Shown one piece after another: positions 1 to 64,000 of a stretch of DNA of 64,000 bases. Numbering within the stretch: the stretch's first letter is position 1; every line of letters starts with the position of its first letter. The DNA comes from Fimbriiglobus ruber (lineage in GTDB: Bacteria; Planctomycetota; Planctomycetia; Gemmatales; Gemmataceae): the NCBI RefSeq assembly GCF_002197845.1, contig NZ_NIDE01000005.1, positions 496,001 to 560,000 on the forward strand, read 5' to 3'. The notes under the pieces were generated by a model that did not search any database, was not told where the DNA came from, and worked only from the letters and a program-made list of their open reading frames with translations. The position numbers and the translations under genes are program-made.

Positions 1-1
1 G

Positions 2-601
2 ACAGTCGCCCAATGCCATTGGGCGCAGGCTGCCAAGGCCGAGCAACAGCCGGTTAGTCCTGAGAACGCCCCTTTCGAGAACCAAGCCTCCACGCCAGTT
101 CTAGAATCGGGCGAAACGAGGACTAACGAACAGCCGGTTGATTGCCGTAAAGAATTTGAGAAATGGGCGCATGCCCACGGCTATTTCGATTGCGGGCATT
201 GGGACGAAAGCAAGCAGCGATACGCGGGTATGGAGTTGCGTGCTGCATGGCACGCTTGGCAAGCTAGAGGGGAACCAAAGCGGGAATTGAGCAAAGCTGC
301 CTATGATGTTGTTGCCGAAAGAAATCGCCAAATTACATCCGAAGGCTGGTCTTTAGCCCATGACGACAAATATGACGCCGGGGAACTTATAAATGCCGCA
401 ATAGCCTACGTGGGCCAACTCAACCACCACAATCCCGTCTGGTGGAAGCAGTATTGGCCATGGAACATGGATTGGTACAAGCCGAAAAACAGACGGAGGG
501 ATGTGATTAAAGCGGCAGCCCTGCTTGTGGCAGAAATAGAACGCATTGATCGACTGCCTGACCAAACAAAAGAGCAAGGAAGGCGGGGTTCAGATGAGTG
601 A
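2..601 (+). CDS. Phage Eaa-like accessory protein, 5' end outside the window
   Basis: The frame is open from base 2, so the start lies upstream and only the last 199 residues are visible. Two blocks are typical of small phage accessory proteins of the Eaa/Ead kind: an aromatic block ending ELRAAWHAWQAR, and the block ERNRQITSEGWSLAHDD followed by WPWNMDWYKPKNRRRD. Function is unknown in that group. An internal ATG at 230 exists, but the first block continues upstream of it, so it is unlikely to be the start. The stop overlaps the next gene (ATGAGTGA). It opens a run of coupled phage-like genes reaching 1958. Confidence 0.75.
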   Translation, partial: TVAQCHWAQAAKAEQQPVSPENAPFENQASTPVLESGETRTNEQPVDCRKEFEKWAHAHGYFDCGHWDESKQRYAGMELRAAWHAWQARGEPKRELSKAAYDVVAERNRQITSEGWSLAHDDKYDAGELINAAIAYVGQLNHHNPVWWKQYWPWNMDWYKPKNRRRDVIKAAALLVAEIERIDRLPDQTKEQGRRGSDE

Positions 602-800
602 TGAATGCATTATTCGTACAGCGATGCAGCTTGTGCTGACCCCTACTCTCGACCTTATTCATCGCGATCCCCATCAATGGAGCGACAGGCCATGCAGCAC
701 TTGCAAAGCCGTGACTCCGTTATTGAGACAGAATTTTGGATGCTACAGGTATCAGGCGGAAAAGCGGGCGAGAACTCAAATAGAAAGTAATCAGCCATGA
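594..800 (+). CDS. Small hypothetical phage-type protein (68 aa)
   Basis: The ATG at 594 overlaps the end of the preceding gene and has an AAGGA-type ribosome binding site about 15 bases upstream. The product has a CSTC motif and two further cysteines in its middle (STCK..., NFGCY), possibly a small metal site. It is not recognised as a named family. Its stop overlaps the next ATG (ATGA at 797-800), the translational coupling seen throughout this module. The coupling is the main argument that it is real. Confidence 0.55.
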   Translation: MSDECIIRTAMQLVLTPTLDLIHRDPHQWSDRPCSTCKAVTPLLRQNFGCYRYQAEKRARTQIESNQP

Positions 801-1141
801 CCCCCGACCAGATCACCACCTCTCGCGACCGGCTCGTCTCTGAAGGCTTCCACTCCTCGTCGGAAGCCGTGAGGGTTCATGAGCGATTACTGGCGCTTAT
901 GGCCGCCCAGGAGGTGAATACCGAGGGAGCCGTGGCGTCGATCGTGGACCTCCAGGTGGAGTGCGAGAAACTCCAAGAGCAGGTCGAGAGGTTAAAAAGA
1001 GCTGCGGTGCTTGCGGTCGCTCCATTGGAAGCGATGAATATATCCGGATCGTTGATTTTCGTGTGCCCAGAGGTGCGGTATGCGGTAGCCGGGGGGATTC
1101 AGGCAGTGAGAGAAGTAATCACAGAAAGTGAGGATAAATGA
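797..1141 (+). CDS. Hypothetical protein with central coiled coil (114 aa)
   Basis: The start overlaps the stop of the previous gene by four bases. Residues about 48-68 (DLQVECEKLQEQVERLKRA) form a clear heptad-like coiled coil. The N-terminal part is helical and charged and the C-terminal part is more hydrophobic. No known domain is recognised. It lies between a small Cys-containing protein and a J-domain protein in one coupled operon; its own end overlaps the J-domain gene (ATGA at 1138). Confidence 0.6.
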   Translation: MTPDQITTSRDRLVSEGFHSSSEAVRVHERLLALMAAQEVNTEGAVASIVDLQVECEKLQEQVERLKRAAVLAVAPLEAMNISGSLIFVCPEVRYAVAGGIQAVREVITESEDK

Positions 1142-1704
1142 CTGAAGCGTTCCCGTTAGCATGGCCCTCCGGAAAACCCCGGACCCGTAATCCCCAACGA
1201 AGCCGGTTTGATGTCTCGTTTGCCACGGCTCGCGACTGCCTTCTCCATGAGATCCGGCTGCTCGGTGGAACCCTTCCAGTCCTATCCACGAACATCCCGC
1301 TTCGCCGCGACGGTTTGCCCTACGCGAATCAACCTCAACCCTCTGATCGGGGTGTGGCGGTTTACTTCACCCACAAGGGCCAACAGATGTGCTTCTGCTG
1401 CGACCGTTGGGATTCTGTCGCAGACAACGTCCAGGCGATCCGAAAGACGATAGAGGCGCTTCGGGGAATCGAACGTTGGGGAACCGGGGACATGGTGCAA
1501 CAGGCGTTTACCGGCTTCGTCGCGTTGCCCAGTAATTCGCCGTGGGACGTTTTGGGTCTGAAGGCAGGGGCAAATCGATCGGAAGTCGAAGTCGCTTATC
1601 GCGAGAAGGCCAAAAGTTGTCATCCCGACAGGCCCAGCGGCAGCCACGAACAGATGGCTCGACTGAACGCGGCTCGGGACGTGTTGCTGAGGAGAGTGGG
1701 ATGA
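1138..1704 (+). CDS. J-domain protein of phage type (188 aa)
   Basis: The C-terminal 50 residues (about 135-187) read as a short J domain: SPWDVLGLKAGAN, then a helix ending CHPDRPSGS with the HPD motif at residues 162-164, then a final helix (MARLNAARDVLL). J domains stimulate the ATPase of Hsp70/DnaK. The N-terminal 130 residues (VAVYFTHKGQQMCFCCDRW, then ERWGTGDMVQQAF) match an arrangement I know from phage- and plasmid-borne J proteins, in which the function of the N-terminal part is unknown. It could recruit host DnaK during replication or assembly. It is coupled on both sides by ATGA overlaps. Confidence 0.85.
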   Translation: MTEAFPLAWPSGKPRTRNPQRSRFDVSFATARDCLLHEIRLLGGTLPVLSTNIPLRRDGLPYANQPQPSDRGVAVYFTHKGQQMCFCCDRWDSVADNVQAIRKTIEALRGIERWGTGDMVQQAFTGFVALPSNSPWDVLGLKAGANRSEVEVAYREKAKSCHPDRPSGSHEQMARLNAARDVLLRRVG

Positions 1705-1958
1705 CCGATTCAAACCTCAAGTCATCCGACCATGTCCCGCAAGACCCGGCCGTTGAAAATGCGCTCCTTCGAGGGGCATTGTGGCTGGCGACGAAATCCC
1801 TCAAGCGATACCACGACGCGAAGCACACCAAGCTTGAGGCGGAAATCGATGGATCACCCCGTTTCCAGGTCATCGTGACAGAGGAAGCACGACAGAAGGC
1901 AGCGGACGCGATTACGCGAGCGGAGGGAATGCTTCAGGGGAAAGGGCATGGTCGATGA
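1701..1958 (+). CDS. Hypothetical protein (85 aa)
   Basis: Starts at the ATG overlapping the stop of the J-domain gene. Helical and charged, with no recognised domain. It is the last gene of the first coupled module; 26 bases after its stop begins element R1 of the structured repeat family. A longer in-frame reading from 1542 is antisense-like in composition and overlaps the J domain, so it was not used. Confidence 0.6.
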   Translation: MTDSNLKSSDHVPQDPAVENALLRGALWLATKSLKRYHDAKHTKLEAEIDGSPRFQVIVTEEARQKAADAITRAEGMLQGKGHGR

Positions 1959-1983
1959 GCGGTTGGCTTCAAGTTCAGTGTCT

Positions 1984-2063
1984 GGGCGTCCCGGCTTCGC
2001 CGTCGCGTGCTTTCGGGGTTCCGTACTTCGTACCCGCTGCGCGGCCCTGTCGCCCGCTGACGC
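1984..2063 (+). repeat. R1, structured dispersed element, copy 1
   Basis: Begins GGGCGTC and ends CTGACGC, followed by AAGAAAG. The ends pair (GCGTC 1986-1990 with GACGC 2059-2063). Directly inside the left arm is the hairpin CGGC-TTC-GCCG (1992-2002); a second tri-loop hairpin is GTAC-TTC-GTAC (2023-2033). It shares this plan with R2-R7 although the stem sequences differ. It sits between two plus-strand genes. There is no T-run after it, so it is not a standard terminator. Confidence 0.75.
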
Positions 2064-2103
2064 AAGAAAGAAACAAGCCCAATAGGGCGGAAAGAGAGGT
2101 GGA

Positions 2104-2919
2104 ATGACCGGCAAGGAAGCGGATTGCATCGGATTGAAAATGCCCACGGCTGAGGAAAGTCGCCAGGTCTCTGAAAACTGGATCGCGCCTCTGCGGCCGT
2201 GCTTGTACACCCAATGGCCCGAGCAATACCGGGAGCTTTCGTTCGGCACCAAGGTGGAGGTGTTAACCGCTTCGGAGGCTTCGGAGCTTGCCGGGATCTT
2301 TCAGGATAAAGACGACCCCTGGAGTCCTGGGCTACAGTCCAAGATTAAGCGAGGAGTGAGCCTGTTCACGAACGGTTGTTTCTTCAGGCTGGAGTCGCGA
2401 AGCCCGAAGGATAATTACTGGGGCGAGGCCACGAATTTCCGGGCTTGTTCGTTTCATGACGTGAAAAAGCTGCTCTACAGCGAACGCATCCTGGATGATC
2501 TCGCCCGTTACTCTTCCCTCGAAAGTGAACCGGTTAGGCTGCTCTTCCGGGAGTGGCACCCGATCAGGAAGTCAGAGGAGTTCCGGTGTTTCATCAAGAA
2601 CCGAAAGCTGGCGGGGATCAGCCAGTACCACTACGCCGGCTTTGATGAGTGCTGGCACGAAAACGTCCCGTTGGCTTTCGCGGAGATTTACGGGAGACAG
2701 GAAGAGCGGAAGGCGAAGATTTCGGCGTTTATCGAAGAGAAGGTTATTCCCCATCTTCACGTCGATGACCTCGTGGTCGATTTGTGGATCGATCACTTGG
2801 GGAAGTTTAAGCTCATCGAGATCAATCCCTACGGGCTATCAGACCCGTGTTTGTTCACGTACAAGGAGCTTGAGAACTGCGTCGGTGAGTTTCGCTGCGT
2901 GCAGAGACCGAAGCGGTGA
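2104..2919 (+). CDS. CDC123-like ATP-grasp protein (271 aa)
   Basis: The ordered motifs of the CDC123/D123 family are visible: FFRLESRSPKD (residues 93-103), EFRCFIKNRKLAGISQY (159-175), VVDLWID (224-230) and KLIEINPYGLSDPCLF (236-251). These supply the basic and acidic residues that bind ATP and metal in this ATP-grasp fold. In eukaryotes CDC123 helps assemble eIF2; bacterial and phage members have no settled role. It lies alone between R1 and the small gene at 2916, to which it is coupled (GTGA overlap). RBS is GAGAGG before ATG 2104. I infer a nucleotide-dependent ligase or assembly role but cannot name the substrate. Confidence 0.85.
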   Translation: MTGKEADCIGLKMPTAEESRQVSENWIAPLRPCLYTQWPEQYRELSFGTKVEVLTASEASELAGIFQDKDDPWSPGLQSKIKRGVSLFTNGCFFRLESRSPKDNYWGEATNFRACSFHDVKKLLYSERILDDLARYSSLESEPVRLLFREWHPIRKSEEFRCFIKNRKLAGISQYHYAGFDECWHENVPLAFAEIYGRQEERKAKISAFIEEKVIPHLHVDDLVVDLWIDHLGKFKLIEINPYGLSDPCLFTYKELENCVGEFRCVQRPKR

Positions 2920-3191
2920 CCCTGGCCTTCACCTCCCTCGGTACGTCACCGCTCACGGGGAAAGCCGCGGTAGATAACGCCATTGCTTTTAAGAGGCAAC
3001 TCCGCTCCGTCCTGCCGTTCATTGATGGAGCTTCTGCGATGATCGTAACGGATGCGGAGAGTCAGAGGTGTGAGGTTAGGGCGGTGTATGACAGGGGGGA
3101 TAAATACGCAGTTGCGTGGGCCACGAGGGCCGCAGAGGTCTCGCCAGAGATATGGGAGACGATGGCGAAGAGGAGAAGGGAGAGGGAGTAA
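2916..3191 (+). CDS. Hypothetical protein (91 aa)
   Basis: The GTG start overlaps the stop of the CDC123-like gene (GTGA), which fixes the start. The product has a beta-rich middle (AMIVTDAESQRCEVRAVYD) and a basic C-terminus (MAKRRRERE). No family is recognised. Seven bases after its stop begins R2, so it closes a two-gene module bounded by R1 and R2. Confidence 0.55.
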   Translation: MTLAFTSLGTSPLTGKAAVDNAIAFKRQLRSVLPFIDGASAMIVTDAESQRCEVRAVYDRGDKYAVAWATRAAEVSPEIWETMAKRRRERE

Positions 3192-3197
3192 GGATTT

Positions 3198-3282
3198 GGG
3201 CGTCGCCGCTTTGCGGCCGGGCCTCTCCGGGGTGCGCTTCGCTCCCGTCGCGATGCGACCAAGCCCTTCGAGTCCCTGACGC
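3198..3282 (+). repeat. R2, structured dispersed element, copy 2
   Basis: GGGCGTC ... CCCTGACGC with outer pairing 3200-3204/3278-3282. Hairpin GCCGC-TTT-GCGGC at 3205-3217 and hairpin GTCGC-GAT-GCGAC at 3247-3259; GGGC near 3219 can pair with GCCC near 3263, enclosing the second hairpin. It is followed by an A-run (GAAAAAAAA). The stretch after it shares an AAATAGGG-like tail with the stretch after R1 (AATAGGG). Confidence 0.78.
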
Positions 3283-3339
3283 GAAAAAAAACCCCTTTGA
3301 ACAGCCAAATAGGGAGGCTGCACCTGACTCGGCAGGTAC

Positions 3340-3356
3340 CGCAGTCAACTTCAGGC
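3340..3356 (+). repeat. Left target-site duplication of the IS1202-like element
   Basis: The 17 bases cgcagtcaacttcaggc are repeated exactly at 4902-4918, immediately outside the other end of the insertion sequence. Long duplications are known for IS1202-group elements. Confidence 0.85.
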
Positions 3357-4901
3357 TGTTGAAACACATTAGAAATGTCCGGCCTTAACTCGTTAGAAAT
3401 GTCCTCCTTGTTCATGCCAAGGAGGACGTATGTCTACCGAGCTACAAGATTGGGGCATTCTAGCCATGAGTCAGCGCGAGCGTGACGTTTTGGCGATTCT
3501 GAAGGCGGTGGTATCGGGAGATCGGACGGTTACGGAAGCCGCTGGTTTGTTGAAGTTGAGCGCGCGTCAGGTCCGGCGACTGAAGGGCAAACTGAAGACC
3601 CAGGGTGACAGCGCCCTGGTGCATGGCCTTCGAGGTCAGCCGTCGAATCGCTGCCTGGAAGCCAAGCTGCGAACGCAGGTGCTGGCGGCGTACCGCCAGC
3701 GTTACCGCGACTTCGGCCCCACCTTCGCGTGCGAGAAGTTGGCGGAAGAAGGGTTGAAGGTGGGCGTCGAAACGCTGCGTCGCTGGTTGCTGGCCGAGGG
3801 CTTGTGGGAACGCCAACGTCGCCGTGACCCGCATCGCAGTCGTCGGCCGCGACGGGCTTGTTTGGGCGAGTTGGTGCAGATGGACGCCTCGGTGCATGAG
3901 TGGCTGGAGGGTCGCGGCGAGACGATCGTTCTGATCACCATGATCGATGACGCCACCAGCCGCGTCGAAGCGAAGTTTTACCGGCATGGGAGCGTGGAAT
4001 CGCACCTGGATTTGTTGGGGGTCTGGCTGCGGAAATACGGCCGACCGCTGGCGGTTTACACGGATCGACACAGCATCTTCGAGCCGCACGAGAAGGGACG
4101 TCCGCTCGCCGATCCCGACGCGCAAACGCAGTTTGGCCGAGCGCTCGGCGAACTGGCCATAGAGTTGATTCGGGCGCACAGTCCCCAGGCGAAGGGACGT
4201 GTCGAGCGTTCGTTTGGCACGGCTCAGGATCGGTGGGTCAAGGAACTGCGGTTGGCCAAGGTCACGACCTGCGAGGACGCCAACGCGTTGTTGGCGAAAC
4301 TCCTTCCCGACCACAACAAGCGGTTCGCCAAGCCGGCGCGTCAGCCAAACGATGCCCATCGACCGTTGGGTCGAGATCACAAGCTGGCGTCGATCCTGTC
4401 GATTCAGAGCGAGCGGGTGGTGAGCAACGACTACGTGGTGCGTTTCGCGAATACGTTCTACCAATTGTTGCCGCCAGCGTACCCGGGAGAGCGTGGCGGC
4501 CGGGTGGTGATTGAGCAGAGACTGGATGGGACGCTGCACATTCGGTTCGGGAAGCGTCATTTGCCGTACCAGGAGATCACCGTGGGGGGCAGCCTTGGGG
4601 GCTCTGCCCCCAAACCCCCGGAGTTTAGCGCATCAGCGGCCGATGCCAGTGCGGAGACGACGGGACGGGAGCCGGTCAAGGACTCCCGTCCCGCGGGCAT
4701 GCAGCCGACTGCCGGACGCTCGGGTCGCACTCCTGCGGAGCCCTATCCTTCCGGCGGCGAGGAGGTAGATAACCCGAAGCGATCGTACCGTCCAGCTCCA
4801 AATCATCCTTGGCGAAAACGTCTATGATGAGTGGAAATATGTCCCGGGGGAGGACATTTCTATTGGGGCCAAACCCCGGACATTTCTAATGGGGCGTGAC
4901 A
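3357..4901 (+). mobile_element. Complete IS1202-like (ISNCY family) insertion sequence, 1545 bp
   Basis: The ends are TGT...ACA. The reverse complement of the right end and the left end both reach CATTAGAAATGTCCGG after ten bases. A second, subterminal copy of the motif (TAGAAATGTCCTCC) lies inside each end, left about 3392-3405 and right about 4851-4866. A perfect 17-bp duplication flanks the element. It carries one transposase gene. It landed between R2 and the DUF433 gene and interrupts no visible gene. Confidence 0.88.
3430..4827 (+). CDS. ISNCY/IS1202-type transposase (465 aa)
   Basis: DDE transposase with an N-terminal helix-turn-helix region (TEAAGLLKLSARQVRRLKG) and a catalytic core: QMDAS.HEW (first Asp), VYTDRHSIF (second Asp) and KGRVERSFGTAQDRW (Glu within the VERSFGT motif). 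It cuts and joins the element's own ends. RBS is GGAGG before ATG 3430. Near the 3' end (about 4586-4620) a G/C-rich hairpin (TTGGGGGC-TCT-GCCCCCAA) is read through as a Gly/Ser/Pro stretch, and the C-terminal 80 residues are low-complexity, so this tail may be a later addition. Frame intact; probably active. Confidence 0.92.
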   Translation: MSTELQDWGILAMSQRERDVLAILKAVVSGDRTVTEAAGLLKLSARQVRRLKGKLKTQGDSALVHGLRGQPSNRCLEAKLRTQVLAAYRQRYRDFGPTFACEKLAEEGLKVGVETLRRWLLAEGLWERQRRRDPHRSRRPRRACLGELVQMDASVHEWLEGRGETIVLITMIDDATSRVEAKFYRHGSVESHLDLLGVWLRKYGRPLAVYTDRHSIFEPHEKGRPLADPDAQTQFGRALGELAIELIRAHSPQAKGRVERSFGTAQDRWVKELRLAKVTTCEDANALLAKLLPDHNKRFAKPARQPNDAHRPLGRDHKLASILSIQSERVVSNDYVVRFANTFYQLLPPAYPGERGGRVVIEQRLDGTLHIRFGKRHLPYQEITVGGSLGGSAPKPPEFSASAADASAETTGREPVKDSRPAGMQPTAGRSGRTPAEPYPSGGEEVDNPKRSYRPAPNHPWRKRL

Positions 4902-4918
4902 CGCAGTCAACTTCAGGC
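4902..4918 (+). repeat. Right target-site duplication of the IS1202-like element
   Basis: Exact copy of 3340-3356, adjoining the terminal ACA of the insertion sequence. Confidence 0.85.
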
Positions 4919-4982
4919 TGGTCATGATGGAAGGGCCGAGGTATGCTGGAAAAGAGGCGGAATCCGAAAAGAGGGCAGTACC

Positions 4983-5768
4983 GTGCCCGAAATACAGAGT
5001 CTAGTTGAACAAAACATTGTGGAAGTGCCGCTATATACTCATTTAGATGCGGCCCGATATTTGCGCGCCCCCGTCTTTGTTATCCTATCCTCTTCCGCTG
5101 TTCCGCCGTACCATCCGATAGAGATGTTCGAGCGATTTTGGCATGACCCGTTGTTCCACTCTCGTTTCGTGGACGAAAACGGACCTTTTTCAGCTAAAGA
5201 TAAAGCTTCGAGAATCTCGTTCCGTTCACTGGCGTCGATGTTCGTCACTACAGCGATTCTTGGATCCCAGGTCAACGAGCTTCCTTTTTTAAAGTGGCAT
5301 CCGAAAGAAGTCATCCATTTCCTCGAAGTGACTCGCGAAACTAACAGAAGGATCATAGATGACTCTCGTCTGTTCAGCGACCCGTCATGGGTGCTGAGCC
5401 AGTATGACCGGATTTTCTACCCAGGCTCGGATTCGGTTCGGAAAAATCTCCTGAAACTGATTGCTCTCTATCAAGCACGGGTGGAGTTGCGTGATGGTAT
5501 CCCGATCCATCTCTTCCCATTTTCTCGTGACCCCACCTCAGATGCTCCTCGCGCTGTCGTGATCGATCCGGAGATTCGCTTTGGACGGCCAACGTTGAAG
5601 GGCGCGCCGACAGACGTGCTTGCTGAGCGTTGGCGGGCAGGCGATGGATCGGCAGAACTCGCCGAGGACTACGGATTGACTACCGACGAGGTAGAAGAGG
5701 CGCTCCGCTACGAGGCAATCCCGCCGCACCCTTTTTCTATCTTCCCATTCCCGCCATTCGGCTGGTGA
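4983..5768 (+). CDS. DUF433-type antitoxin with long N-terminal domain (261 aa)
   Basis: The last 60 residues form a DUF433 domain (IDPEIRFGRPTLKGAPTDVL, then ELAEDYGLTTDEVEEALRYE), a winged-helix-like DNA-binding fold used as antitoxin. The first 200 residues are not a domain I recognise; most DUF433 antitoxins are only about 75-110 aa. The chosen GTG at 4983 has GAGGG upstream. An earlier in-frame GTG at 4896 lies inside the insertion sequence and is unlikely. The PIN-like toxin starts 13 bases downstream, so the pair is probably co-transcribed and autoregulated. Confidence 0.75.
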   Translation: MPEIQSLVEQNIVEVPLYTHLDAARYLRAPVFVILSSSAVPPYHPIEMFERFWHDPLFHSRFVDENGPFSAKDKASRISFRSLASMFVTTAILGSQVNELPFLKWHPKEVIHFLEVTRETNRRIIDDSRLFSDPSWVLSQYDRIFYPGSDSVRKNLLKLIALYQARVELRDGIPIHLFPFSRDPTSDAPRAVVIDPEIRFGRPTLKGAPTDVLAERWRAGDGSAELAEDYGLTTDEVEEALRYEAIPPHPFSIFPFPPFGW

Positions 5769-5781
5769 CGGAGCGCTAGCC

Positions 5782-6213
5782 GTGGCTAACCGCCCGACAC
5801 TTTTCGTAGACAGAAGCCTCGGGAAGAGGGTCGGGATAAGGCTGCGCGAGAAAGGGGCGACTGTCGAACTGCACGACGAACACTTCGCTCAGACCACGCC
5901 CGATTCGGTCTGGATACCCAACGTAACCGCCCGAGGGTGGGTGATCCTCACCAAGGATAAGAACATCCGTCGCCCCAAAGGTGAGCGAGAGGATGTTCTT
6001 ACCGCCGCGGCAAAGGTCTTCACGTTGACCTCTGGGAACGTGAGCGGGGCTGTGATGGCCGATATTTTCATCGAACACTTAGTGCGGATCGAGAACACAG
6101 CGACCAGCCAGACGCCCCCATTCGTCTACGCTGTAGGTCCGGGCATCTTCCTGCAAATCCTTCCTCCACCCACATCCCAACCAACCGAAGAGCCCGCAAG
6201 TACAGACCAGTAA
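5782..6213 (+). CDS. PIN-like toxin partner of the DUF433 antitoxin (143 aa)
   Basis: Reads as a PIN-like protein of the DUF5615/VapC45 type: FVDRSLGKRVGIRLREKG with the first acidic residue, ELHDEHF, then WVILTKDKNIR with a second acidic residue near a lysine. PIN domains are metal-dependent RNases. It follows the DUF433 gene, the usual order of these pairs. The C-terminal 35 residues are proline-rich and probably disordered. The toxin role is inferred from family and pairing; nothing in the sequence shows the RNA target. Confidence 0.75.
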   Translation: MANRPTLFVDRSLGKRVGIRLREKGATVELHDEHFAQTTPDSVWIPNVTARGWVILTKDKNIRRPKGEREDVLTAAAKVFTLTSGNVSGAVMADIFIEHLVRIENTATSQTPPFVYAVGPGIFLQILPPPTSQPTEEPASTDQ

Positions 6214-6270
6214 GCTAAGCGGTCTGCTCGCTTTTGCTCTGACCCTTATCGCATGACTTTCGACAGATGT

Positions 6271-6975
6271 TCACACTGCGCCGAATCGCTTGACCAATTC
6301 GGCCCCGTTAACCAATTCAAGACGGAAGGGAATCTGCGCAGCTATGGCGGGATCTTGTAATAACTTGGGGGCAAAGTCCGAGGTGGTAGTGACGATTCCC
6401 TTCGTGGCATTTAAGTCGCCATGCAACACGCCAAGCAGAGCCCGTACATCGTCTGCGGTTACAAGGTGCCCAGGCTTATACCTCTTGATAGAATCAAGTA
6501 ATCGAACACAACCGATTCCTTTCTTTACGGCGATCACATCGCGCCCGTGGTCACCGCTTCGAGGGGTCAGAGTAACCTCATCAAATCCGGCCTCGACATA
6601 CCAACCGGCTACGAGCTCCTCAAATCGGCGTGGATCAACCTGGAACAAGACGGCTGGTTCTTTCACGATCATCTGAACGATGGCTCTCCAGGGAATTGCA
6701 ACGGCCTTGATAATCGCTCCCTCTTTGGTACTATCGCCAGCGATAATTACCGCCTGCATCAAAAGTGAGGCTTGTGAAATCAAGGCGTCGGGCAATGCTC
6801 CGGCCGGTACGGACATAGCGTCCTCTACCCACTCCGGCCAGTCGGAGCCATAAGGGGTAAAATTGATGAAACACCGAGCGCACATACTGTGGAATTGAGC
6901 GTCCGGGTGCGCTACCCAATACCTTTCTTCCGAATTGGTCAGATGTCGTCCGCAGTCGATGCAAATCATGGTCAT
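6271..6975 (-). CDS. Mrr-like restriction endonuclease domain protein (234 aa)
   Basis: The N-terminal 40 residues hold a zinc-ribbon-like CIDC...CARC pair (residues 5-8 and 32-35). The C-terminal half is Mrr_cat-like: RRFEELVAGWYVEAGFDEV (117-134), SGDHGRDVIAV with the catalytic Asp about residue 146, then DSIKRYKPGH with Lys 164 in the place of the (E/Q)xK lysine, and later GIVTTTSDFAPK. Mrr enzymes usually cut modified DNA. The usual Gln/Glu before the lysine is Ser-Ile here, so activity is not certain. It is transcribed towards the PIN gene, so it is probably a separate defence gene. Confidence 0.75.
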   Translation of the reverse strand: MTMICIDCGRHLTNSEERYWVAHPDAQFHSMCARCFINFTPYGSDWPEWVEDAMSVPAGALPDALISQASLLMQAVIIAGDSTKEGAIIKAVAIPWRAIVQMIVKEPAVLFQVDPRRFEELVAGWYVEAGFDEVTLTPRSGDHGRDVIAVKKGIGCVRLLDSIKRYKPGHLVTADDVRALLGVLHGDLNATKGIVTTTSDFAPKLLQDPAIAAQIPFRLELVNGAELVKRFGAV

Positions 6976-7317
6976 TCTCTTTCAGGAAGGTGGGCCACCC
7001 TATTCGTCATCGCCTTTCTCAGCCATTATCGCCAAAACCCCGGGAATGTAACTCCCATCAAGAATTCCAGTAAAAAATCGTTGGGAGATAAGTCACATTC
7101 GTCAATGGATCAAAGTCTTCCGTGCCGCCATTTTAGCCTTTCCACCAACGAACTTCAGCTTCGCTGAAACAGTTCTTGCCATCCTCATTTTCCCGCGCTA
7201 CCGTCCTCCCCATGCGAGCGATCCTTTTCACATCTTCATGGCTCTTCCGTGCAGCGGGCGCTGGTCGCTCGCAAGCTCTTGCGTCCGCTGCGCCGAGGGG
7301 CTGGGTAGAGAGGTGAG
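6976..7317. other. Intergenic stretch with a structured leader before ygiB
   Basis: No gene is seen. At 7251-7291, just upstream of the GTG of the next gene, GCAGCGG (7251-7257) pairs with CCGCTGC (7285-7291) around an inner hairpin CGCAA-GCTC-TTGCG (7270-7283). A smaller hairpin TTCAG-CTTCG-CTGAA lies near 7152-7166. The larger structure could control translation of the downstream gene. It resembles the R family in style but lacks the GCGTC/GACGC frame. Confidence 0.5.
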
Positions 7318-7896
7318 GTGAAGCGTTCCAAGGCAATTACTCTCACGATGCTTGCCGGCACTGCCGTAGCGCTGGGTGGGTGCAACGAGGACGAGAAGCC
7401 CCGGTTCGTGAAGGACGAGAAGGCGTGCGCTGAGCAACTCGGTGATGCCGATGGCTGCCACACTGCCGCCGAGCAGGCCAAGAAGGATTTCGAGGAGGCT
7501 GCCCCGAAATACGAAAACCAGAAGGAGTGCGCCGCCCAGTTCGGGGGCTGCCAGCGGATCGAACGCGACGGGACGAGTTGGTTCGTCCCCATGATGACCG
7601 GGTTCCTGATCCGCCGAATGGCGGATAGCACCCAGTATCGTGTGCAACCGGCCTGCGCCAACGGAGACCAGCTTTACGCAAACGGTTGCGGCCCTGTCCG
7701 GTCGGGGCATGGATTTTACTACTACCGGCCCTACACCTACGCGGGACGGTACTCCAGCGGCTCTTATGAGCCCGAGCCGACATACACGAGTTCTTGGACC
7801 GAGGGAAAGGTAGTGGCCTCGCGAGCCTCGATGGGCTCGGCAGCAATCGCCCGCGGCGGATTCGGTGGTAGCGCCGTCGGAGAAGCGGGGGAGTAA
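7318..7896 (+). CDS. ygiB: DUF1190/YgiB-like lipoprotein (192 aa)
   Basis: The N-terminus KRSKAITLTMLAGTAVALGG followed by C is a lipoprotein signal with the lipid-attachment cysteine at about residue 22. The mature part has the paired cysteine pattern of DUF1190 (KACAEQLGDADGCHTAAEQA, later KECAAQFGGC), and the tail is Gly/Ser/Tyr-rich. It ends exactly where the ygiC-like gene begins, the gene pair known from E. coli. GTG start with GAGAGGTGAG upstream. The role of the pair is not firmly known; an envelope function is likely. Confidence 0.82.
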   Translation: MKRSKAITLTMLAGTAVALGGCNEDEKPRFVKDEKACAEQLGDADGCHTAAEQAKKDFEEAAPKYENQKECAAQFGGCQRIERDGTSWFVPMMTGFLIRRMADSTQYRVQPACANGDQLYANGCGPVRSGHGFYYYRPYTYAGRYSSGSYEPEPTYTSSWTEGKVVASRASMGSAAIARGGFGGSAVGEAGE

Positions 7897-9011
7897 TGCG
7901 GAGGGTCGCAACAGAGCCTCGGCTGGGATGGCAACGAATCGTCGAAGCCTACGGGTTCGAACACCACAGCTTATCGAGCGACGAAGAGCCGGTGAATTAC
8001 TGGAACGAGGCAGCGTACTACGAGCTTACGCCCGAGGAAGTCAACCGGATCGAATACGCCACGAACCAGCTTGAGCAGATGTGCCTGCACCTGGTGGACG
8101 CGGTGATCGACGAGAACCTGTTCGACCGGCTGCACATCACGCCCTACGCCGCCGATCTCGTTCGCCGGAGCTGGGAACGATTCGACCGGAGCCTCTACGG
8201 ACGGTTCGACCTGTCTCTCGGGGCAGACGGCTCTCTGAAGATGCTGGAGTACAACGCCGATACCCCGACGTCCCTGTTCGAGGCTTCGGTTGCCCAATGG
8301 CAGTGGCTCCAAGACAGATTCCCTGAGCATGACCAGTTCAACTCGATCCATGAGCGGCTGATTGAGGCGTGGAAGGGCCAGGCCGGTCTTGTCCACTTTG
8401 CATCGCTTGCGGACAGCGAAAGCGTTGTCACGACCGCGTACCTCGAAGACACCGCGAAGCAGGCGGGACTGGAAACTTGTTTCCTGACGATGCAGGACAT
8501 AGGCTGGGACGGTCGGTTCGTTGATCTACAGGGCCGAGAGATCACGAAACTTTTCAAGCTCTACCCGTGGGAATGGCTGCTGACCGACGAGTTCGGATCT
8601 CGCGTCCAAGAGTGCGGCACGCAATTCATCGAGCCGGCGTGGAAAATGGTGCTGTCGAACAAGGCGATGTTGCCGCTGCTCCATGAGTTGTTTCCCCGGA
8701 ACAAATACCTGCTCGGGGCATCTGACTACGAGCCGGTCGGGGTCGATTACGTCCGCAAGCCGGTGCTGGGCCGCGAGGGGAACAACGTCCGTGTGGTCAA
8801 GGGCGGCCGCACGGCGCTGGAAACCGCTGGGGATTACGACTGGAAGTACGTGTACCAGGAGTACCACGAAACGATGACGTTCGATGGCGTGACGCCGATC
8901 ATCGGTAGCTGGACGGTCAACGGGCAAGCCGCCGGAATCGGCATTCGGGAGGACCACGGAATCACGACGAATCTTGCCCGCTTCGTTCCACACCGGATCG
9001 CGCGGCCATGA
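7896..9011 (+). CDS. ygiC: Glutathionylspermidine synthase-like ATP-grasp protein, YgiC family (371 aa)
   Basis: Family features in order: N-terminal VNYWNEAAYYELTPEEV, a central GSLKMLEYNADTPTSLFEAS with the metal- and substrate-binding EYNADTPT, YPWEWL, EPAWKMVLSNKAMLPLL, and a C-terminal VRKPVLGREGNNVRVV that supplies ATP contacts. The fold joins a carboxylate to an amine using ATP, but YgiC proteins lack the amidase domain of true Gsp synthase and their substrate is unknown. It is coupled to the ygiB-like gene and overlaps the next gene (ATGA). Confidence 0.88.
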   Translation: MRRVATEPRLGWQRIVEAYGFEHHSLSSDEEPVNYWNEAAYYELTPEEVNRIEYATNQLEQMCLHLVDAVIDENLFDRLHITPYAADLVRRSWERFDRSLYGRFDLSLGADGSLKMLEYNADTPTSLFEASVAQWQWLQDRFPEHDQFNSIHERLIEAWKGQAGLVHFASLADSESVVTTAYLEDTAKQAGLETCFLTMQDIGWDGRFVDLQGREITKLFKLYPWEWLLTDEFGSRVQECGTQFIEPAWKMVLSNKAMLPLLHELFPRNKYLLGASDYEPVGVDYVRKPVLGREGNNVRVVKGGRTALETAGDYDWKYVYQEYHETMTFDGVTPIIGSWTVNGQAAGIGIREDHGITTNLARFVPHRIARP

Positions 9012-9232
9012 CCGCTCTGGACAGCGAAATCGTCTTCTATGCCTTCAGATACTGCCTGGGGCGTCAGACGTATGCGGTTAGTACGTGTGCGGATTACCTC
9101 GTGGATCGGTGGGGGGAGCTTCAGGAAAGGGATAGGGAGTTGATCGTGAAGGAGATCAGGAAAGCGATTGGTGAGGGGAGGGCGGGTTGTGATGTGGAGC
9201 GATGGGAGAGGGTGCTGAAGCGGGCGGGGTAG
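9008..9232 (+). CDS. Conserved hypothetical protein of phage type (74 aa)
   Basis: The ATG overlaps the ygiC stop. The sequence EIVFYAFRYCLGRQTYAVS with a downstream ELIVKEIRKAIGEG is a pattern I know from phage and mobile-element hypothetical proteins; no function is assigned. It links the ygiBC pair to the phage-like modules and is followed after four bases by R3. Confidence 0.65.
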   Translation: MTALDSEIVFYAFRYCLGRQTYAVSTCADYLVDRWGELQERDRELIVKEIRKAIGEGRAGCDVERWERVLKRAG

Positions 9233-9236
9233 GTCT

Positions 9237-9327
9237 GGGCGTCGCCGCTTCGCGGCCGGTGCTTCCAGGACTCCGCCTTCGCTTCGGTCCCTGCGGGACA
9301 GCTTCGCTTCCTTCCACCACCTGACGC
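9237..9327 (+). repeat. R3, structured dispersed element, copy 3
   Basis: GGGCGTC ... ACCTGACGC with outer pairing 9239-9243/9323-9327. Hairpin GCCGC-TTC-GCGGC at 9244-9256 and hairpin GTCCC-TGC-GGGAC at 9287-9299. GGTG after the first hairpin can pair with CACC before the closing arm. At 91 nt it is the longest copy, with extra GCTTCGCTTCC-type sequence in the second half. Confidence 0.78.
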
Positions 9328-9658
9328 GGAGACTGGTTCGCCTACCCGGCTTTAAGCCACGCTTGTTCAGGGCTTCCCGGGTGTAAAGGACTCAAGGACG
9401 GCAACGATACCATCTGCCTCAGTCTTTACGATACCAACACCTTCAGCGAACCAGGATGTCGTGGTCTCGGTCTTGCCATCGACCTTCATGGAATATTCAA
9501 TCCTGACTGCCGTGAATGCCCCAGCAGGCGCTTCGACACGTTCGACGCCTCGCACCATCGAAGTGTGTTCTGGACCATCGGCCAATTTCCAGTTCCACCT
9601 GGCCCCAAGTTTGATCGGCATTTGAATCAGACATTTGGGCGGGTCGATTTTCATACTC

Positions 9659-9666
9659 GACACTTG
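9659..9666 (+). repeat. Left 8-bp target duplication of the ISKra4 element
   Basis: gacacttg, repeated at 11386-11393 directly outside the opposite end of the insertion sequence. Confidence 0.85.
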
Positions 9667-11385
9667 GGGTGAAGTCTCTCTGACGCTGTGAAATGCCGGG
9701 GTTTTTGGCCTTCGGGCCGCAAAACACACTGCGAGTCCTTTTTCGCTCCCGCGCCGACCGCCGGTTGTGCTTGAAAAGGTGCGGCGTTCCGACTCTCGTT
9801 GGGTTTACTACGACTCCTCGAGCGAAGGAACGCCGCATGACCCTTTCGATCCCCCTGACCCTCGTCATGGCCACCTACGGGGCTCCCTCCGAATCGGACA
9901 CGCCGGCCCACCTGGGCCGATCCTTCGATGATCTGTGTACCGCGTCCGAGGGACAACTCCGGGCTCTCGTCAACGCCTTCCGGTCGGAACCCGTCACGCC
10001 GACACGAACCCTTCAGTTCGAGCAGGATGTCCAGGCCGCACTCCGCGAGTTGGGCCGGCACGTTGTCCACTACACCTACAACCACGTCGAACCGGCCGCC
10101 GTCGCCGATCAGCCCACGCACGCCCAGTTCGAGTGCGAGCGGTACACGCGGGTCCACACGAAAACGCCGCAGAACGTGTGGACCGTGTTCGGCCAAATCG
10201 TCGTCCGGCGAGTCGGCTACCGGCCGTCGCAGGCGGGTGAGCCGATGATCTTCCCGCTGGCCCACCGGTTCGGGTTGGTCCACGGGGCGAGCCCGGCCCT
10301 GGCGGCCCGGGCGTGCCAGCTCCTGGCCGAGGCCGGGACGAATCAGCAACGGGTTCTGGACCGGTTGCGGACGGACCACGGGGTCGGTTGGGGGGTCAAG
10401 AAACTGCGGCAGGTGAGCCAAGCCGTGTCGGACGAGATGGCCGAATACCGACACGATGCCCAGGTCGAACAACTCCTGACCTGGCTGGCCGCGGCGGGCG
10501 AATCGACCGGCCGGCACAAGCCGGTCGTGTGCGTCGGTCGGGACGGGATCACGCTCCGCCTGCGAGCGAAACGCGGGAGCCTATACGAGGTGGCCAGCAC
10601 GGGCACGATCAGCGTGTACGACCGCCGGGCGCGGCGGCTGGGGACGGTGTACCTGGCGTACACGCCCGAATCCGGCCAGCCGACGATGAGCCGCGCGTTG
10701 ACGGCCGTCATCCGCGATGTCCTCACCCGGTGGGACGGCCCGGTCCCTCGGTGGTGCTACGTGACGGACGCCGGGGACAACGAGACGGGGTATTACGACG
10801 ACGCCCTCCAGGGGATGACGCACCCGCGGACCCGACAGGTCGTCGAGTGGGTCCGGGTGGTCGATTACTACCACGCGAGCGAGCGGGTGTGGACGTTGGC
10901 GAACGCGTTGTTTGGCGGCGACCGGGAGGCCGCAGGGTGGGCGAAGAAGATGCTGAAGTGGATGCTCCAACCGGGCGGGGTGAACCGGGTGCTGCACTCG
11001 GCCGCGGCATTCCGGGTGGCCCGGACGCTGCCCCGGGTCCAGAGGACGGAGTACGACCGCGCGTACGCGTACCTGCGGAATCGGATGGGACACATGGACT
11101 ATGCGAGGTATCGACGGGTGGGCGTTCCGTTGGGTAGTGGGGTGACCGAGGCGGCGTGCAAGACGGTGTTCACTCAGCGGCTCAAGCTCAGCGGAATGCG
11201 GTGGACGAAGGACGGGGCGCAGACGGTCTTGAACCTGCGGGTGATCCTCCTGAGCGGGATCTGGGAGGTCGTGTATCAGCGGGTCTTGGCCGCGCGGCCG
11301 CAGCCCACAGTCGGGGGTTACGGCGCTTCGGAGCCAAACGAGATAGGAATCGCCGCGTAATCAGCACGTGAGAGAGACTTCAACC
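9667..11385 (+). mobile_element. Complete ISKra4-family insertion sequence, 1719 bp
   Basis: Left end GGGTGAAGTCTCTCT, right end (reverse complement) GGTTGAAGTCTCTCT; the match continues imperfectly to GCTG. The 8-bp duplication gacacttg flanks it on both sides. It carries one full-length transposase on the plus strand, opposite to the gene it interrupts. The clean ends and exact duplication point to recent insertion. Confidence 0.9.
9837..11360 (+). CDS. ISKra4-type transposase (507 aa)
   Basis: Core motifs of the ISKra4 family are visible: YVTDAGDNE (first Asp), VVDYYHASERVW (second Asp with the DYYHASE motif) and GVPLGSGVTEAACKTVF (third acidic residue). The upstream region has FGQIVVRRVGYR and a region resembling a zinc-free DNA-binding domain. 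The chosen ATG has AAGGAA upstream; an earlier ATG at 9693 would start within the element's terminal region. The frame is complete, so the element is probably able to move. Confidence 0.93.
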   Translation: MTLSIPLTLVMATYGAPSESDTPAHLGRSFDDLCTASEGQLRALVNAFRSEPVTPTRTLQFEQDVQAALRELGRHVVHYTYNHVEPAAVADQPTHAQFECERYTRVHTKTPQNVWTVFGQIVVRRVGYRPSQAGEPMIFPLAHRFGLVHGASPALAARACQLLAEAGTNQQRVLDRLRTDHGVGWGVKKLRQVSQAVSDEMAEYRHDAQVEQLLTWLAAAGESTGRHKPVVCVGRDGITLRLRAKRGSLYEVASTGTISVYDRRARRLGTVYLAYTPESGQPTMSRALTAVIRDVLTRWDGPVPRWCYVTDAGDNETGYYDDALQGMTHPRTRQVVEWVRVVDYYHASERVWTLANALFGGDREAAGWAKKMLKWMLQPGGVNRVLHSAAAFRVARTLPRVQRTEYDRAYAYLRNRMGHMDYARYRRVGVPLGSGVTEAACKTVFTQRLKLSGMRWTKDGAQTVLNLRVILLSGIWEVVYQRVLAARPQPTVGGYGASEPNEIGIAA

Positions 11386-11393
11386 GACACTTG
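11386..11393 (+). repeat. Right 8-bp target duplication of the ISKra4 element
   Basis: Copy of gacacttg (9659-9666). One copy is needed to rebuild the reading frame of the interrupted secreted protein. Confidence 0.85.
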
Positions 11394-11801
11394 TGTAAAG
11401 AATACGCCCTTGTCCGAAACCAGAAAGGTGCCGACGGGGACTTCCTTCGTCTTCCCCTCGACGGACTCAATGCTGCTGACAATGACTTCTTTCGCGCCAT
11501 TTTGATCCTTAACGGAGCTAACGAAGTAGGTACTCTTCTCGATCGTTTTCCGCCCATCTACAGTTCGCTCGTACCGTTTGACCCATTTATCCCCCACCTT
11601 GGTCGGGAAGTAGATTGGATGCTCTTTATTCACTGGATCGGCTAACGCAACAGCGCCCAAAAGCACCGCAACAGTGACGCCAGTAGTGAGTAGCCGAATC
11701 ATGTTTTGCCCTCTCCGAGAATCGACGGATCGAATCTAAAAAGGATTGTGGGAAACAGTCTATCTTCAGTTACAAAGGGCAAACCCACCGGAGGAAGCTG
11801 T

Positions 11802-12905
11802 TTATTCGTCAGGCGGAAAGAGCGACCAAGCCCATCCACAGCACATAGGCCCAGGGTCGTACACGAATGAGCGATCCCTTCGCTGAACCGCCGCATCGAG
11901 TTGATCCAGATTATCGATCCACATGCGTCGTTCACGACTCGTCGCCAACACCACGTCCGCCTCGGTCCGCGCCTCCTCGAACTGGCCCAACGCAAGCCGA
12001 GCAGCGGCACGAAATGCTGGCACTTCTGGGCTTTGATAACTGTAAACGCCGCGGGGTGACGACCACGCTGTCGCGATCGCGAGTACGAGTTCAGGAGACC
12101 TGCGCTGACACGCGAAGGTCGCCGCGTCGAGTGCGTAGGCAGCTGGAACCCACCCTGCGTCGCTATCCACCTGCTCAAGCGGATATTTCGCGGCCAAATG
12201 AAGTGCCGCGAGCGCGTCTGCCGTTCTTCCCTGATCTCGGTAGTAGCGGGCAAGATACCAGTAGTGGATGAACGCGGGGTGGTGGTCGATCCAGGACCGG
12301 AAACGGCCCTCAGCGGCAGCAACCTCCGTTGGCGGTGCGAACACAGCCAACGCCATTTGGGGCCGCCACCAATCCGGATGCGCGAGAGCCGAGGCCTCGC
12401 ACTCTGCAATCGCATCAGTCCGCCGTCCCAGTGACTTCAAGTAGCTAATCTTCTGATTCCTATGCCATAAATTTGCCGGTGATGCCTGTATTCGCCGGTT
12501 GTAGGCCGCAAGTCTCGCCCGCACTAGGTCTTCGCCGACGATGGGTACAACTGAAGGGGTTACCCTTGGGAGGTTCAAAACCCTTCCCGACGCTTCCCAT
12601 CCTTCGTGTTCGGAGAAGTGGTAACTGACTCCCGAACCGCCCCTGCCCGCGTGAATTATCAGGACATCGTTCGAGTAATACAACTGATAGCCGGGATATG
12701 CAGACGGCACCGTGGGTAAATAGTTCGGGACGAGTTCTTCAAGATCGTATGGTAGCATCCCGTTGAGGGCCCGGTAATCGCAAATAGCCTGGACTATGTG
12801 TTGGTGACGCTCGGCAAGGCAATCGGAGGGCACATGCCATACGAGGAGCCACAGAACGAGAGAGACTGCGGAAAGGGTGCCGATGACAAGAATCCCGCGC
12901 TTCAT
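11802..12905 (-). CDS. Membrane-anchored protein with TPR-like C-terminal half (367 aa)
   Basis: The start at 12905 has GGGGGAG upstream and gives an N-terminal membrane anchor (RGILVIGTLSAVSLVLWLLV). A pilin-like stretch follows (DYRALNGMLPYDLEELVPNYLPTVP), as in many planctomycete secreted proteins. From about residue 150 helices repeat with a TPR-like spacing (RNQKISYLKSLGRRTDAIAE, then HYWYLARYYRDQGRTADALA). Probably an envelope protein of unknown role. Transcribed away from the plus-strand genes at 13084. Confidence 0.6.
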   Translation of the reverse strand: MKRGILVIGTLSAVSLVLWLLVWHVPSDCLAERHQHIVQAICDYRALNGMLPYDLEELVPNYLPTVPSAYPGYQLYYSNDVLIIHAGRGGSGVSYHFSEHEGWEASGRVLNLPRVTPSVVPIVGEDLVRARLAAYNRRIQASPANLWHRNQKISYLKSLGRRTDAIAECEASALAHPDWWRPQMALAVFAPPTEVAAAEGRFRSWIDHHPAFIHYWYLARYYRDQGRTADALAALHLAAKYPLEQVDSDAGWVPAAYALDAATFACQRRSPELVLAIATAWSSPRGVYSYQSPEVPAFRAAARLALGQFEEARTEADVVLATSRERRMWIDNLDQLDAAVQRRDRSFVYDPGPMCCGWAWSLFPPDE

Positions 12906-13083
12906 TGGCTCCCCCGTCGACTGACCCTGGAATTGAGCAGCAAATTCGTCTGTTTTAAAACTCATCTCGACCCAGGCCACGATGCTATCAGATCCGGTGT
13001 TCTGAAGCGATCCCGCAGTTGCCATCCTAAAGTAACGGTGCTACTGTTCGGCCCAGGCCCGGAGGCTTGGAAAGAGAGGGGGA

Positions 13084-13272
13084 GTGATTGACCGAAAGCG
13101 AGCAGAAACGATTCAGGGTCTTCTGGACCGGATCATCTCCGAATTTGGCGGGAATGGCGTTGCCACGCTGGTTATCCGCGATCTGGACGATCCGAATCGC
13201 GGGATTATTTTCACAACCGACGATTTCGATGCGGTTTACGCCTTCATGCGAGCAAAAGGATTCCGGCAGTGA
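13084..13272 (+). CDS. Small hypothetical protein (62 aa)
   Basis: GTG start with GAGAGGGG upstream; the stop overlaps the start of the PLD nuclease gene (GTGA at 13269), which supports the frame. The pattern VATLVIRDLDDPNRGIIFTT then DFDAVYAFMRAKGF suggests a small alpha/beta protein. No family is recognised. It probably forms a two-gene operon with the nuclease. Confidence 0.5.
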   Translation: MIDRKRAETIQGLLDRIISEFGGNGVATLVIRDLDDPNRGIIFTTDDFDAVYAFMRAKGFRQ

Positions 13273-13772
13273 CCCGCCTCTTCCTCTTCCTCGCCCTCAT
13301 CCTTCTCGCTTCCCCGGCGTTGGCCGATCCGTCGATCCAGGTTGCATTCTCCCCTCACGCGGGAGCCACTGAGGCCGTGACCCAGGTCATTTCGGAATCG
13401 AAACGAACGGTCCACGTGGCGGCCTACGGATTCACATCAAAACCCATCGCACAGGCCCTCGTCGAGGCCCACCAGCGCGGCGTCGAGATCGAGGTGGTGT
13501 TGGACAAGAGCAATGCGTCAGCCCGGTATTCGGAGGCAGGGGAAATCGCCCAAGCAGGCATTCCGGTCAGGATCGACTACCGGTACGCGATCATGCACGA
13601 CAAGTTTGTGGTCGTGGACGGAGTGACGGTGGAAACGGGGTCGTTCAACTACACCGCGGCGGCTGACGAGCGTAATGCGGAGAACGTGCTGGTCCTGCGG
13701 GACGCTCCCCAGGTCTCTGGAGCGTATGAAGCAAACTGGGAGAAGCTTTGGGCGGAGAGCGAGGGGAAGTAA
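13269..13772 (+). CDS. Secreted phospholipase D-family nuclease, Nuc type (167 aa)
   Basis: An N-terminal signal peptide (RLFLFLALILLASPALA) is followed by a single PLD catalytic motif H-x-K-x4-D-x6-G-S-x-N (H110, K112, D117, GSFN 124-127). Single-motif enzymes of this length act as dimeric endonucleases, like Nuc of plasmid pKM101. The signal peptide places it in the periplasm or outside. The GTG start is fixed by overlap with the upstream stop. It is a common cargo gene on conjugative elements, in keeping with the relaxase at 28-31 kb. Confidence 0.85.
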   Translation: MTRLFLFLALILLASPALADPSIQVAFSPHAGATEAVTQVISESKRTVHVAAYGFTSKPIAQALVEAHQRGVEIEVVLDKSNASARYSEAGEIAQAGIPVRIDYRYAIMHDKFVVVDGVTVETGSFNYTAAADERNAENVLVLRDAPQVSGAYEANWEKLWAESEGK

Positions 13773-13800
13773 TCGTCAGGTCTTTGAACTGGGGCTCATT

Positions 13801-14349
13801 TCAAGGGAACGGCCTTCGATACCGGTTCAGCGACAGCCTCTCTAATCGCTGGAATGAAGCAACGTCTGCTTCTTCGGGAGATTTTGGACCGAGTGGGATA
13901 AGACGTAGCGTATCGGATATTAGCTCGACTCCGAATAAAGCCATTTTACGATCGCTTGAACATGTGGATGCACCTGCGACGTGCAAAAGCCCCGTCATCG
14001 TATAACCGGACATTACCAGAATTGGCGAATGGAATCGGAATTCCCCGCGGCCGACCATCAGGTCGTCTTGATGGACTGCGTATTTCGATGCCGAGAAGGT
14101 GATTAAGACTGCGTCTTCGAGAGTATCGATCGGCGCTTCGTGAAATTCCGGCAGGCGAGAAAAGCGAATCCGGCTGAGTTCGGCCTCATCCGGCAGTTGA
14201 GAAGTGATCACACCCTCCTGCTCAACCGAACAGAGCACCCATGTTCCGTCGAGGTGGAATCTTGGAGAGGCAGGTTCCCGAGACGAAAGAAAGCAAAGGG
14301 GCAGCAGAATCGAACCAAGCAAAACGAACAGGCTACTTCGTCCATGCAT
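13801..14349 (-). CDS. Planctomycete secreted protein, TIGR03067-like (182 aa)
   Basis: ATG 14349 gives a signal sequence (SSLFVLLGSILLPLCFLSS) followed by LDGTWVLCSVEQEG, the opening typical of a family abundant in planctomycetes (TIGR03067). The rest is beta-rich (DAVLITFSASKYAVHQDD, RGEFRFHSPILVMSGY). Longer readings upstream lack a signal and overlap the gene at 14511. The family assignment rests on the short opening motif only. Confidence 0.55.
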   Translation of the reverse strand: MHGRSSLFVLLGSILLPLCFLSSREPASPRFHLDGTWVLCSVEQEGVITSQLPDEAELSRIRFSRLPEFHEAPIDTLEDAVLITFSASKYAVHQDDLMVGRGEFRFHSPILVMSGYTMTGLLHVAGASTCSSDRKMALFGVELISDTLRLIPLGPKSPEEADVASFQRLERLSLNRYRRPFP

Positions 14350-14510
14350 GAGGCAGATCTCCGTCGCGCGGTTATCTTCCAGATGGTATCCGGAACGGAC
14401 TGTCAATGCCTCCTTGAAATTCCATAAACGGCCCCAAGCCTTGCCTTCGTTCATCCGTGAAATGGCATTCAGAAGTTGCGTCCAGCTATGAGGCATAGTA
14501 AGCAACGGAC

Positions 14511-15053
14511 ATGACCCCATCTCCCAAGGACATCGCCAACGCTGACCGTCGTTCTGAAATCGCCGGACGACAAAATGCCGAGTACGAGCAGGCCCGGACC
14601 TTCGTGGAATCCGTCCTCGGTCCCGGATTCGTCCCAGTAGGCCGGCATTATCTGGTTGACCACGACGAGGAGGAACGAGCGCGTAAGTCAGGCGGCAGGA
14701 TGGCATCCGCGGCCACGGTCATCACGGCCGAGAAGGACGGCGTTCGGCGCCACGTTGCGGTGATCGGGGACGAGACCAGGGAATGCGCCTCGTACGAAGA
14801 AGGATTCGGGGTGATGCTGACCGAACCCGACCCGACGAGGGGATTCACCCACAAGGGACAGTGGTGCCGGGTGAATCGGTACTCGCTTTACTGGGCGGGC
14901 TACGAACCTGGATATACACCACGAACGGCCGAACAACTCGCCACCGCTCGCGAGAAGAGGGAAGCGAAGGCGGTGGAGCGTGAGGCAGAGGGCAATCTCT
15001 TCGCGGACGCCGTTCGGGAGGAAGGGTTTATTCCGAAACGGAGAGGGAGATGA
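14511..15053 (+). CDS. Hypothetical protein (180 aa), phage-module style
   Basis: Divergent from the secreted protein at 13801-14349. Contains RHYLVDHDEEERARKSGGRM and a C-terminal basic helix (ATAREKREAKAVEREAEG). No domain is recognised. Base composition and codon choice are similar to the other phage-like plus-strand genes. A ribosome binding site is not obvious upstream of ATG 14511 (TAAGCAACGGAC). Confidence 0.5.
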   Translation: MTPSPKDIANADRRSEIAGRQNAEYEQARTFVESVLGPGFVPVGRHYLVDHDEEERARKSGGRMASAATVITAEKDGVRRHVAVIGDETRECASYEEGFGVMLTEPDPTRGFTHKGQWCRVNRYSLYWAGYEPGYTPRTAEQLATAREKREAKAVEREAEGNLFADAVREEGFIPKRRGR

Positions 15054-15198
15054 GTCGCTACCCTCGTCAGAATAATCAGAAATTGAGCTTTTGCACCGCG
15101 CTCGTTAACTAAAATCACCTGATGTGTGTGAAGAATTTGCCCCGGATACGGTTCTCGCCCTGGACTCCTCCGCAATTTATTGCTGCTTGCCACGCGAA

Positions 15199-15507
15199 AT
15201 GATCGATTACAAAAAGGCGAAGGACTGCGCTGTCCTCCTCCAGGGGTTGGCGGAACCGACCCGGCTTCGGATCATCGAAATGCTTCTCATGGGAAAGAAG
15301 AATGTGACCGAACTAGCCCGTGATCTGAAAACCGAGATTGTCAACGTCTCCCTCCATCTCAGAGTGCTCCGCGATGCCGGACTCGTTTTAAACGAAAAGC
15401 ACGGCCGGCAGGTTGAATACTCACTCCACCCGGATTACTTCCCAGATCCTGAAGCGGCTTCCGCGGACTTCGGCTGGTGCCGGATCGAGATTTACGCGGA
15501 GGAATGA
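15199..15507 (+). CDS. ArsR-family transcriptional regulator, first of a tandem pair (102 aa)
   Basis: Winged-helix fold: LAEPTRLRIIEMLLMGKKNV (helix), TELARDLKTEIVNVSLHLRVL (recognition helix region), DAGLVLNEKHGRQVEYSLHP (wing). The C-terminal DFGWCRIEIY is shared in form with its neighbour (DLGVYRVVLP). No CxC metal site of the classical ArsR kind is seen. ATG 15199 is preferred over earlier in-frame codons because it starts the conserved fold. A target gene is not evident. Confidence 0.85.
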   Translation: MIDYKKAKDCAVLLQGLAEPTRLRIIEMLLMGKKNVTELARDLKTEIVNVSLHLRVLRDAGLVLNEKHGRQVEYSLHPDYFPDPEAASADFGWCRIEIYAEE

Positions 15508-15703
15508 GTCGCGTCGAACTTCGAAGAGGGGTACGAGACGAAGTGGAAGAGACGGCGATTGATCAAAAGGGTTCGAAAGTACCGGCTGCGAACTGCTTTG
15601 AAAATAGAAGGAATCGTCATTTCGGCCTGCAACTTGCTCTTTTTGAGCGATCTCCCCGCACAGACTTTTATACCTCACTAGGCGACACAGGAATTTGCTC
15701 GAA

Positions 15704-16012
15704 ATGAGTGATTTTAAACAGGCGGAGAAGTGTGCCGAAAGACTTAGCGCACTCGCGGAACCGAATCGCATGCGTATTATCGATGCCCTCCGCACCGGAA
15801 GCAGGACCGTCACCGAATTGGCCATGCTTTTAAAATCGGAGATCGTCAACGTGAGCCACCACTTGAAGATACTCCGTCTCGCTGGCTTGGTCGAAGCCAA
15901 GAAATTCGGGCGGTTTATGGAATACGCACTGTCATCCGAATGGACTTCGGATAAGGGGGCGGTCTCCGTGGATCTCGGGGTGTATCGTGTAGTGCTTCCG
16001 GCGGTGGAGTAG
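15704..16012 (+). CDS. ArsR-family regulator, second of the tandem pair (102 aa)
   Basis: Paralogue of the gene at 15199: the same length, SALAEPNRMRIIDALRTGSR for the first helices, and EIVNVSHHLKILRLAGLVEA for the recognition helix, matching EIVNVSLHLRVLRDAGLVLN. The two genes are 196 bp apart and each follows an A/T-rich leader. They may bind as a heterodimer or regulate each other; this is inference. Confidence 0.85.
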   Translation: MSDFKQAEKCAERLSALAEPNRMRIIDALRTGSRTVTELAMLLKSEIVNVSHHLKILRLAGLVEAKKFGRFMEYALSSEWTSDKGAVSVDLGVYRVVLPAVE

Positions 16013-16116
16013 TTCCAAACAACCGATTAAGGTTTTATTCGGGTACCAGTAAAGAGAGAATGCGGTCTTTCGCCTTGGCGAATCTGGTTTAAACACGACT
16101 TGGGTTGCACTACGCC

Positions 16117-16533
16117 ATGCCTCAGCCGGCTGATGAGGAAAGAAACGCAAAAGAAACGGTTAGTATGCTCGGCGCGGACCTTCTGCCGGGAAACGCCGTG
16201 TATATGAGCGTGGGTAACCGCGTAGAGAAGGCCCGCGCCGACGAGGAAGACAGGGCTCGCGTGGTTGGGCTCTGTTCAAGAGCAAGTAGCCCGGAAGGTC
16301 GGGTCGATATTCAGATGCGAGGCGTATTGGCACTAACGGTTGCAGAATGGGATGCGGTCGCAGGAACTGACGGGGGTTTGAAAACCGGCAGGCGTTACTT
16401 TCTGAGCGAGACGACCCCGGGTGCAATCGTTGCCACTGCCCCCGAAAAAGTGGGTAACTACGTCGTTGCGGTGGGAATTGCGATCAGCGCGACCGAGATG
16501 GAACTCAAGCGGGGAATACCGCACCTGCTGTAA
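16117..16533 (+). CDS. Stand-alone protein resembling a phage structural (DUF2190/decoration) domain (138 aa)
   Basis: The pattern GVLALTVAEWDAVAGTDGGL then TGRRYFLSETTPGAIVATAP and VGNYVVAVGIAISATEMEL is the layout of a beta-rich domain common in phage decoration or tail-fibre proteins. Here it is a free-standing gene among regulators, far from the structural module at 56-64 kb. The ATG at 16117 is assumed; the ribosome binding site is weak. It may be a remnant of a larger phage gene. Confidence 0.5.
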   Translation: MPQPADEERNAKETVSMLGADLLPGNAVYMSVGNRVEKARADEEDRARVVGLCSRASSPEGRVDIQMRGVLALTVAEWDAVAGTDGGLKTGRRYFLSETTPGAIVATAPEKVGNYVVAVGIAISATEMELKRGIPHLL

Positions 16534-16565
16534 TTAACGCTGGCAATCCGGCAGGAATAAACGGT

Positions 16566-17327
16566 TCAGTTTTTGCCGAGGCATCCATCCACCACCCAGC
16601 ACCCTCTCACGTGAGGCCCCGGCCCCCGGCAGTGGCTCAGCACCTGGTCGTCGCAGCACCCGCTGTCTTGCAAAGCATCGGCCAGGATCGGCATTAGCGA
16701 GAAGTCTCGGGAGTCGTACATCTGGCGGGCAAGCGTGGTGACGGTGGAGGTGAGCCAGGAGGGGTCGAAGGAGACGGGGCAGGTTTTGTTCCCGAAGATG
16801 TCCCGACTGATGCCGGCTATCGCTATTCGCACCCGCGCCATCCTGTCCCGTGCGGCCTGTGTAGACGAGCGGGCGAACGAATGCCAAGTAACGAGGGCCC
16901 TGAGACAGTAGTCCACAGCGTCACCTTCTCCTCCGGTCAGAATGGTCCCAGGTCGGGGCCGGAGGGTCAAGAGTACCGCGCGGGAGAGGTCAGCCCGAGT
17001 CTGGCTGGACTGTCCCTCCACCCGCCAAGCCTCTGTGTTCAGGGCCAAGTCCCATGCTGAAGAGACGGCCTGTGCGACCGCGTCTTCCGAGTGCGTCGGT
17101 TCTCGGGTGGTTACGACATCCACCCAGCGGGTATTTGCAGCCGTTTCTGCCTCTGGGTCGTCAGCGCACAACTCGGCGGTGTCAAGGGTGAGCGCAAAGC
17201 GGGGGTCGTAGAACTCATCTGAACGTACCCGGCAAGCCGCGACCATCAGCAGCCGCCGTTGGCGGGTCGAAGCCCGGTTGCGGGCGGCGTTGTATGCCAA
17301 ACTTGTAACCTGCACACCTCGACCCAT
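16566..17327 (-). CDS. Planctomycete family protein with 'LMPILADALQD' C-terminus (253 aa)
   Basis: The C-terminal 70 residues (SWLTSTVTTLARQMYDSRDF, LMPILADALQDSGCCDD, HCRGPGPHVRGCWVV) match the end of its upstream neighbour and a protein family expanded in Gemmataceae; function unknown. It lacks the usual N-terminal opening and instead starts with GRGVQVTSLAYNAARNR, so it may be a fused or rearranged copy. It begins two bases after the stop of the neighbour with GGGAGAA upstream, so the two are probably one transcript. Confidence 0.6.
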   Translation of the reverse strand: MGRGVQVTSLAYNAARNRASTRQRRLLMVAACRVRSDEFYDPRFALTLDTAELCADDPEAETAANTRWVDVVTTREPTHSEDAVAQAVSSAWDLALNTEAWRVEGQSSQTRADLSRAVLLTLRPRPGTILTGGEGDAVDYCLRALVTWHSFARSSTQAARDRMARVRIAIAGISRDIFGNKTCPVSFDPSWLTSTVTTLARQMYDSRDFSLMPILADALQDSGCCDDQVLSHCRGPGPHVRGCWVVDGCLGKN

Positions 17328-17329
17328 CG

Positions 17330-17965
17330 TCAGATTCTCCCGAGCAGTAAGTCTAAAGCCCAACAACCGCGGGTATGGACCGTTTCCGAGCGGCAGTGGT
17401 TCAGGAGGTCGGGGTTGTCGCAGGAGGCTTCCTCAAGAGCGTCAGCGAGGATCGGGAGGCGGTCGAAAGCGCGGTCAGTATAGATGCCTTGAGCTAGAGA
17501 AAGAACGGTGGGGGTTTGCCAGGCAGGGTTGAGTGTTGCGGGGCGGAAGGGGTTGAAGACATCTCGGGCCACCTGCGCGGCCATTGCCGCAAGCTCGGCC
17601 GTTATTAAGGCTTCGCGGACTAAACCATCGCGGGTGAGAAATGACCAGAATATGCGAAAGGTATTCTTGCTCATCGCTGCTTGGTACATCCAAGACAACC
17701 AGAACAGTGGCCCGTCGCCGGGATAATATTGCTCGTGGAACGCTTCTTGAAGCCTCTTTGCCGCGGTTTTGGACTTGCTGTTGTCTGCAAATCGCTCTCC
17801 GATTTCCAGTCCTTTCAGAAGTCGTTCACTGCCTTTGAAGTTTTGGGCATGGTGCCGGGTCACCGCACACGCAAACAGTCTCAGCTTCCGATCGCTGACC
17901 TTCCCCCGGAGGAATTCCAGCATCGGTGTGGGGTCGGGGGAGTAGAGCCATTCGGATTCGGTCAT
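17330..17965 (-). CDS. Planctomycete family protein with 'RLPILADALEEASC' C-terminus (211 aa)
   Basis: A complete-looking member: the N-terminus has MTESEWLYSPDPTPMLEFL and SDRKLRLFACAVTRHH, the C-terminus NPAWQTPTVLSLAQGIY, LPILADALEEASCDN and TRGCWALDLLLG. These blocks recur in many Gemmataceae proteins without known function. It is helical and Cys/His-containing but shows no catalytic signature. Paired with a shorter relative downstream. Confidence 0.7.
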   Translation of the reverse strand: MTESEWLYSPDPTPMLEFLRGKVSDRKLRLFACAVTRHHAQNFKGSERLLKGLEIGERFADNSKSKTAAKRLQEAFHEQYYPGDGPLFWLSWMYQAAMSKNTFRIFWSFLTRDGLVREALITAELAAMAAQVARDVFNPFRPATLNPAWQTPTVLSLAQGIYTDRAFDRLPILADALEEASCDNPDLLNHCRSETVHTRGCWALDLLLGRI

Positions 17966-17998
17966 GGGGGGATTTTATCAGAGAATTGAAGGGTTTGT

Positions 17999-18079
17999 GC
18001 GTCTCCCTTCGGGCCGGTCCCTCCGCGGCTCGCTCGACGCTCGGCCGCTACGCGGCTGAACCGCTTTGGCACCTGACGC
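17999..18079 (+). repeat. R4, structured dispersed element, copy 4
   Basis: GCGTC (17999-18003) pairs with GACGC (18075-18079), followed by AAGAAAG as in R1. First hairpin CCC-TTC-GGG (18005-18013), inner hairpin GCCGC-TAC-GCGGC (18044-18056), and CGGT can pair with ACCG around the latter. It lies between divergent genes, upstream of the RNA-repair operon, so it is not always a 3' element. Confidence 0.75.
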
Positions 18080-18162
18080 AAGAAAGTGCTTGGCTAGGGC
18101 ATCTGTCCGCGCTACCCTCCGTCTTGCACGGGCAATCCCGTCCGGTGAACCAGTGAGGGAAT

Positions 18163-18579
18163 ATGAGTCAGCCAGGTATCGGTGCGATGGTGCATTATCT
18201 GACCGGCGGGTCGAAGCACGATCCGAAGGAGTATTACGGAAAGAGAATCACGAGCGCGGAGTTTGCGGACAACCGCCTGCTGATCGGCTTCGAGGGCGGG
18301 GTCCGAATCGCTATCTTCGATGACGGCCAGAGTTGCTGCGAGTCCCGGTACATGACCACCGCTGACGACGTGACGTGGCTTGTTGGGAAGACCCTCAAGG
18401 CGATCGCCGCGAAGGAGGGGCCGGAAGTTGAGGGCGAATGCGGCGACTCCCACGAGCAGGTCTTCCTCGAAATCGAAACGCCTGACGGTAGCATCACCTT
18501 TGCGAATCACAACGAGCACAACGGATATTACGGCGGCTTCGGGCTGACGATCGAAGAAGTTGAAAGAGAGGTGGCATGA
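18163..18579 (+). CDS. DUF7448 domain protein of phage type (138 aa)
   Basis: Contains the DUF7448 pattern: DNRLLIGFEGGVRIAIFDDG, QSCCESRYMTTADD, VFLEIETPDGS and FANHNEHNGYYGGFGL. The role of the family is unknown; it is common in phage accessory regions. It is the first gene of the RNA-repair operon, RBS GAGGGAAT before ATG 18163, and overlaps the next gene by four bases (ATGA). Confidence 0.85.
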   Translation: MSQPGIGAMVHYLTGGSKHDPKEYYGKRITSAEFADNRLLIGFEGGVRIAIFDDGQSCCESRYMTTADDVTWLVGKTLKAIAAKEGPEVEGECGDSHEQVFLEIETPDGSITFANHNEHNGYYGGFGLTIEEVEREVA

Positions 18580-19502
18580 CGCGGACGGTGATTTTCGATA
18601 TCGACGGCACGTTGGCGGACGCAACCCATCGACTTCATCACGTCACGAAAGAACCCAAGAACTACGACGCCTTCTTCGCCGCAGTTGGGGATGACCCTGT
18701 CATCGAACCGATCCGCGAGTTGGCCCAGGTGCTTGCCAGGCAGGATTACAAGATCATCCTCGTCTCCGGCCGGTCGGACAAAGTCCGCGAACAAACACTG
18801 GATTGGCTCGGCCGCCACGAGGTACCGTGCGATGAACTGCACATGCGGAGAGAGGGGGACTACCGGCAGGATTTCACCATCAAGTCGGAAATCCTCGACG
18901 AACTCCTCGCCGACGGAAACGAGATCGCGTTCGTGGTGGACGACCGGCCGAGTGTGGTCGCCATGTGGCGGGAGCGCGGTTTGACTTGCCTCCAGTGCAG
19001 GGACTGGGATGAGGCTCCTCACGTAAATCCGGGGTTGCTGACTGTCATGGTCGGCCCTTCCGGTGCGGGAAAGAGCTACTGGTTGACAACCGATGAGGCC
19101 TGCGGGTTCGGTATCGATCCCTCCCACATCGTAAGTAGCGACCAGCTCCGGGCCGATCTCTGCGGTGATTTCCGCGATCAGACAAAAAACGACGAGGTTT
19201 TCACGGCACTGCATGCGGTCGTCAAAACACGCCTGGCCCACGGCCTTCCCACAGTTGTGGACGCCACGAACCTGAGACGGAAGGATCGCCTCTCTGTTGT
19301 CGGGCTGTCTGCCGGAATGGTTCGATACGTCGTGATCGATCGGCCGACGGAAGACAAGCGGAGGGACGCGGGGTGGCGAGCAACGCTGCCGTTCGACCTG
19401 ATCGCGAAGCACGACCAGACGTTCCGCAGTCAGTTGCGTGACATCCTGGCGGGTGATGGGCAGCCCAATGTTGAGGTCCTTGACCTACGGAGGGCGGCAT
19501 GA
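18576..19502 (+). CDS. Polynucleotide phosphatase-kinase, reversed domain order (308 aa)
   Basis: Residues 1-145 are a HAD phosphatase (FDIDGTLAD with Asp 8 and Asp 10, later VSGRSD and VVDDRPSVV). Residues 152-308 are a P-loop kinase (GPSGAGKSYW, residues 160-169; then VVDATNLRRKDR). Together they would remove a 3' (cyclic) phosphate and add a 5' phosphate, healing broken RNA ends. T4 Pnkp has kinase first and phosphatase second; here the order is reversed. The next gene is an RNA ligase, coupled by ATGA, completing a heal-and-seal pair. Confidence 0.9.
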   Translation: MTRTVIFDIDGTLADATHRLHHVTKEPKNYDAFFAAVGDDPVIEPIRELAQVLARQDYKIILVSGRSDKVREQTLDWLGRHEVPCDELHMRREGDYRQDFTIKSEILDELLADGNEIAFVVDDRPSVVAMWRERGLTCLQCRDWDEAPHVNPGLLTVMVGPSGAGKSYWLTTDEACGFGIDPSHIVSSDQLRADLCGDFRDQTKNDEVFTALHAVVKTRLAHGLPTVVDATNLRRKDRLSVVGLSAGMVRYVVIDRPTEDKRRDAGWRATLPFDLIAKHDQTFRSQLRDILAGDGQPNVEVLDLRRAA

Positions 19503-20620
19503 GACACCCGGCGCGAGCAATCTCTTTCGACGACTTATGGGCCGGATTACAAGAAGCCAGGGCCGCGAAGCTGGTAACCGAGAACGTTGGGAACGATGGG
19601 CTCCGGCTTTATTGTTACTCCGAATCCTGTGTTTACGAACGCCAGTGGAGCGAAGTCACGATGCTAGCGCGGGGAATTATTCTCGACCCCGAAAGCAAGC
19701 GGGTTGTGGCCACTCCCTTCCCCAAGTTCTTCAACGTCGGTGAGCGATTGGATTCCGTTCCCGATCTGCCCTTCGAGACATTCGAGAAGTTGGACGGCAG
19801 TCTCATCATTCTGTTCCACCACAAGGGGGAGTGGAGGACTGCGACCAAGGGCAGCCTTGGCTCGGATCAAGCGAAGTGGGCCGCGAATTGGATTTCCAGC
19901 CACGATTTATCGGTTCTTGATCCGGACACGACTTACCTCGCGGAGGCTCTTTACCCGGAGAACCGAATAGTGGTGCATTACCAGCATACCGGGCTCGTTC
20001 TACTCGGGGCCTACAGCGGGGACGGAATGGAACTGGGCTACGGCGAGCTTTGCGGCTTGAGCGACCGGCTCGGTTGGAGAATCGCCAAGCGGCACGCGTT
20101 CACCGCGGTCTCGGAGTTGCTCACCCTAGCGAAGGAACTTCCCCCAACCGAAGAGGGGTTCGTGCTGCGGTTCTCGAACGGACTCCGGTTGAAGGTGAAG
20201 GGAGATGAGTATTGCCGCATTCATCGGCTGGTATCTCGCCTTACCCCGCTGGCGATGTGGGAAGCGATGCAATCTGGAGGCGGCCTTGAAGCGATCCGGC
20301 GCCAATTGCCGGAGGAGTTCTGGGCCGACTTCGACGCGATCACAGGCACTCTCCAGCAAAACATCGACAAGTTGATCGCAGTGGTCCAGATCGAGGCGGA
20401 AGCAGTGGCCGGTCTAACGGACAAGGAAGTCGGGTTACGGCTTGCGACCTTCCCCGAAACCGTGCGGCGGTTCATTTTCCCGTTTCGGAATAACGGGGGT
20501 GACTTGCTTTCGGGCAAGACCCGGGAGTTGGTATTCCGCACGATCCGGCCGACAGGGAATGTGCTTGAGGGGTATGTCCCGTCCTATGCCATCAACCGGG
20601 TGATGGACGAAGCCGCGTGA
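19499..20620 (+). CDS. T4 Rnl1-like RNA ligase (373 aa)
   Basis: Nucleotidyltransferase motifs in order: I at EKLDGS (Lys 97 takes AMP), preceded by LARGIILDPESKRVVATPF as in Rnl1 ligases; motif III region LAEALYPENRIVVHY (147-161); IV at EEGFVLRF (218-225); V at LKVKGDEY (231-238). The C-terminal 130 residues are helical, as in Rnl1, which uses this part for tRNA specificity. It joins a 3'-OH to a 5'-phosphate in RNA. In T4 such a ligase repairs tRNA cut by host anticodon nucleases; the same role is inferred here. Confidence 0.9.
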   Translation: MRHPARAISFDDLWAGLQEARAAKLVTENVGNDGLRLYCYSESCVYERQWSEVTMLARGIILDPESKRVVATPFPKFFNVGERLDSVPDLPFETFEKLDGSLIILFHHKGEWRTATKGSLGSDQAKWAANWISSHDLSVLDPDTTYLAEALYPENRIVVHYQHTGLVLLGAYSGDGMELGYGELCGLSDRLGWRIAKRHAFTAVSELLTLAKELPPTEEGFVLRFSNGLRLKVKGDEYCRIHRLVSRLTPLAMWEAMQSGGGLEAIRRQLPEEFWADFDAITGTLQQNIDKLIAVVQIEAEAVAGLTDKEVGLRLATFPETVRRFIFPFRNNGGDLLSGKTRELVFRTIRPTGNVLEGYVPSYAINRVMDEAA

Positions 20621-20787
20621 CGCCTGACGAATTCATCCGCATCTGCGAGGCGATCTACGGTGCGGGCTGGCAGTCGAAGCTGGCCCGCGACCTCGTCCGC
20701 GAGCCCAGGACCATCCGCCGGTGGAAGTCCGGGGAGAGCCCGATACCGAGGGCGGTGGTGGAGTGGCTTAAGTATAAACGGGGCTGA
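20617..20787 (+). CDS. Small HTH-type protein after the RNA ligase (56 aa)
   Basis: GTG start overlapping the ligase stop (GTGA). The sequence TPDEFIRICEAIYGAGWQSK, LARDLVREPRTIRRWKSGES and PRAVVEWLKYK reads as a compact helix-turn-helix with a WKSGE recognition turn. A small protein of the same layout follows the DNA methyltransferase (39489). Possibly an autoregulator of the operon. A terminator overlaps its last codons. Confidence 0.65.
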   Translation: MTPDEFIRICEAIYGAGWQSKLARDLVREPRTIRRWKSGESPIPRAVVEWLKYKRG

Positions 20788-20827
20788 TGGTTACGTCCAT
20801 TTATGGACGACATGGCCCCGTTTTTTT
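20776..20827 (+). terminator. Rho-independent terminator of the RNA-repair operon, nested hairpin
   Basis: AAACGGGGC (20776-20784) pairs with GCCCCGTTT (20815-20823), followed by a seven-T run (20821-20827). The loop holds a second perfect hairpin, CGTCCAT-TT-ATGGACG (20794-20809). The left arm covers the last sense codons and the stop of the small HTH gene. Confidence 0.9.
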
Positions 20828-20907
20828 GCTAACGACACAATTCCGCGACGCGTACAACGAATCACTACTTGGGGATAATTTCAGAAAAATTGGCCCTGGA
20901 GGTGACA

Positions 20908-21264
20908 GTGTCTACCGAAGTTGCTCATCACCTTGACCCGGCGCTGGTTCAAATCGATCAGGTAAAGCAGAGATGGCTAATTGCATCCGCACAGGTTTCG
21001 ACAATTGCTGCGGAGATTTTTCAACCAGGCAACGGCTATGGGTGTCCTGAAGCGGTGCGGGAAGAGGAACACCGTCTGGAAACAGCCCGACGGGATGCCG
21101 AGCGGCTGTTCCAGGAATATCAAGACCTCGATCGGCGCTATACCCAGCAGCAGTTACTTCGTCTTCAGCGGTCGCAGGCGTTGGCTACCTGGGCATCATT
21201 CAGTGTGGCGGCCGCGGTCGGCGTTGCCACCATCGTGGGCGTCATCGCCCAGGTACTCAAGTAG
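20908..21264 (+). CDS. Small membrane protein with coiled-coil body (118 aa)
   Basis: GTG 20908 has GGAGG five bases upstream, preferred over the TTG at 20869. Residues about 50-90 form a charged coiled coil (EEEHRLETARRDAERLFQEY). The C-terminus is a single membrane segment (WASFSVAAAVGVATIVGVIA), so it is tail-anchored. No family is recognised; the form resembles holin or inhibitor proteins, but nothing proves that. Confidence 0.6.
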   Translation: MSTEVAHHLDPALVQIDQVKQRWLIASAQVSTIAAEIFQPGNGYGCPEAVREEEHRLETARRDAERLFQEYQDLDRRYTQQQLLRLQRSQALATWASFSVAAAVGVATIVGVIAQVLK

Positions 21265-21476
21265 CCCCCAAAGAAACAGCTATAATTTCCGTTTGACCCA
21301 TCCTGCTGATGCGTTGGTTGGATGGGGCCAGAGGGTGACCGGGAATAGACCTGTAGATAGCCAATCGGGGATTCGACACGCGAAGGGGAACTTTCGGCCA
21401 TGTCTCGCCGTCTTCATAAAAAAATTTACCCAGCTCCCTAGAGCGATCACTCCCTTCCACCAGATAAGGTGTGTTC

Positions 21477-22124
21477 ATGCCAGAGATAGATCAACAGACG
21501 GAGATCCTTGAAGATTACGAGCCACTGCTCGATCTGAATGCGGCGTTCGAGTCTCGCAATCGTCCGGCGTTTGATGGCATCTTGCATGGGCTGGCCGATG
21601 AACTTGCCAATGAGTACAGAGCCAAGATCGAGGAGAAGGTTCGCCGCTGGGCTACTGCCACGAGAGTTGGCTGGTTCTACGATCGCGCTCCCGTACGAGC
21701 CTACATCCAGGTTAAGATGATGTATCGCGATGGATTTTATGAGGCCACGATCATGGTCTCGCGATCCATCGCAGAGATGATCTGCTATGATCGTTTGGAT
21801 GGCGTCGCCCACCCGTTCGGTAGCATTCAGCAGGTTGAGCGCAGGTGCTTCCGTGATCTGATCAGGTGGCTTGCTTCAAACGACAGCCGCATCACGACGA
21901 AGGTCTTCGATAATTTAAACTCTCTCTACGACCTCGGAAATAAATACGTTCATCCGAAGTCGGGTCAGAACGCCAAAGACGACTCTCTCAAGGCGCTCTA
22001 CCTAATCGGCGAATCTGTCTTTGAAGTGTACGGGGTGAAGTCGCATGCCGAAATGCTCGGGCGCACGCTTCGCACGCCTTATGCCGACTTCCCCGACATC
22101 TGCGGGGGAACAACTTCTGGTTGA
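21477..22124 (+). CDS. Hypothetical helical protein (215 aa)
   Basis: ATG 21477 (a GTG two codons upstream is possible). The pattern VSRSIAEMICYDRL with a later LGNKYVHPKSGQNAKDDSLK resembles DUF4145- or HEPN-like helical proteins, which are often linked to defence, but the RxxxxH motif of HEPN RNases is not clear. Weak assignment. Not obviously in an operon. Confidence 0.5.
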   Translation: MPEIDQQTEILEDYEPLLDLNAAFESRNRPAFDGILHGLADELANEYRAKIEEKVRRWATATRVGWFYDRAPVRAYIQVKMMYRDGFYEATIMVSRSIAEMICYDRLDGVAHPFGSIQQVERRCFRDLIRWLASNDSRITTKVFDNLNSLYDLGNKYVHPKSGQNAKDDSLKALYLIGESVFEVYGVKSHAEMLGRTLRTPYADFPDICGGTTSG

Positions 22125-22528
22125 CAGCCTTCACGTCTCCACAGGCCGCACTTCAGTCCAAGCATGCTGAGCCAGATGGAGCGGTTCGCCTTGCCCGAGG
22201 GCCGGCCAGCGAATCGAACGGTAAGGAGTAGAAGGAACAGATGAAGAAAAGTGACAGTTGACCGTGTCCCAGCACCGTGGCAGAATCTGACGGCTGTGGC
22301 GGCGTGAGAGGAGCACAGACACGCCTGGAAAATCCGAGACAAGGATGCTTCGCCAAGAACGGGTTGCCGGAAGCTGAGATCGTCCCGGTCCGTGATCGCA
22401 GAAGTCGGAGTAGTGCCCGGCCCGCAGCGTCTCAAGACCCGCAAGGGCCATCGGGGTTGATCGCCCGGTGTAGCTGACCTACCACGGGTAGGAACAGTTC
22501 GGGGGCCCGCTACGGCGGGTCTCTGTTT
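22125..22528. other. Intergenic stretch with a weak terminator-like hairpin
   Basis: No gene is seen. At 22506-22519, CCCGC-TACG-GCGGG is followed by TCTCTGTTTTT (22520-22530) and could end transcription from the left just before the convergent gene at 22529-22957. Nothing else is recognised. Confidence 0.5.
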
Positions 22529-22957
22529 TTACTTTTTCTCCTTGGCTCTCTTTGCTTTAGCTTGCTCCAAGAGAACCTCGACTTCCAAACGTCTCGCCTT
22601 GATTTTGATGACGGCGGCGGCAGTTCCTCTCCCACTTTGCAATCGGGCTTTAGCCGTTTCCTCGGATGCCTTCAGAACGCTTACGGTCCTCTCGTAGATC
22701 TCGATGCGCTCAGCGTCCTTCTCGGCAGCGTCAAGCTTCGCTTTTAGGAGCAGAACTTGTGCTTCCAATACCTCTTCATACGATCCGCGCGAGGCTTTGA
22801 ACGCACCAGCAGCGTGGTCAACCAGTTCCGTCAGTGCGTCGATTCGCGCATTCTGGAGTTCCTTTATCTTCTTGGCGGTCGCCTCTGCCTGTTTCTTCGG
22901 GTCTGCCTGCGCGGTCAGAAGGGTAGATGCGATGATGGCCATTGCGGGCAGATTCAT
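22529..22957 (-). CDS. Exported coiled-coil protein, planctomycete type (142 aa)
   Basis: A short signal peptide (MNLPAMAIIASTLLTAQA) is followed by an almost entirely helical body with heptads (LLKAKLDAAEKDAERIEIYE) and a Lys/Ala-rich C-terminus. The layout resembles the small TolC-like helical fragments common in planctomycete genomes. Host-like and monocistronic. Confidence 0.6.
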   Translation of the reverse strand: MNLPAMAIIASTLLTAQADPKKQAEATAKKIKELQNARIDALTELVDHAAGAFKASRGSYEEVLEAQVLLLKAKLDAAEKDAERIEIYERTVSVLKASEETAKARLQSGRGTAAAVIKIKARRLEVEVLLEQAKAKRAKEKK

Positions 22958-23101
22958 CGTGGAACTCCGAGAGTGGTTTGTTCTCGGTGATTCTCGACCT
23001 TAAGAGGGGGCGGGTCAAACCGATTTCAGGAGCGTCCGCTTCTCCGCTTCGTACGTCGTCGGCAGATTGACCGAGCCAGCAGATTGTGGCACTCTCGGCG
23101 A

Positions 23102-23428
23102 ATGTCATGTTACGTCGTGAAACGCGGGAAGGGCCGGGCTTTTCGAGATGCCCAGGGACGTGTATTTCATGCGGACGAGAAGCATCCCATGTTTATTTGC
23201 GGCAGGCTTGGTCCGCACTGCGACTGCGGTGGGGTGACCGAGATCCTGTGCGACTTCCCGGTCGGGAAGAACAAAACCTGTGATCGGAATCTCTGCGACA
23301 ACTGCTCTCATCTGATCGGGCCGGACCTGCACTATTGCTCGGCTCACCACCAGGAATGGCGTGCGTTTCGCGAGGGCGGTGGCTTGGTCCGCGAATTGGA
23401 AAAAGTCGAGCCATTCAAAGGTCGGTGA
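23102..23428 (+). CDS. Cysteine-rich zinc-binding protein of phage type (108 aa)
   Basis: Contains CDCGG, CDFPVGKNKTCDRNLCDNCS and HYCSAHHQEW, a dense set of Cys and His residues fitting two zinc sites. The N-terminus (CYVVKRGKGRAFRDAQGRVF) is basic. ATG 23102 is used; a GTG at 23084 would add six residues. Such proteins are common next to phage accessory genes. Function unknown. Confidence 0.6.
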   Translation: MSCYVVKRGKGRAFRDAQGRVFHADEKHPMFICGRLGPHCDCGGVTEILCDFPVGKNKTCDRNLCDNCSHLIGPDLHYCSAHHQEWRAFREGGGLVRELEKVEPFKGR

Positions 23429-23649
23429 CCAGGTAGTTGACCGTTCGCTTCGACTTTTGGGGTTGCCGACAGACGAAGAAAGATAGAGAAAATGGGCAAT
23501 TCTTAACACTCCTGACGAATCTCGTCACATTCCCCCCACCTTACTCAGTTCTTCCCAGTCTGAATTTACTCGTGAGTCGACGATCCCGGGGATCAATTCA
23601 TCCACTTTCAGGCAATATAAGAGAGAGGACAACAAGCACGGAGGTAGAA

Positions 23650-25046
23650 GTGCCGGCCAAGCCACTGAACAAATTGGTGCCATTTCTCCGTCGGGCGGTT
23701 CGGGAGGACAAGGCAAGTTTAACCGATCAGGAATTATTGGATTCCTATTTGAACGACAACAGTAGTGAGGCAATCGAGGCGCTGGTGCATCGACACGGGC
23801 CAATGGTATGGGGTGTCTGCCGCCGCCTGTCGATCTCCCACCACGACGCCGAAGATGCGTTTCAGGCCACATTCCTCGTTCTCTTCAGGAAGGCGCAGGA
23901 CATCGCACCAAGATCGATGCTGGCCAACTGGCTTTATGGCGTGGCGCTACAGACGGCCAGGAAGGCACGATCGGTTGCTTCCAAACGGCGAGGAAGGGAG
24001 ACGCTTGTGGCGGAGATGCCGGACCAGGCCGCCCCTGAGCATGATTCCTGGAATGAGATACGCCCTCTACTCGATCGGGAATTGGAACTGTTACCCGCCC
24101 CGTATCGAGTCGCCATCGTGCTGTGTGATTTAGAAGGCAAGACTCGGCAGGAGGCCGCAGTACAGCTCGGCCTGCCGGAGGGACGGTGGCGAGCCGATTG
24201 GTGCGGGCAAGGGCTCTGCTGGCCAAGCGTTTAGGACGCCGCGGGTTGAGTGTATCTCTCGTGATGTTGTTATCGCGGGAGATGGCGTCAGCGGCCGTGC
24301 CGACCGCAGTTCTGAATTCATCGATCCAGGCAATTTTCTCTTGGACCCAGGGTAACGTGACTGGGATAGCGGCCGCGGTTTCCGAATTGACCGAAGGAGT
24401 GCTGAACGCGATGGCTCATACAAAGTTCAAAATCGCCGCCTTGTCTTCTCTTGCAATGACCATGATTGGGGTTGGGGCAATCGTCGCGGCGACGTGGCCA
24501 GGTGATCAACCTCCAGAACCTCCTCCCAGCCGTCCAGTGAAGGTCGTGGAGAAAGCTGCCGTCACGTGTACGATGACCTCCGCCGGGGATTGGGTACGGG
24601 TTCGCGTGTCATTCGGGGATCGCGTGTACCACGCAGCCGGCGCCATCATCAATCTGGATCAGAGCAAAGCAAAGCTGGTGTTGGAATCAACGGACCGGAA
24701 CCGTGTGCAAGTCGTGTCGCGGAAAGGAAGCGAGCGAATTGAAGAAGTGGCGTGTGACAAAATAGTTTTCGACCTGGACAATCGGAAGGCGGAAATTGTC
24801 GGAGCCAAGACCATTAAACTACCGGACCGAATCGGGCGAATCCTCATCAAGGGAGATACCAAAATTCCCGATTCGGATATCCTCGATAAGGTGGCATTTC
24901 TGAGGCCTGGAGAGCCGGTTTCTTACCCGCGTCTGGAAGAGGCCCGCAAGAATTTGGCCGGGTTCGATGCAAGAGTTACCGTCATGGAAGGAGACCCCGG
25001 TGATGTTTTTAAAGATATCGAAATCACCATGAAAGAATCCGACTGA
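23650..25046 (+). pseudogene. ECF sigma factor with membrane-anchored C-terminal extension, split by one frameshift
   Basis: GTG 23650 follows GGAGG. Sigma region 2 is clear (ALVHRHGPMVWGVCRRLSIS, DAEDAFQATFLVLFRKA) and region 4 begins (RVAIVLCDLEGKTRQEAAVQ), but at 24177-24186 (GGAGGGACGG) the frame breaks to RWRADWCGQG. The missing LVRARALLAKRLGRRGLSVS lies in the next frame, as if one base were lost. The continuing frame to 25046 has a membrane segment (IAALSSLAMTMIGVGAIVAA) and a periplasmic beta-rich domain. With one base added it encodes 465 aa, the known planctomycete sigma layout. Either a true mutation or a sequence error. Confidence 0.85.
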
Positions 25047-25098
25047 ACGCTCGGCAGTAGGAATTATTTGGATTTGCCTCGACCCACTACTTCTGGTC

Positions 25099-25494
25099 CT
25101 ACTTCTTCACCGACACCACCTTCACCCGGATCGCGGTAATTGTGTGGTCGTTACTCCTCAAAAGCTCGCGTTTACCGGAACATAGCTTGTCCAGGGCGTA
25201 CCTCACGGCGGAGACGGGGCCTTCGATTTCGAGTTCGTAGGTGTCGGTGTCGCCGGCGATCTTGAAGGTGTACCTCCCTCCGTTTACTGGGCCGAGTCTG
25301 GAGGGGAGGATGGTGGCGTACGGTATGAACCACAGGTCCCGGTTGGAGTCCTCGATCTGGATACCAAAGACCTGATGGCGGGAGGTTCTTCCGTCTCCGG
25401 AGGGTTCCTCAAAGGTATCTCCAGGGGGATCGAGGGGGTCTTCAGGTTTTTCAGGTTGGCTGCGGAACTGGTCGAGAAGTTTGTTGCTAGCCAC
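25099..25494 (-). CDS. Hypothetical protein (131 aa)
   Basis: N-terminal 40 residues are Pro/Asp/Glu-rich and probably disordered; the rest alternates strands and helices (HQVFGIQIEDSNRDLWFIPY, RYTFKIAGDTDTYELEIEG). No family is recognised. Its start lies just left of R5. It may be the last gene of the leftward cluster from 28039. Confidence 0.5.
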   Translation of the reverse strand: MASNKLLDQFRSQPEKPEDPLDPPGDTFEEPSGDGRTSRHQVFGIQIEDSNRDLWFIPYATILPSRLGPVNGGRYTFKIAGDTDTYELEIEGPVSAVRYALDKLCSGKRELLRSNDHTITAIRVKVVSVKK

Positions 25495-25816
25495 ATCTGC
25501 TCCTTGATTTGGAGGAGAGAATGCATGAGATCGGGAGAGAGGTCAACAGGTTTGGGGCGTCACCCTTCGGGTCGGGCTGCTCTGGGGTCCGCTTCGCTTC
25601 CGTGCTTCGCACCAGGCCCGACGCATCCCTGACGCAAGGGCGGGTGTTTTGCTCGTCTACTTTTCTCGGGAAAACGAACCGTTGGCATGGGTAGACGTCC
25701 ATGTCCCATTCGAGCGAGGGAATATAGTGAGCCGCTTCGCTGAATCCGCATAGCTTACACGGCCTACCCCGATAGCCGATCCACCACTTAATCATCGTGT
25801 AAAGTCCCCAAATCAT
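25487..25816 (-). CDS. Small zinc-ribbon-like protein whose frame runs through R5 (109 aa)
   Basis: ATG 25816 has GGAGGCGGGG directly upstream and overlaps the stop of the 44-aa gene. Residues 1-48 look natural (MIKWWIGYRGRPCKLCGFSE, LEWDMDVYPCQRF) with a CxxC pair. From about residue 60 the frame is antisense to R5 (25555-25635) and reads as Arg/Pro/Ala-rich sequence. The simplest view is that R5 entered the 3' part of this gene and the present C-terminus is foreign. Confidence 0.55.
   Translation of the reverse strand: MIWGLYTMIKWWIGYRGRPCKLCGFSEAAHYIPSLEWDMDVYPCQRFVFPRKVDEQNTRPCVRDASGLVRSTEAKRTPEQPDPKGDAPNLLTSLPISCILSSKSRSRCG
25555..25635 (+). repeat. R5, structured dispersed element, copy 5
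   Basis: GCGTC (25557-25561) pairs with GACGC (25631-25635), followed by AAGGGCG. Hairpin ACCC-TTC-GGGT (25562-25572); TCGGGC (25572-25577) pairs with GCCCGA (25616-25621), enclosing hairpin GTGC-TTC-GCAC (25602-25612). It is on the plus strand although the genes on both sides run leftward, and it overlaps the frame of the gene at 25487-25816. Confidence 0.78.
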
Positions 25817-25947
25817 CCCCGCCTCCGATCCTCATAAACAACCCGCTCGATCGCGTCATGCAGCCAGCACGGCGTGTTCGGCCGATGCGCCACCTTCAGT
25901 AGCCATTGCCCGGCTCGCGACATTCTGAAGTGCCAGCCGAAGATCAT
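25813..25947 (-). CDS. Very small protein in the leftward cluster (44 aa)
   Basis: Reads MIFGWHFRMSRAGQWLLKVA and ends with VVYEDRRRG; the stop overlaps the start of the next gene (ATGA at 25813-25816). The N-terminus is similar in style to the next product (MIWGLYTMIKWW). No family is recognised. Support comes from the coupling and the unbroken chain of overlapping leftward genes. Confidence 0.5.
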   Translation of the reverse strand: MIFGWHFRMSRAGQWLLKVAHRPNTPCWLHDAIERVVYEDRRRG

Positions 25948-25984
25948 GGCTTACTCCGCAGACCGAAGCGTTCAGGCATGTCTA

Positions 25985-26311
25985 TCACCACGGCAACTTA
26001 TCCTTGTTGTCTCGGAGAACCTGCTTCGGCAGGAAGGTCACGATGGTCTTGTGCCGCTTGCTGTAGACCAGCGGAATCCATTCCGCCCCGTGCCAAACGG
26101 CGAAGCGTGATCCGTCCTTGTCCCCGCTCAGAAAGACGATGCCGTTCTGGTCCCTGAATTGGGCGATGAGGCGTTCCCGTAGTTTCTGATAATCATCAGG
26201 GGTGAGGTCGAACCCGTAACGCTCAGCGGCTCGGCGGCAGGCGTGCTTTATCTGATTTTGCGCACGGCGAGAATTGCCCAGGAGAACGGGATTGCCTTGA
26301 AGATCGATCAT
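25985..26311 (-). CDS. Hypothetical phage-type protein (108 aa)
   Basis: Start overlaps the stop of the Lar-like gene (ATGA at 26308). Basic helix at the start (RRAQNQIKHACRRAAERYGF), then a beta pattern (FRDQNGIVFLSGDKDGSRFA, EWIPLVYSKRHKTIVTFLP). I know similar small proteins from phage accessory regions as hypothetical. No function inferred. Confidence 0.6.
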   Translation of the reverse strand: MIDLQGNPVLLGNSRRAQNQIKHACRRAAERYGFDLTPDDYQKLRERLIAQFRDQNGIVFLSGDKDGSRFAVWHGAEWIPLVYSKRHKTIVTFLPKQVLRDNKDKLPW

Positions 26312-26925
26312 TTCCGCCTCCGCAGTTCATAGCGTTCCAGCAGGGCGGAGAGGGCTGCTTGGCCGAGGAGGTTCTCGGCGAAGATGGCCTTGATTGGAAT
26401 TCCTTCCAAAGCGAAGGCTTCCTTAATGATCCGTGCCGTCATCGCTTCCACCGCTTCCCGCCTTTCGGCTTCGGTCAGTTCGACGGGTTCACACGCTTGA
26501 GAAAGAGCTACGCACCGAATGCCGTTCTTGTCGTAGACCGGCATGTCGGCTCGTTCCGGGTTCCAGCCGTATCGGCATAGTTCGGTGTCATGCTGGCGGA
26601 CGATGTCCTCAGCTTCCTTCAGCCAGATGACAGGCGTTTCGCCGGTCCACATATCTGCCCGATCGGCTCTTGCAGCCAACTTCTCTATCAACGACTGAGA
26701 GCCTTCCGCCGGTTCGGTGCTAAGCCCAGCACTTGCAGCGGTATCGGCCCCTGCGGCGGTCCGGGTGTTCCAATAGACTGCCGCATCCAGGTCGCATCTC
26801 CCTATCTCCGCGCGGCAATTCGTGCATCGTACAAAAGATGTCTGGTAAGGTGGTCCCAAGTCGGATTTGCGGCTTTTCGGCTCTCCACCGCAGAAAGGGC
26901 AGATTTTGAGTTCCGGCTTGGTCAT
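26308..26925 (-). CDS. Lar-like restriction-alleviation protein with extra C-terminal domain (205 aa)
   Basis: The N-terminal 55 residues are a Lar-type zinc ribbon: LKICPFCGGEPKSRKS then FVRCTNCRAEIG and DAAVYWNTRT. Lar proteins of phages protect DNA by modulating host type I restriction. The remaining 150 residues are helical with no clear domain (EKLAARADRADMWTGE, EAVEAMTARIIKEAF), so this is longer than typical Lar (about 60-90 aa). Coupled by ATGA on both sides in the leftward cluster. Confidence 0.7.
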   Translation of the reverse strand: MTKPELKICPFCGGEPKSRKSDLGPPYQTSFVRCTNCRAEIGRCDLDAAVYWNTRTAAGADTAASAGLSTEPAEGSQSLIEKLAARADRADMWTGETPVIWLKEAEDIVRQHDTELCRYGWNPERADMPVYDKNGIRCVALSQACEPVELTEAERREAVEAMTARIIKEAFALEGIPIKAIFAENLLGQAALSALLERYELRRRK

Positions 26926-27245
26926 ACGACTTTCTCCCTCAGCACATAAGCCTTCACATCCTCTAGGGAGCGAATGGGCCATTCTCGACTATCTGTTTCG
27001 ATGATCTTGCCCCCATCCGTCATGTTGACGGCCTCGAACAGAAAATAGCTGGCGACAGCATCCCCAAGAATTTCGTCAAGCAGATCGACTACAGACTTGA
27101 GGATCGTGCCGCTTGCCGCTTGGGCCTTGACAGGGAAGTCAGTGTCGAGGCCGCGCAGCACTCGATTTGCCTCGCGATACCGCTGATCTTCGTGGTAAAG
27201 GACGGACAGCGTGTTCAGAGCGTACTCGATCAGCGACTGGGTCAT
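26922..27245 (-). CDS. Hypothetical phage-type protein (107 aa)
   Basis: ATG 27245 overlaps the ASCH gene stop and the gene ends overlapping the Lar-like start. Helical N-terminus (SLIEYALNTLSVLYHEDQRY), then VVDLLDEILGDAVASYFLFE. No domain recognised. A reading from 27329 would overlap the ASCH gene fully and is not used. Confidence 0.55.
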   Translation of the reverse strand: MTQSLIEYALNTLSVLYHEDQRYREANRVLRGLDTDFPVKAQAASGTILKSVVDLLDEILGDAVASYFLFEAVNMTDGGKIIETDSREWPIRSLEDVKAYVLREKVV

Positions 27246-28039
27246 GCGGCTTTCCTCCCCAACATCTCGTCCACGTTCATCTGGTGGACGTTGAAGGAGA
27301 GGCACCAGCACCACGGATTTTGGGACCAAGACTCGGGACCGTTGATCGATTCCCAGAGATTCCGGTATAGTTTCTCGGCAGTGTCACACTCGGAACAATC
27401 GACCTCGGTGACGCCAAGATTCGAACCCAGTGCAGGGTGAACCCCCTCGCCGCGACACTTTCTGCACCAAAACTCTTCCAGCGGTCGGTTCGTCGGAACG
27501 TAACGATCGCCGAGTAGCCCGGAACGAAAGTCCGCTTCGGACACGCCTTCGGCTATCGCATCGGACTCGCTGATCTCTTGAAGCCGTTCCACCCGAACTT
27601 CGGTCAGTTCCAGCGTCATGCGGGAAGCCCACCGCGGCATGTGGATCGAAGGAACTGTGCGCAGAGGCAAGTCACGGCCGTTCCGCCAAATGTCCCACCC
27701 TTCCGGATGGACATCAACTAATCGCTCCCCATCCGCAACGTACTCCGCGTCACAGCCGCAAAGAGCGTCAATTGTCTCGCGAGCCCAGAGAAAATCGCCA
27801 GGTTTGCCGTAAGGGCAAAGCCGTGCCAGCTCGCTGGGCGTGTACCCTTTGTCGACATCTTTCCATTCCAGCCACCGCTCGGGACAACCTGGCGAATCGC
27901 TGCCACCAACTACTTCGGGCTGCGGCCTGATGGCGCGGCGTGTCTGCGTTTTCTTCCCGTCCAGCAGGGCACGAACCATCGGGGCTGGCATCAGGATTGG
28001 GCGAGCTTTCGGGCTTGCGCCGTCTGTAGATTCAGTCAT
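27242..28039 (-). CDS. Phage ASCH-domain protein with inserted zinc ribbon (265 aa)
   Basis: Opens RPILMPAPMVRALLDGKKTQ then TRRAI, continues YGKPGDFLWARETID and MPRWASRMTLELTEVRVERL, the layout of phage ASCH-fold proteins (P22 Ead relatives). Between the ASCH core and the C-terminal ENL-like helix is a four-cysteine insertion (FWCRKCRGEG...DCSECDTAEK). ASCH proteins bind RNA or modified nucleotides; the role in phages is unknown. It is the first gene of the leftward cluster ending near 25.5 kb. Confidence 0.78.
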   Translation of the reverse strand: MTESTDGASPKARPILMPAPMVRALLDGKKTQTRRAIRPQPEVVGGSDSPGCPERWLEWKDVDKGYTPSELARLCPYGKPGDFLWARETIDALCGCDAEYVADGERLVDVHPEGWDIWRNGRDLPLRTVPSIHMPRWASRMTLELTEVRVERLQEISESDAIAEGVSEADFRSGLLGDRYVPTNRPLEEFWCRKCRGEGVHPALGSNLGVTEVDCSECDTAEKLYRNLWESINGPESWSQNPWCWCLSFNVHQMNVDEMLGRKAA

Positions 28040-28112
28040 AATCGTCTCTCCATCTAAGCAATGGAGCGGAGCCTAGCAGAGGCCGATTCTTCGCGCAACT
28101 GTTAGGCTCTCG

Positions 28113-31043
28113 TTACCCCAACTCGTGGGTAAGATCGCGGCGTTTTTCCATTCCCCGACTTCTCACGCCGTCCATGACTCGGGATCCAAGCTCGCGCAGG
28201 AATGCTACCCGTTTCTTGAGCTTGTCTTTGATTCCCTTACGCGGAGCCCGAACGAGCTCGGACGCAAGCATCCGTTGATCGTCCCGTTGGATCGCTTCGT
28301 AAAGGCTCGCTTTGTCTGAGGTGTAGACCGTCGCGCGTTCGCGGCCTCGACTTATCGAGACGTAGAACTGTTCTTTCCCGGAGGCACGGAACGACTGGGC
28401 GGACTGGGCTATGAGGACTCGATCGACGGTGCGGCCTTGCGAAGCATGGCTGGTCACGACATATCCCGGCGCGAGATGCCCGAAGTCTTTGGAGATGACC
28501 CAGCTGTTGTTGAGGCGGATGTTCCCGGCATCGGTGAAGCCGTCCACCGTGTAAGTGGAGCCGTTGTTCAGGCGGTGGTTTCCGGAGAGGTCTTTGCCGT
28601 TGGCGGTGATCCTGACGGAGTCGCCAATCGCGAGAGCGAGCGACGAACGATCGTATACGGCAATAGACTTCGCTCGCTGGGCAAGCTCGTCACGGTTTCC
28701 CGCGTCGACCCCCACGCGGTCTCCAGCTTTATGAGTGCCCGCAGATCGAACGAATACCGCCACACGCCCTTCGAGATTGGCTGATTCAGACCGTTCCGCT
28801 TCGGTAAGATGCACAGGCGATAGCCCGTCAAATGTCTTCTCCTCACCCTTCAGCCTCCCCTCCTGTTTCAGACGTGCCCGAATCACCGCAGTGACCTGGT
28901 CTCCCTCGGCGTGCGTTGGGCTTACAACGAGTACCGACTTCCCGTCACGGATCGCGGATACGTAATCTCCGGCGATGTCGCCACCCTGCTTCACCCAACC
29001 GAGCCTGTCAAGCTTCTCGAAAGCATCTGAAACTCTACCCTGACTGGCGAGTTTCACGGCCTCGCGGTACTCACCACCCTGACGGCGGATTTCTGAAACC
29101 TCGGCTACCGGTAGGCCGGCGCGGTCTTCGAGTAAGGTCAGGACATCACCACGGGCAACGCTCTTGTGCTGGCGGCGGTCGCCCAGGAGGAGAACTCTGG
29201 CGTGGATTGAGTCAGCTACCTGAATGAGACGAGCCATGTCGTGAGCGCCCGCGAGAGAAGCTTCGTCGAGGACGATGAGGCCGTTGCGGGCTTTCTGTTG
29301 GGTTTCTTCATCAAGGAGGAACTTCGCGAGGGTTTCTGCGTTCTCAAAGCCCTCGCGGCGGAGAACGCCACGGGAGGCTTCAGCGGAAGGCGCGAGGATC
29401 ACCCAGGGGACATCAACTCCTTTTAGGAGGGCTTTCGTCATGTGCGTCTTGCCGGTGCCGGCAGCACCTCTGATGAGGATCAGGGGATCGCGGGAGTACC
29501 AGGCATGACGGACGGCTGCGAGTTGGGAGGGGGTGAGGTCGACCTTTTTCGGTTGCTCAGCGAGGGTAAGTGTGACAATATCGGACTCGTTACACGTCGA
29601 TCCGTAAGCAGTGTCCAACTTTTGCGGGTTTGAAGGCCGCTTCGATTCGTCGGGGCGGCCTTTTTCTTGACCGTTGGATAGGTTTGTGACAAGGTCGGGA
29701 TCGGCAGGTAATTCCTTTATCTTGCCTGCGCCTTCCATCGGTTGGCTATGAGCCGCGGGAGATGTGGGGGTGAGGGTGCTGCCAGTAGAAACCGCTTGCT
29801 CGAATGGAGAGGATGCGGCATTATGCGGCAACACGACCGGGGTCACCACGCCCCGGTCTTCTGCTTTCCCCAACGGCTTCCACCTGCCCCTTCCCTTTTG
29901 AGCGAACTCCAGAATCTTCCGCTCTTCGTTTAAGACTCCTCTCGTCGTGACCATCGTTCTGCCGTCGACTTCGCGGCGGATGAGGTCCTTACGGCTTCCC
30001 AGTTCCTTGTAGATGCCTTCGGGAGTAACCGAGCCGAGACCATGCTTCAGGGCGGTGGTTACGAGATCACGTTCAGGAACGACAGAGGAACGCTCAAAGC
30101 TGTGCCGCATCGCCCAATCGAGAGCAGCGGCGTTGGCGAGTTCAGGGAGAGTCTCTTTGTGAGCGACCGTTTCATGGATGGCGTGGCGTTCCCGGAGAGT
30201 TATTCTGTCCTCCCATCCCTTCACAAGAGAGTCCCAGGTCTGGCCTTCTTTCTTGGGTTCCCTGGTAGTGGCACCGAGTTTGGCTTTGGTCTCGGGTTTC
30301 TTGATTCCAAGTAAGTCCGCGGTTTTCTCGATGAGTGTTGTTCGGCGGGAGAATTCCTTGATGGTTCGTTCGGGAACTCCGGTGACTTCAAAGTCGTCCT
30401 TCGTTTTGCGGATTTCGTATCCCAGGGCTTGGAGGCGGTTTGCCAAGCGGGTGCGGAACATTGCTTGAAAGTAAGGAGCATCGGCTTTGATGCCTCCGAA
30501 TTGCCCGGCTTTCCACTGTTTTTCTTCGCTGTCCCAGGTCGCGTTAAAGACCACGGCATGAACGTGAAGCTGAGGGTCTGGGGTTCCGTTGATGGGTCTT
30601 GAAGTGTGGTGCGTGAAATCTGCCCAGATTAGGTTGCCGGTTTTACGATCGAAGTCGGCGCCCTTCCTTCGGACGCGGGTGGACATCTCTCGTTCGATCT
30701 CGGCCATCGTGTCGGCTACAGCGCCACGGAATTCATTGGGGAGACGATCGTCTTGACCAAGGGCGTAGAGGATGGAGATGGACTTGCTGACACTGAAAGT
30801 CAGGTCGTATCCAACTCGGCGGTTCTCCAGGTGTTTTGCGGTTAGCTGGAGGCCGCTTTTGGGGTGGAGGTTGTCGCAGAGGCGCTCGAAGTCTTCCTTT
30901 GCTACGGTTCCTTCGAGGCCGAGGAGGGCAGCACCCTTGCCGTGCCAGTGGGCGGTTTGCTCCTGGCCCTCGATCATATAATCGGCGACCGAATAATATT
31001 TCTTCGCTGAGGCAGAGTTGGGGATGGCGTTGATCCTCAGCAT
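28113..31043 (-). CDS. trwC: MobF/TrwC-type conjugative relaxase-helicase (976 aa)
   Basis: N-terminal relaxase: tyrosines Y16, Y17 and Y22 (AKKYYSVADYM), DLTFSVSKSIS (80-90) and the metal-binding H160-x-H162 in DPQLHVHAVVFN. C-terminal helicase: Walker A GAAGTGKTHM (about 525-534), Walker B IVLDEASL (about 580-587), LLLGDRRQH. It nicks at an origin of transfer, stays bound to the 5' end and unwinds DNA for conjugation. ATG 31043 follows GAGGTG and starts the conserved MLRINAI; longer readings enter the HNH gene. No coupling protein or type IV secretion genes are seen nearby, so it may only be mobilisable. Confidence 0.93.
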   Translation of the reverse strand: MLRINAIPNSASAKKYYSVADYMIEGQEQTAHWHGKGAALLGLEGTVAKEDFERLCDNLHPKSGLQLTAKHLENRRVGYDLTFSVSKSISILYALGQDDRLPNEFRGAVADTMAEIEREMSTRVRRKGADFDRKTGNLIWADFTHHTSRPINGTPDPQLHVHAVVFNATWDSEEKQWKAGQFGGIKADAPYFQAMFRTRLANRLQALGYEIRKTKDDFEVTGVPERTIKEFSRRTTLIEKTADLLGIKKPETKAKLGATTREPKKEGQTWDSLVKGWEDRITLRERHAIHETVAHKETLPELANAAALDWAMRHSFERSSVVPERDLVTTALKHGLGSVTPEGIYKELGSRKDLIRREVDGRTMVTTRGVLNEERKILEFAQKGRGRWKPLGKAEDRGVVTPVVLPHNAASSPFEQAVSTGSTLTPTSPAAHSQPMEGAGKIKELPADPDLVTNLSNGQEKGRPDESKRPSNPQKLDTAYGSTCNESDIVTLTLAEQPKKVDLTPSQLAAVRHAWYSRDPLILIRGAAGTGKTHMTKALLKGVDVPWVILAPSAEASRGVLRREGFENAETLAKFLLDEETQQKARNGLIVLDEASLAGAHDMARLIQVADSIHARVLLLGDRRQHKSVARGDVLTLLEDRAGLPVAEVSEIRRQGGEYREAVKLASQGRVSDAFEKLDRLGWVKQGGDIAGDYVSAIRDGKSVLVVSPTHAEGDQVTAVIRARLKQEGRLKGEEKTFDGLSPVHLTEAERSESANLEGRVAVFVRSAGTHKAGDRVGVDAGNRDELAQRAKSIAVYDRSSLALAIGDSVRITANGKDLSGNHRLNNGSTYTVDGFTDAGNIRLNNSWVISKDFGHLAPGYVVTSHASQGRTVDRVLIAQSAQSFRASGKEQFYVSISRGRERATVYTSDKASLYEAIQRDDQRMLASELVRAPRKGIKDKLKKRVAFLRELGSRVMDGVRSRGMEKRRDLTHELG

Positions 31044-31062
31044 CGTGAGCACCTCAGCCGGG

Positions 31063-31575
31063 TCAGATGTGGTTCCACTTTTTGCGATTTCCGATATCCC
31101 GAGCATGGGAATGGCTGATGCCAAAACGTTTTGCAATAACCGGAGATCGAACGCCGGCCTTCCACAACTCACGAATCTGTAAGACAGCATCGTCCGTGAG
31201 CTTCGCGTTGTATCGTTGCGTTCCCTTCGGATTTCTGCCATGTCGCTCAGTGTCTTGGCAGTTCTCTCGTTGCGTACCCCAAAGGAGGTTTTCGACTGAG
31301 TTGTTTAGCTTATTTCCATCTAAATGGCGGACGACGTTCCCGTTCAAAGCGGGTGTCAGGAAAGCGTCAGCGACGAGCCGGTGAATGTAGTGAGGGTAAC
31401 AGTCAACGCCGACTACCAGATATCCATTTTTCCCTTGGTAGCCTTTTCGGGGGACAAGGACATTGGATGGTCCTTTGACCCGACGATAAGCAGTGCCTGT
31501 CGCCGACACGAAGACGTTCGGAAGTCCTGGGACTTCGCGGATATTGAACTGCATCAACCGATTGATCGAAACCAC
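31063..31575 (-). CDS. HNH homing endonuclease-like protein (170 aa)
   Basis: NUMOD4/HNH_3 layout: an N-terminal IREVPGLPNVFVSATGTAYR, HNH core YIHRLVADAFLTP...VVRHLDGNKLNNSVENLLWGT, then a C-terminal HTH (VIAKRFGISHSHARDIGNRK). Free-standing homing endonucleases of this kind cut near their own locus and spread. It sits in the 20 bases upstream of the relaxase, between it and the gene at 31696, probably as an insertion into that operon. Confidence 0.85.
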   Translation of the reverse strand: MVSINRLMQFNIREVPGLPNVFVSATGTAYRRVKGPSNVLVPRKGYQGKNGYLVVGVDCYPHYIHRLVADAFLTPALNGNVVRHLDGNKLNNSVENLLWGTQRENCQDTERHGRNPKGTQRYNAKLTDDAVLQIRELWKAGVRSPVIAKRFGISHSHARDIGNRKKWNHI

Positions 31576-31695
31576 CTGCCCTCCAGCAATCCGAACGGAC
31601 CATCCTGACCATGCTCCATTCCTCCAAAAAGGTCAAGTAATCGATGCAATGACTTTGGCTACCGAAGTATTGGTGAGAATGAGATTACGAGGGGG

Positions 31696-32064
31696 TTACC
31701 GCTCGAATTCCATGTCGGGTTCCGTTTCGCGGGCTTTGAAGTCTGATTTGCCGTCTTTGCCCAGGTAGAGTGGTCTCATCTCCTCAACGGGGCGTATCGT
31801 AACCGACATCTGGGATGGTTCGGGTGTTAACCCTGTCTCGTCGTGAACGCGGGTAAGTTTCTCGATGCTTTCGTTCAGCAAGGATTCGGCGAAGGCCATC
31901 TTTGCCTCGAAGGAAGGGAAGTTTATCAGGCCCATCTCGCGGGCTTTGTCGATTGCGTAATCCACCCTTGATCGGGCTTCTTCCATCTGCTTTTCTGTCC
32001 AGCCGAAGGGATGGCCAGGGCTCACCAAGCCAACACGTTCCAGGAAGTCTCTCAGGCGGCTCAT
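31696..32064 (-). CDS. Hypothetical protein upstream of the relaxase (122 aa)
   Basis: Helical (SRVDYAIDKAREMGLINFPS, AESLLNESIEKLTRV) with a C-terminal beta stretch (SQMSVTIRPVEEM). No family recognised. Its position ahead of a MobF relaxase, separated only by an HNH gene, suggests a mobilisation accessory or oriT-binding role, but no DNA-binding motif is clear. Confidence 0.5.
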   Translation of the reverse strand: MSRLRDFLERVGLVSPGHPFGWTEKQMEEARSRVDYAIDKAREMGLINFPSFEAKMAFAESLLNESIEKLTRVHDETGLTPEPSQMSVTIRPVEEMRPLYLGKDGKSDFKARETEPDMEFER

Positions 32065-32171
32065 GGATTACCCCGCGAGAGGTTTGAAAGTGATCGATGC
32101 TGCCATAGCGCATTAGTGGCATCGGAAGAGGGTTAAGGCAAGGAGCTTCTCGGGAAAGTCTCGAGGAAATA

Positions 32172-32717
32172 TTATTTATTCGGATTTAAATAGGCGAATT
32201 CTCCAACATGATGCAACATATAGCGATTATAAGCCCGTACTGCCTCGTCCTCATCTTCAAAATGGCCGATGAGGTAGCCAGCCGCAACGACTCTCCATTT
32301 TTTCCTTATAGGCGACCAAACGATTCCCTTACGAGAAGTGCCGGTGCCAGGTCGATTCAGGTTATTCTGTGCCACAGTGCATGTTCGCAGATTCTTCCTT
32401 CTATCATCTAACGTGTCCCGGTTCGCATGATCGACAATCGAATTCTCCGGGAAATTAAGAAGGTGACGAGCGAGATACCTTGTTTCGCCTGCCGACCCGT
32501 AACATACCCTCCAATACCGTTTCTTCCCAACCTTTTGCATCTTCCACGGCAGATGCTTCACAGCTTCAAAATCCTCAACATCAACAAGCGATTGCCGTTG
32601 GTGGAAAGAGTTCGTCTTTCGACTCCATAGGAGCCAGCAAACCGCTCCTGCGTAATCTTCGTTGCGCTCGGCGTAGGGGTGGTGTAGCGTGTTGTCATCC
32701 ATGACGATTTCATCCAT
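32172..32717 (-). CDS. HNH endonuclease with AP2 DNA-binding domain (about 181 aa)
   Basis: HNH_3 core: RYLARHLLNFPENSIVDHAN then DTLDDRRKNLRTCTVAQNNL. The C-terminus is an AP2 domain: TSRKGIVWSPIRKKWRVVAA then IGHFEDEDEAVRAYNRYML. This HNH-AP2 fusion is a standard phage homing endonuclease. Start uncertain: ATG 32717 is used; 32702 and 32798 are alternatives, and none has a strong ribosome binding site. Confidence 0.85.
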   Translation of the reverse strand: MDEIVMDDNTLHHPYAERNEDYAGAVCWLLWSRKTNSFHQRQSLVDVEDFEAVKHLPWKMQKVGKKRYWRVCYGSAGETRYLARHLLNFPENSIVDHANRDTLDDRRKNLRTCTVAQNNLNRPGTGTSRKGIVWSPIRKKWRVVAAGYLIGHFEDEDEAVRAYNRYMLHHVGEFAYLNPNK

Positions 32718-32916
32718 CGTTGTCGGGGAGAGACGCCAGTCGTGTTTCCGCACACTGGCGTTTCGTTTATCTGTGCCAGACTTTCGAGGTTCGCGCAAGA
32801 AGAACGGCAGATATGGGAATTAATCGCTCGGTCTGGGGGAGAAGGCAAGTTGGTTCTGGGGAAAGATCGACGTGAGATCCATATTTCCCCGGGTTCTAAT
32901 TTCCCTCAAAGAAGCT

Positions 32917-32994
32917 GGGCGATGCCTTCGGCCCGGGCTCTACGGGGCTCGCCGCGCTCGGTCCTACGGACCAAGCCCCTATGTTCCCTATCGC
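32917..32994 (+). repeat. R6, structured dispersed element with changed outer stem
   Basis: Outer arms are GCGAT (32919-32923) and ATCGC (32990-32994), a perfect pair although different from GCGTC/GACGC of R1-R5. First hairpin GCC-TTC-GGC (32924-32932); GGGGCT (32944-32949) pairs with AGCCCC (32974-32979) around hairpin GGTCC-TAC-GGACC (32960-32972). This copy gives the strongest evidence that the fold, not the sequence, is kept. Confidence 0.78.
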
Positions 32995-33063
32995 TTTCAT
33001 CCGACATTGACCCGTCGAAGCACGAGTGAGTACCGTTTTTCCATCTCAAAACCCGGGGTCGCA

Positions 33064-33468
33064 ATGAACGTCCACGAACTCACCCCAATCCTGAATGTTT
33101 CCGATATGGCGGCGAGCTTCGCATGGTTTGAGAAGCTCGGCTGGAAGAAAGCCTGGGATTGGGGTGAACCGCCGACCTTCGGGGCCGTCGAGTGCGGAAA
33201 GGTGGGCATCTTCCTGTGCCTGAATGGTCAGGGTTCACGAGGCGATCCAGAGCCCGTGCAGCCCGGGGACACCAAGACCGGCGGTGTTTGGATGAGCTGG
33301 TGGGTGGAATCACCGTCCGCAGTCGACGCCGCGCACGACTTTGCTCTGAAACACGGGATGACAGTCACAAGGGCGCCGCTCGACGAGACTTGGGGCGTCC
33401 GCGAATTTCATCTCCGTCACCCGGATGGGCACACCTTCCGAGTGAGCGCCGGACTCGGGAAGGGATGA
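33064..33468 (+). CDS. VOC-family (glyoxalase/bleomycin-resistance-like) protein (134 aa)
   Basis: Two beta-alpha-beta-beta-beta units: ELTPILNVSDMAASFAWFEK then GVWMSWWVESPSAVDAAHDF, ending VREFHLRHPDGHTFRVSAG, with the conserved metal-site Glu/His region in VREFHLRHPDGH. Substrate not predictable. It stands alone between R6 and R7. Confidence 0.82.
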   Translation: MNVHELTPILNVSDMAASFAWFEKLGWKKAWDWGEPPTFGAVECGKVGIFLCLNGQGSRGDPEPVQPGDTKTGGVWMSWWVESPSAVDAAHDFALKHGMTVTRAPLDETWGVREFHLRHPDGHTFRVSAGLGKG

Positions 33469-33506
33469 CGGATTGGGTGGCGATCGACACCCTCATCAGG
33501 TGACAG

Positions 33507-33563
33507 GCGTCGCTGTCTTTGGCCTACGTTTCCTCCGTCGCTCGCTCGGTCGCTAAGTGACGG
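33507..33563 (+). repeat. R7, degenerate or truncated copy of the R element
   Basis: GGCGTC near 33506-33511, first hairpin GTC-TTT-GGC (33514-33522, one G-T pair), inner hairpin GTCGC-TAA-GTGAC (33550-33562, one G-T pair), and CGTC (33508-33511) pairs with GACG (33559-33562). The CCTGACGCAAGAAA tail is missing. Lower confidence than R1-R6. Confidence 0.45.
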
Positions 33564-33670
33564 AGCGTCTCCGGGCGATTAATCGGGGGCTCCGGAATAA
33601 TTCTCATGGCCTCTTTAGCGAAGGCGCTGTCAAGTGCCTTCGTTCTTCGGTCATCAGGAACCGATCCGTT

Positions 33671-34183
33671 CTACTTCTTAATCTTGGCCAGAAGTTCGTT
33701 CGCTTCTTTCAAATGCTCGTTGCCGGAGTCAATTGAGCTTTTCGCAAAGGCTTTGAGGTCCGCGTCCGCTCCGTTTTTGACCTCGTTGTCAAACAACGTG
33801 GTATCGTGATGAATGTGGCTCAACCACTTCAGAAATGCGACATCGAGATCGGTGCCCGTGAGCTTGGACAGTTTGTCGATCATTTCCTTGCTATCTTTGT
33901 CTGGGTCGGCAGAGGCCTCGACTTTGAGCCGCTTTGCGTGTTCCTTCGCGGTTTTTAGAGCCCCCTTGTGCTGTTTCGCCACCCGCTCGGCAAAGTCTTT
34001 GACCTTCTCGTCGGATGAATTCTTTTCCGAATACTCGATGATTTTGATTGACGCCGCGATTCCTGGGATCACTTTGGTCAGGAAAGCCGTGTCTGCCTTC
34101 TCTTTCTCTTGCGCCTGAACCGATGCCGCAAACGGCAGGGTCATCATCAGCGTCAAAAGAGCAGTGGTCCTGAACATTTTCAC
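33671..34183 (-). CDS. DUF4142-family exported protein (170 aa)
   Basis: Signal peptide (FRTTALLTLMMTLPFAASVQA) followed by a DUF4142 four-helix body: TAFLTKVIPGIAASIKIIEY, VKDFAERVAKQHKGALKTAK, DLDVAFLKWLSHIHHDTTLF. These periplasmic ferritin-like helical proteins are common in planctomycetes. The conserved histidines (KQHK, HIHH) could bind metal. Host-like gene; no operon partner. Confidence 0.88.
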   Translation of the reverse strand: MKMFRTTALLTLMMTLPFAASVQAQEKEKADTAFLTKVIPGIAASIKIIEYSEKNSSDEKVKDFAERVAKQHKGALKTAKEHAKRLKVEASADPDKDSKEMIDKLSKLTGTDLDVAFLKWLSHIHHDTTLFDNEVKNGADADLKAFAKSSIDSGNEHLKEANELLAKIKK

Positions 34184-34332
34184 GGCACATACCTCCGTCT
34201 GTTACTTGCCGGTTATTCTCTCTTTGAACGTCAAAAAGATGCGGAACCAGCATTGCGGTGAAGCCCCGAATTCCCTTGCTTGGAACCTATTCCGGCGCCA
34301 CCCAATTAATTAGGCGTAATGCCAGGACACTC

Positions 34333-34432
34333 CTAGTAGGCCGCCAATTTTGAAATGGGGGGGTTCGGAAAGGCAAGACTTCCTGAATCCTCAGCAAAGG
34401 GAACCCGCAATTCGAAAATGGCGGCCTACTAG
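34333..34432. repeat. 100-bp inverted-repeat hairpin element (MITE-like)
   Basis: The left arm CTAGTAGGCCGCCAATTTT (34333-34351) matches the reverse complement of the right arm AAAATGGCGGCCTACTAG (34415-34432) with a single extra A. Inside, GGGTTC (34361-34366) pairs with GAACCC (34401-34406). It lies between two leftward host genes. There is no coding capacity. The ends are CTAG, and no clear longer target duplication is seen. Confidence 0.7.
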
Positions 34433-34541
34433 CCCGTCAGTAGCGGTGAGTATCTCTCGCCGACGAACGACCATGATCAGAGCCCGCAAAGCGTGACGCA
34501 CCACATACATCAAGCCTGACGGGACGCGATGTGCTTCACGC

Positions 34542-35900
34542 TCATTTGCCGAGTTGCCAAATTCGAATCGTCTGGTCATTGCTCGTTGTCGCGAGGGAAC
34601 GGCCGTCCGACGAGAACGCGAGCCGCGAAAGCTTGTCCGTGTGACCCTTAAGCACCGCTTTCTCCTTGCCGACGGCCACATCCCAGAGGCGAACGGTCCC
34701 ATCGTAGCTGGCCGAGGCGAGCGTCTTTCCGCTAGGCGTGTAAGCGACCCAGAGGACACGATCCGAATGCCCCTTGAGCATCGACAGCTCCTTCCCGGTG
34801 GCCGCATCCCAGAGGCGAACGCTCCCGTCCAGACACGCCCCGGCGATGGACTTGGCATCCGGGGAGAAGGCGACTCCCCAGACACCTCCGAAGTCGCCCG
34901 CAACGGACCAGAGTTCTTTTCCATTCGCCGCGTTCCAGGCCTTGACCTCGCCACGTTTCTCGGCATCACCCCAGTCTCCGCCGGCGCTGACCAGCGTCTT
35001 GCTGTCTGGAGAAAACGCTACCGCGATGGCCGTCTGCTTGTGCCCTTTGAGCTTGATCCGCGGCTTGCCATCCAGGTTGCGGAGGATGATCAAGGTGTCA
35101 TCGGACGCTGTAGCAAGGGTTCTGCCGTCCGGCGAGTACACAACACCGCTCACCGCTCCGGTATGGTCATTGATTATCGCCCGCTTCTGACCCTTCGCAA
35201 GATTCCATAGGATCACCGTCTTGTCCCGGCTTGCCGTAGCCAGGGTCTTTCCGTCGGGGGAGTACGCCACGAATAACACTCCTGCGGTGTGCCCTTCGAG
35301 AATCTTTTGGGACTTCCCGGCCAGCCAATCCCAGATACGAACAGTGCCGTCCTCACTGGACGATGCTAGAGTCTTGCCGTCCGGCGAGAACGCCGACATG
35401 ACGGTACAGGCTGAGTGACCTTCGAGGCGGCGGACCTCGATTGCACTGTCCTCCCCGCCCTGCGATGCGACACTGCTTGTCTTGAACTTCTCATATTCCT
35501 GCTGGATTGTCTTCGCCGACGCGCGTTGATCCGCCATTGTGTGCTCTTTAATGGCTGTTTCATACGCGGCTTCCAACTTGGACTTGGCTTTGCGCAAGTC
35601 GCTCTCATAGTTCTTCGTCAGGAGCAGGAGCGGGAGCAACTTCGGCAACTCGGCATTTTCCTCGAAAGCCTTCGTTTCGGCCTCAATTTTCTCCAACAGG
35701 CTCAGATCGCCTGACTTCTGCGCGGCCTTTGCTTTCTTCTTCAGTTCCTCTAACAGCCCGCCACGAAGCTTCTCGATAGTCTTCTCAAATTCCGATTTCG
35801 ACGCCGCGAGTTTCTTCTCGACAGCCTCTTCGTCTGCGGCCGCCATCCCACAGATGAAGAGGCTACACATGGCAACCAAAACCGATGGACGACACATCAC
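34542..35900 (-). CDS. Exported WD40-repeat protein (452 aa)
   Basis: Signal peptide (RPSVLVAMCSLFICGMAAA), a coiled-coil helical segment (about 25-150), then seven WD40 blades recognisable by FSPDGKTLASSSEDGTVRIW, YSPDGKTLATASRDKTVILW and so on to SSDGRSLATTSNDQTIRIW. One complete propeller for protein-protein contacts, outside the cytoplasm. This type is abundant in Gemmataceae. Monocistronic. Confidence 0.9.
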   Translation of the reverse strand: MMCRPSVLVAMCSLFICGMAAADEEAVEKKLAASKSEFEKTIEKLRGGLLEELKKKAKAAQKSGDLSLLEKIEAETKAFEENAELPKLLPLLLLTKNYESDLRKAKSKLEAAYETAIKEHTMADQRASAKTIQQEYEKFKTSSVASQGGEDSAIEVRRLEGHSACTVMSAFSPDGKTLASSSEDGTVRIWDWLAGKSQKILEGHTAGVLFVAYSPDGKTLATASRDKTVILWNLAKGQKRAIINDHTGAVSGVVYSPDGRTLATASDDTLIILRNLDGKPRIKLKGHKQTAIAVAFSPDSKTLVSAGGDWGDAEKRGEVKAWNAANGKELWSVAGDFGGVWGVAFSPDAKSIAGACLDGSVRLWDAATGKELSMLKGHSDRVLWVAYTPSGKTLASASYDGTVRLWDVAVGKEKAVLKGHTDKLSRLAFSSDGRSLATTSNDQTIRIWQLGK

Positions 35901-36274
35901 TAACTCCTCCGAGATGCTTTTTGCGGCCGAACGCCCGAGCTCAGCAACCCCGCCACGGCCGACTTCATACCTATGGAACTGTCGTGCGGCCCCGCCTCCT
36001 CAGCGCGAAACTCACAAAATCCCTTCGTCAAAGCTTACCAGAGCGGTTGCACTGTCGCCACTGCCGGAGCAGCTTTTGGCACTCGTTCTGTTGGTGCGGA
36101 ATCCGAGGTGGTCGCCCAGGCAGGTCACGCCTTCTCCCCGGTAGCACGCCTGCATCCCGAGCAGCGAGACTGAAGCAGCACCCCAGCTTCCGGGTCTGCT
36201 CAAACGAATGGCGGGAACGAATCCTGGCCCCGAATCTAAGCGAGCAGACGATGAGTGACACCATCTCGGCGGGG

Positions 36275-36883
36275 TCACTTCTTCTCCGTCAGGTTCGGCA
36301 CGAGCTTCGGGTCGTACTTAGCCCCCTTCGCCACCTGGATCATCGTGATCCGCACCTTGGTCGGGAAGAATTTTTCCGGGTCGGGCCTCTTGTGAGCGTG
36401 GCCTGCGCCCCCGCTGTCGTCCTTAATTACCAAGTGTATCTCCTTGATCCCCTCCTCCCACACGATGCTGTCATTCTGCCAGAACTCAGTCATCTTGGCG
36501 TCCCGGTCGTACACCCCCTTCTCCTTGTAGACCTGGGTTCCCGTGCAACCGTACCCGTTCTTCTGCCCCTTGTTCGGGATGTAGCACAGGGTCCAGGTGG
36601 TGGGCGCGCCGCCGTCCGGCTTCTCGATCACCTCAAGCCGGATGTGGACGGTGCCGTTCCGGTAGTCGATCGGCTTGGTCCAGTCCTTCGGGCGTTCGGC
36701 ATTGAGCATCTTGTCCCGCACGTAGTAGTGCGACTTGCTGGGCTTGGAGTTGTCTGCGTCCTCCTTGGTGTAGGTGAACGTGGCGTCGAATAACACGAAT
36801 TGCTGCGCGGAGGCCGCCGGGTTGGCCAGCAGCAGGCCTGCCAAGATGAAAGCGGAACGGTTCAGTCGCCGGATGTCGGTCAT
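36275..36883 (-). CDS. Exported hypothetical protein (202 aa)
   Basis: ATG 36883 gives a signal peptide (RSAFILAGLLLANPAASA) and a mature beta-rich domain (FVLFDATFTYTKEDADNSKP, GTVHIRLEVIEKPDGG, EIHLVIKDDSGG). Two cysteines (TLCYIP, GYGCTG) could form a disulfide. No family recognised; host-like. Confidence 0.6.
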   Translation of the reverse strand: MTDIRRLNRSAFILAGLLLANPAASAQQFVLFDATFTYTKEDADNSKPSKSHYYVRDKMLNAERPKDWTKPIDYRNGTVHIRLEVIEKPDGGAPTTWTLCYIPNKGQKNGYGCTGTQVYKEKGVYDRDAKMTEFWQNDSIVWEEGIKEIHLVIKDDSGGAGHAHKRPDPEKFFPTKVRITMIQVAKGAKYDPKLVPNLTEKK

Positions 36884-37209
36884 GGTTGCCCTCTGAATGG
36901 TTGTTGGCTTGTTGCCCTGCGGACAGCTTCTGCCGCCAAGCGATATGCTACCGACGCCGCACCCCCGAGGCTCGGACCTGACGATCTGCGGAGCAACTTG
37001 CAATGTTTGTTCCGTCACCTCTCCTTTCTCCACCAACCCCACAGTGCCGAAACGACACGCTGAACGCAGCAGCCCACCCGGTCAACCTGCCAGACCGGCT
37101 TTCCTAAAGGAAGCCTTCCGGTCTTCGGTTGCCCGGCCAGGCACCCAGCCGGTTCGGGCGCAATGTCATCGGCTCCACGGTGGGGCCGAACAACAGAAGG
37201 AGAAAGACA
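36884..37209. other. Intergenic leader region before the methyltransferase module
   Basis: No gene is seen. GACCGG (37093-37098) pairs with CCGGTC (37118-37123) around an inner GGCTTTCC/GGAAGCC stem, giving a strong hairpin without a T-run. A second weaker stem (CGGCTCC/GGGGCCG) lies just ahead of the AGAAGGAG ribosome binding site at 37196-37203. It could be a regulatory leader. Confidence 0.45.
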
Positions 37210-37470
37210 ATGACCAACTCACCCGCTCACAAAATCCGCATCGGCAACGTCTCGGCGATCATCTGGCGTAACCCCAGCGAGAAAGGTGCCTGGTACAGCC
37301 TGCAAATCACCCGCAGTTACAAAAACGGTGATGACGAATGGCGGAACACCGACGCTCTCGGTTTTGAAGACGCTCTGACCGCGGCGAAGCTTTTGGACCT
37401 CGCTCATACCTGGATTACGCATCAGCTCGAAGCTGACCGGAAGGGCCGGAAAGAGGTCCAGGCGGCTTAG
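37210..37470 (+). CDS. Small conserved mobile-element protein (86 aa)
   Basis: KIRIGNVSAIIWRNPSEKGA then YSLQITRSYKNGDDEWRNTD, LTAAKLLDLAHTWI. I recognise this layout from plasmids and phages of planctomycetes and others, with no known role; the beta-hairpin opening suggests a small nucleic-acid-binding fold. RBS AAGGAG. First gene of the 37.2-40.4 kb plus-strand module. Confidence 0.6.
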   Translation: MTNSPAHKIRIGNVSAIIWRNPSEKGAWYSLQITRSYKNGDDEWRNTDALGFEDALTAAKLLDLAHTWITHQLEADRKGRKEVQAA

Positions 37471-37572
37471 CGGATCAACCGGGCGGTTCGTTTCGGCGAA
37501 TCGTCCGGTTATCAAACCATTTGACAATCGGACACGACCGCGCTACGGTGCGGCTCAACAGAAAGGAATCTT

Positions 37573-39492
37573 ATGACCGAAACTCGCGAGATCACCCACT
37601 TCCACCTATTCTGCGGCCTCGGTGGTGGAGCAAAAGGCTTCAACAAAGGACAGGCCCGTGTCGGAAACGTGCAGGCCAAGTTCCGCTGCCTCGGAGGGAT
37701 TGACTCAGATCCGGCTGCGATCGCCGACTTCAACCGATTGGCCGGAACATCCGGTACGGTCCTCGACCTCTTCTCCCGCGAGCAGTACGTCGCGTTTCAC
37801 GGGAAGGAGCCACCGGCCGAGTGGCGCGAAGCCACATCCGACGACATCCACCGCGCCGCGGGCAACGAACGGCCGCACATCGTGTTCCTGTCGGCTCCCT
37901 GCAAAGGCTTCTCGGGCTTGCTTTCCGAGACCAGGAGCAAGACAGGCAAGTATCAGGCGTTAAACGGGCTCACGCTCCGGGGTATCTGGCTGATGCTGGA
38001 GGCCTGGAAAGACGACCCGGTCGAACTCCTGGTCTTCGAGAACGTCCCCCGCATCGCCTCTCGGGGGCGTCAGTTGCTCGACCGGATCAATGCTTTACTA
38101 CGTCACTACGGCTACGCGGTCGCCGAAACGACTCACGATTGCGGGGAACTGGGAGGATTGGCCCAGAGCCGGAAGCGGTTCCTGCTCGTCGCGCGGCACC
38201 AGGAGAAAGTCCCACCCTTCCTCTACGAACCCGAGAAACGGTCACTTCGCGCCGTCGGCGACATCCTCGGACGGATGCCTCTTCCGGGTGAAGGGCGTGG
38301 TGGACCGATGCACCGCGTTCCCTCTCTCCAGTGGAAGACTTGGGTGCGATTGGCGTTCGTGGAAGCTGGCTCCGACTGGCGAAGTCTGAATCGGTTAAAG
38401 GTTGTGGATGGGAAACTCGCTGACTATTTGATCGTGCCGGAATATCGAACCGGGTTCCTTGGAGTACGAAGCTGGGACGAGACTTGCGGCACCGTGCAGG
38501 GCCAGAGCCTGCCGACTAACGGGGCGTTTTCGGTTGCTGACCCCCGCATTGACGGCGTGCGTCACAACAACATCTTCCGGGTTACCGGATGGGATGAAGC
38601 TTCCCAAGCTATCACCGCAGGAACAGGACCGACGGCCGGCGGATTGGCGGTTGCCGACCCCCGCACCACGGACGGCGACGAGGTACGTTTCAAGAACAGC
38701 TATAAGGTCATCCGCTGGGAAGACCCGTCCCGGACGATCACCAGTGGGCACAGCCCCTCGAACGGCGGGTATGCCGTTGCTGATCCGCGTTCTCCGGGGA
38801 CATCGTGGGGAACCAAATATCACGTAGCGGGATGGGGCACTTCGACAGGAACTGTCATCAGCAGTGACGATCACGGGGCTTATGCCGTCGCCGATCCGAG
38901 GACGGGATTTGCCGACAGCACTCACCATAACGTGCTGAGAGTTACCCCGTGGGACGAGCATGCACGGACCGTAACGGGATCCAACCATCCATCCGGTGGG
39001 GCTCTGACGGTCGCCGATCCTCGTTGCGGCCTCGATCGTGGAAAGGGCGACCATTACGTGACGGGTGGTCATTATGGCGTCGTCCCTTGGGAGGCTTCTT
39101 CCGGAGCAGTTTCCGGTTCGGCAGGCCACGACAACGGCCGCTGGTCGGTGGCCGATCCCCGTCTTCCCGACGCGGCAGACCGGTTGGTTGTGAGAATTCG
39201 TTCTCTCGACGGGACATGGCACCGGCCGTTCACCACGATGGAGCTCGCGGCACTCCAGTCCCTGATCGATCCCGAGGAAGTTCTCGAACTCGACGGGCTG
39301 TCGGATGGATCGTGGCGGGAACGTATTGGAAACGCTGTCCCGCCGGAAGCCGCTGCGGCGATCGCCGGGGTGATGGGGACAACTCTCTTGCTCGCCTGGT
39401 CAGGACAGACGTTCGTACTGAGCAGCACCCCGATCTGGGTCAGGCCCGTGGCAGTGGCGTTGTCGGTGCAGCAGGCGGAGGTGCCCGCATGA
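37573..39492 (+). CDS. C5-cytosine DNA methyltransferase with six-repeat central region (639 aa)
   Basis: Motif I HLFCGLGGGAKGF (residues 11-23), motif IV SAPCKGFSG (Cys 110 is the nucleophile; Ala-Pro-Cys instead of the usual Pro-Pro-Cys), motif VI FENVP (155-159), motif VIII QSRKRFLL (198-205), and C-terminal motifs IX/X (RPFTTMELAALQS, ERIGNAVPPEAAAA). Between them (about 297-545) six repeats of 39-46 aa each end in ADPR (322, 361, 403, 440, 481, 527) with a W-(D/E)-x-x-x-x-T-(I/V) core. This occupies the target-recognition position. It probably protects the element's DNA; no partner nuclease is beside it. Confidence 0.92.
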   Translation: MTETREITHFHLFCGLGGGAKGFNKGQARVGNVQAKFRCLGGIDSDPAAIADFNRLAGTSGTVLDLFSREQYVAFHGKEPPAEWREATSDDIHRAAGNERPHIVFLSAPCKGFSGLLSETRSKTGKYQALNGLTLRGIWLMLEAWKDDPVELLVFENVPRIASRGRQLLDRINALLRHYGYAVAETTHDCGELGGLAQSRKRFLLVARHQEKVPPFLYEPEKRSLRAVGDILGRMPLPGEGRGGPMHRVPSLQWKTWVRLAFVEAGSDWRSLNRLKVVDGKLADYLIVPEYRTGFLGVRSWDETCGTVQGQSLPTNGAFSVADPRIDGVRHNNIFRVTGWDEASQAITAGTGPTAGGLAVADPRTTDGDEVRFKNSYKVIRWEDPSRTITSGHSPSNGGYAVADPRSPGTSWGTKYHVAGWGTSTGTVISSDDHGAYAVADPRTGFADSTHHNVLRVTPWDEHARTVTGSNHPSGGALTVADPRCGLDRGKGDHYVTGGHYGVVPWEASSGAVSGSAGHDNGRWSVADPRLPDAADRLVVRIRSLDGTWHRPFTTMELAALQSLIDPEEVLELDGLSDGSWRERIGNAVPPEAAAAIAGVMGTTLLLAWSGQTFVLSSTPIWVRPVAVALSVQQAEVPA

Positions 39493-39698
39493 CTCCTGCC
39501 GTGTTCCGCTCCCTCGCCGCCCAGCTCGCCGGCCCCCGCTGGAAGACGAAGCTCGGCCCGATGATCGGCAAATGCCGCACCCAGGTCTGGGAGTACGCCA
39601 GCGGGGAGCGGAAGGTTCCGGAGACGGTCGAGAAGCTGATGAAGCTGCTCAGCCAGTCACCTGACTCAACCCACCAACAAAGGAAGGAAGAACCATGA
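39489..39698 (+). CDS. Small HTH-like protein after the methyltransferase (69 aa)
   Basis: ATG overlaps the methyltransferase stop (ATGA). TPAVFRSLAAQLAGPRWKTK, MIGKCRTQVWEYASGERKVP and ETVEKLMKLL follow the same layout as the 56-aa protein after the RNA ligase (20617): an F-R/I-x opening, GxxWxxK, an Arg-rich turn, SGE, and a closing helix. Probably a Cro-like DNA-binding protein, possibly controlling the operon. Overlaps the next gene by four bases. Confidence 0.65.
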   Translation: MTPAVFRSLAAQLAGPRWKTKLGPMIGKCRTQVWEYASGERKVPETVEKLMKLLSQSPDSTHQQRKEEP

Positions 39699-40030
39699 CA
39701 AACGAGACGAAACCGACTCCCGGGCCGTGGGCCGTATCGAGCCATGCGATGTCGGCGGTATTTGCCGGCAAGAGACTTGTGGCATCATGTGGAGGTTATT
39801 CTTCGAGTGAGCAACTAGAGACTGTGCAGGCTGAAAATGACGCCAACGCCCGCCTCATCGCCGCGGCGCCTGAACTACTGGAGGCGTTGGAGCAATCGCA
39901 GCGAGAGATTGAGCAATTGCTACAGAAGAAATACGGCGACGGTATTTGCTTCGAGGATTGCCAAACCTGGGTGAACAACCGCGGCGTCATCGCGAAGGCC
40001 CGAGATGAGAACGCGGAGCTGGCTGTATGA
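39695..40030 (+). CDS. Phage-type 'AAPELLEAL' protein (111 aa)
   Basis: TPGPWAVSSHAMSAV and ENDANARLIAAAPELLEALE are the signature of a small phage protein found in very many tailed phages; its function is unknown. A helical tail follows (QREIEQLLQKK). Coupled on both sides (ATGA). Confidence 0.8.
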   Translation: MTNETKPTPGPWAVSSHAMSAVFAGKRLVASCGGYSSSEQLETVQAENDANARLIAAAPELLEALEQSQREIEQLLQKKYGDGICFEDCQTWVNNRGVIAKARDENAELAV

Positions 40031-40404
40031 CGCGGTTCTTTTATTCTGATCCCCTCGCGGCTGCGTGGCAGTCAAAGCACCACGGGATGGCCTTCAAGTT
40101 TTGGAAATGGAACAATCTTTCGTTCCAGTTTCTTCCCAACGATCGATCGAAAGCCCCTGACGATTCTCGACTCTACATTCACCCCGATAGCCTACCGTTG
40201 CTGGAACCGCAGGATGGCGATTTCGTAATCGGGCTGGTCACTTACCCCGGTAAGGGTTCGGATAGCATCTGCGGAATCGTCAGCGTTTCGCAGGGGTGCA
40301 AGCCCCATGTGCGGTGGGTCGATTCGGATTACTCGCATGAGTACCGCGGAGAGCCGATCATCCAACGAGGAGGGATCGCCTTCATGTGGCCGGAGTCCGA
40401 GTGA
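40027..40404 (+). CDS. Hypothetical protein (125 aa)
   Basis: Starts in the stop of the previous gene. Aromatic-rich beta protein (GMAFKFWKWNNLSFQFLPND, DSRLYIHPDSLPLL, DFVIGLVTYPGKGSD). No family recognised. Last plus-strand gene of the module; it converges with bS21 at 40414. Confidence 0.5.
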   Translation: MTRFFYSDPLAAAWQSKHHGMAFKFWKWNNLSFQFLPNDRSKAPDDSRLYIHPDSLPLLEPQDGDFVIGLVTYPGKGSDSICGIVSVSQGCKPHVRWVDSDYSHEYRGEPIIQRGGIAFMWPESE

Positions 40405-40413
40405 CCGTGGCGA

Positions 40414-40632
40414 TCAGAACGACCGTTCAGGTTTCGTGGGCTTACCCGAGACTGCTTTCCGGATCGCGCTTTTCTTCCTGGACTTCTTCCGGCTTCGCTC
40501 TTCGCACGGCTTCTCGTAGTACTCGTGGGCTCGGATTTCTTTCTTCATGCCGCTTCGCTCGATCAGTTTCTTGAACCGGCGGAGGGCCGCGCCGATGGGT
40601 TCTCGGTCGTGAACGCGCATTCGTAATCCCAT
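40414..40632 (-). CDS. rpsU: Ribosomal protein bS21 (72 aa)
   Basis: RVHDREPIGAALRRFKKLIE, RSGMKKEIRAHEYYEKPCEE and a basic KKSRKKSAIRKA tail are the bS21 pattern. bS21 sits at the anti-Shine-Dalgarno face of the 30S subunit and affects start selection. ATG 40632 begins the conserved part; a longer reading upstream is not conserved. It lies between a phage-like module and a host-like hydrolase and could be the host copy or a phage-carried copy; phages are known to carry bS21 genes. Confidence 0.88.
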   Translation of the reverse strand: MGLRMRVHDREPIGAALRRFKKLIERSGMKKEIRAHEYYEKPCEERSRKKSRKKSAIRKAVSGKPTKPERSF

Positions 40633-40995
40633 TTCATTCTCCGGTAGGTCTTTGCAGGAGGGGGAGTATATGGCCACAACGGGATAGCGGCATCTCGGGA
40701 TGGGATTCGTCAGTAAGATCATGGCGTTACCCATTCGGGGTCGCCAACCCCACCAAGGGCAAGAAGACCGGCCAGCGAGAGACCGCCGAAGTCGAAGGGC
40801 TATCGTCCTGGGCGAAAAACACTAGAACGTCGGCAGGGTAAAAGGAAGGGCGGAGGTTAAATCATCCAACGATAGGAAGAAGTAAGACGAGTGAACGAAA
40901 CCCGGACGCGACGACGCATTAGAATGATCGGATCTGCTGGAAGTCTTCCAACTGGTGTGAACGAAAAACCTTGTCATCGGTCATGGCAGGAAACA

Positions 40996-42186
40996 ATGAA
41001 GATTCAATTCAACGACGCCGCGTTTTCGTTCCAACTCCTGCGCGTCCTCGGCAGTGCAGCGTCTCGCCAGGCGGATGTCGGCGAGGCGCTGGCCACCGCG
41101 CAGCGCATCCGCGAGGGCGATTTCGAGAGTTGGGCAACGGAGTGGTCGCGAACGGCGGCTCGGGTCGAGGCGATCGCCGAGACCTGCGTGAAGGCGGGTC
41201 GTCGTGTGAGCGCCGGAGAGGCCTACCTGCGGGCCACGAACTACTTCCGGGCTGCCGAGTTCTTCCTGCACGGCACCCCTTCAGATCCGCGCGTCCAGGA
41301 GTTGTCCGGTCGGAGCGGGTGGTGCTTCCGCGAGGGTCTCCGCCTGTGCGAAATTCCACATCAGTTCGTGGATATCCCTTACGAAGGGACGACGCTGCCG
41401 GGCATCTTCTACCCGGCGAGCGGCGACCGCCGCCCTACCCTCATCGCGCAGACCGGGTTCGACGGCACCATCGACGGCCTGATGCACTGGGCGCTGGCCG
41501 CAACCCGCCGCGGCTGGCACTGCCTCACGTTCGAGGGCCCCGGCCAGGGGCGGGTAATCCGCACTCAGAATCTGCCATTCCGACCCGACTGGGAACACGT
41601 CATCTCGCCCGTGGTTGACGCGCTCGTCGCCCGGCCGGATGTTGATGCGAGTCGCGTGGTATTGCTGGGCGTCAGCTTCGGCGGGTACTTGGCACCGCGG
41701 GCCGCGGCGTTCGAGAAGCGGCTGGCGGCCTGCATCGCGAACGGTGGGGTACTCGACTTTAGCGGGTCACGCCTACCACCGGGGATGACGCGAGAGCAAT
41801 TTGCCACGGCCGTTCGCGAACACCCCGACCGCGTGAACACTGGCATGAGGAAACTGGCCGAGTCGAACACCGCCGCACGGTGGAGCCAGGAGAACGGCAT
41901 GTACACGTTCCACGCCTCCAGCCCGGCCAACTGGGTCGGGAAACTGCTCGACTACGACCTCACGCCGGTGGTCGAGCAGATCACCTGCCCGATGCTCGTC
42001 ATCGACGTCGAGCACGAGGATAACTTCCCCGGCGAGGCCCGGAAACTCTACGACGCTTTGTCATGTCCGAAAACGTGGTTGTTCTTCAGCGAGGAGGAAG
42101 GGGCAGGCGATCACTGTCAGACCGGATCACCGACGCTCGCGCAACAACGAATCTTCGACTGGATCGAGGAGACGGTTGATTCTTGA
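40996..42186 (+). CDS. Alpha/beta hydrolase, FrsA/DUF1100-like (396 aa)
   Basis: An N-terminal helical cap (residues 1-125, with ATNYFRAAEFFLHG) precedes the hydrolase core: QTGFDGTIDGL (oxyanion region), the nucleophile elbow GVSFGGY, the acidic residue near VIDVEHED and the histidine in GAGDHCQTG. ATG 40996 with AGGAAAC upstream; the preceding in-frame region is not conserved. Substrate unknown; relatives cleave C-C or ester bonds in small molecules. Host-like. Confidence 0.85.
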   Translation: MKIQFNDAAFSFQLLRVLGSAASRQADVGEALATAQRIREGDFESWATEWSRTAARVEAIAETCVKAGRRVSAGEAYLRATNYFRAAEFFLHGTPSDPRVQELSGRSGWCFREGLRLCEIPHQFVDIPYEGTTLPGIFYPASGDRRPTLIAQTGFDGTIDGLMHWALAATRRGWHCLTFEGPGQGRVIRTQNLPFRPDWEHVISPVVDALVARPDVDASRVVLLGVSFGGYLAPRAAAFEKRLAACIANGGVLDFSGSRLPPGMTREQFATAVREHPDRVNTGMRKLAESNTAARWSQENGMYTFHASSPANWVGKLLDYDLTPVVEQITCPMLVIDVEHEDNFPGEARKLYDALSCPKTWLFFSEEEGAGDHCQTGSPTLAQQRIFDWIEETVDS

Positions 42187-42547
42187 TCGCTGGGAAGAGA
42201 AATTCCGGGGGGCAGCGCGATTTCGTGACGCGCCAGCCGATATCGTGACTTGCACGAAGTTCGAGCTCGACCAGTGACCGACCGGGTATAGGGCAAATGC
42301 ATGAGAGTTAGAAATCGGTAAAGGCTTAAAACCGCGCTCCCGTAGGAATCGTACGTGCAACTCGGTCACATAGATGATGCCCGAAATGCCAGAACTTGGA
42401 TTACTCGTTCTGAGCCAGGAAGACGGTCGAGGAAGGGGACGAGAAGTTCGCGGTGACGAAGTACCGGTGTAGGGCTTGCTCGAACGAGTGGCGGGAGCGA
42501 ATTCCGGCGCCACCGAAACCGCCTAACGTGGAAGAGGCGGCTTGAGA
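42187..42547. other. Intergenic stretch with a host-type repeat fragment
   Basis: No gene is seen. Around 42473-42516 the text TGCTCGAACGAGTGGCGGGA and its continuation matches 36195-36234 with few changes, and the CGGCGCCACC end also appears near 34292. This looks like a dispersed intergenic repeat of the host genome, separate from the R elements. Confidence 0.5.
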
Positions 42548-43012
42548 CTACGCGACTCGCATCTCTGCCAGTGATGCGTGGGCATCTCCTCCTGAAATGT
42601 CCGGGGTAACGACGAGTTCTAACTCGATGACCCCGGGCAGGTCCACCCGGTAGTCCTCCAACTCTTCCGTCGACCCTTCGGCGCTGAAGTTCCATTGCTG
42701 CCGAACGATCTCCCGGGGTTCTGACGCAGTATTCACCCACCGGAGGACGAATCCTTGCGTCCGAGTGTGGGCATCTGCCAAGAACCGCAGGCGGATACGG
42801 CGGATATGTTGGGGGCCGTCGAATACCAGACGGATGGTCTGTGGCCCGGGACGGGAGGCTCGCCAGCCTGTACCCGGGAGGAGTGCCGCTTCGACAGGGT
42901 GTTCCGGTTCCTCCGAACTGACCTCAACCCTCGCCACGCTATCCGGGTTCATCCACACGTCGGTCGGGACTGGCCGGTTAGTACCACTTGCTGCGATAAT
43001 CCTCTTCCGCAT
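42548..43012 (-). CDS. Discoidin-like carbohydrate-binding protein (154 aa)
   Basis: RKRIIAASGTNRPVPTDVWM, then VEVSSEEPEHPVEAALLPGT, QTIRLVFDGPQHIRRIRLRF and QQWNFSAEGSTEELEDYRVD form a jelly-roll of the F5/8-discoidin kind, annotated as carbohydrate-binding in planctomycetes. ATG 43012 is used because conservation begins there. No signal peptide, so probably cytoplasmic. Host-like. Confidence 0.65.
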   Translation of the reverse strand: MRKRIIAASGTNRPVPTDVWMNPDSVARVEVSSEEPEHPVEAALLPGTGWRASRPGPQTIRLVFDGPQHIRRIRLRFLADAHTRTQGFVLRWVNTASEPREIVRQQWNFSAEGSTEELEDYRVDLPGVIELELVVTPDISGGDAHASLAEMRVA

Positions 43013-43319
43013 GGCATTCTCCGGGAACCGTGGACGTGCCCGGGCGACTTCCTCGTCATACCCGCTCGGGGGCATGTGCGGGGGGCGTTCCGTGAGTCCA
43101 ACGCTGCTCAAGGGCGATGGAAATCGGGGGGGCAGCATACAGTCCTGAGGCGTTAAAACGGGGCCCTGCGGGAGGGGCTAAAGTCGGGTTTCGGAGCTCG
43201 AAAACCGAGGTAAGGCAGGGAAGGCAGAATTAAGATGGTTACCCCACAGGCGTCTCCCCTTGACGGCGGTCAAGGGCTTTTGCCAGGGGCAAATGGCCCA
43301 CATTTTCTCCGAGAAAATC
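43013..43319. other. Intergenic boundary between host-like genes and the phage early operon
   Basis: No gene and no clear terminator or attachment site are visible. It separates the last host-like gene from the first gene of the leftward phage cluster, so a left prophage end, if present, could lie here. I see no flanking direct repeat inside the window. Confidence 0.35.
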
Positions 43320-43940
43320 CTATGTCGGCGGGGTCATCCAAGACTCGCCCTTGACGATCTTTCTGACTTGCTCTTCGTCGAGGGAATAGATCCAAGACAG
43401 GTCTTCGATGGAGTGTCGCCCACGGCAATAAAGCACGCGGATGGTAGTCGCGTTTGCCCAGTTGATCCGCCTGCCGTGCGGAGTAAATCGCCCCTTCTTT
43501 ACCATATCCTGCATATTGTCAAAGCCAGTCCCGAGGAACAGGTGGGCCGGATTAACACAATTTCTCTGATCGCATTTATGGCAGACTTGCATGCCCGCAG
43601 GAATTGGCCCGACGAGTCGCTCGTATGCGAATCGGTGAGCCCGCACCTTGGTGTACTTTCCGATGCCCATGATGCCGTACCCCTTCGGGTGCCGGTAGCA
43701 AGCCCACTCCCAGCATCCCGTTTCGGGATTCACGGCGTACTTCTGGTGGAACCGTTCGAGCGGATCGCCGAACTGGAGAATGCCCTCGGTGTTGCCGTGG
43801 CGCGACATCCGAGCGTAATGCTTCGGGCACATGCCCTTAGTCTTCGCTGTTTGCTCGCATCCTGCGACGGAGCATGGAGGCTTAGCCTTGCGTCCGCACT
43901 TGCGCTTCTCGGTAACTGTGTTTATTGTGCCTTCAGCCAT
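43320..43940 (-). CDS. HNH endonuclease, HNH_3 type with zinc fingers (206 aa)
   Basis: An N-terminal zinc-binding part (PPCSVAGCEQTAKTKGMCPK then HYARMSRHG) is followed by ETGCWEWACYRHPKGYG and the HNH core HRFAYERLVGP...VCHKCDQRNCVNPAHLFLGT. The C-terminal HTH-like tail is SIEDLSWIYSLDEEQVRKIV. A typical phage homing endonuclease. Last gene of the leftward operon within the phage region. Confidence 0.88.
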   Translation of the reverse strand: MAEGTINTVTEKRKCGRKAKPPCSVAGCEQTAKTKGMCPKHYARMSRHGNTEGILQFGDPLERFHQKYAVNPETGCWEWACYRHPKGYGIMGIGKYTKVRAHRFAYERLVGPIPAGMQVCHKCDQRNCVNPAHLFLGTGFDNMQDMVKKGRFTPHGRRINWANATTIRVLYCRGRHSIEDLSWIYSLDEEQVRKIVKGESWMTPPT

Positions 43941-43986
43941 CGCGACTCCATTCGCTTTCGGTTAGGAACCCCGCACGCGAGCTGAC

Positions 43987-44547
43987 TCATTGCTGTTGTG
44001 GTGCTGCCAATAAAATCCGTCGTAAATAATCTGCAACTTGCTCTAGCTCATCAGGAGTCGCATCATTTTTCAATGTGTTACAGCGTCGACAAAGTAGATC
44101 CACATTTCCTTTGACGTATCCGTTCATGGGTCGAATCCGATCAAGTGACGGAGCATGCGGCTGATAGCCCAATTCGTACACAAACGGTTTTCCGCAACAC
44201 GGGCATTGCTCAGCAGGCACTCGAAGCCATTCACGGAGATAGGCAGCATCGATTGGCAGGCCCTTGGCGATAGCTCGCTCTTGAGCGAATCTAATTAATC
44301 TGGCCATCCTTCTGTGTGGCCTTGTTCTAGCCGCAAACGCCCATCGCTTGGCCGCTGCCTTATTGCCCTCAGGATTCGCTTTTCTTGCCAATCGCTTCAG
44401 TTCATTAGCTCTTGCTGGATTACGTTTACGATGCGCCGTCGTACGCCTGATCACTGCCTCACGATTGGCGAGATAGTATGCTCTGGCCGTTACCCGCCTT
44501 CTTTTCTTTCGTTCCTCTTCATCACTGCATCTCGTCTTGTCGCGCAT
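43987..44547 (-). CDS. HNH endonuclease, classical CxxC type (186 aa)
   Basis: Basic helical N-terminus (RKKRRRVTARAYYLANREAV), then the zinc-bound HNH core: CPCCGKPF...PHAPSLDRIRPMNGYVKGNV and LLCRRCNTLKNDA. The basic N-terminal half probably binds DNA. It is next to another, unrelated HNH gene, showing repeated invasion of this operon. Confidence 0.88.
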   Translation of the reverse strand: MRDKTRCSDEEERKKRRRVTARAYYLANREAVIRRTTAHRKRNPARANELKRLARKANPEGNKAAAKRWAFAARTRPHRRMARLIRFAQERAIAKGLPIDAAYLREWLRVPAEQCPCCGKPFVYELGYQPHAPSLDRIRPMNGYVKGNVDLLCRRCNTLKNDATPDELEQVADYLRRILLAAPQQQ

Positions 44548-44646
44548 TCATATACCATCTAGGCTTGCGTTGAAGCCCCAGTTAAAACTAACTCTATGGG
44601 GTTTCGTCTATCCGTGGCAGAGTTTCAGCGGATAGTCAACGACTCG

Positions 44647-44793
44647 TCACTCTTTCTGCCGCTTCCGACCACGCGGCTTGACGCTCGGCCCCCGGTCGAC
44701 ACCCTCTGCGTAGGCGGGCGGGCACTTCCGGACGGGATGGCCCAGGTAGGTTTCCGATTCATCGGCCTTCTTCTCCTCATCGCCGTCCGGCAT
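44647..44793 (-). CDS. Very small hypothetical protein (48 aa)
   Basis: Reads MPDGDEEKKADESETYLGHP and ends in a basic tail (KPRGRKRQKE). The start overlaps the end of the gene at 44777-44905 and has GGGATG upstream. No family. Support is only positional, in the chain of short leftward genes. Confidence 0.4.
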   Translation of the reverse strand: MPDGDEEKKADESETYLGHPVRKCPPAYAEGVDRGPSVKPRGRKRQKE

Positions 44794-44905
44794 TTACCAA
44801 CATCCCAATCATGTCCAACGTCGTCATCAGGTCCCGGTACTTGGCCGCCTGCTCGGCGTGCTGTTCCCGCTCGGCGCGGGGGGCCTGGCGAAACTTCCGC
44901 ATCTG
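44777..44905 (-). CDS. Very small hypothetical protein (42 aa)
   Basis: MRKFRQAPRAEREQHAEQAA then YRDLMTTLDMIGMLVNAGRR, a basic helix followed by a hydrophobic one. Preceded by AGGACCAG. A longer reading from 44971 is possible but has a poor ribosome binding site. Unknown function. Confidence 0.4.
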   Translation of the reverse strand, partial: QMRKFRQAPRAEREQHAEQAAKYRDLMTTLDMIGMLVNAGRR

Positions 44906-45036
44906 GTCCTCGTGCAACAGCCGGAGAAGTTGTTTGCTGCCGAAGTGAACACTATGAACGTTTGAGAACATCCAGGGGCCATTGCGAGTTCAGAATGACG
45001 AGACGTGTATCACAAGATGTCGAGGTATGCTAGCGG

Positions 45037-45192
45037 TTACGAGGTCCCACCGTCAGGAGATCGTCGGCGCGGGAGGCGGCGAGGATGGGGGATCATCTCT
45101 TGCCTGTGCGGCACACGGCGTACCGCGATCATTCCGTAATGGCAGGGCTCTACGGAAACGTAGACCAGGGTATCGTCCGTGCCCGTCGTCAT
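45037..45192 (-). CDS. Small hypothetical protein (51 aa)
   Basis: ATG overlaps the stop of the GapR-like gene (ATGA at 45189-45192). TGTDDTLVYVSVEPCHYGMI is followed by an Arg/Pro-rich tail that may be disordered. No family recognised; coupling supports it. Confidence 0.45.
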   Translation of the reverse strand: MTTGTDDTLVYVSVEPCHYGMIAVRRVPHRQEMIPHPRRLPRRRSPDGGTS

Positions 45193-45488
45193 GCCGCCTC
45201 CTCGTCGTCTTCCAACTCTGGAGTCATGCCGAGGGCACGAAGATAGGTGTCGAGAATCGATTCCTGTTCGTCGCGTTCGCTGGCGTCCAGCTTCCGAAGC
45301 TTGATGATCTGACGGATCGCTTTGACATCAAGACCGTTCCCACGAGCTTCCAGATAAACATCGCGGATGTTCTGGGTAATTCCGGCCTTATCCTCCTCCA
45401 ATCTCTCCACTCTTTCGACTACGCTGCGAAGTTGATCGACAGCAATACCGCCCACCGCGGTCGATTGCTCTTTATTGTTGGTTGTCAT
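45189..45488 (-). CDS. GapR-like DUF2312 DNA-binding protein (99 aa)
   Basis: AVDQLRSVVERVERLEEDKA, then NIRDVYLEARGNGLDVKAIR and QIIKLRKLDASERDEQE match DUF2312. GapR of alphaproteobacteria clamps over-twisted DNA ahead of replication forks; phage copies are frequent. The N-terminal coiled coil and the basic GLDVKAIRQIIKLRK are the recognisable parts. Its start overlaps the stop of the upstream HNH gene. Confidence 0.9.
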   Translation of the reverse strand: MTTNNKEQSTAVGGIAVDQLRSVVERVERLEEDKAGITQNIRDVYLEARGNGLDVKAIRQIIKLRKLDASERDEQESILDTYLRALGMTPELEDDEEAA

Positions 45489-46003
45489 AATTTATCTCCT
45501 TGTTGTGGTTGTTGATTTCGTCTTCTGATTTGTTGCAATAGGTTTACTCTCGCTCTGTTGGCCCGTCTCCACTCCTCCGCCTTCATGTTTCGGCATGCTT
45601 TACAGCATCGATTGCCCTTACGATCCACGGCGAGATTCGCCCCAAAGAGTTGATGGCCGCGTTTGCAATGCGTTTTCTTCTTGGCATTGGCCGTAAGAGT
45701 TTCGTAGAGCAGCCCGCGTTCGGTATTCACCCGCATCGGGACGCAATCCAGATGGGCGGGATTCACACAACTCGGATTTCGACACAGGTGGTCTATCACG
45801 AAGTTTTCCGCGATTGGTTTGACGTGGTGTTGGTAGCTCCACCGATGTGCCAAAACCCGAGTATTTCCATCCCAAAACTGACCATATCCATCAGACATTC
45901 GGCAGCCGGCCCACACCCAGCAACCGAAAGGCGAAAGCTGTACCTTCGCAAAAAACCGGATAATAGGGGCAGCCTTGCGACGTGAATATACTCCCGAGGG
46001 CAT
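45485..46003 (-). CDS. HNH endonuclease inserted ahead of the GapR-like gene (172 aa)
   Basis: FGCWVWAGCRMSDGYGQFWD, HRWSYQHHVKP and VIDHLCRNPSCVNPAHLDCV form the HNH_3 core; the C-terminal half has a CxxC/CKAC zinc motif (HCKRGHQLFGANL, RCCKACRNMKAEEWRR). RBS AAGGAG. It lies between a 23-codon fragment homologous to the N-terminus of GapR and the full GapR-like gene, so it appears to have entered this locus. Confidence 0.9.
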   Translation of the reverse strand: MPSGVYSRRKAAPIIRFFAKVQLSPFGCWVWAGCRMSDGYGQFWDGNTRVLAHRWSYQHHVKPIAENFVIDHLCRNPSCVNPAHLDCVPMRVNTERGLLYETLTANAKKKTHCKRGHQLFGANLAVDRKGNRCCKACRNMKAEEWRRANRARVNLLQQIRRRNQQPQQGDKL

Positions 46004-46007
46004 CTCC

Positions 46008-46079
46008 TTAACTTTCCGCTCGCTTGATAATACTTCTCAGTTGGTCGACTGACTGACTGGTGTCGATCATGGTTTTCAT
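46008..46079 (-). pseudogene. 23-codon fragment homologous to the GapR N-terminus
   Basis: Reads MKTMIDTSQSVDQLRSIIKR then AES and stop. SVDQLRSIIKRAE matches AVDQLRSVVERVE of the complete GapR-like gene 500 bp downstream. It has a strong ribosome binding site (AAGGAAGGAAC) and is followed after four bases by the HNH gene. Probably the 5' end of an original or second gapR gene cut short by the HNH insertion; it might still act as a short translated leader. Confidence 0.6.
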
Positions 46080-46109
46080 GGTTCGGTTCCTTCCTTGCTT
46101 GTTATGGAT

Positions 46110-46547
46110 TTAGAATGGGATGCTGTCCAAATCGTCGTTGTCTCCAGCCGATTGACTCGTGCCGGTCTCTGACACCGGACGCGAAGCCTCTTCCCGCTTC
46201 GGGTCGAGAAGCACCAAAACGGAATTGAACCCCTGGAGAATGATCTCGGTGGCATACTTCTCTTGCCCACTTTGATCGACCCACTTCCGGCTTTGTAGCT
46301 GACCGCGCAGATAGACTTTCGATCCCTTCCTCAGAAAGTCACGGGCGATGCCCGCGAGCGCGTCGTTAAAAATTACGACGCGATGCCATTCCACACGCTC
46401 TTTTCGTTCGCCCGTGGATTTGTCGCGCCAGGATTCGGAGGTCGCCACAGATAGGGTAACGATCTCCTTTCCCTCCTGCGTTTTCCGGACATCGGGATCT
46501 TTGCCAAGATTGCCCAGTAGTGTCGCCTCGTTGATACTTCCTGCCAT
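46110..46547 (-). CDS. ssb: Single-stranded DNA-binding protein (145 aa)
   Basis: OB fold pattern: GSINEATLLGNLGKDPDVRK, EIVTLSVATSESWRDK, ERVEWHRVVIFNDALAGIAR and KGSKVYLRGQLQSRKW. It ends in the acidic tip DDLDSIPF, the peptide that docks partner proteins. Coats single-stranded DNA in replication and in Bet-type recombination. Located in the leftward recombination operon downstream of bet and ninB. Confidence 0.95.
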   Translation of the reverse strand: MAGSINEATLLGNLGKDPDVRKTQEGKEIVTLSVATSESWRDKSTGERKERVEWHRVVIFNDALAGIARDFLRKGSKVYLRGQLQSRKWVDQSGQEKYATEIILQGFNSVLVLLDPKREEASRPVSETGTSQSAGDNDDLDSIPF

Positions 46548-46833
46548 ATTGCTACTCCTCAGTTGGTTGATGGATCTGTTATCCGATGCGCTTTTGCACG
46601 GTATTTAACATCTATTGGAATCTGAAGGGCATCCTCAACCGTCCAGCCTCGTGTTAATCGCGCCAGCAGCGTTTCTGGACGCAATCCATATCGTTCGCAC
46701 GCGTCAGCCATAACCAACCGTTCGCCAAAAACTTCTAGGTAAGAGGTGTTGCCCTTGTTTCTTGCTTGTTCCTTCCTAGTCGCCCGCCGGCAATTCGCGT
46801 GCTCATAATTACCGGCAGTATCCGGCCAGCGGT

Positions 46834-46837
46834 CTAG
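46834..46837 (+). repeat. Left CTAG target duplication of the IS701-type element
   Basis: CTAG, repeated at 48207-48210. IS701-family elements duplicate YTAR tetranucleotides, which this fits. Confidence 0.8.
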
Positions 46838-48206
46838 CAGTACAGCGCGTATTTTACGTAACACGTTTGTGCCGCTGCTTCTTATGAGATCGGGTGGCTT
46901 GCTTGTTTCGCCGCTGGTGGTATTGAATTACGTCGCTGGTATGTTGGGTGGCCCCGGTTCCCCGTCGCCGCCGGAACAGGATCGCGCACCGGACGTTGAG
47001 CGCCCGGCACACCTGCTCCATCGTCACGTCTGGGTTTTTCCCCCCGGAGCCGCTCCGTGTGGGCGGCGACGAATCCGAGGACGACCACGGCCAGGGTCAG
47101 GTGCCGCATCAGCCCCGTGTAATCCCGCCCCTCGTAGTGCATCAGTCCGACTTCCTGTTTGGCGACCCGGAATAGATGCTCGACCGTCCACCGGCGGAAG
47201 GCGACGGCGAGAATCCGAGCCACCGGCTCGGCCGTGGCGTTCGTCAGGAAGTACTTGATCTCCCCGGTCGCGTCGTTGCGGGCGACCATCAGGGTGTGCT
47301 TGCGGTCGGCCACCCAGACGATGGCGGTGGCCACCCGCCAGACCGACGGGCGGGTCGTCTGGCGGGTCAACCGGTACACTCGCCCCCGCTCGGCGTGACC
47401 CCCGGTCAACCGCTCGTCGGCCCGCCGGGAGGGGCCCCCGGCCGCGTCCCGGACGGCGAAATTCGTCGGGATTTCACCCACGAACCGCTGTCCCATCACG
47501 CCCAACACGGTCAGGAGCGGGACGGCTGCCCCGTACCCTTCGTCGAACGTCAGCCAGTCGAACGTGATCCCGTTCGTGTTCGCCCGGAGGAGTTGGTCGA
47601 GGGCCAGCCGCCACTTCGGGTGGTGCCGGACGGTGTCCGGGATGCCGGCCGCCTGACACCGCGCGCGGTCCACGTCCCACGACTCGGGTAGGAACAGGTC
47701 GGCGTCCAACAGGGTACGAAAGGTGCCCTTGGTGACCCCCACGTGGACGGTCACGATCCCATTGTCGACCTTGCCCACACACCCCAGGTACTGCCGTTGG
47801 ACGCCCGGAGTGTGATCCCCCACTTCCGGCTGCTCGTCTCGTCGATCACCCCGACCGTTCCGACGGGATCGGTCGGGAGATCGGCCAGCGTATCGGCCAC
47901 GAATCGGTGCAACCGCGTCCGGGCCTCGTCGTACGACCACACCGAGGTCGTCACGAACAACTGGAGGGTACGGACCGTCGTCCCGCTCGCCAACGCGATC
48001 GGTTCGATCGATTTCCGCGGCAGGTCGGATAACAGGCCCCGACAATACGTGTCGAAGTGGGCGGCCGTGCGGTCCTGCCGGAACACGTCCCGATACCGGC
48101 CCAGATACCGGGCGAACGCCGGGCCGACGCCCACGATTTCCTGCTCGGTCATGTGATTCCTCCTAAATCCTTCCCTCCCATCCTATTAAATTACTGCGCT
48201 GTACTG
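46838..48206 (-). mobile_element. IS701-family insertion sequence, 1369 bp
   Basis: Terminal inverted repeat CAGTACAGCGC at both ends, flanked by CTAG on each side. It carries one transposase gene on the minus strand, broken by two frameshifts. It lies inside the phage early operon in the same orientation as the gene it interrupts. Confidence 0.88.
46854..48152 (-). pseudogene. IS701-type transposase with two compensating frameshifts
   Basis: The first part (from 48152) reads PRKSIEPIALASGTTVRTLQ and GVIDETSSRKWG with the first catalytic Asp. At the run CCCCC (47817-47821) the frame moves to GDHTPGVQRQYLGCVGKVDN, then LTFDEGYGAAVPLL (second Asp) and AFRRWTVEHLFRVAKQEVGL (catalytic Glu). At the T5-C6 run (47035-47045) it moves back to DVTMEQVCRALNVRCAILFR and ends at 46854. 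Both shifts are at homopolymers, so they could be sequence errors or decay. Confidence 0.85.
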
Positions 48207-48210
48207 CTAG
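48207..48210 (+). repeat. Right CTAG target duplication of the IS701-type element
   Basis: Second copy of CTAG, adjoining the terminal CTG of the element. Confidence 0.8.
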
Positions 48211-48613
48211 GCTGTATTCTGGCGATGGCCTACGTCCCATGTCGTGAAGAAACGTCTCGAACGATACTTTCCATGCCTTACACACTTGAATCCCCCTCGC
48301 TCCGTATCGTGAGAATGACGTGTCGTGAGGATTGCAACACCGCCGAATCATGCCGCACCAAGTCCGGTACTCCGCTGAAACGTGATGTTTGCGCGAATGG
48401 CCGTGCTTGACTCTTCCTCTAGATGTTTCTCGGTTCAAGCAACCGCAACTTTTCGTTGCCCCTTTGCGCAGGGAGCTGGCGAATACGTATCGCTCGGTAC
48501 CGCAATCGCAGAGGCATCGCCACTTTCCAAACTTGTCGCCGCTCCCATATTCGATGACAAGTAGCCGACCAAAGCGACGGCCTGCCAGATCGTCGAGATC
48601 GCGGTGTCGCTTA

Positions 48614-49060
48614 TTACAGTTCGGGCGCATGAGTCGGAACTTCGTTTGGAAGTGGCAATTGCCATCCGAATTCCGAAGCGAAATATGCCCGGATCTCCTC
48701 AAGGAACTCTTCGAAGCCGATCGTTGACAGGCGGCTCGTGGATGGGGGAACAGAAAATGGTTTGCCTCCGGGTAACATCAGCGTGTAACCGTTCTTGGCA
48801 TAAGCATCGCGCAATCCGGAGTGGATGTCTTCGGACGACAGTCGATGGCCACACTCAAGCAGGCACACTCGAAAAGCCTCAATGAAGGGACCGTGATAAA
48901 AGGCATTCTGGTTAAGACTCCGTGGCTTTTTCTGCTCTCGAATAGATACGACGATCCGCTTCCCGTCGAACTTGCGGATGACGTCCCCGATCCGCCGGGC
49001 ATCCCGCTCCGGGAGTCGGCCATCGACCACCGGGCAGACAAATTCGAGGGCCCGGGTCAT
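48614..49060 (-). CDS. ninB: NinB-like recombination protein (148 aa)
   Basis: GDVIRKFDGKRIVVSIREQK then RSLNQNAFYHG, and HSGLRDAYAKNGYTL, match NinB (lambda Orf), which binds single-stranded DNA and SSB and helps load recombinases. It sits in the same operon as bet and ssb, as expected. The start overlaps the upstream zinc-finger gene (ATGA). Confidence 0.85.
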   Translation of the reverse strand: MTRALEFVCPVVDGRLPERDARRIGDVIRKFDGKRIVVSIREQKKPRSLNQNAFYHGPFIEAFRVCLLECGHRLSSEDIHSGLRDAYAKNGYTLMLPGGKPFSVPPSTSRLSTIGFEEFLEEIRAYFASEFGWQLPLPNEVPTHAPEL

Positions 49061-49500
49061 GCCGCTCTCCTCGAATGGAGTCGACGGGCGTAGGGCTCAC
49101 AAAGGGTGACGACCCGTCGGCAGGTGTCCGCATCAAACAGTCCGATGTGACACTGCTCGACCGGGATGCCGAGTTGACCAGCCAGCCACTTGTAACCGCT
49201 GCCTCGTGCCCGACTCTTCGGATATTCACCCTGTTCCCGGCGCCGTTTCGCCAGCTTCGCTTTCCAGAGGGGATCAAAGCTGTCGTGAGCCCGGAGTTTC
49301 CAGCCCCGAAGCTCTTTATTCGCCAACCGTCCCAGTGGCGTCTCGGTCCCCGGGTGGCAACCCACATAAGCGTCGCACGTCGGGTAGCGTTCGCAGGCCC
49401 AAAACGGCTTGTCGGCGAGCTGCGGCCACCGGTCGGCATAGATCGCCTGACCGCGGACAAGCTTGGTTCCGCTTCCGCAGTACGGACAGAGCAAGCTCAT
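49057..49500 (-). CDS. Zinc-finger protein of DUF3268 type (147 aa)
   Basis: LLCPYCGSGTKLVRGQAIY, FWACERYPTCDAYVGCHPGT, RLANKELRGWKLRAHDSFDP and GYKWLAGQLGIPVEQCHIGL follow the DUF3268 pattern with one four-Cys zinc site. It is often found beside phage recombination genes; the function is unknown. ATG 49500 overlaps the bet stop; a longer reading to 50010 is antisense-like and fully inside bet. Confidence 0.85.
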   Translation of the reverse strand: MSLLCPYCGSGTKLVRGQAIYADRWPQLADKPFWACERYPTCDAYVGCHPGTETPLGRLANKELRGWKLRAHDSFDPLWKAKLAKRRREQGEYPKSRARGSGYKWLAGQLGIPVEQCHIGLFDADTCRRVVTLCEPYARRLHSRRAA

Positions 49501-50465
49501 GCGGCCGTCCCGAGCGGCCTCTCGGCCAGCTTCGCCCGGTGCTGCTCCAAGTCTTTCTTCAACTGCAACGCATCCGACGAGGCCACGGCCCAATATTGCT
49601 GGAGCGCCCGGACGTTCTGACCCTTCCAGAAGTCGAAAGACGTTACGTCGTCGAGGGACTGTACGTACTCCATGACCCGATCGGCGAACCGGCCCAGGGG
49701 CACAAGTTGGAGACCCTCGGTCATCTCGAAGATCGCCGGCACCGTCTCCTTCGTGGCGGTTCGTTTGAGCCGTTCGTCCCGCTCGTACGCCTCGACTGCC
49801 TCCGTGGCGGTCATGTCCAGGTGGACCTTGTCCATCTCCTCTTGGACGTACAGGCCGCTGAGCGCTTCCGGCCACCCCCTCCGCAACGCTTGCGCCTCCG
49901 CACACTTGCCGAGCATGACGTGCGGCATGTTCTTCCAGTTGCCTTCTTTCAGCGTTTTCTTCTCGCTCTTGGCCACTTTCTTCTTCTTCGGCTTTCCGGT
50001 ATCCGGCCACGTCTCGCCCGTGTCCACCCAGTCGAACTCGGCGTCATCGAGGGGGGCGAACTCGTCCCAGCGGGCTTCCCCGACCACGGGATACCACACC
50101 TTGTCCGGGCCGAACTTAAACACCCGCACGACCGCACGAACCAACCCCATCGGATTGCTCTGCGGATCTTTCAGCGAAGAGTCGGTCTCGAACCGGGTTT
50201 CCTCCTCGGCCGGCCGGTAATCCCCACACCGCTGGGCTTTCGCCCGGTATCCGTCGATGCTGGTCACGATCACGATCTGCCGCTTGTCCGCCTTATCCTT
50301 GTTGTAGACCTGGGCGAAGATCTGCTTTTTGAACGGGTCCAATCCCTGCTGTTTGCAGATCTCGATGAACAGGTCGAATTCATCCTGGTTGGTGTCCTTG
50401 GCGACCGTCCGGCGGATCAAGGACAACTGAGAGGCGGTGTAACTCCGGTGGGCGATGTCGGTCAT
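49497..50465 (-). CDS. bet: Phage Bet/RecT-family single-strand annealing protein (322 aa)
   Basis: Core: SLIRRTVAKDTNQDEFDLFI, CKQQGLDPFKKQIFAQVYN and IVIVTSIDGYRAKAQRCGDY, then MPHVMLGKCAEAQALRRGWP, all typical of lambda Bet relatives. It anneals single strands during recombination and pairs with an exonuclease; no exonuclease gene is next to it, but a VRR-NUC gene lies at 52.8 kb. ATG 50465 follows GGAGGAAATA and overlaps the Gp157 stop. Confidence 0.92.
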   Translation of the reverse strand: MTDIAHRSYTASQLSLIRRTVAKDTNQDEFDLFIEICKQQGLDPFKKQIFAQVYNKDKADKRQIVIVTSIDGYRAKAQRCGDYRPAEEETRFETDSSLKDPQSNPMGLVRAVVRVFKFGPDKVWYPVVGEARWDEFAPLDDAEFDWVDTGETWPDTGKPKKKKVAKSEKKTLKEGNWKNMPHVMLGKCAEAQALRRGWPEALSGLYVQEEMDKVHLDMTATEAVEAYERDERLKRTATKETVPAIFEMTEGLQLVPLGRFADRVMEYVQSLDDVTSFDFWKGQNVRALQQYWAVASSDALQLKKDLEQHRAKLAERPLGTAA

Positions 50466-50968
50466 TATTTCCTCCGGATGGTCAAGCTGATTTTCCCGTT
50501 GCCGAGCGTCACCCCGTCGATCACCTCCCCGTCGGTCAAGACTGCGTCTTTGAGAGCCTTCTTGTCTAATTTCGGGGGCTGCGGGGCAAAGAACCGGGAG
50601 GGCACCGCCGCTTCGTCCGTGACGACAACGTCCGGCCCCCGGGTCGACACGCTCAGCGTCAGTTCGGGGGAGGAAATCGCTTTCTCGCCGCGGGTGTCCA
50701 TGCATTGCAAGATGAGGGTCCGCAGCATCTCGGCGCCGGCCAGGTAGCGTTGCTTCCGGACCTGGAGGTCCTTGATCCGCACCTCAATGGCGTCCGCCAG
50801 GGCCTCACGCTCGACCGCTTCTTCCGCCAATTCCAGGCACAAGGGCCGGAAATCGTCCGCCCCCGTCAACCCGTCGGACAGGCCACCGAAATCTTCCGAT
50901 TCAACGGCGTAACGCAGTTCACGAAGATGTCGGATCTTCGCCCGGATATCGATTTCTCCTTGTGGCAT
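50465..50968 (-). CDS. Siphovirus Gp157-like protein (167 aa)
   Basis: An N-terminal coiled coil (CLELAEEAVEREALADAIEV then RIKDLQVRKQRYLAGAEMLR) and a C-terminal beta part (KAISSPELTLSVSTRGPDVV, VPSRFFAPQPPKLDKKALKD) are the Gp157 layout. In streptococcal phages Gp157 has been linked to phage resistance or replication; it commonly precedes recT/bet. RBS GGAAGTG upstream of ATG 50968. Confidence 0.88.
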   Translation of the reverse strand: MPQGEIDIRAKIRHLRELRYAVESEDFGGLSDGLTGADDFRPLCLELAEEAVEREALADAIEVRIKDLQVRKQRYLAGAEMLRTLILQCMDTRGEKAISSPELTLSVSTRGPDVVVTDEAAVPSRFFAPQPPKLDKKALKDAVLTDGEVIDGVTLGNGKISLTIRRK

Positions 50969-50985
50969 AACACTTCCTTTCTGGA

Positions 50986-51252
50986 TTAAAGCTGGCTCTG
51001 AGAGGCACGAAAATTCTCGACCGCCACGCGCAGGGCTGCGGTTATGCGGCCGATCTCATCCAGCACCTGTTCGGCCGTGAAATGATTCCCCAAATCCGCG
51101 AACCCGTACACGCTTTCCGCGATCGTTGCGACAGGGAGTCCCTCCAGGGCCCACAGGCTACGCAGGGCGGACGCGAAGGCGACCCAGTCGGGGTGGTTGT
51201 GATGCGGGAGGCGGTTCGAGCGAAGTGGCACGACGACGGGATTCTGGGGCAT
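50986..51252 (-). CDS. Hypothetical early protein (88 aa)
   Basis: ATG 51252 follows GGAGGAGAAC. PDWVAFASALRSLWALEGLP and FTAEQVLDEIGRITAALRVA are helical. It overlaps the preceding gene by 95 bases, so both start and overlap should be treated with some caution. No family recognised. Confidence 0.55.
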   Translation of the reverse strand: MPQNPVVVPLRSNRLPHHNHPDWVAFASALRSLWALEGLPVATIAESVYGFADLGNHFTAEQVLDEIGRITAALRVAVENFRASQSQL

Positions 51253-51454
51253 GTTCTCCTCCGATGTTGAGTTGGGTAACGGCGTGTTCGGTGAATTCGA
51301 GCAAGTGCTGGATGGCGTCGGAATCGTCCCGCAGGCGCCGGCGATTACTCGCGGAAATGCGACAGCGCTTGTCGATGCCCATTCCCACCAGGCGATGAAA
51401 AAGAACCACGATCGCCCGGTCCAGCTTGGCCCGGTCCCAGTCAGTTGGTCGCAT
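51158..51454 (-). CDS. Hypothetical early protein (98 aa)
   Basis: ATG 51454 follows GGGAGGTAAG. Basic helical protein (RAIVVLFHRLVGMGIDKRCR, DAIQHLLEFTEHAVTQL); the last 30 residues overlap the next gene and are Pro/Arg-rich, so the natural end is possibly disturbed by a frame change. Unknown function. Confidence 0.5.
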   Translation of the reverse strand: MRPTDWDRAKLDRAIVVLFHRLVGMGIDKRCRISASNRRRLRDDSDAIQHLLEFTEHAVTQLNIGGEHAPESRRRATSLEPPPASQPPRLGRLRVRPA

Positions 51455-51457
51455 GAC

Positions 51458-51640
51458 TTACCTCCCTGTTTCATGGTTTTCTTTCAACTCCCACCGCGGC
51501 GGGAATTGCCACTCGATCCCACGGATCTCTCGGCGTACGCCCGGCACGCACACGAACAGCCCGAGTCCGTCAACCGGCCAGCGGGTGCCAAGCAGCCCCT
51601 CATGGGCAAGCGGCAACAGAAAGGTGCGCGGCGGGGTCAC
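51458..51640 (-). CDS. Small early protein (60 aa)
   Basis: GTG 51640 overlaps the stop of the upstream gene (GTGA), and the gene ends three bases before the next start. No domain recognised. The tight packing supports it. Confidence 0.5.
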   Translation of the reverse strand: MTPPRTFLLPLAHEGLLGTRWPVDGLGLFVCVPGVRREIRGIEWQFPPRWELKENHETGR

Positions 51641-51870
51641 GGGCGGCCCTCAACGTGCGCCATGAACACCGTTCTCTTCCCGTGATCGATGCGGCTTAGG
51701 CAGGTCCACTTGCCACTCGTACATCCGGGAATGCCCCGAACTAACCGGTACAGGTGAACCGGTTGCCCGTACTCGGCCGGCGGGAACGCACTGACGGCCA
51801 AACCGACCAGGGCCATCATGAACAGGGAGGACATCCACCCGTGCATTAAGATTCGATCGAAGGTGCTCAT
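51637..51870 (-). CDS. Small early membrane protein (77 aa)
   Basis: ATG 51870 overlaps the stop of the 35-aa gene upstream. One membrane segment near the start (LMHGWMSSLFMMALVGLAVS), then a short soluble tail with two cysteines (GCTSGKWTCLSR). Unknown function. Confidence 0.6.
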   Translation of the reverse strand: MSTFDRILMHGWMSSLFMMALVGLAVSAFPPAEYGQPVHLYRLVRGIPGCTSGKWTCLSRIDHGKRTVFMAHVEGRP

Positions 51871-51974
51871 AGCCACCCCCGATGAATCGCGGTCAGGAAG
51901 AACTCTTCCATCCCGAGAAACGTGACGACAGCGAGGAGATACCACTTGGCCAGGTACGTGAGTGCATTTCGCAT
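51867..51974 (-). CDS. First gene of the leftward early operon, 35-aa membrane protein
   Basis: MRNALTYLAKWYLLAVVTFL and a short tail ending HRGWL. ATG 51974 has GGAGG six bases upstream, the best ribosome binding site of the operon, and its stop overlaps the next ATG (ATGA). It is the first gene after the divergent control region; tiny membrane proteins in this position often act in exclusion or lysis inhibition, but that is only analogy. Confidence 0.65.
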   Translation of the reverse strand: MRNALTYLAKWYLLAVVTFLGMEEFFLTAIHRGWL

Positions 51975-52077
51975 GACGGCCTCCAAAGAAGTGATTGACG
52001 TGTTTCGTTAGTAATACTATTGTTAGCACGATACACAATCACGCGCAACAACTAAGTTTCGCAAAAATGAGACAGTC
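51975..52077. promoter_or_regulatory. Divergent phage control region between leftward and rightward operons
   Basis: The only divergent gene start in the phage region. On the plus strand TTGACG (51993-51998) and TATTGT about 17-19 bases downstream form a promoter-like pair. The AT-rich centre has the symmetric AGTAATACT with flanking GTTAG copies (CGTTAG and TGTTAG) and outer CGTG/CACG, which are possible repressor or Cro operators. The rightward gene is a small HTH protein. Promoter strength and operator identity are inferred. Confidence 0.6.
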
Positions 52078-52299
52078 ATGCAGGTTTCTCGCAAGTCCCT
52101 GAAAGAATTAAAGAACGAAGCGAAAGAACGCGGGTACGGCGTGCGGAAGTGGGCCGAGTTGGCAGGTCTGCCCTGGCAAATCGTCTACCGTCGGATCGGC
52201 AACGAAGAGGCGCTCCGGATTTCGGAATACGAGCGACTCGTGTCGGCGATTGAGAAAATGAAAGGGATGGGGGATGAATCTCACAGGCAAGAGGCTTGA
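52078..52299 (+). CDS. Cro-like small DNA-binding protein (73 aa)
   Basis: Basic N-terminus (SRKSLKELKNEAKERGYGVR), then KWAELAGLPWQIVYRRIGNE, which fits a helix-turn-helix with LPWQIVYRR as recognition helix, and a C-terminal helix (EYERLVSAIEKMKG). First rightward gene beyond the divergent region, the position of cro in lambda-like phages. The repressor (CI) is not seen here. Confidence 0.65.
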   Translation: MQVSRKSLKELKNEAKERGYGVRKWAELAGLPWQIVYRRIGNEEALRISEYERLVSAIEKMKGMGDESHRQEA

Positions 52300-52486
52300 C
52301 CTGCTGGAGCGGGCCGACGAGTGCGCCCGCATTCTCGGCCACCCGAAACACGAGGCCAGGCGATTCGCCCAGTTGAACCCCGGTGACCGGGGCGTCGCGG
52401 TTGCCCTTCAGGAGTACCTGGACGCGCAACTGGCACAGATCCGAGCCGAACTCTTCGCTATCACCACGCGCGGACAGACGGAATGA
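52274..52486 (+). CDS. Small early protein (70 aa)
   Basis: ATG 52274 overlaps the end of the cro-like gene by 26 bases and has AAGGGATGGGGG upstream. Helical (DLLERADECARILGHPKHEA, LQEYLDAQLAQIRAELFAIT). Coupled to the next gene (ATGA at 52483). Unknown. Confidence 0.55.
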   Translation: MNLTGKRLDLLERADECARILGHPKHEARRFAQLNPGDRGVAVALQEYLDAQLAQIRAELFAITTRGQTE

Positions 52487-52815
52487 GAAAACCGCCGAAG
52501 TCATCCCCGATCGTCATTCACCTGTCGAAGGGGAAGAGGGCCACGCCGCAAGCCTCGCAAAAGAAGCGGCACGAGCCGGACCACCGCGGGGGCTGCCAGG
52601 AAGGCCCACCCGCCATCCGTAAAGAGGTCGATCCCGATAGCCTTCGCAATGCCTGGGCGATCGCGTTCGGCGGTCGCTTGCGAATCGACGACCGGATGGG
52701 TTTCCTGCTCGACGGTCGCCCCATCGGCCTTGATGACTTAATGCTGGAGACCAATCGCGTCCGAAAGGCGAAGAGGATGCCGCCGGTCGGGAAGAAGCCC
52801 GGGTGGCTCCCGTGA
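52483..52815 (+). CDS. Hypothetical early protein (110 aa)
   Basis: Basic, proline-containing N-terminus (KPPKSSPIVIHLSKGKR) and a C-terminal part with RIDDRMGFLLDGRPIGLDDL. Its length and position between cro and a nuclease are phage-typical; no domain recognised. Ends in GTGA overlapping the nuclease start. Confidence 0.55.
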   Translation: MRKPPKSSPIVIHLSKGKRATPQASQKKRHEPDHRGGCQEGPPAIRKEVDPDSLRNAWAIAFGGRLRIDDRMGFLLDGRPIGLDDLMLETNRVRKAKRMPPVGKKPGWLP

Positions 52816-53252
52816 GGATTTCCGAGAGGGATTTTCAACGCCTCCTTCCCGGTTTCCAACTCCCGAAACGTGCCCGCAAAACGAAAAACAGCACCACAGA
52901 AAATCCCGTTCGGGAAGCGGGCCGGGCGTGGCTGGAGTATCACGGCTGCGATGTTATCCGAAACAACACCGCCGCAGGTTGGCTGTTCCCCTACGTGAAG
53001 GGGAAAGCCACCTTCCACTCGCACGAAGGTCGCTTCATCCGGTTCGGGAAGCCCGGAAGTGCCGATTTGTTGGCGATCAGCCCTTCCGGGCGTTGGGTCG
53101 AGGCCGAAGCAAAAAGTGAGGACGGGAGCCAGAGCCCGGAACAGATCGACCGCCAGCAAGAGGTGGAACGCCGGGGTGGAGTGTACGTTCTCTTCCGAAG
53201 CGTCGGAGACCTGGAGGCCCGAAAAAGGGAGATCCTGGCAACGGATTGGTAG
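52812..53252 (+). CDS. VRR-NUC domain nuclease (146 aa)
   Basis: REAGRAWLEYHGCDVIRNNT, RFIRFGKPGSADLLAISPSG (catalytic Asp), WVEAEAKSEDGSQSPEQIDR (E-x-K) and GGVYVLFRSVGDLEA make a stand-alone VRR-NUC fold, a PD-(D/E)xK nuclease used in phage DNA processing. GTG 52812 is chosen because it overlaps the previous stop; a GTG at 52803 adds three residues. It is followed at once by a strong terminator. It could supply the exonuclease partner missing beside bet, by inference. Confidence 0.85.
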   Translation: MRISERDFQRLLPGFQLPKRARKTKNSTTENPVREAGRAWLEYHGCDVIRNNTAAGWLFPYVKGKATFHSHEGRFIRFGKPGSADLLAISPSGRWVEAEAKSEDGSQSPEQIDRQQEVERRGGVYVLFRSVGDLEARKREILATDW

Positions 53253-53283
53253 GCCGGGCTCACACCCGGCCCTTTTCCTTTTG
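53252..53283 (+). terminator. Rho-independent terminator after the VRR-NUC gene
   Basis: GGCCGGG (53252-53258) and CCCGGCC (53265-53271) form a perfect 7-bp stem with a six-base loop, followed by CTTTTCCTTTT. It starts in the stop codon of the nuclease gene and would end rightward early transcription unless antiterminated, as in lambda tR1. Confidence 0.88.
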
Positions 53284-53424
53284 CTAACGCCCGGCGAAGA
53301 TGTCGGCCGCGTTAGCGGCATGCACCAACTTGACGTGCATCGCGTCTCCAGAAACAAATTCGGCCAGGATGATGGTCACGAAGAATAAACTCGTCAGGCT
53401 CCAGGTCAGCATGATATTTTTCAT
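53284..53424 (-). CDS. Small exported or membrane protein (46 aa)
   Basis: ATG 53424 with GAGGAG upstream. MLTWSLTSLFFVTIILAEF is a membrane or signal segment, and the rest is AMHVKLVHAANAADIFAGR. Transcribed towards the terminator, against its neighbours, so it may be expressed in lysogeny. Unknown function. Confidence 0.55.
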   Translation of the reverse strand: MKNIMLTWSLTSLFFVTIILAEFVSGDAMHVKLVHAANAADIFAGR

Positions 53425-53613
53425 AAGCACTCCTCTACTCCCGGACGGAATTGCCCGGTAGGGCCAACATACAGCGGCGAAGTTAATGCAAGGTAAGTAA
53501 TTGATTGACATCGGGTTAACGAGGTCGAATAAATTCTGTCGCAATGCGAAAGTGCTGGACACCGTATCAATTTTTCATCAAGGTGGCGGGACAGCTTTGT
53601 AGAGGAGGCTGCT

Positions 53614-53640
53614 ATGAGAAACACTCCCAAAACCGAATGA
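53614..53640 (+). CDS. Eight-codon minicistron with strong ribosome binding site
   Basis: AGAGGAGG is followed by ATG and the codons for RNTPKTE, with the stop in GAATGA, which is also the start of the overlapping frame at 53637. It could be a translated leader controlling entry to the replication genes. Low confidence as a gene in its own right. Confidence 0.35.
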   Translation: MRNTPKTE

Positions 53641-53792
53641 CCTTTTGGTGCAGGCCGGGTGGCCTCTACCGCCCGTGCCTGTGCCGCCAGGGGGATTATG
53701 CCCACATATCGCGTCAAGAACTGGGAGAAGTTCCAGCACTACAAGGACCGCACTCCGCCTTGGATCCGGCTGCACCGGGGACTTCTGGATGA
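53637..53792 (+). CDS. Possible Cys-rich small protein overlapping the replication gene (51 aa)
   Basis: The ATG overlaps the minicistron stop. Begins TFWCRPGGLYRPCLCRQGDY with three cysteines, but the second half overlaps the replication gene in another frame and looks like its shadow. Kept because of the coupling; may be spurious. Confidence 0.3.
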   Translation: MTFWCRPGGLYRPCLCRQGDYAHISRQELGEVPALQGPHSALDPAAPGTSG

Positions 53793-54375
53793 TTATGAAT
53801 TCCATTCGTTGCCGGATGCTAGCAAGGCGCTAGCACCATGTCTTTGGCTTCTCGCCAGCGAAAACCCGGACCCCTCACGGGGGGAAATATCCGCATCCGA
53901 CGACAAAATTGCCTTCCGCCTCCGCATGCCAGTCAAAAAGTTCCAGGAGTCGATCAAGCCATTAATAGATCATGGTTTCTTTGAGATGGATCACGACGCT
54001 AGCAACTTGCTAGCGGAACGGGAGCAAGTTGCTACCCCAGAGACAGAGACAGAGGCAGATAGAGTTAAAAAGCGACGCGTGCGTGTTGCGTTAGAAGATT
54101 TGTCCGTTGACCACATTCAGACTTGGCTTTCGGAAAAGCGAGCCCAAGGTAAATATCTCGGCCACGACGAACATTTCATCCTCGACTACTTCCGTAATTA
54201 CTGCATATCGAAAGGGAAAAAATATGAAGACTATCTCGCAGCTTACCGAAACGCTTTTACATGGGATGCCTGCCAGCCGAAACTTGGCCTCGGCGGAGGG
54301 AACAAAGCTGACCGCGGGAAAGCCGCCGTCATGCGTGCCGCCGTCGCGGGAGGTTTTGCCCCTCAGCAGGAATGA
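53698..54375 (+). CDS. O-like phage replication initiator (225 aa)
   Basis: TYRVKNWEKFQHYKDRTPPW then GLLDDYEFHSLPDASKALAP, LASENPDPSRGEISASDDKI and MPVKKFQESIKPLIDHGFFE form the winged-helix N-terminal domain of phage replisome organisers. A basic linker (RVKKRRVRVALEDL) leads to a C-terminal domain (EHFILDYFRNYCISKGKKYE). ATG 53698 follows AGGGGG. Two GCTAGC palindromes inside the gene are candidate origin sites, the arrangement known for lambda O. Confidence 0.75.
   Translation: MPTYRVKNWEKFQHYKDRTPPWIRLHRGLLDDYEFHSLPDASKALAPCLWLLASENPDPSRGEISASDDKIAFRLRMPVKKFQESIKPLIDHGFFEMDHDASNLLAEREQVATPETETEADRVKKRRVRVALEDLSVDHIQTWLSEKRAQGKYLGHDEHFILDYFRNYCISKGKKYEDYLAAYRNAFTWDACQPKLGLGGGNKADRGKAAVMRAAVAGGFAPQQE
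53818..54034 (+). repeat. Candidate origin palindromes inside the replication gene
   Basis: GCTAGCAAGGCGCTAGC at 53818-53834 and the near-perfect 17-bp palindrome GCTAGCAACTTGCTAGC at 53998-54014, followed by GAGCAAGTTGCTA at 54022-54034. After these comes an A/G-rich run (GAGACAGAGACAGAGGCAG). Repeats inside an initiator gene recall lambda ori within O. The first copy is less symmetric, and no function is shown. Confidence 0.5.
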
Positions 54376-54985
54376 GCGGGGCAAGCAGTTGCTGGCAGCC
54401 CGGTTGTACCGCGACTTCCAGGCGATGAAGACCTACGGTAAGGAGCCGGAATCGCTGGAAAGCATCATCTCGCTGTTCACGGAGGCGTTGGCCAGTTTCC
54501 CACCCGAACAGATCATGCAGGCTCTGACACTTCACGCCCAACGCAGCGCAGAATTCCCCACTCCGGCCGACATTGTGGGGCTCATTAAGCGAAATGGGAA
54601 ACCACCTCTCTCGCAAGCGGTCTACATCGCGATTCAGAAGAAAGCCGGCGAAGACCGCTCACCGGAGGACTGGCAGTATCTGCGCGAATACGAAGCCCAG
54701 CAGCGCGAGGAGTTCGAGGGGCCGCGCGACACACGACAGGCTGAGGAGATGCGGCAGGAGAATCGGCGACTCCACACCGAACTGACTGAACTTCGCAAGG
54801 AATGCAACCGGCTGGCCAAACTCCTGCAGGATGCCAGAGTCGCGAAAGGAATCGAGCCACCCGTCCTGAAGGACGGAGACAAAGTTCGCGCCACCATCGC
54901 GGCCATGCGGGAAGCGGGGGCGCCCGCGGAGGATATTGAGCAATTCGCCCGTGAACATGGCGTCTCGGTTGAGGTCGCTGCGTGA
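54224..54985 (+). CDS. P-like helicase-loader or replication accessory protein (253 aa)
   Basis: LYRDFQAMKTYGKEPESLES, IISLFTEALASFPPEQIMQA and SAEFPTPADIVGLIKRNGKP match phage replication proteins placed after the initiator. A coiled coil follows (EEMRQENRRLHTELTELRKE). The start is uncertain: ATG 54224 has an AGGGAAAA site, and an earlier one at 54107 would lie deeper in the O-like gene. It overlaps the initiator by 152 bases in another frame, a large but not unheard-of overlap. Confidence 0.65.
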   Translation: MKTISQLTETLLHGMPASRNLASAEGTKLTAGKPPSCVPPSREVLPLSRNERGKQLLAARLYRDFQAMKTYGKEPESLESIISLFTEALASFPPEQIMQALTLHAQRSAEFPTPADIVGLIKRNGKPPLSQAVYIAIQKKAGEDRSPEDWQYLREYEAQQREEFEGPRDTRQAEEMRQENRRLHTELTELRKECNRLAKLLQDARVAKGIEPPVLKDGDKVRATIAAMREAGAPAEDIEQFAREHGVSVEVAA

Positions 54986-55311
54986 GCCAGGGAGCCGAAC
55001 TTTCCGACCTCCTTGACCGTGCCCGGGCAAAGGGCACCGACAAGCAGTTCCGGGAATTTATCCAGCGCCAGCCGTCTTGCATCTCCGGTCGGTTCAGCGA
55101 GTTCCTGGAAACCGGGGAAGGTCGGTGCGTCGCGGCTCACATCCGCCGGGCCGGGGAATCGGGGACTGGGTTTAAAGGCGAATACGCCTGTGTCCCCATG
55201 ACCCAGAGCGAACATCTCCTCCAACACCAGCACGGCGAGAGCTATTTCGGCGGTAAAGAATTCTTTGATGCCCAACGGGTCCGCTACCTCGGAATGTGGG
55301 TCGATTCGTAA
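54982..55311 (+). CDS. DUF968-like HNH-fold protein (109 aa)
   Basis: FREFIQRQPSCISGRFSEFL, CVAAHIRRAGESGTGFKGEY and CVPMTQSEHLLQHQHGE give the AAHIRR...G.GFKG...P...EH..QH pattern of DUF968/Ref-like phage proteins, which have a His-rich nuclease fold. GTG overlaps the previous stop (GTGA). A role in recombination or resolution is probable by family. Confidence 0.8.
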   Translation: MSQGAELSDLLDRARAKGTDKQFREFIQRQPSCISGRFSEFLETGEGRCVAAHIRRAGESGTGFKGEYACVPMTQSEHLLQHQHGESYFGGKEFFDAQRVRYLGMWVDS

Positions 55312-55369
55312 TCGCTACTACCGCTTGCGCTTCCACTCTGCCCGCGCTACACTCCGGCAAACGCGGGGG

Positions 55370-55618
55370 ATGCGGATGTCAGAAGAATTAAAGATTGTCC
55401 TTCAGCCACATTGGAGAAAACTGGCGGGGATGCGGCGCATCTTCGTCATGTTTAAAATCGGCGATCAAGGCTGCCTCTCGGAAGTTATATCGAACGCTTA
55501 TCCGCGCCAATGGTATATCAACCGCAATTGGCATCGCGGTCTGCTCTCTCCAGTCCAAAGTGGAACCATTGAAAAATCAGCCGTGAACCTCATGCTCGCG
55601 GGCTCACCGAATGCTTGA
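55370..55618 (+). CDS. Small hypothetical protein (82 aa)
   Basis: ATG 55370 (or 55376) follows GCGGGGG. ELKIVLQPHWRKLAGMRRIF then QGCLSEVISNAYPRQWYINR; basic and aromatic. It overlaps the next start by eight bases. No family recognised. Confidence 0.5.
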   Translation: MRMSEELKIVLQPHWRKLAGMRRIFVMFKIGDQGCLSEVISNAYPRQWYINRNWHRGLLSPVQSGTIEKSAVNLMLAGSPNA

Positions 55619-56000
55619 TGCCGTCGAAGTCTTCGAACAGATCGAGCGGGCCACCCGCACCCTCAAGAAGCTTCCCCGCGTCGGCGTCAAATCCCGCTTC
55701 TGTAACTGGCCCGAGGTGATCCAGAACTTCATGGACGCCTACGGGTACACCGATCCCGTCCCGCCGAAGATCGTTCCCACGGCCCGGCAACTCACGGAAA
55801 TGGACCAGGTGATACGCTGGCTTGCATGGCTCTCCAGCTTCGGCGAGGAATATCCCCGAATCGTCTGGTCACGGGCCGCCGGGGCATCATGGCGGGGGAT
55901 TGCGGGTCGAGTCGGGCTGTCTCCTCCTACCTGCAAGGAGCGATTCCGGATCGGGGTATGCGCCATCATGTACGCGATCGAAGAGAAAAAGGTTTCATAG
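55611..56000 (+). CDS. DUF6362-like late regulator candidate (129 aa)
   Basis: VIQNFMDAYGYTDP then YPRIVWSRAAGASWRGIAGR and VGLSPPTCKERFRIGVCAIM, an HTH-containing family that precedes terminase genes in many phages. By place, just before terS, it could be an antiterminator or late activator; there is no direct proof. Confidence 0.7.
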   Translation: MLDAVEVFEQIERATRTLKKLPRVGVKSRFCNWPEVIQNFMDAYGYTDPVPPKIVPTARQLTEMDQVIRWLAWLSSFGEEYPRIVWSRAAGASWRGIAGRVGLSPPTCKERFRIGVCAIMYAIEEKKVS

Positions 56001-56113
56001 AAATCAACGGCATAAAAAATAGTTCAAATACCGTTTTACATTCATGCAGAAAAATGGCAGGATCGGCAACATAATGGGGCGATTACGCACCCACACCGCA
56101 CGAAGCGGGTTTT

Positions 56114-56743
56114 ATGGCCTCCGATCACATCACACCAAAACAAGAAAAATTCTGCCAGAAGTTCATCGAACTCGGGAACGCGAGCGAAGCATACCGCCGG
56201 GCGTATGACGCCGAAAACATGAGCCCCGAGGCGATCCACGAGGAAGCCTACCGGCTCACCATCCACCCTGATGTCGCCCTGAGAATTGAAGGCCTTCAGC
56301 AGCTCGCCCGGAAACGACACGAAGTCACGGCCGACCGCGTAATCGCAGAATACGCCAAACTGGCATTCCTCGACATCCGCAAGGCGTTCGATGAAGACGG
56401 CAACTTGAAGCCGATACACGAACTCGATGACGACACGGCAGCGGCGATCGCCGGACTGGAAGTGGAAGTCAAACGGCTGGCGGGGAGTGGCTCGGAGGAC
56501 CTGGAGTCTCAAGCCCACGGTGGTGCTTTGAAGCGGACGTATGCGGACCTCTCGACCCGCATCCACAAGATCAAACTCGCGGACAAAAAAGGTGCCCTCG
56601 ATTCTCTTGCCCGGCACCTTGGCATGTTCACCGACAAGACCGAACTCTCCGGCCCGAACGGGACGCCGTTACCATCGGCAGTGATCGCCGTGACCCCCGA
56701 GGCCGTGAAAGCGATCGTCCAGCAAGTTCGTGACGAGTTCTGA
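56114..56743 (+). CDS. terS: Terminase small subunit (209 aa)
   Basis: Terminase_2 pattern: [20 protein letters not shown] then [20 protein letters not shown], then [20 protein letters not shown] and [20 protein letters not shown]. The N-terminal HTH recognises the packaging site. It overlaps terL by 14 bases. Confidence 0.93.
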
Positions 56744-58268
56744 GCCGAGAGCTACAGAAGACGAGATCCGCCAGGCGGTCATCAAGGCCGAGTGCGAAGA
56801 AGACCACCTGTTCTTCACGCGGTACTTCTTCAAGACCCGACAGAACCTCAAGTTCATCGTCAATTGGCACCACCACCTGATCGCCGACGCCCTCCAGCGC
56901 GTCCTCGACGGGAAGTGCCAGAACTTAATTATTAACGTCCCGCCAGGGTCTTCGAAGACCGAGATGGCGGTGATCAATTTCATCGCCCGCGGCCTCGCGC
57001 TGAATCCCAACGCCCGGTTCCTTCACATCACCTCCGGCGACGATCTCGCCCTCCTGAACTCGCAGACGGCACGGGACATCGTCCAGAGCGACGAGTATCA
57101 GGAGAACTGGCCGCTTCAGATCGCGGACGATGCCAAAGCGAAAAAACGCTGGAACGTCATCGTTGACGGCAAGAAGGCCGGCGGCGTCTACGCCGTTTCA
57201 CTTGGGGGCCAGATTACGGGTTTCCGCGCGGGGCACATGGCCCCCGGATTCCAGGGCGCGATCATTCTCGATGACTTGCTCAAAGCCGACGAGGCCTACA
57301 GCCCGGCCGCGATCAAGGCTACGAACCGCCGCCTACTCAGCACGGTCAAGTCCCGGAAGGCCAACCCCGCTACCCCGGTCATCCTGATCATGCAGCGGGT
57401 GGGGGAGAACGATCCCACCGGATTCATCAAGGGCGGCAATCTTCCGGGAAATTGGGAGTACGTCACGATCCCGGCCTTGATCGATCACGATTACGTAGCC
57501 ACGCTGCCGGAAAAGCTCCGTCCCCTCGTGGTGGACACACCGCAAGACGACAAGGGCCGGTTCTCGTACTGGCCGTACAAGGAACCGCTGGACGACATGC
57601 TCGCGTTGGAAGCGGGCCAGGGTGCCGACGCGGACGGCAATACCGTCAGCCGGTTCGTCTTCTCCAGCCAGTACCAGCAGGCACCGCGGGCCATCGGCGG
57701 CAACATCATCAAGGGGTTATGGTTCCCCCGAGCGAACCCACCAAAGATTCTCTTTCGGAAGATTTACGGCGACACGGCCCAGAAGACGGCCGAGCGGAAC
57801 GACTACACCGTGTTCGAATGCTGGGGGTACGGCGAGGATAAGAAGATCCACTTACTCGACCTCCTGCGGGGAAAGTGGGAAGCCCCGGAATTGAAGCGCC
57901 AGGCGATCGACTTCTGGAACAAGCACCACGCCGTCACCGGCCTTGGAGTCCTGCGGGAACTGGTGGTGGAAGACAAATCGAGCGGCACCGGTCTGATTCA
58001 GGAGATCAAGCGCACCGAGCGGATTCCCGTCCGCGGGATGGAGCGCAACAAAGACAAACTCACCCGGGTCATGGACGCCGTCGGGTTCATTGAGGCGGGA
58101 TTCGTCGTGTTGCCGGAGAACGCCCCGTTTGTGAGCGATTTCCTGGTCGAATGCGAAGCGTTCACGGCCGACGACAGCCACGCCCATGACGACCAGATCG
58201 ACCCGATGTGCGACGCCATCGCCGACATGCTGGCGGCGAAGCCGAAATCATTCTTTGACGTAACGTAG
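56730..58268 (+). CDS. terL: Terminase large subunit (512 aa)
   Basis: ATPase: Walker A-like [13 protein letters not shown] (69-81), Walker [15 protein letters not shown] (176-189) and [13 protein letters not shown]. Nuclease: [20 protein letters not shown] (first Asp), [15 protein letters not shown] (second) and [15 protein letters not shown] (third). The motor packages DNA into the prohead and cuts it. GTG start inside the terS end. Confidence 0.95.
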
Positions 58269-58275
58269 GATCTTC

Positions 58276-59835
58276 ATGTGGCCTTGGAAGTCGAAAGCAC
58301 CTTCGGTTCCGTCCGTACTCCCACGTAACAGTTTCTTTTCCACCGAGGGCACGGTTCCGGCTCGTGACAATACCGTTCAGCGATTCCGGCGGATGCAGGA
58401 CCAAATGGCCCTCACGTTTCAGCGGTCCGTCGAGGATCTGAAACCGGTCGACGAGAACGGCAACTTTATCGCGATGGACAGCGGCGACACCGCCCGGCTC
58501 AAAAATGGGGTTGGCCTCGGTGGGTTCATCCCCGATACGCAGTTCACCTGGTACTGCGGGCAGGGATTCATTGGGTATCAGGCCGCCGCCCTGATCAGCC
58601 AGAACTGGTTGGTCAAGAAAGCCTGCGCGATGCCGGCCAAGGACGCGGTCCGCAACGGGTACGAGATCAGCGTCAACGACGGCACCGAGGTTGAAGCTGA
58701 GGTACTCGACTACATCCGCGAGCAAGACAAAAAGTTCGAGGTCCTCCGCAACTGCGTCGAGATGGTCGATCTGGGGCGCGTGTTCGGCATTCGCATCGCG
58801 CTCTTCCTGGTCGATTCCAACGATCTGGACTATTACACGAAACCATTCAACCCGGACGGGGTGAAACCGGGGAGCTACAAAGGGATCTCGCAAATCGACC
58901 CGTACTGGATCACCCCCGAACTCGGCGGGGAAGCGGCGGGCAACCCGGCGGCCCCAGACTTTTACGAACCGACGTGGTGGCGGGTCAACGGAAAGCGGGT
59001 CCACCGAACTCACCTGGTCATCTTCCGCAACGACAACCTGCCGGACATCTTGAAGCCTGCTTATTTGTACGGCGGTATCCCGGTCCCGCAAAAGATCGCG
59101 GAGCGGGTGTACGCGGCCGAGCGGACCGCGAACGAGGCCCCCATGCTGGCCATGACCAAGCGGCTGACCGTTCTCAAATGCGACATCACCCAGGCGGTCG
59201 CCAACCCGGAGGCGTTCAACGCCAGAATGACATTGTGGACGGAGTTGATGAACAACTTCGGGGTGAAGATCATCGGCGAGGCGGACGAGGTCCAGCAGTA
59301 CGACACGGCGCTGGCCGACCTCGATGCCGCCATCATGACGCAATACCAGCTCGTGGCGGCCGCCGCGTCCGTCCCGGCGACCAAACTCCTCGGGACGAGT
59401 CCCAAGGGCTTCAACGCGACCGGCGAGTTCGAGGAATCGAGTTACCACGAGGAACTGGAAAGCATCCAGCAGCACGACCTCTCACCACTGGTGAACCGTC
59501 ACCATTTGCTCCTGATCCGTTCGCACGTCGCCCCGAAGTTCAAGATCGCCGCATTTAATACGGAAGCGGTCTGGAAACCGGTCGATGCCTTAACTGCGGA
59601 CGAGCAGGCCGAGGTGAACCTGAAGAAGGCCCAGACCGACGTTCATCTCGCGGAAGCGGGTGCCGTCGACGGGACCGACATCCGACAGCGATTAATTACC
59701 GACCCCGATTCGGGTTACAACGGCATGGACCCGGTTGTGCCTAACGGCCCCGGAGACCGCGAATTCCAGGCGGAACTGGCAGCCCAGTCGTCGGAGTCGG
59801 AAGTCAACCCGGACGAGAATGAAACGGCCGAATAA
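58276..59835 (+). CDS. Portal protein, DUF1073 type (519 aa)
   Basis: The DUF1073 layout is visible: [102 protein letters not shown] and a long helix with [20 protein letters not shown]. It forms the ring through which DNA passes. Seven bases follow the terL stop. The acidic C-terminus ([13 protein letters not shown]) is probably flexible. Automatic annotation sometimes calls this family anti-CBASS Acb1-like because of a domain shared by some members, but no Acb1 catalytic part is apparent. Confidence 0.9.
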
Positions 59836-60677
59836 TGGTCCGCAAGCAGCCCTGGTCGAACCGCTCGCAGAAGGGCATCGTCATGGGCAAGCCGCTTAAC
59901 CCGTCTACCGCGATCGAGCAGCGGTACTACAACGCCCTGCACGTTCTGATCGCGAGGATGATTGCCGATACGGAGCTGGAACTCAAAAAGCTGTTCAAGA
60001 CCGAACACGCCGAGGAATACTTCGCCCAGGACGCGAGCATATCCAGTCAGGCCCGCATCCTGACGAACGCACTGATCAAGAAGTACACCGACCTGTTCGC
60101 CTCCCTCTCCCGGCCGATGGCCGAAGAGTTCGCCCGGGAATCGAACAAGTCCAGCGACATCGCGGTGAAATCGAGCATACGGCATCTGAGCGACGAACTT
60201 ACGCTCTCGACGAAAACGATCACCTCGGGCCCACTGAACGACATCCTGACCGCCACCGTGGCGGAGAACGTCGGGCTCATCAAGTCCATCCCGGCCCAGT
60301 ATCTGAGTGGCGTTCAGGGTGCTGTGATGCGGTCGATCACCACAGGCAACGGGATGCAAGACCTGGTGCCGTACCTGCAAAAGCATAAGGACATCACGCT
60401 GCGCCGGGCCCGGATGATTGCCCAAGACCAGACCAAGAAAAACTTTAGTGCGCTCAGCAAGGCCCGGATGGAGAAGATCGGGGTACAAGAATATCGGTGG
60501 TTGCATACCAGTGGCTCGCGGCATCCCCGCAAACTGCACATTCAGATGTCGGGGTCGATTTTCCGCTACGACGACCCACCGGTCATAGATGAGCGTACCG
60601 GCGAGCGTGGCATTCCTGGACAAGCCATCAATTGTGCTTGTAGAATGCAGCCGATCTTAAATTTCAGCGAGGGTTGA
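59835..60677 (+). CDS. Head morphogenesis protein, Mu F/SPP1 gp7-like (280 aa)
   Basis: The C-terminal domain is diagnostic: ITTGNGMQDLVPYLQKHKDI then RARMIAQDQTKKNFSALSKA, YRWLHTSGSRHPRKLHIQMS and AINCACRMQPIL. A minor head protein acting at the portal vertex. ATG shares bases with the portal stop (TAATG). Confidence 0.9.
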   Translation: MVRKQPWSNRSQKGIVMGKPLNPSTAIEQRYYNALHVLIARMIADTELELKKLFKTEHAEEYFAQDASISSQARILTNALIKKYTDLFASLSRPMAEEFARESNKSSDIAVKSSIRHLSDELTLSTKTITSGPLNDILTATVAENVGLIKSIPAQYLSGVQGAVMRSITTGNGMQDLVPYLQKHKDITLRRARMIAQDQTKKNFSALSKARMEKIGVQEYRWLHTSGSRHPRKLHIQMSGSIFRYDDPPVIDERTGERGIPGQAINCACRMQPILNFSEG

Positions 60678-62818
<2,141 letters not shown>

Positions 62819-62846
62819 CGGTCCAAACCCCCAAGGAGAACCCATC

Positions 62847-63824
62847 ATGGTTGCATCGTTCCAATCTACCGTTAACATCTGGTCGGCCGCCGGCGTCGTC
62901 GGCGAACTGGCCTTCGAAGGCCCCAACCGCGTCGCCCCGTACAACCTCTTTTCGAGCGGCACGCCGAACCTCGTCGGCAATGCGTTTACCGTCTCCAGCG
63001 GCGGCAACCCCGAACCGTCCGGCAACAGCGCCGTCGCCGGCACCGCCACCGTCGGCGGATCGGGCGTGTTCGGCGGCATCCTGGTCAACCCCAAGGACTA
63101 CGCCTCCTACGGCACGACCAACGGCCCACTGAACCCGACCCTCGTACTTCCCGACTACTCGGTCGGTTTCCTCGCCACGATGGGCTACTGGTGGGTGAGC
63201 TTGCCCGGGCCCGCGAACGTCGGCGACCTGGTGACCTACGACCCGCTCACCGGCAACCTGAACAGCATCACCCCGACCACGAGCTTCACCGGCACGATCA
63301 GCACGACCACCCTCACGGTGTCCGCCGTGTCCGCCGGCCAACTCGCCGTCGGCCAGATCATCTCCGGTTCCGGTGTCACCCCGGGCACCCGGATCACGGC
63401 CCTGGGAACGGGCACGGGTTACACCGGCACGTACACGATCAGCGTCAGCCAGACCGTGAGCTCGGCCACCGCCATGACCGCAGCCAACCAGCCGGCCCCG
63501 GCGTTCGCCGCGTCCGCCGCCTACATCACCACCTCGACCGGCGTGGACACCTTGCACATCGCCACCCTCACCTCCGGCGAGGTTCTCCTCGGCCAGCAGG
63601 TGTTCGGCACCGGCGTGGCACCCAACACGGTCATCACCGCGTTCGGCAGTGGCACCGGCGGCACCGGCACCTACACGCTCAACACCAGCGGCCAGACGGT
63701 CGCCAGTTCGGGCAGCCCCGAGGCCATGACCGGCCCGTCCAACCTGTTCGTGCCGAACTGCGTGGTCGACCGGTTCACGACCAACACCACCGGCGGCCTC
63801 GCGGTCATCAAGCTGACGAACTAA
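62847..63824 (+). CDS. Capsid decoration/cement-like protein with a repeat (325 aa)
   Basis: Beta-rich, with two copies of a module of about 65 residues: [20 protein letters not shown]...[20 protein letters not shown], and [20 protein letters not shown]...[18 protein letters not shown]. The outer parts ([32 protein letters not shown]) match structural cement proteins placed before the major capsid gene. RBS AAGGAG. It stabilises the shell by family inference. Confidence 0.72.
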
Positions 63825-63853
63825 ATCACATCCAACACATAAGGAGACTCTTC

Positions 63854-64000
63854 ATGGAAACCATTACTCACTCCGCGTTGGATGGCCACAGCGTCCGACC
63901 CCTCGTGTTCAAGAACGTCGAGGACTACGACGACCTGCACCGCATCGGCCTCGGCGGGTTCGACGAGATCATGTCCGGCGGCCTGGCCGACCGGTTCGCG
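63854..64000 (+). CDS. Start of probable major capsid protein, cut by window edge
   Basis: The frame from ATG 63854 (RBS AAGGAG) is open to the end of the window: METITHSALDGHSVRPLVF then KNVEDYDDLHRIGLGGFDEI. Only 49 residues are seen. The capsid assignment comes from position after protease, scaffold and cement genes. Confidence 0.6.
   Translation, partial: METITHSALDGHSVRPLVFKNVEDYDDLHRIGLGGFDEIMSGGLADRFA

What the first reader, a model, noticed from the sequence alone, without database searches (positions are those of the whole stretch)
18163..20827. Compact RNA heal-and-seal operon: DUF7448, phosphatase-kinase, Rnl1-like ligase, HTH protein
Four genes coupled by four-base overlaps end in a strong terminator. 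The healing enzyme has phosphatase before kinase, the reverse of T4 Pnkp, and the ligase has all nucleotidyltransferase motifs. In T4 the pair repairs tRNA cut by host anticodon nucleases. The addition of DUF7448 and a small HTH protein as fixed partners is worth attention; DUF7448 could be an unrecognised part of RNA repair.
Basis: partly seen in the sequence, partly recalled or inferred. Interest (0 to 1): 0.62.

Follow-up and report, generated by a model that had tools for sequence, protein, structure and literature searches.

The report
Prophage RNA-repair gene cassette in planctomycete
A virus integrated in a planctomycete bacterium carries a compact set of genes for cleaning and rejoining broken RNA, probably to undo bacterial RNA-cutting defences; this kind of system is known from other phages, and the mysterious extra gene (DUF7448) turns out to be a common phage gene that is not generally tied to RNA repair.

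Summary
Observation confirmed: four ORFs chained by 4-base overlaps: DUF7448 (18163-18579), HAD phosphatase-P-loop kinase (18576-19502), T4-Rnl1-family ligase (19499-20620), 56-aa HTH protein (20617-20787), then a strong terminator. They lie in a prophage (terminase, portal, head genes at 56-63 kb). A second, colinear prophage on the same contig carries the unit at 99.7% over 2.67 kb, without the terminator. The heal-and-seal reading is well supported: invariant catalytic motifs, ligase model closest to T4 Rnl1 (Z 26), dN/dS about 0.1, and phosphatase-kinase plus RNA-ligase pairs recurring in other phages, twice with a different RNA-ligase family. 'DUF7448 and HTH as fixed partners' is half wrong. 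DUF7448 has a ligase or HAD phosphatase within 6 kb in only 3 of 80 viral loci, and DUF7448 is near 0 of 161 phosphatase-centred loci. The HTH gene does follow the ligase in three other planctomycete cassettes (one decayed), all without an adjacent DUF7448. Phosphatase-before-kinase order also exists in Caulobacter jumbo phages. Verdict: a phage RNA-repair cassette, a new member of a known kind; tRNA as substrate and counter-defence as purpose are inferred, not shown.

The parts
18163..18579 (+). DUF7448 protein, 138 aa; common phage protein of unknown function, translationally coupled to the next gene by ATGA overlap
   Evidence: 61-62% identical relatives in viral contigs; model of mostly strands, mean pLDDT 80
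18576..19502 (+). End-healing enzyme, 308 aa: HAD 3'-phosphatase (res. 3-143) then P-loop 5'-kinase (res. 155 onward)
   Evidence: PF25109 E 6e-35, AAA_33 E 9e-15; PDB hits Pnkp1 and T4 PNK (phosphatase) and, for the kinase part, a chain deposited as metallophosphoesterase; invariant DxDGT, P-loop, SDxxR
19499..20620 (+). T4 Rnl1-family ATP-dependent RNA ligase, 373 aa; motif I lysine K97
   Evidence: PF09511 E 9e-15, phrog_562 E 5e-53; AF2 mean pLDDT 91; best fold match T4 Rnl1, Foldseek 3e-17, Z 26
20617..20787 (+). Small HTH protein, 56 aa, GTG start, overlapping the ligase stop
   Evidence: phrog_3626 E 2e-10; relatives directly after the ligase in Zavarzinella, a planctomycete MAG and G499
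20776..20827 (+). Intrinsic terminator (hairpin 20776-20823 and T run), overlapping the HTH stop codon; present in this copy only
   Evidence: absent from copy 2
18100..20766 (+). Unit present a second time in the genome (contig C5 897900-900567), 99.7% identical, flanks next to the unit unrelated

Best explanation
It is a prophage-borne RNA-repair cassette. When a ribonuclease (most likely an anticodon-cutting defence nuclease, or a toxin) cuts RNA and leaves a 2',3'-cyclic or 3' phosphate and a 5'-OH, the HAD domain removes the 3' phosphate, the P-loop kinase phosphorylates the 5' end, and the Rnl1-type ligase adenylates and seals the ends, keeping translation alive during phage growth. The HTH protein is most likely a regulator of the cassette or of phage early genes. 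DUF7448 is a separate phage accessory gene that has come to lie, translationally coupled, at the head of the cassette in this lineage. Shown: gene content, order, motifs, fold, conservation, prophage setting, second copy, lack of a general DUF7448 link. Inferred: enzyme activities, RNA (not DNA) as substrate, tRNA as the target, counter-defence as purpose, the HTH role.
For: Domain families and catalytic residues: DIDGT, SGR, K103 and DD122-123 of the HAD domain; GPSGAGKS, D189, R192 of the kinase; K97, E149, E219, K232, K234 of the ligase. Ligase model closest to T4 Rnl1 (Z 26, 233 residues at 2.1 A), then fungal tRNA ligase Trl1 (Z 20-21); DNA ligases much lower (Z under 12, apart from a protein titled 'putative DNA ligase' at 15). 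Purifying selection, dN/dS about 0.1 where dS is measurable. Phosphatase-kinase plus ligase on one strand recurs in viral contigs L106, L109, L110, L111, L112, L113, L115 and in planctomycetes (L187, L188/Zavarzinella formosa, G499 remnant); in L189 and L190 the same enzyme is coupled to a different RNA-ligase family, PF09414. The L187 cassette also has RlaP, the 'RNA repair pathway' nucleotidyltransferase; an RlaP gene lies about 10 kb upstream of copy 2. Phage structural and replication genes in the window. The phage role of ligase, PNK and RlaP sets is laid out in PMC7824862.
Against: No activity, expression or substrate data. No PrrC/RloC-type AAA_13 anticodon nuclease was found in the host genome, so the counterpart nuclease is unknown. 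No phage tRNA genes in the window. The C-terminal domain of the ligase is placed differently from T4 Rnl1 (full-length rmsd about 13 A), so tRNA specificity is not shown. The host's own congeners keep the ligase alone outside phage context (G001, G002), so a host role is possible. PNK and ligase could also act on DNA ends.
Confidence: 0.75

Rival explanations
1. DUF7448 is a genuine but rare functional part of RNA repair (for example an RNA-end or tRNA binding subunit), recruited in this phage lineage.
For: Translational coupling (4-base overlap) kept in both copies; the whole unit including DUF7448 is what is 99.7% identical; strongly conserved polar motifs (D53, C58-C59-E60, R62, HNEHNGYYGG); one viral contig (L101) has DUF7448 about 160 bp after a HAD phosphatase and two have a ligase within 2-4 kb.
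Against: 3 of 80 DUF7448 viral loci, 0 of 161 phosphatase-centred loci, no DUF7448 in any other PNK-ligase cassette; only 5 of 50 DUF7448 viral contigs hold any related ligase. The only recurrent neighbours of DUF7448 are generic phage genes, in at most 7 of 80 loci. The two copies in this genome are one event, not two observations.
Confidence: 0.1
2. The cassette serves the host: a domesticated RNA (or DNA-end) repair operon that answers endogenous toxin or stress damage, with the HTH as its regulator.
For: Same-genus genomes G001 and G002 keep the ligase (65-68% identical) without PNK, G002 among ordinary chromosomal planctomycete genes; Rhizobium plasmids carry a 54% identical ligase beside rtcR and rtcB; prophages can benefit a lysogen.
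Against: Both copies are inside colinear prophages; Zavarzinella's copy is on a contig classed as viral by IMG/VR, and the MAG cassette is near a putative integrase gene; PNK relatives are found in only 4 of 398 other genomes of the class.
Confidence: 0.15
3. The enzymes repair DNA ends for phage recombination or replication, not RNA.
For: PNK enzymes in general accept DNA as well as RNA (established knowledge); the viral contig L106 has a recombinase-like gene (read as RecT by eye) directly before PNK; L113 has a DNA ligase next to the Rnl1 gene.
Against: Ligase family and fold are RNA-ligase specific; coupling of the same PNK to a second RNA-ligase family and RlaP nearby.
Confidence: 0.07

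Closest known systems
Bacteriophage T4 Pnkp (pseT) + Rnl1 (rnlA) tRNA repair
   Same: Same two activities predicted; ligase of the same family, length and fold, with all catalytic motifs; HAD phosphatase matches T4 PNK (1ltq, E 7e-12)
   Different: Phosphatase precedes kinase; genes adjacent and coupled in one operon, with an HTH gene; temperate planctomycete phage; ligase scores below the TIGR02308 T4-RnlA equivalog cut-off (51.8 vs 242)
Caulobacter jumbo phage '3'-phosphatase, 5'-polynucleotide kinase' (CcrBL9, CcrSC and others)
   Same: Same domain order, 38-40% identity over 96%
   Different: Single gene with no ligase annotated beside it within 5 kb in CcrBL9
Mycobacteriophage Omega (cluster J) Pnk gp136 + RNA ligase gp162
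   Same: Phage-encoded PNK and RNA ligase proposed to repair host-cut RNA (PMC3706429)
   Different: Genes not closely linked there; here an operon
[quoted passage not shown]
   Same: HAD phosphatase closest by sequence to Pnkp1 (4xrp, E 7e-17); heal then seal
   Different: No Hen1 methyltransferase in the operon; domain order reversed
PNK-ligase-HTH cassettes of Zavarzinella formosa and planctomycete MAG JAIOPV010000152
   Same: Same three genes in order with 4-base overlaps, 69-79% identical enzymes
   Different: No DUF7448 next to them; followed by HD_4 and DUF6166 or RlaP genes

Membership tests
T4 Rnl1-type RNA ligase (PF09511) | Profile match above curated cut-off | tested here: met
   55.6 vs cut-off 28.3 bits
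T4 Rnl1-type RNA ligase (PF09511) | Nucleotidyltransferase motifs I (KxDG), III, IV (EG), V (KxK) | tested here: met
   K97, D99-G100, E149, E219-G220, K232, K234 invariant in 18 sequences and aligned to T4 Rnl1
T4 Rnl1-type RNA ligase (PF09511) | Rnl1-like C-terminal domain (tRNA specificity) | tested here: inconclusive
   Helical C-terminal domain predicted, but the full-length alignment has rmsd about 13 A
T4 RnlA equivalog (TIGR02308) | Score above the equivalog cut-off | tested here: not met
   51.8 vs 242 bits
Polynucleotide kinase-phosphatase (HAD type) | HAD_PNKP phosphatase domain and P-loop kinase domain with catalytic residues in one protein | tested here: met
   PF25109 120.9 vs 27.6 bits, AAA_33 55.6 vs 27 bits; motifs invariant
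T4 Pnkp architecture | Kinase N-terminal, phosphatase C-terminal | tested here: not met
   Phosphatase 3-143, kinase from 155
Bacterial Pnkp of the Hen1 system (TIGR04075) | Full-length match | tested here: not met
   55.9 vs 750 bits, kinase part only
DUF7448 as an RNA-repair component | Neighbourhood association with PNK or RNA ligase across genomes | tested here: not met
   3 of 80, 0 of 161, 5 of 50
Phage counter-defence against anticodon nucleases | Repairs tRNA cut by a host nuclease in infection | not testable with these tools
   Needs biochemistry and infection assays; no AAA_13 (PrrC/RloC-type) gene found in this host

The most novel reading that the evidence does not exclude
DUF7448 has been recruited here as a third working part of the repair machine (for example an RNA-end binding or ribosome-rescue factor), and the small HTH protein is a damage-responsive switch that turns the cassette on when RNA is cut; together a self-regulated, phage-borne RNA-repair operon not described before.
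Probability: 0.08. Interest if true: 0.6.

Novelty: new member of a known kind. Interest (0 to 1): 0.3.

Why it matters
It shows a compact, co-transcribed version of the T4 tRNA-repair idea in prophages of planctomycetes, a phylum whose phages are little studied, and implies that planctomycete phages meet RNA-cutting defences. The conserved PNK-ligase-HTH order gives a small, testable unit. It also clears DUF7448 of a general role in RNA repair.

Tried and rejected
DUF7448 as fixed partner: rejected on neighbourhood counts. DUF7448 fold search: model mean pLDDT 80, no Foldseek match below E 0.06, best second-look Z 6.1 to an immunity protein (PIM7) and a scatter of MutM and hot-dog hits at Z 3-4.5, all within the range of chance; sequence profile against PDB gave nothing. 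PADLOC: no defence family for any of the four proteins. AAA_13 (PrrC/RloC type) in the host genome: none found. tRNA and Rfam scans of the window: none. No paper in the held library mentions DUF7448; the survey by Burroughs and Aravind 2016, cited by papers read here, is not held. Early viral scans with single sequences found only one relative each of PNK and ligase; the alignment-based scan was needed.

Full report
What is there. The four ORFs are at the stated coordinates and overlap by four bases each. Pfam finds DUF7448 (E 7.7e-12), HAD_PNKP (6e-35) followed by AAA_33 (9e-15), and RNA_lig_T4_1 (9e-15); the last ORF, starting at GTG, is a small HTH protein by PHROGs. The hairpin 20776-20823 with its T run is strong (-27.7 kcal/mol, z -5.1).

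Setting. The species is not told; the size suggests Fimbriiglobus ruber (from memory, not tested). The right part of the window is a prophage: terminase subunits, portal, head morphogenesis and maturation protease at 56-63 kb, plus SSB and NinB-like recombination genes. A second region of the same contig is colinear with almost the whole window (window 779-63972), pieces mostly 79-93% identical. It carries TerL (87% aa) and portal genes, and the same four-gene unit at 99.7% over 2.67 kb. Immediately beside the unit the flanks are unrelated. A unit far more alike than its surroundings points to recent recombination or gene conversion between the two prophages (inference). Only these two loci in the genome encode the ligase, PNK or DUF7448. 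Two further related segments keep only 129 and 99 bp of the 3' part of the HTH gene, ending at the same base 20766, so the cassette looks like variable cargo. Copy 2 lacks the terminator and has a different HTH tail.

The enzymes. The HAD domain is closest in PDB sequences to Pnkp1 of the Pnkp1-Rnl-Hen1 complex and to T4 PNK; the kinase domain matches chains deposited under the name metallophosphoesterase (from memory, the Clostridium thermocellum Pnkp kinase domain) and the kinase part of TIGR04075. Catalytic residues are invariant in three homologues. The ligase matches T4 Rnl1 by sequence (2c5u, E 2e-8) and by fold: AF2 model pLDDT 91, Foldseek E 3e-17, Z 26 over 233 residues at 2.1 A; next fungal tRNA ligase Trl1 at Z 20-21; most DNA ligases under 12. 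The C-terminal domain is not superposed in the full-length match, so tRNA specificity is open. dN/dS is about 0.1-0.2 for the enzymes where dS is measurable, many dS values being near saturation.

Who else has it. Full-length phosphatase-kinase relatives with a ligase gene downstream on the same strand occur in viral contigs L106, L109 and L110 (adjacent), L111 (0.3 kb), L112 (0.9 kb), L113 and L115 (about 2 kb). In L189 and L190 (Asticcacaulis and Sphingosinicella genomes) the enzyme overlaps or abuts a PF09414 RNA ligase upstream. Two independent RNA-ligase families tied to one healing enzyme is the best evidence from context that its work is on RNA. In planctomycetes the order PNK-ligase-HTH recurs in Zavarzinella formosa (IMG/VR contig L107), MAG JAIOPV010000152 (L187) and, frameshifted, in G499 (L283). 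The MAG cassette is followed by HD_4 and RlaP genes; RlaP is predicted to restore nucleotides before ligation (PMC7824862). RlaP also lies about 10 kb upstream of copy 2.

DUF7448. It is rare in planctomycete genomes (1 of 392, this one) but frequent in viral contigs (116 confirmed, up to 62% identical). A ligase or HAD phosphatase lies within 6 kb in 3 of 80 loci; a related ligase anywhere on the contig in 5 of 50; none of 161 phosphatase-centred loci has DUF7448. Its few recurrent neighbours are generic phage genes. The family has invariant D53, C58, C59, E60, R62 and HNEHNGYYGG motifs and a confident but unmatched beta-rich model. The proper reading is an unknown phage accessory protein that sits at the head of this cassette in one lineage.

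HTH protein. It follows the ligase with a 4-base overlap in Zavarzinella and the MAG, and is fused in frame behind the ligase remnant in G499. It diverges fast (about 40% identity, dN/dS 0.3-0.5). Regulator of the cassette is the most likely role (inference).

How it most likely works. Ribonuclease damage leaves 2',3'-cyclic phosphate (or 3' phosphate) and 5'-OH; HAD phosphatase and kinase convert these to 3'-OH and 5'-phosphate; the ligase seals. T4 uses this against PrrC, and phage surveys interpret such sets as counter-defence. The particular nuclease is unknown; the host genome has no AAA_13 hit.

Novelty. Phage PNK-Rnl1 repair is known; phosphatase-first enzymes exist in Caulobacter jumbo phages. 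What is new is the compact operon with the HTH gene in planctomycete prophages. I file it as a new member of a known kind.

Noticed in passing
28113-31241 (-): A TrwC relaxase-helicase gene (PF08751 E 9e-70) lies in the backbone of the prophage and recurs at 80-95% identity in three other loci of the genome (C5 907 kb, C17, C19), a phage-plasmid or phage-ICE hybrid by the look of it.
   Followed up: partly
window 779-63972 vs C5 about 882-938 kb: Two colinear prophages on one contig, pieces mostly 79-93% identical, with the repair unit at 99.7%: recent local homogenisation between resident prophages.
   Followed up: partly
L019 7986-14741 (Rhizobium phaseoli plasmid pRphaR620c): The closest ligase outside planctomycete genomes and viral contigs (54% identical) stands beside rtcR and rtcB, with an unlisted ORF between them that looks TROVE/Ro60-like by eye: an Rnl1-type ligase in an Rtc repair locus.
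   Followed up: no
L283 5100-12400 (G499): A decayed, frameshifted PNK-ligase-HTH cassette lies next to genes that read like a type III restriction system.
   Followed up: no
C5 887653-888057 (L290 15653-16057): RlaP-family nucleotidyltransferase about 10 kb upstream of the second operon copy, in the same prophage; no RlaP hit in the window's own prophage part.
   Followed up: partly
window 20766: Four related segments of the genome share a homology breakpoint at exactly this base inside the HTH gene; the other three continue alike (GTTGAGGGA...) while the window copy switches to its terminator sequence.
   Followed up: partly
3357-4902 and 46835-48206: Stretches 99.9% identical to other contigs (C10 and C19), probably recently moved insertion sequences.
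   Followed up: no
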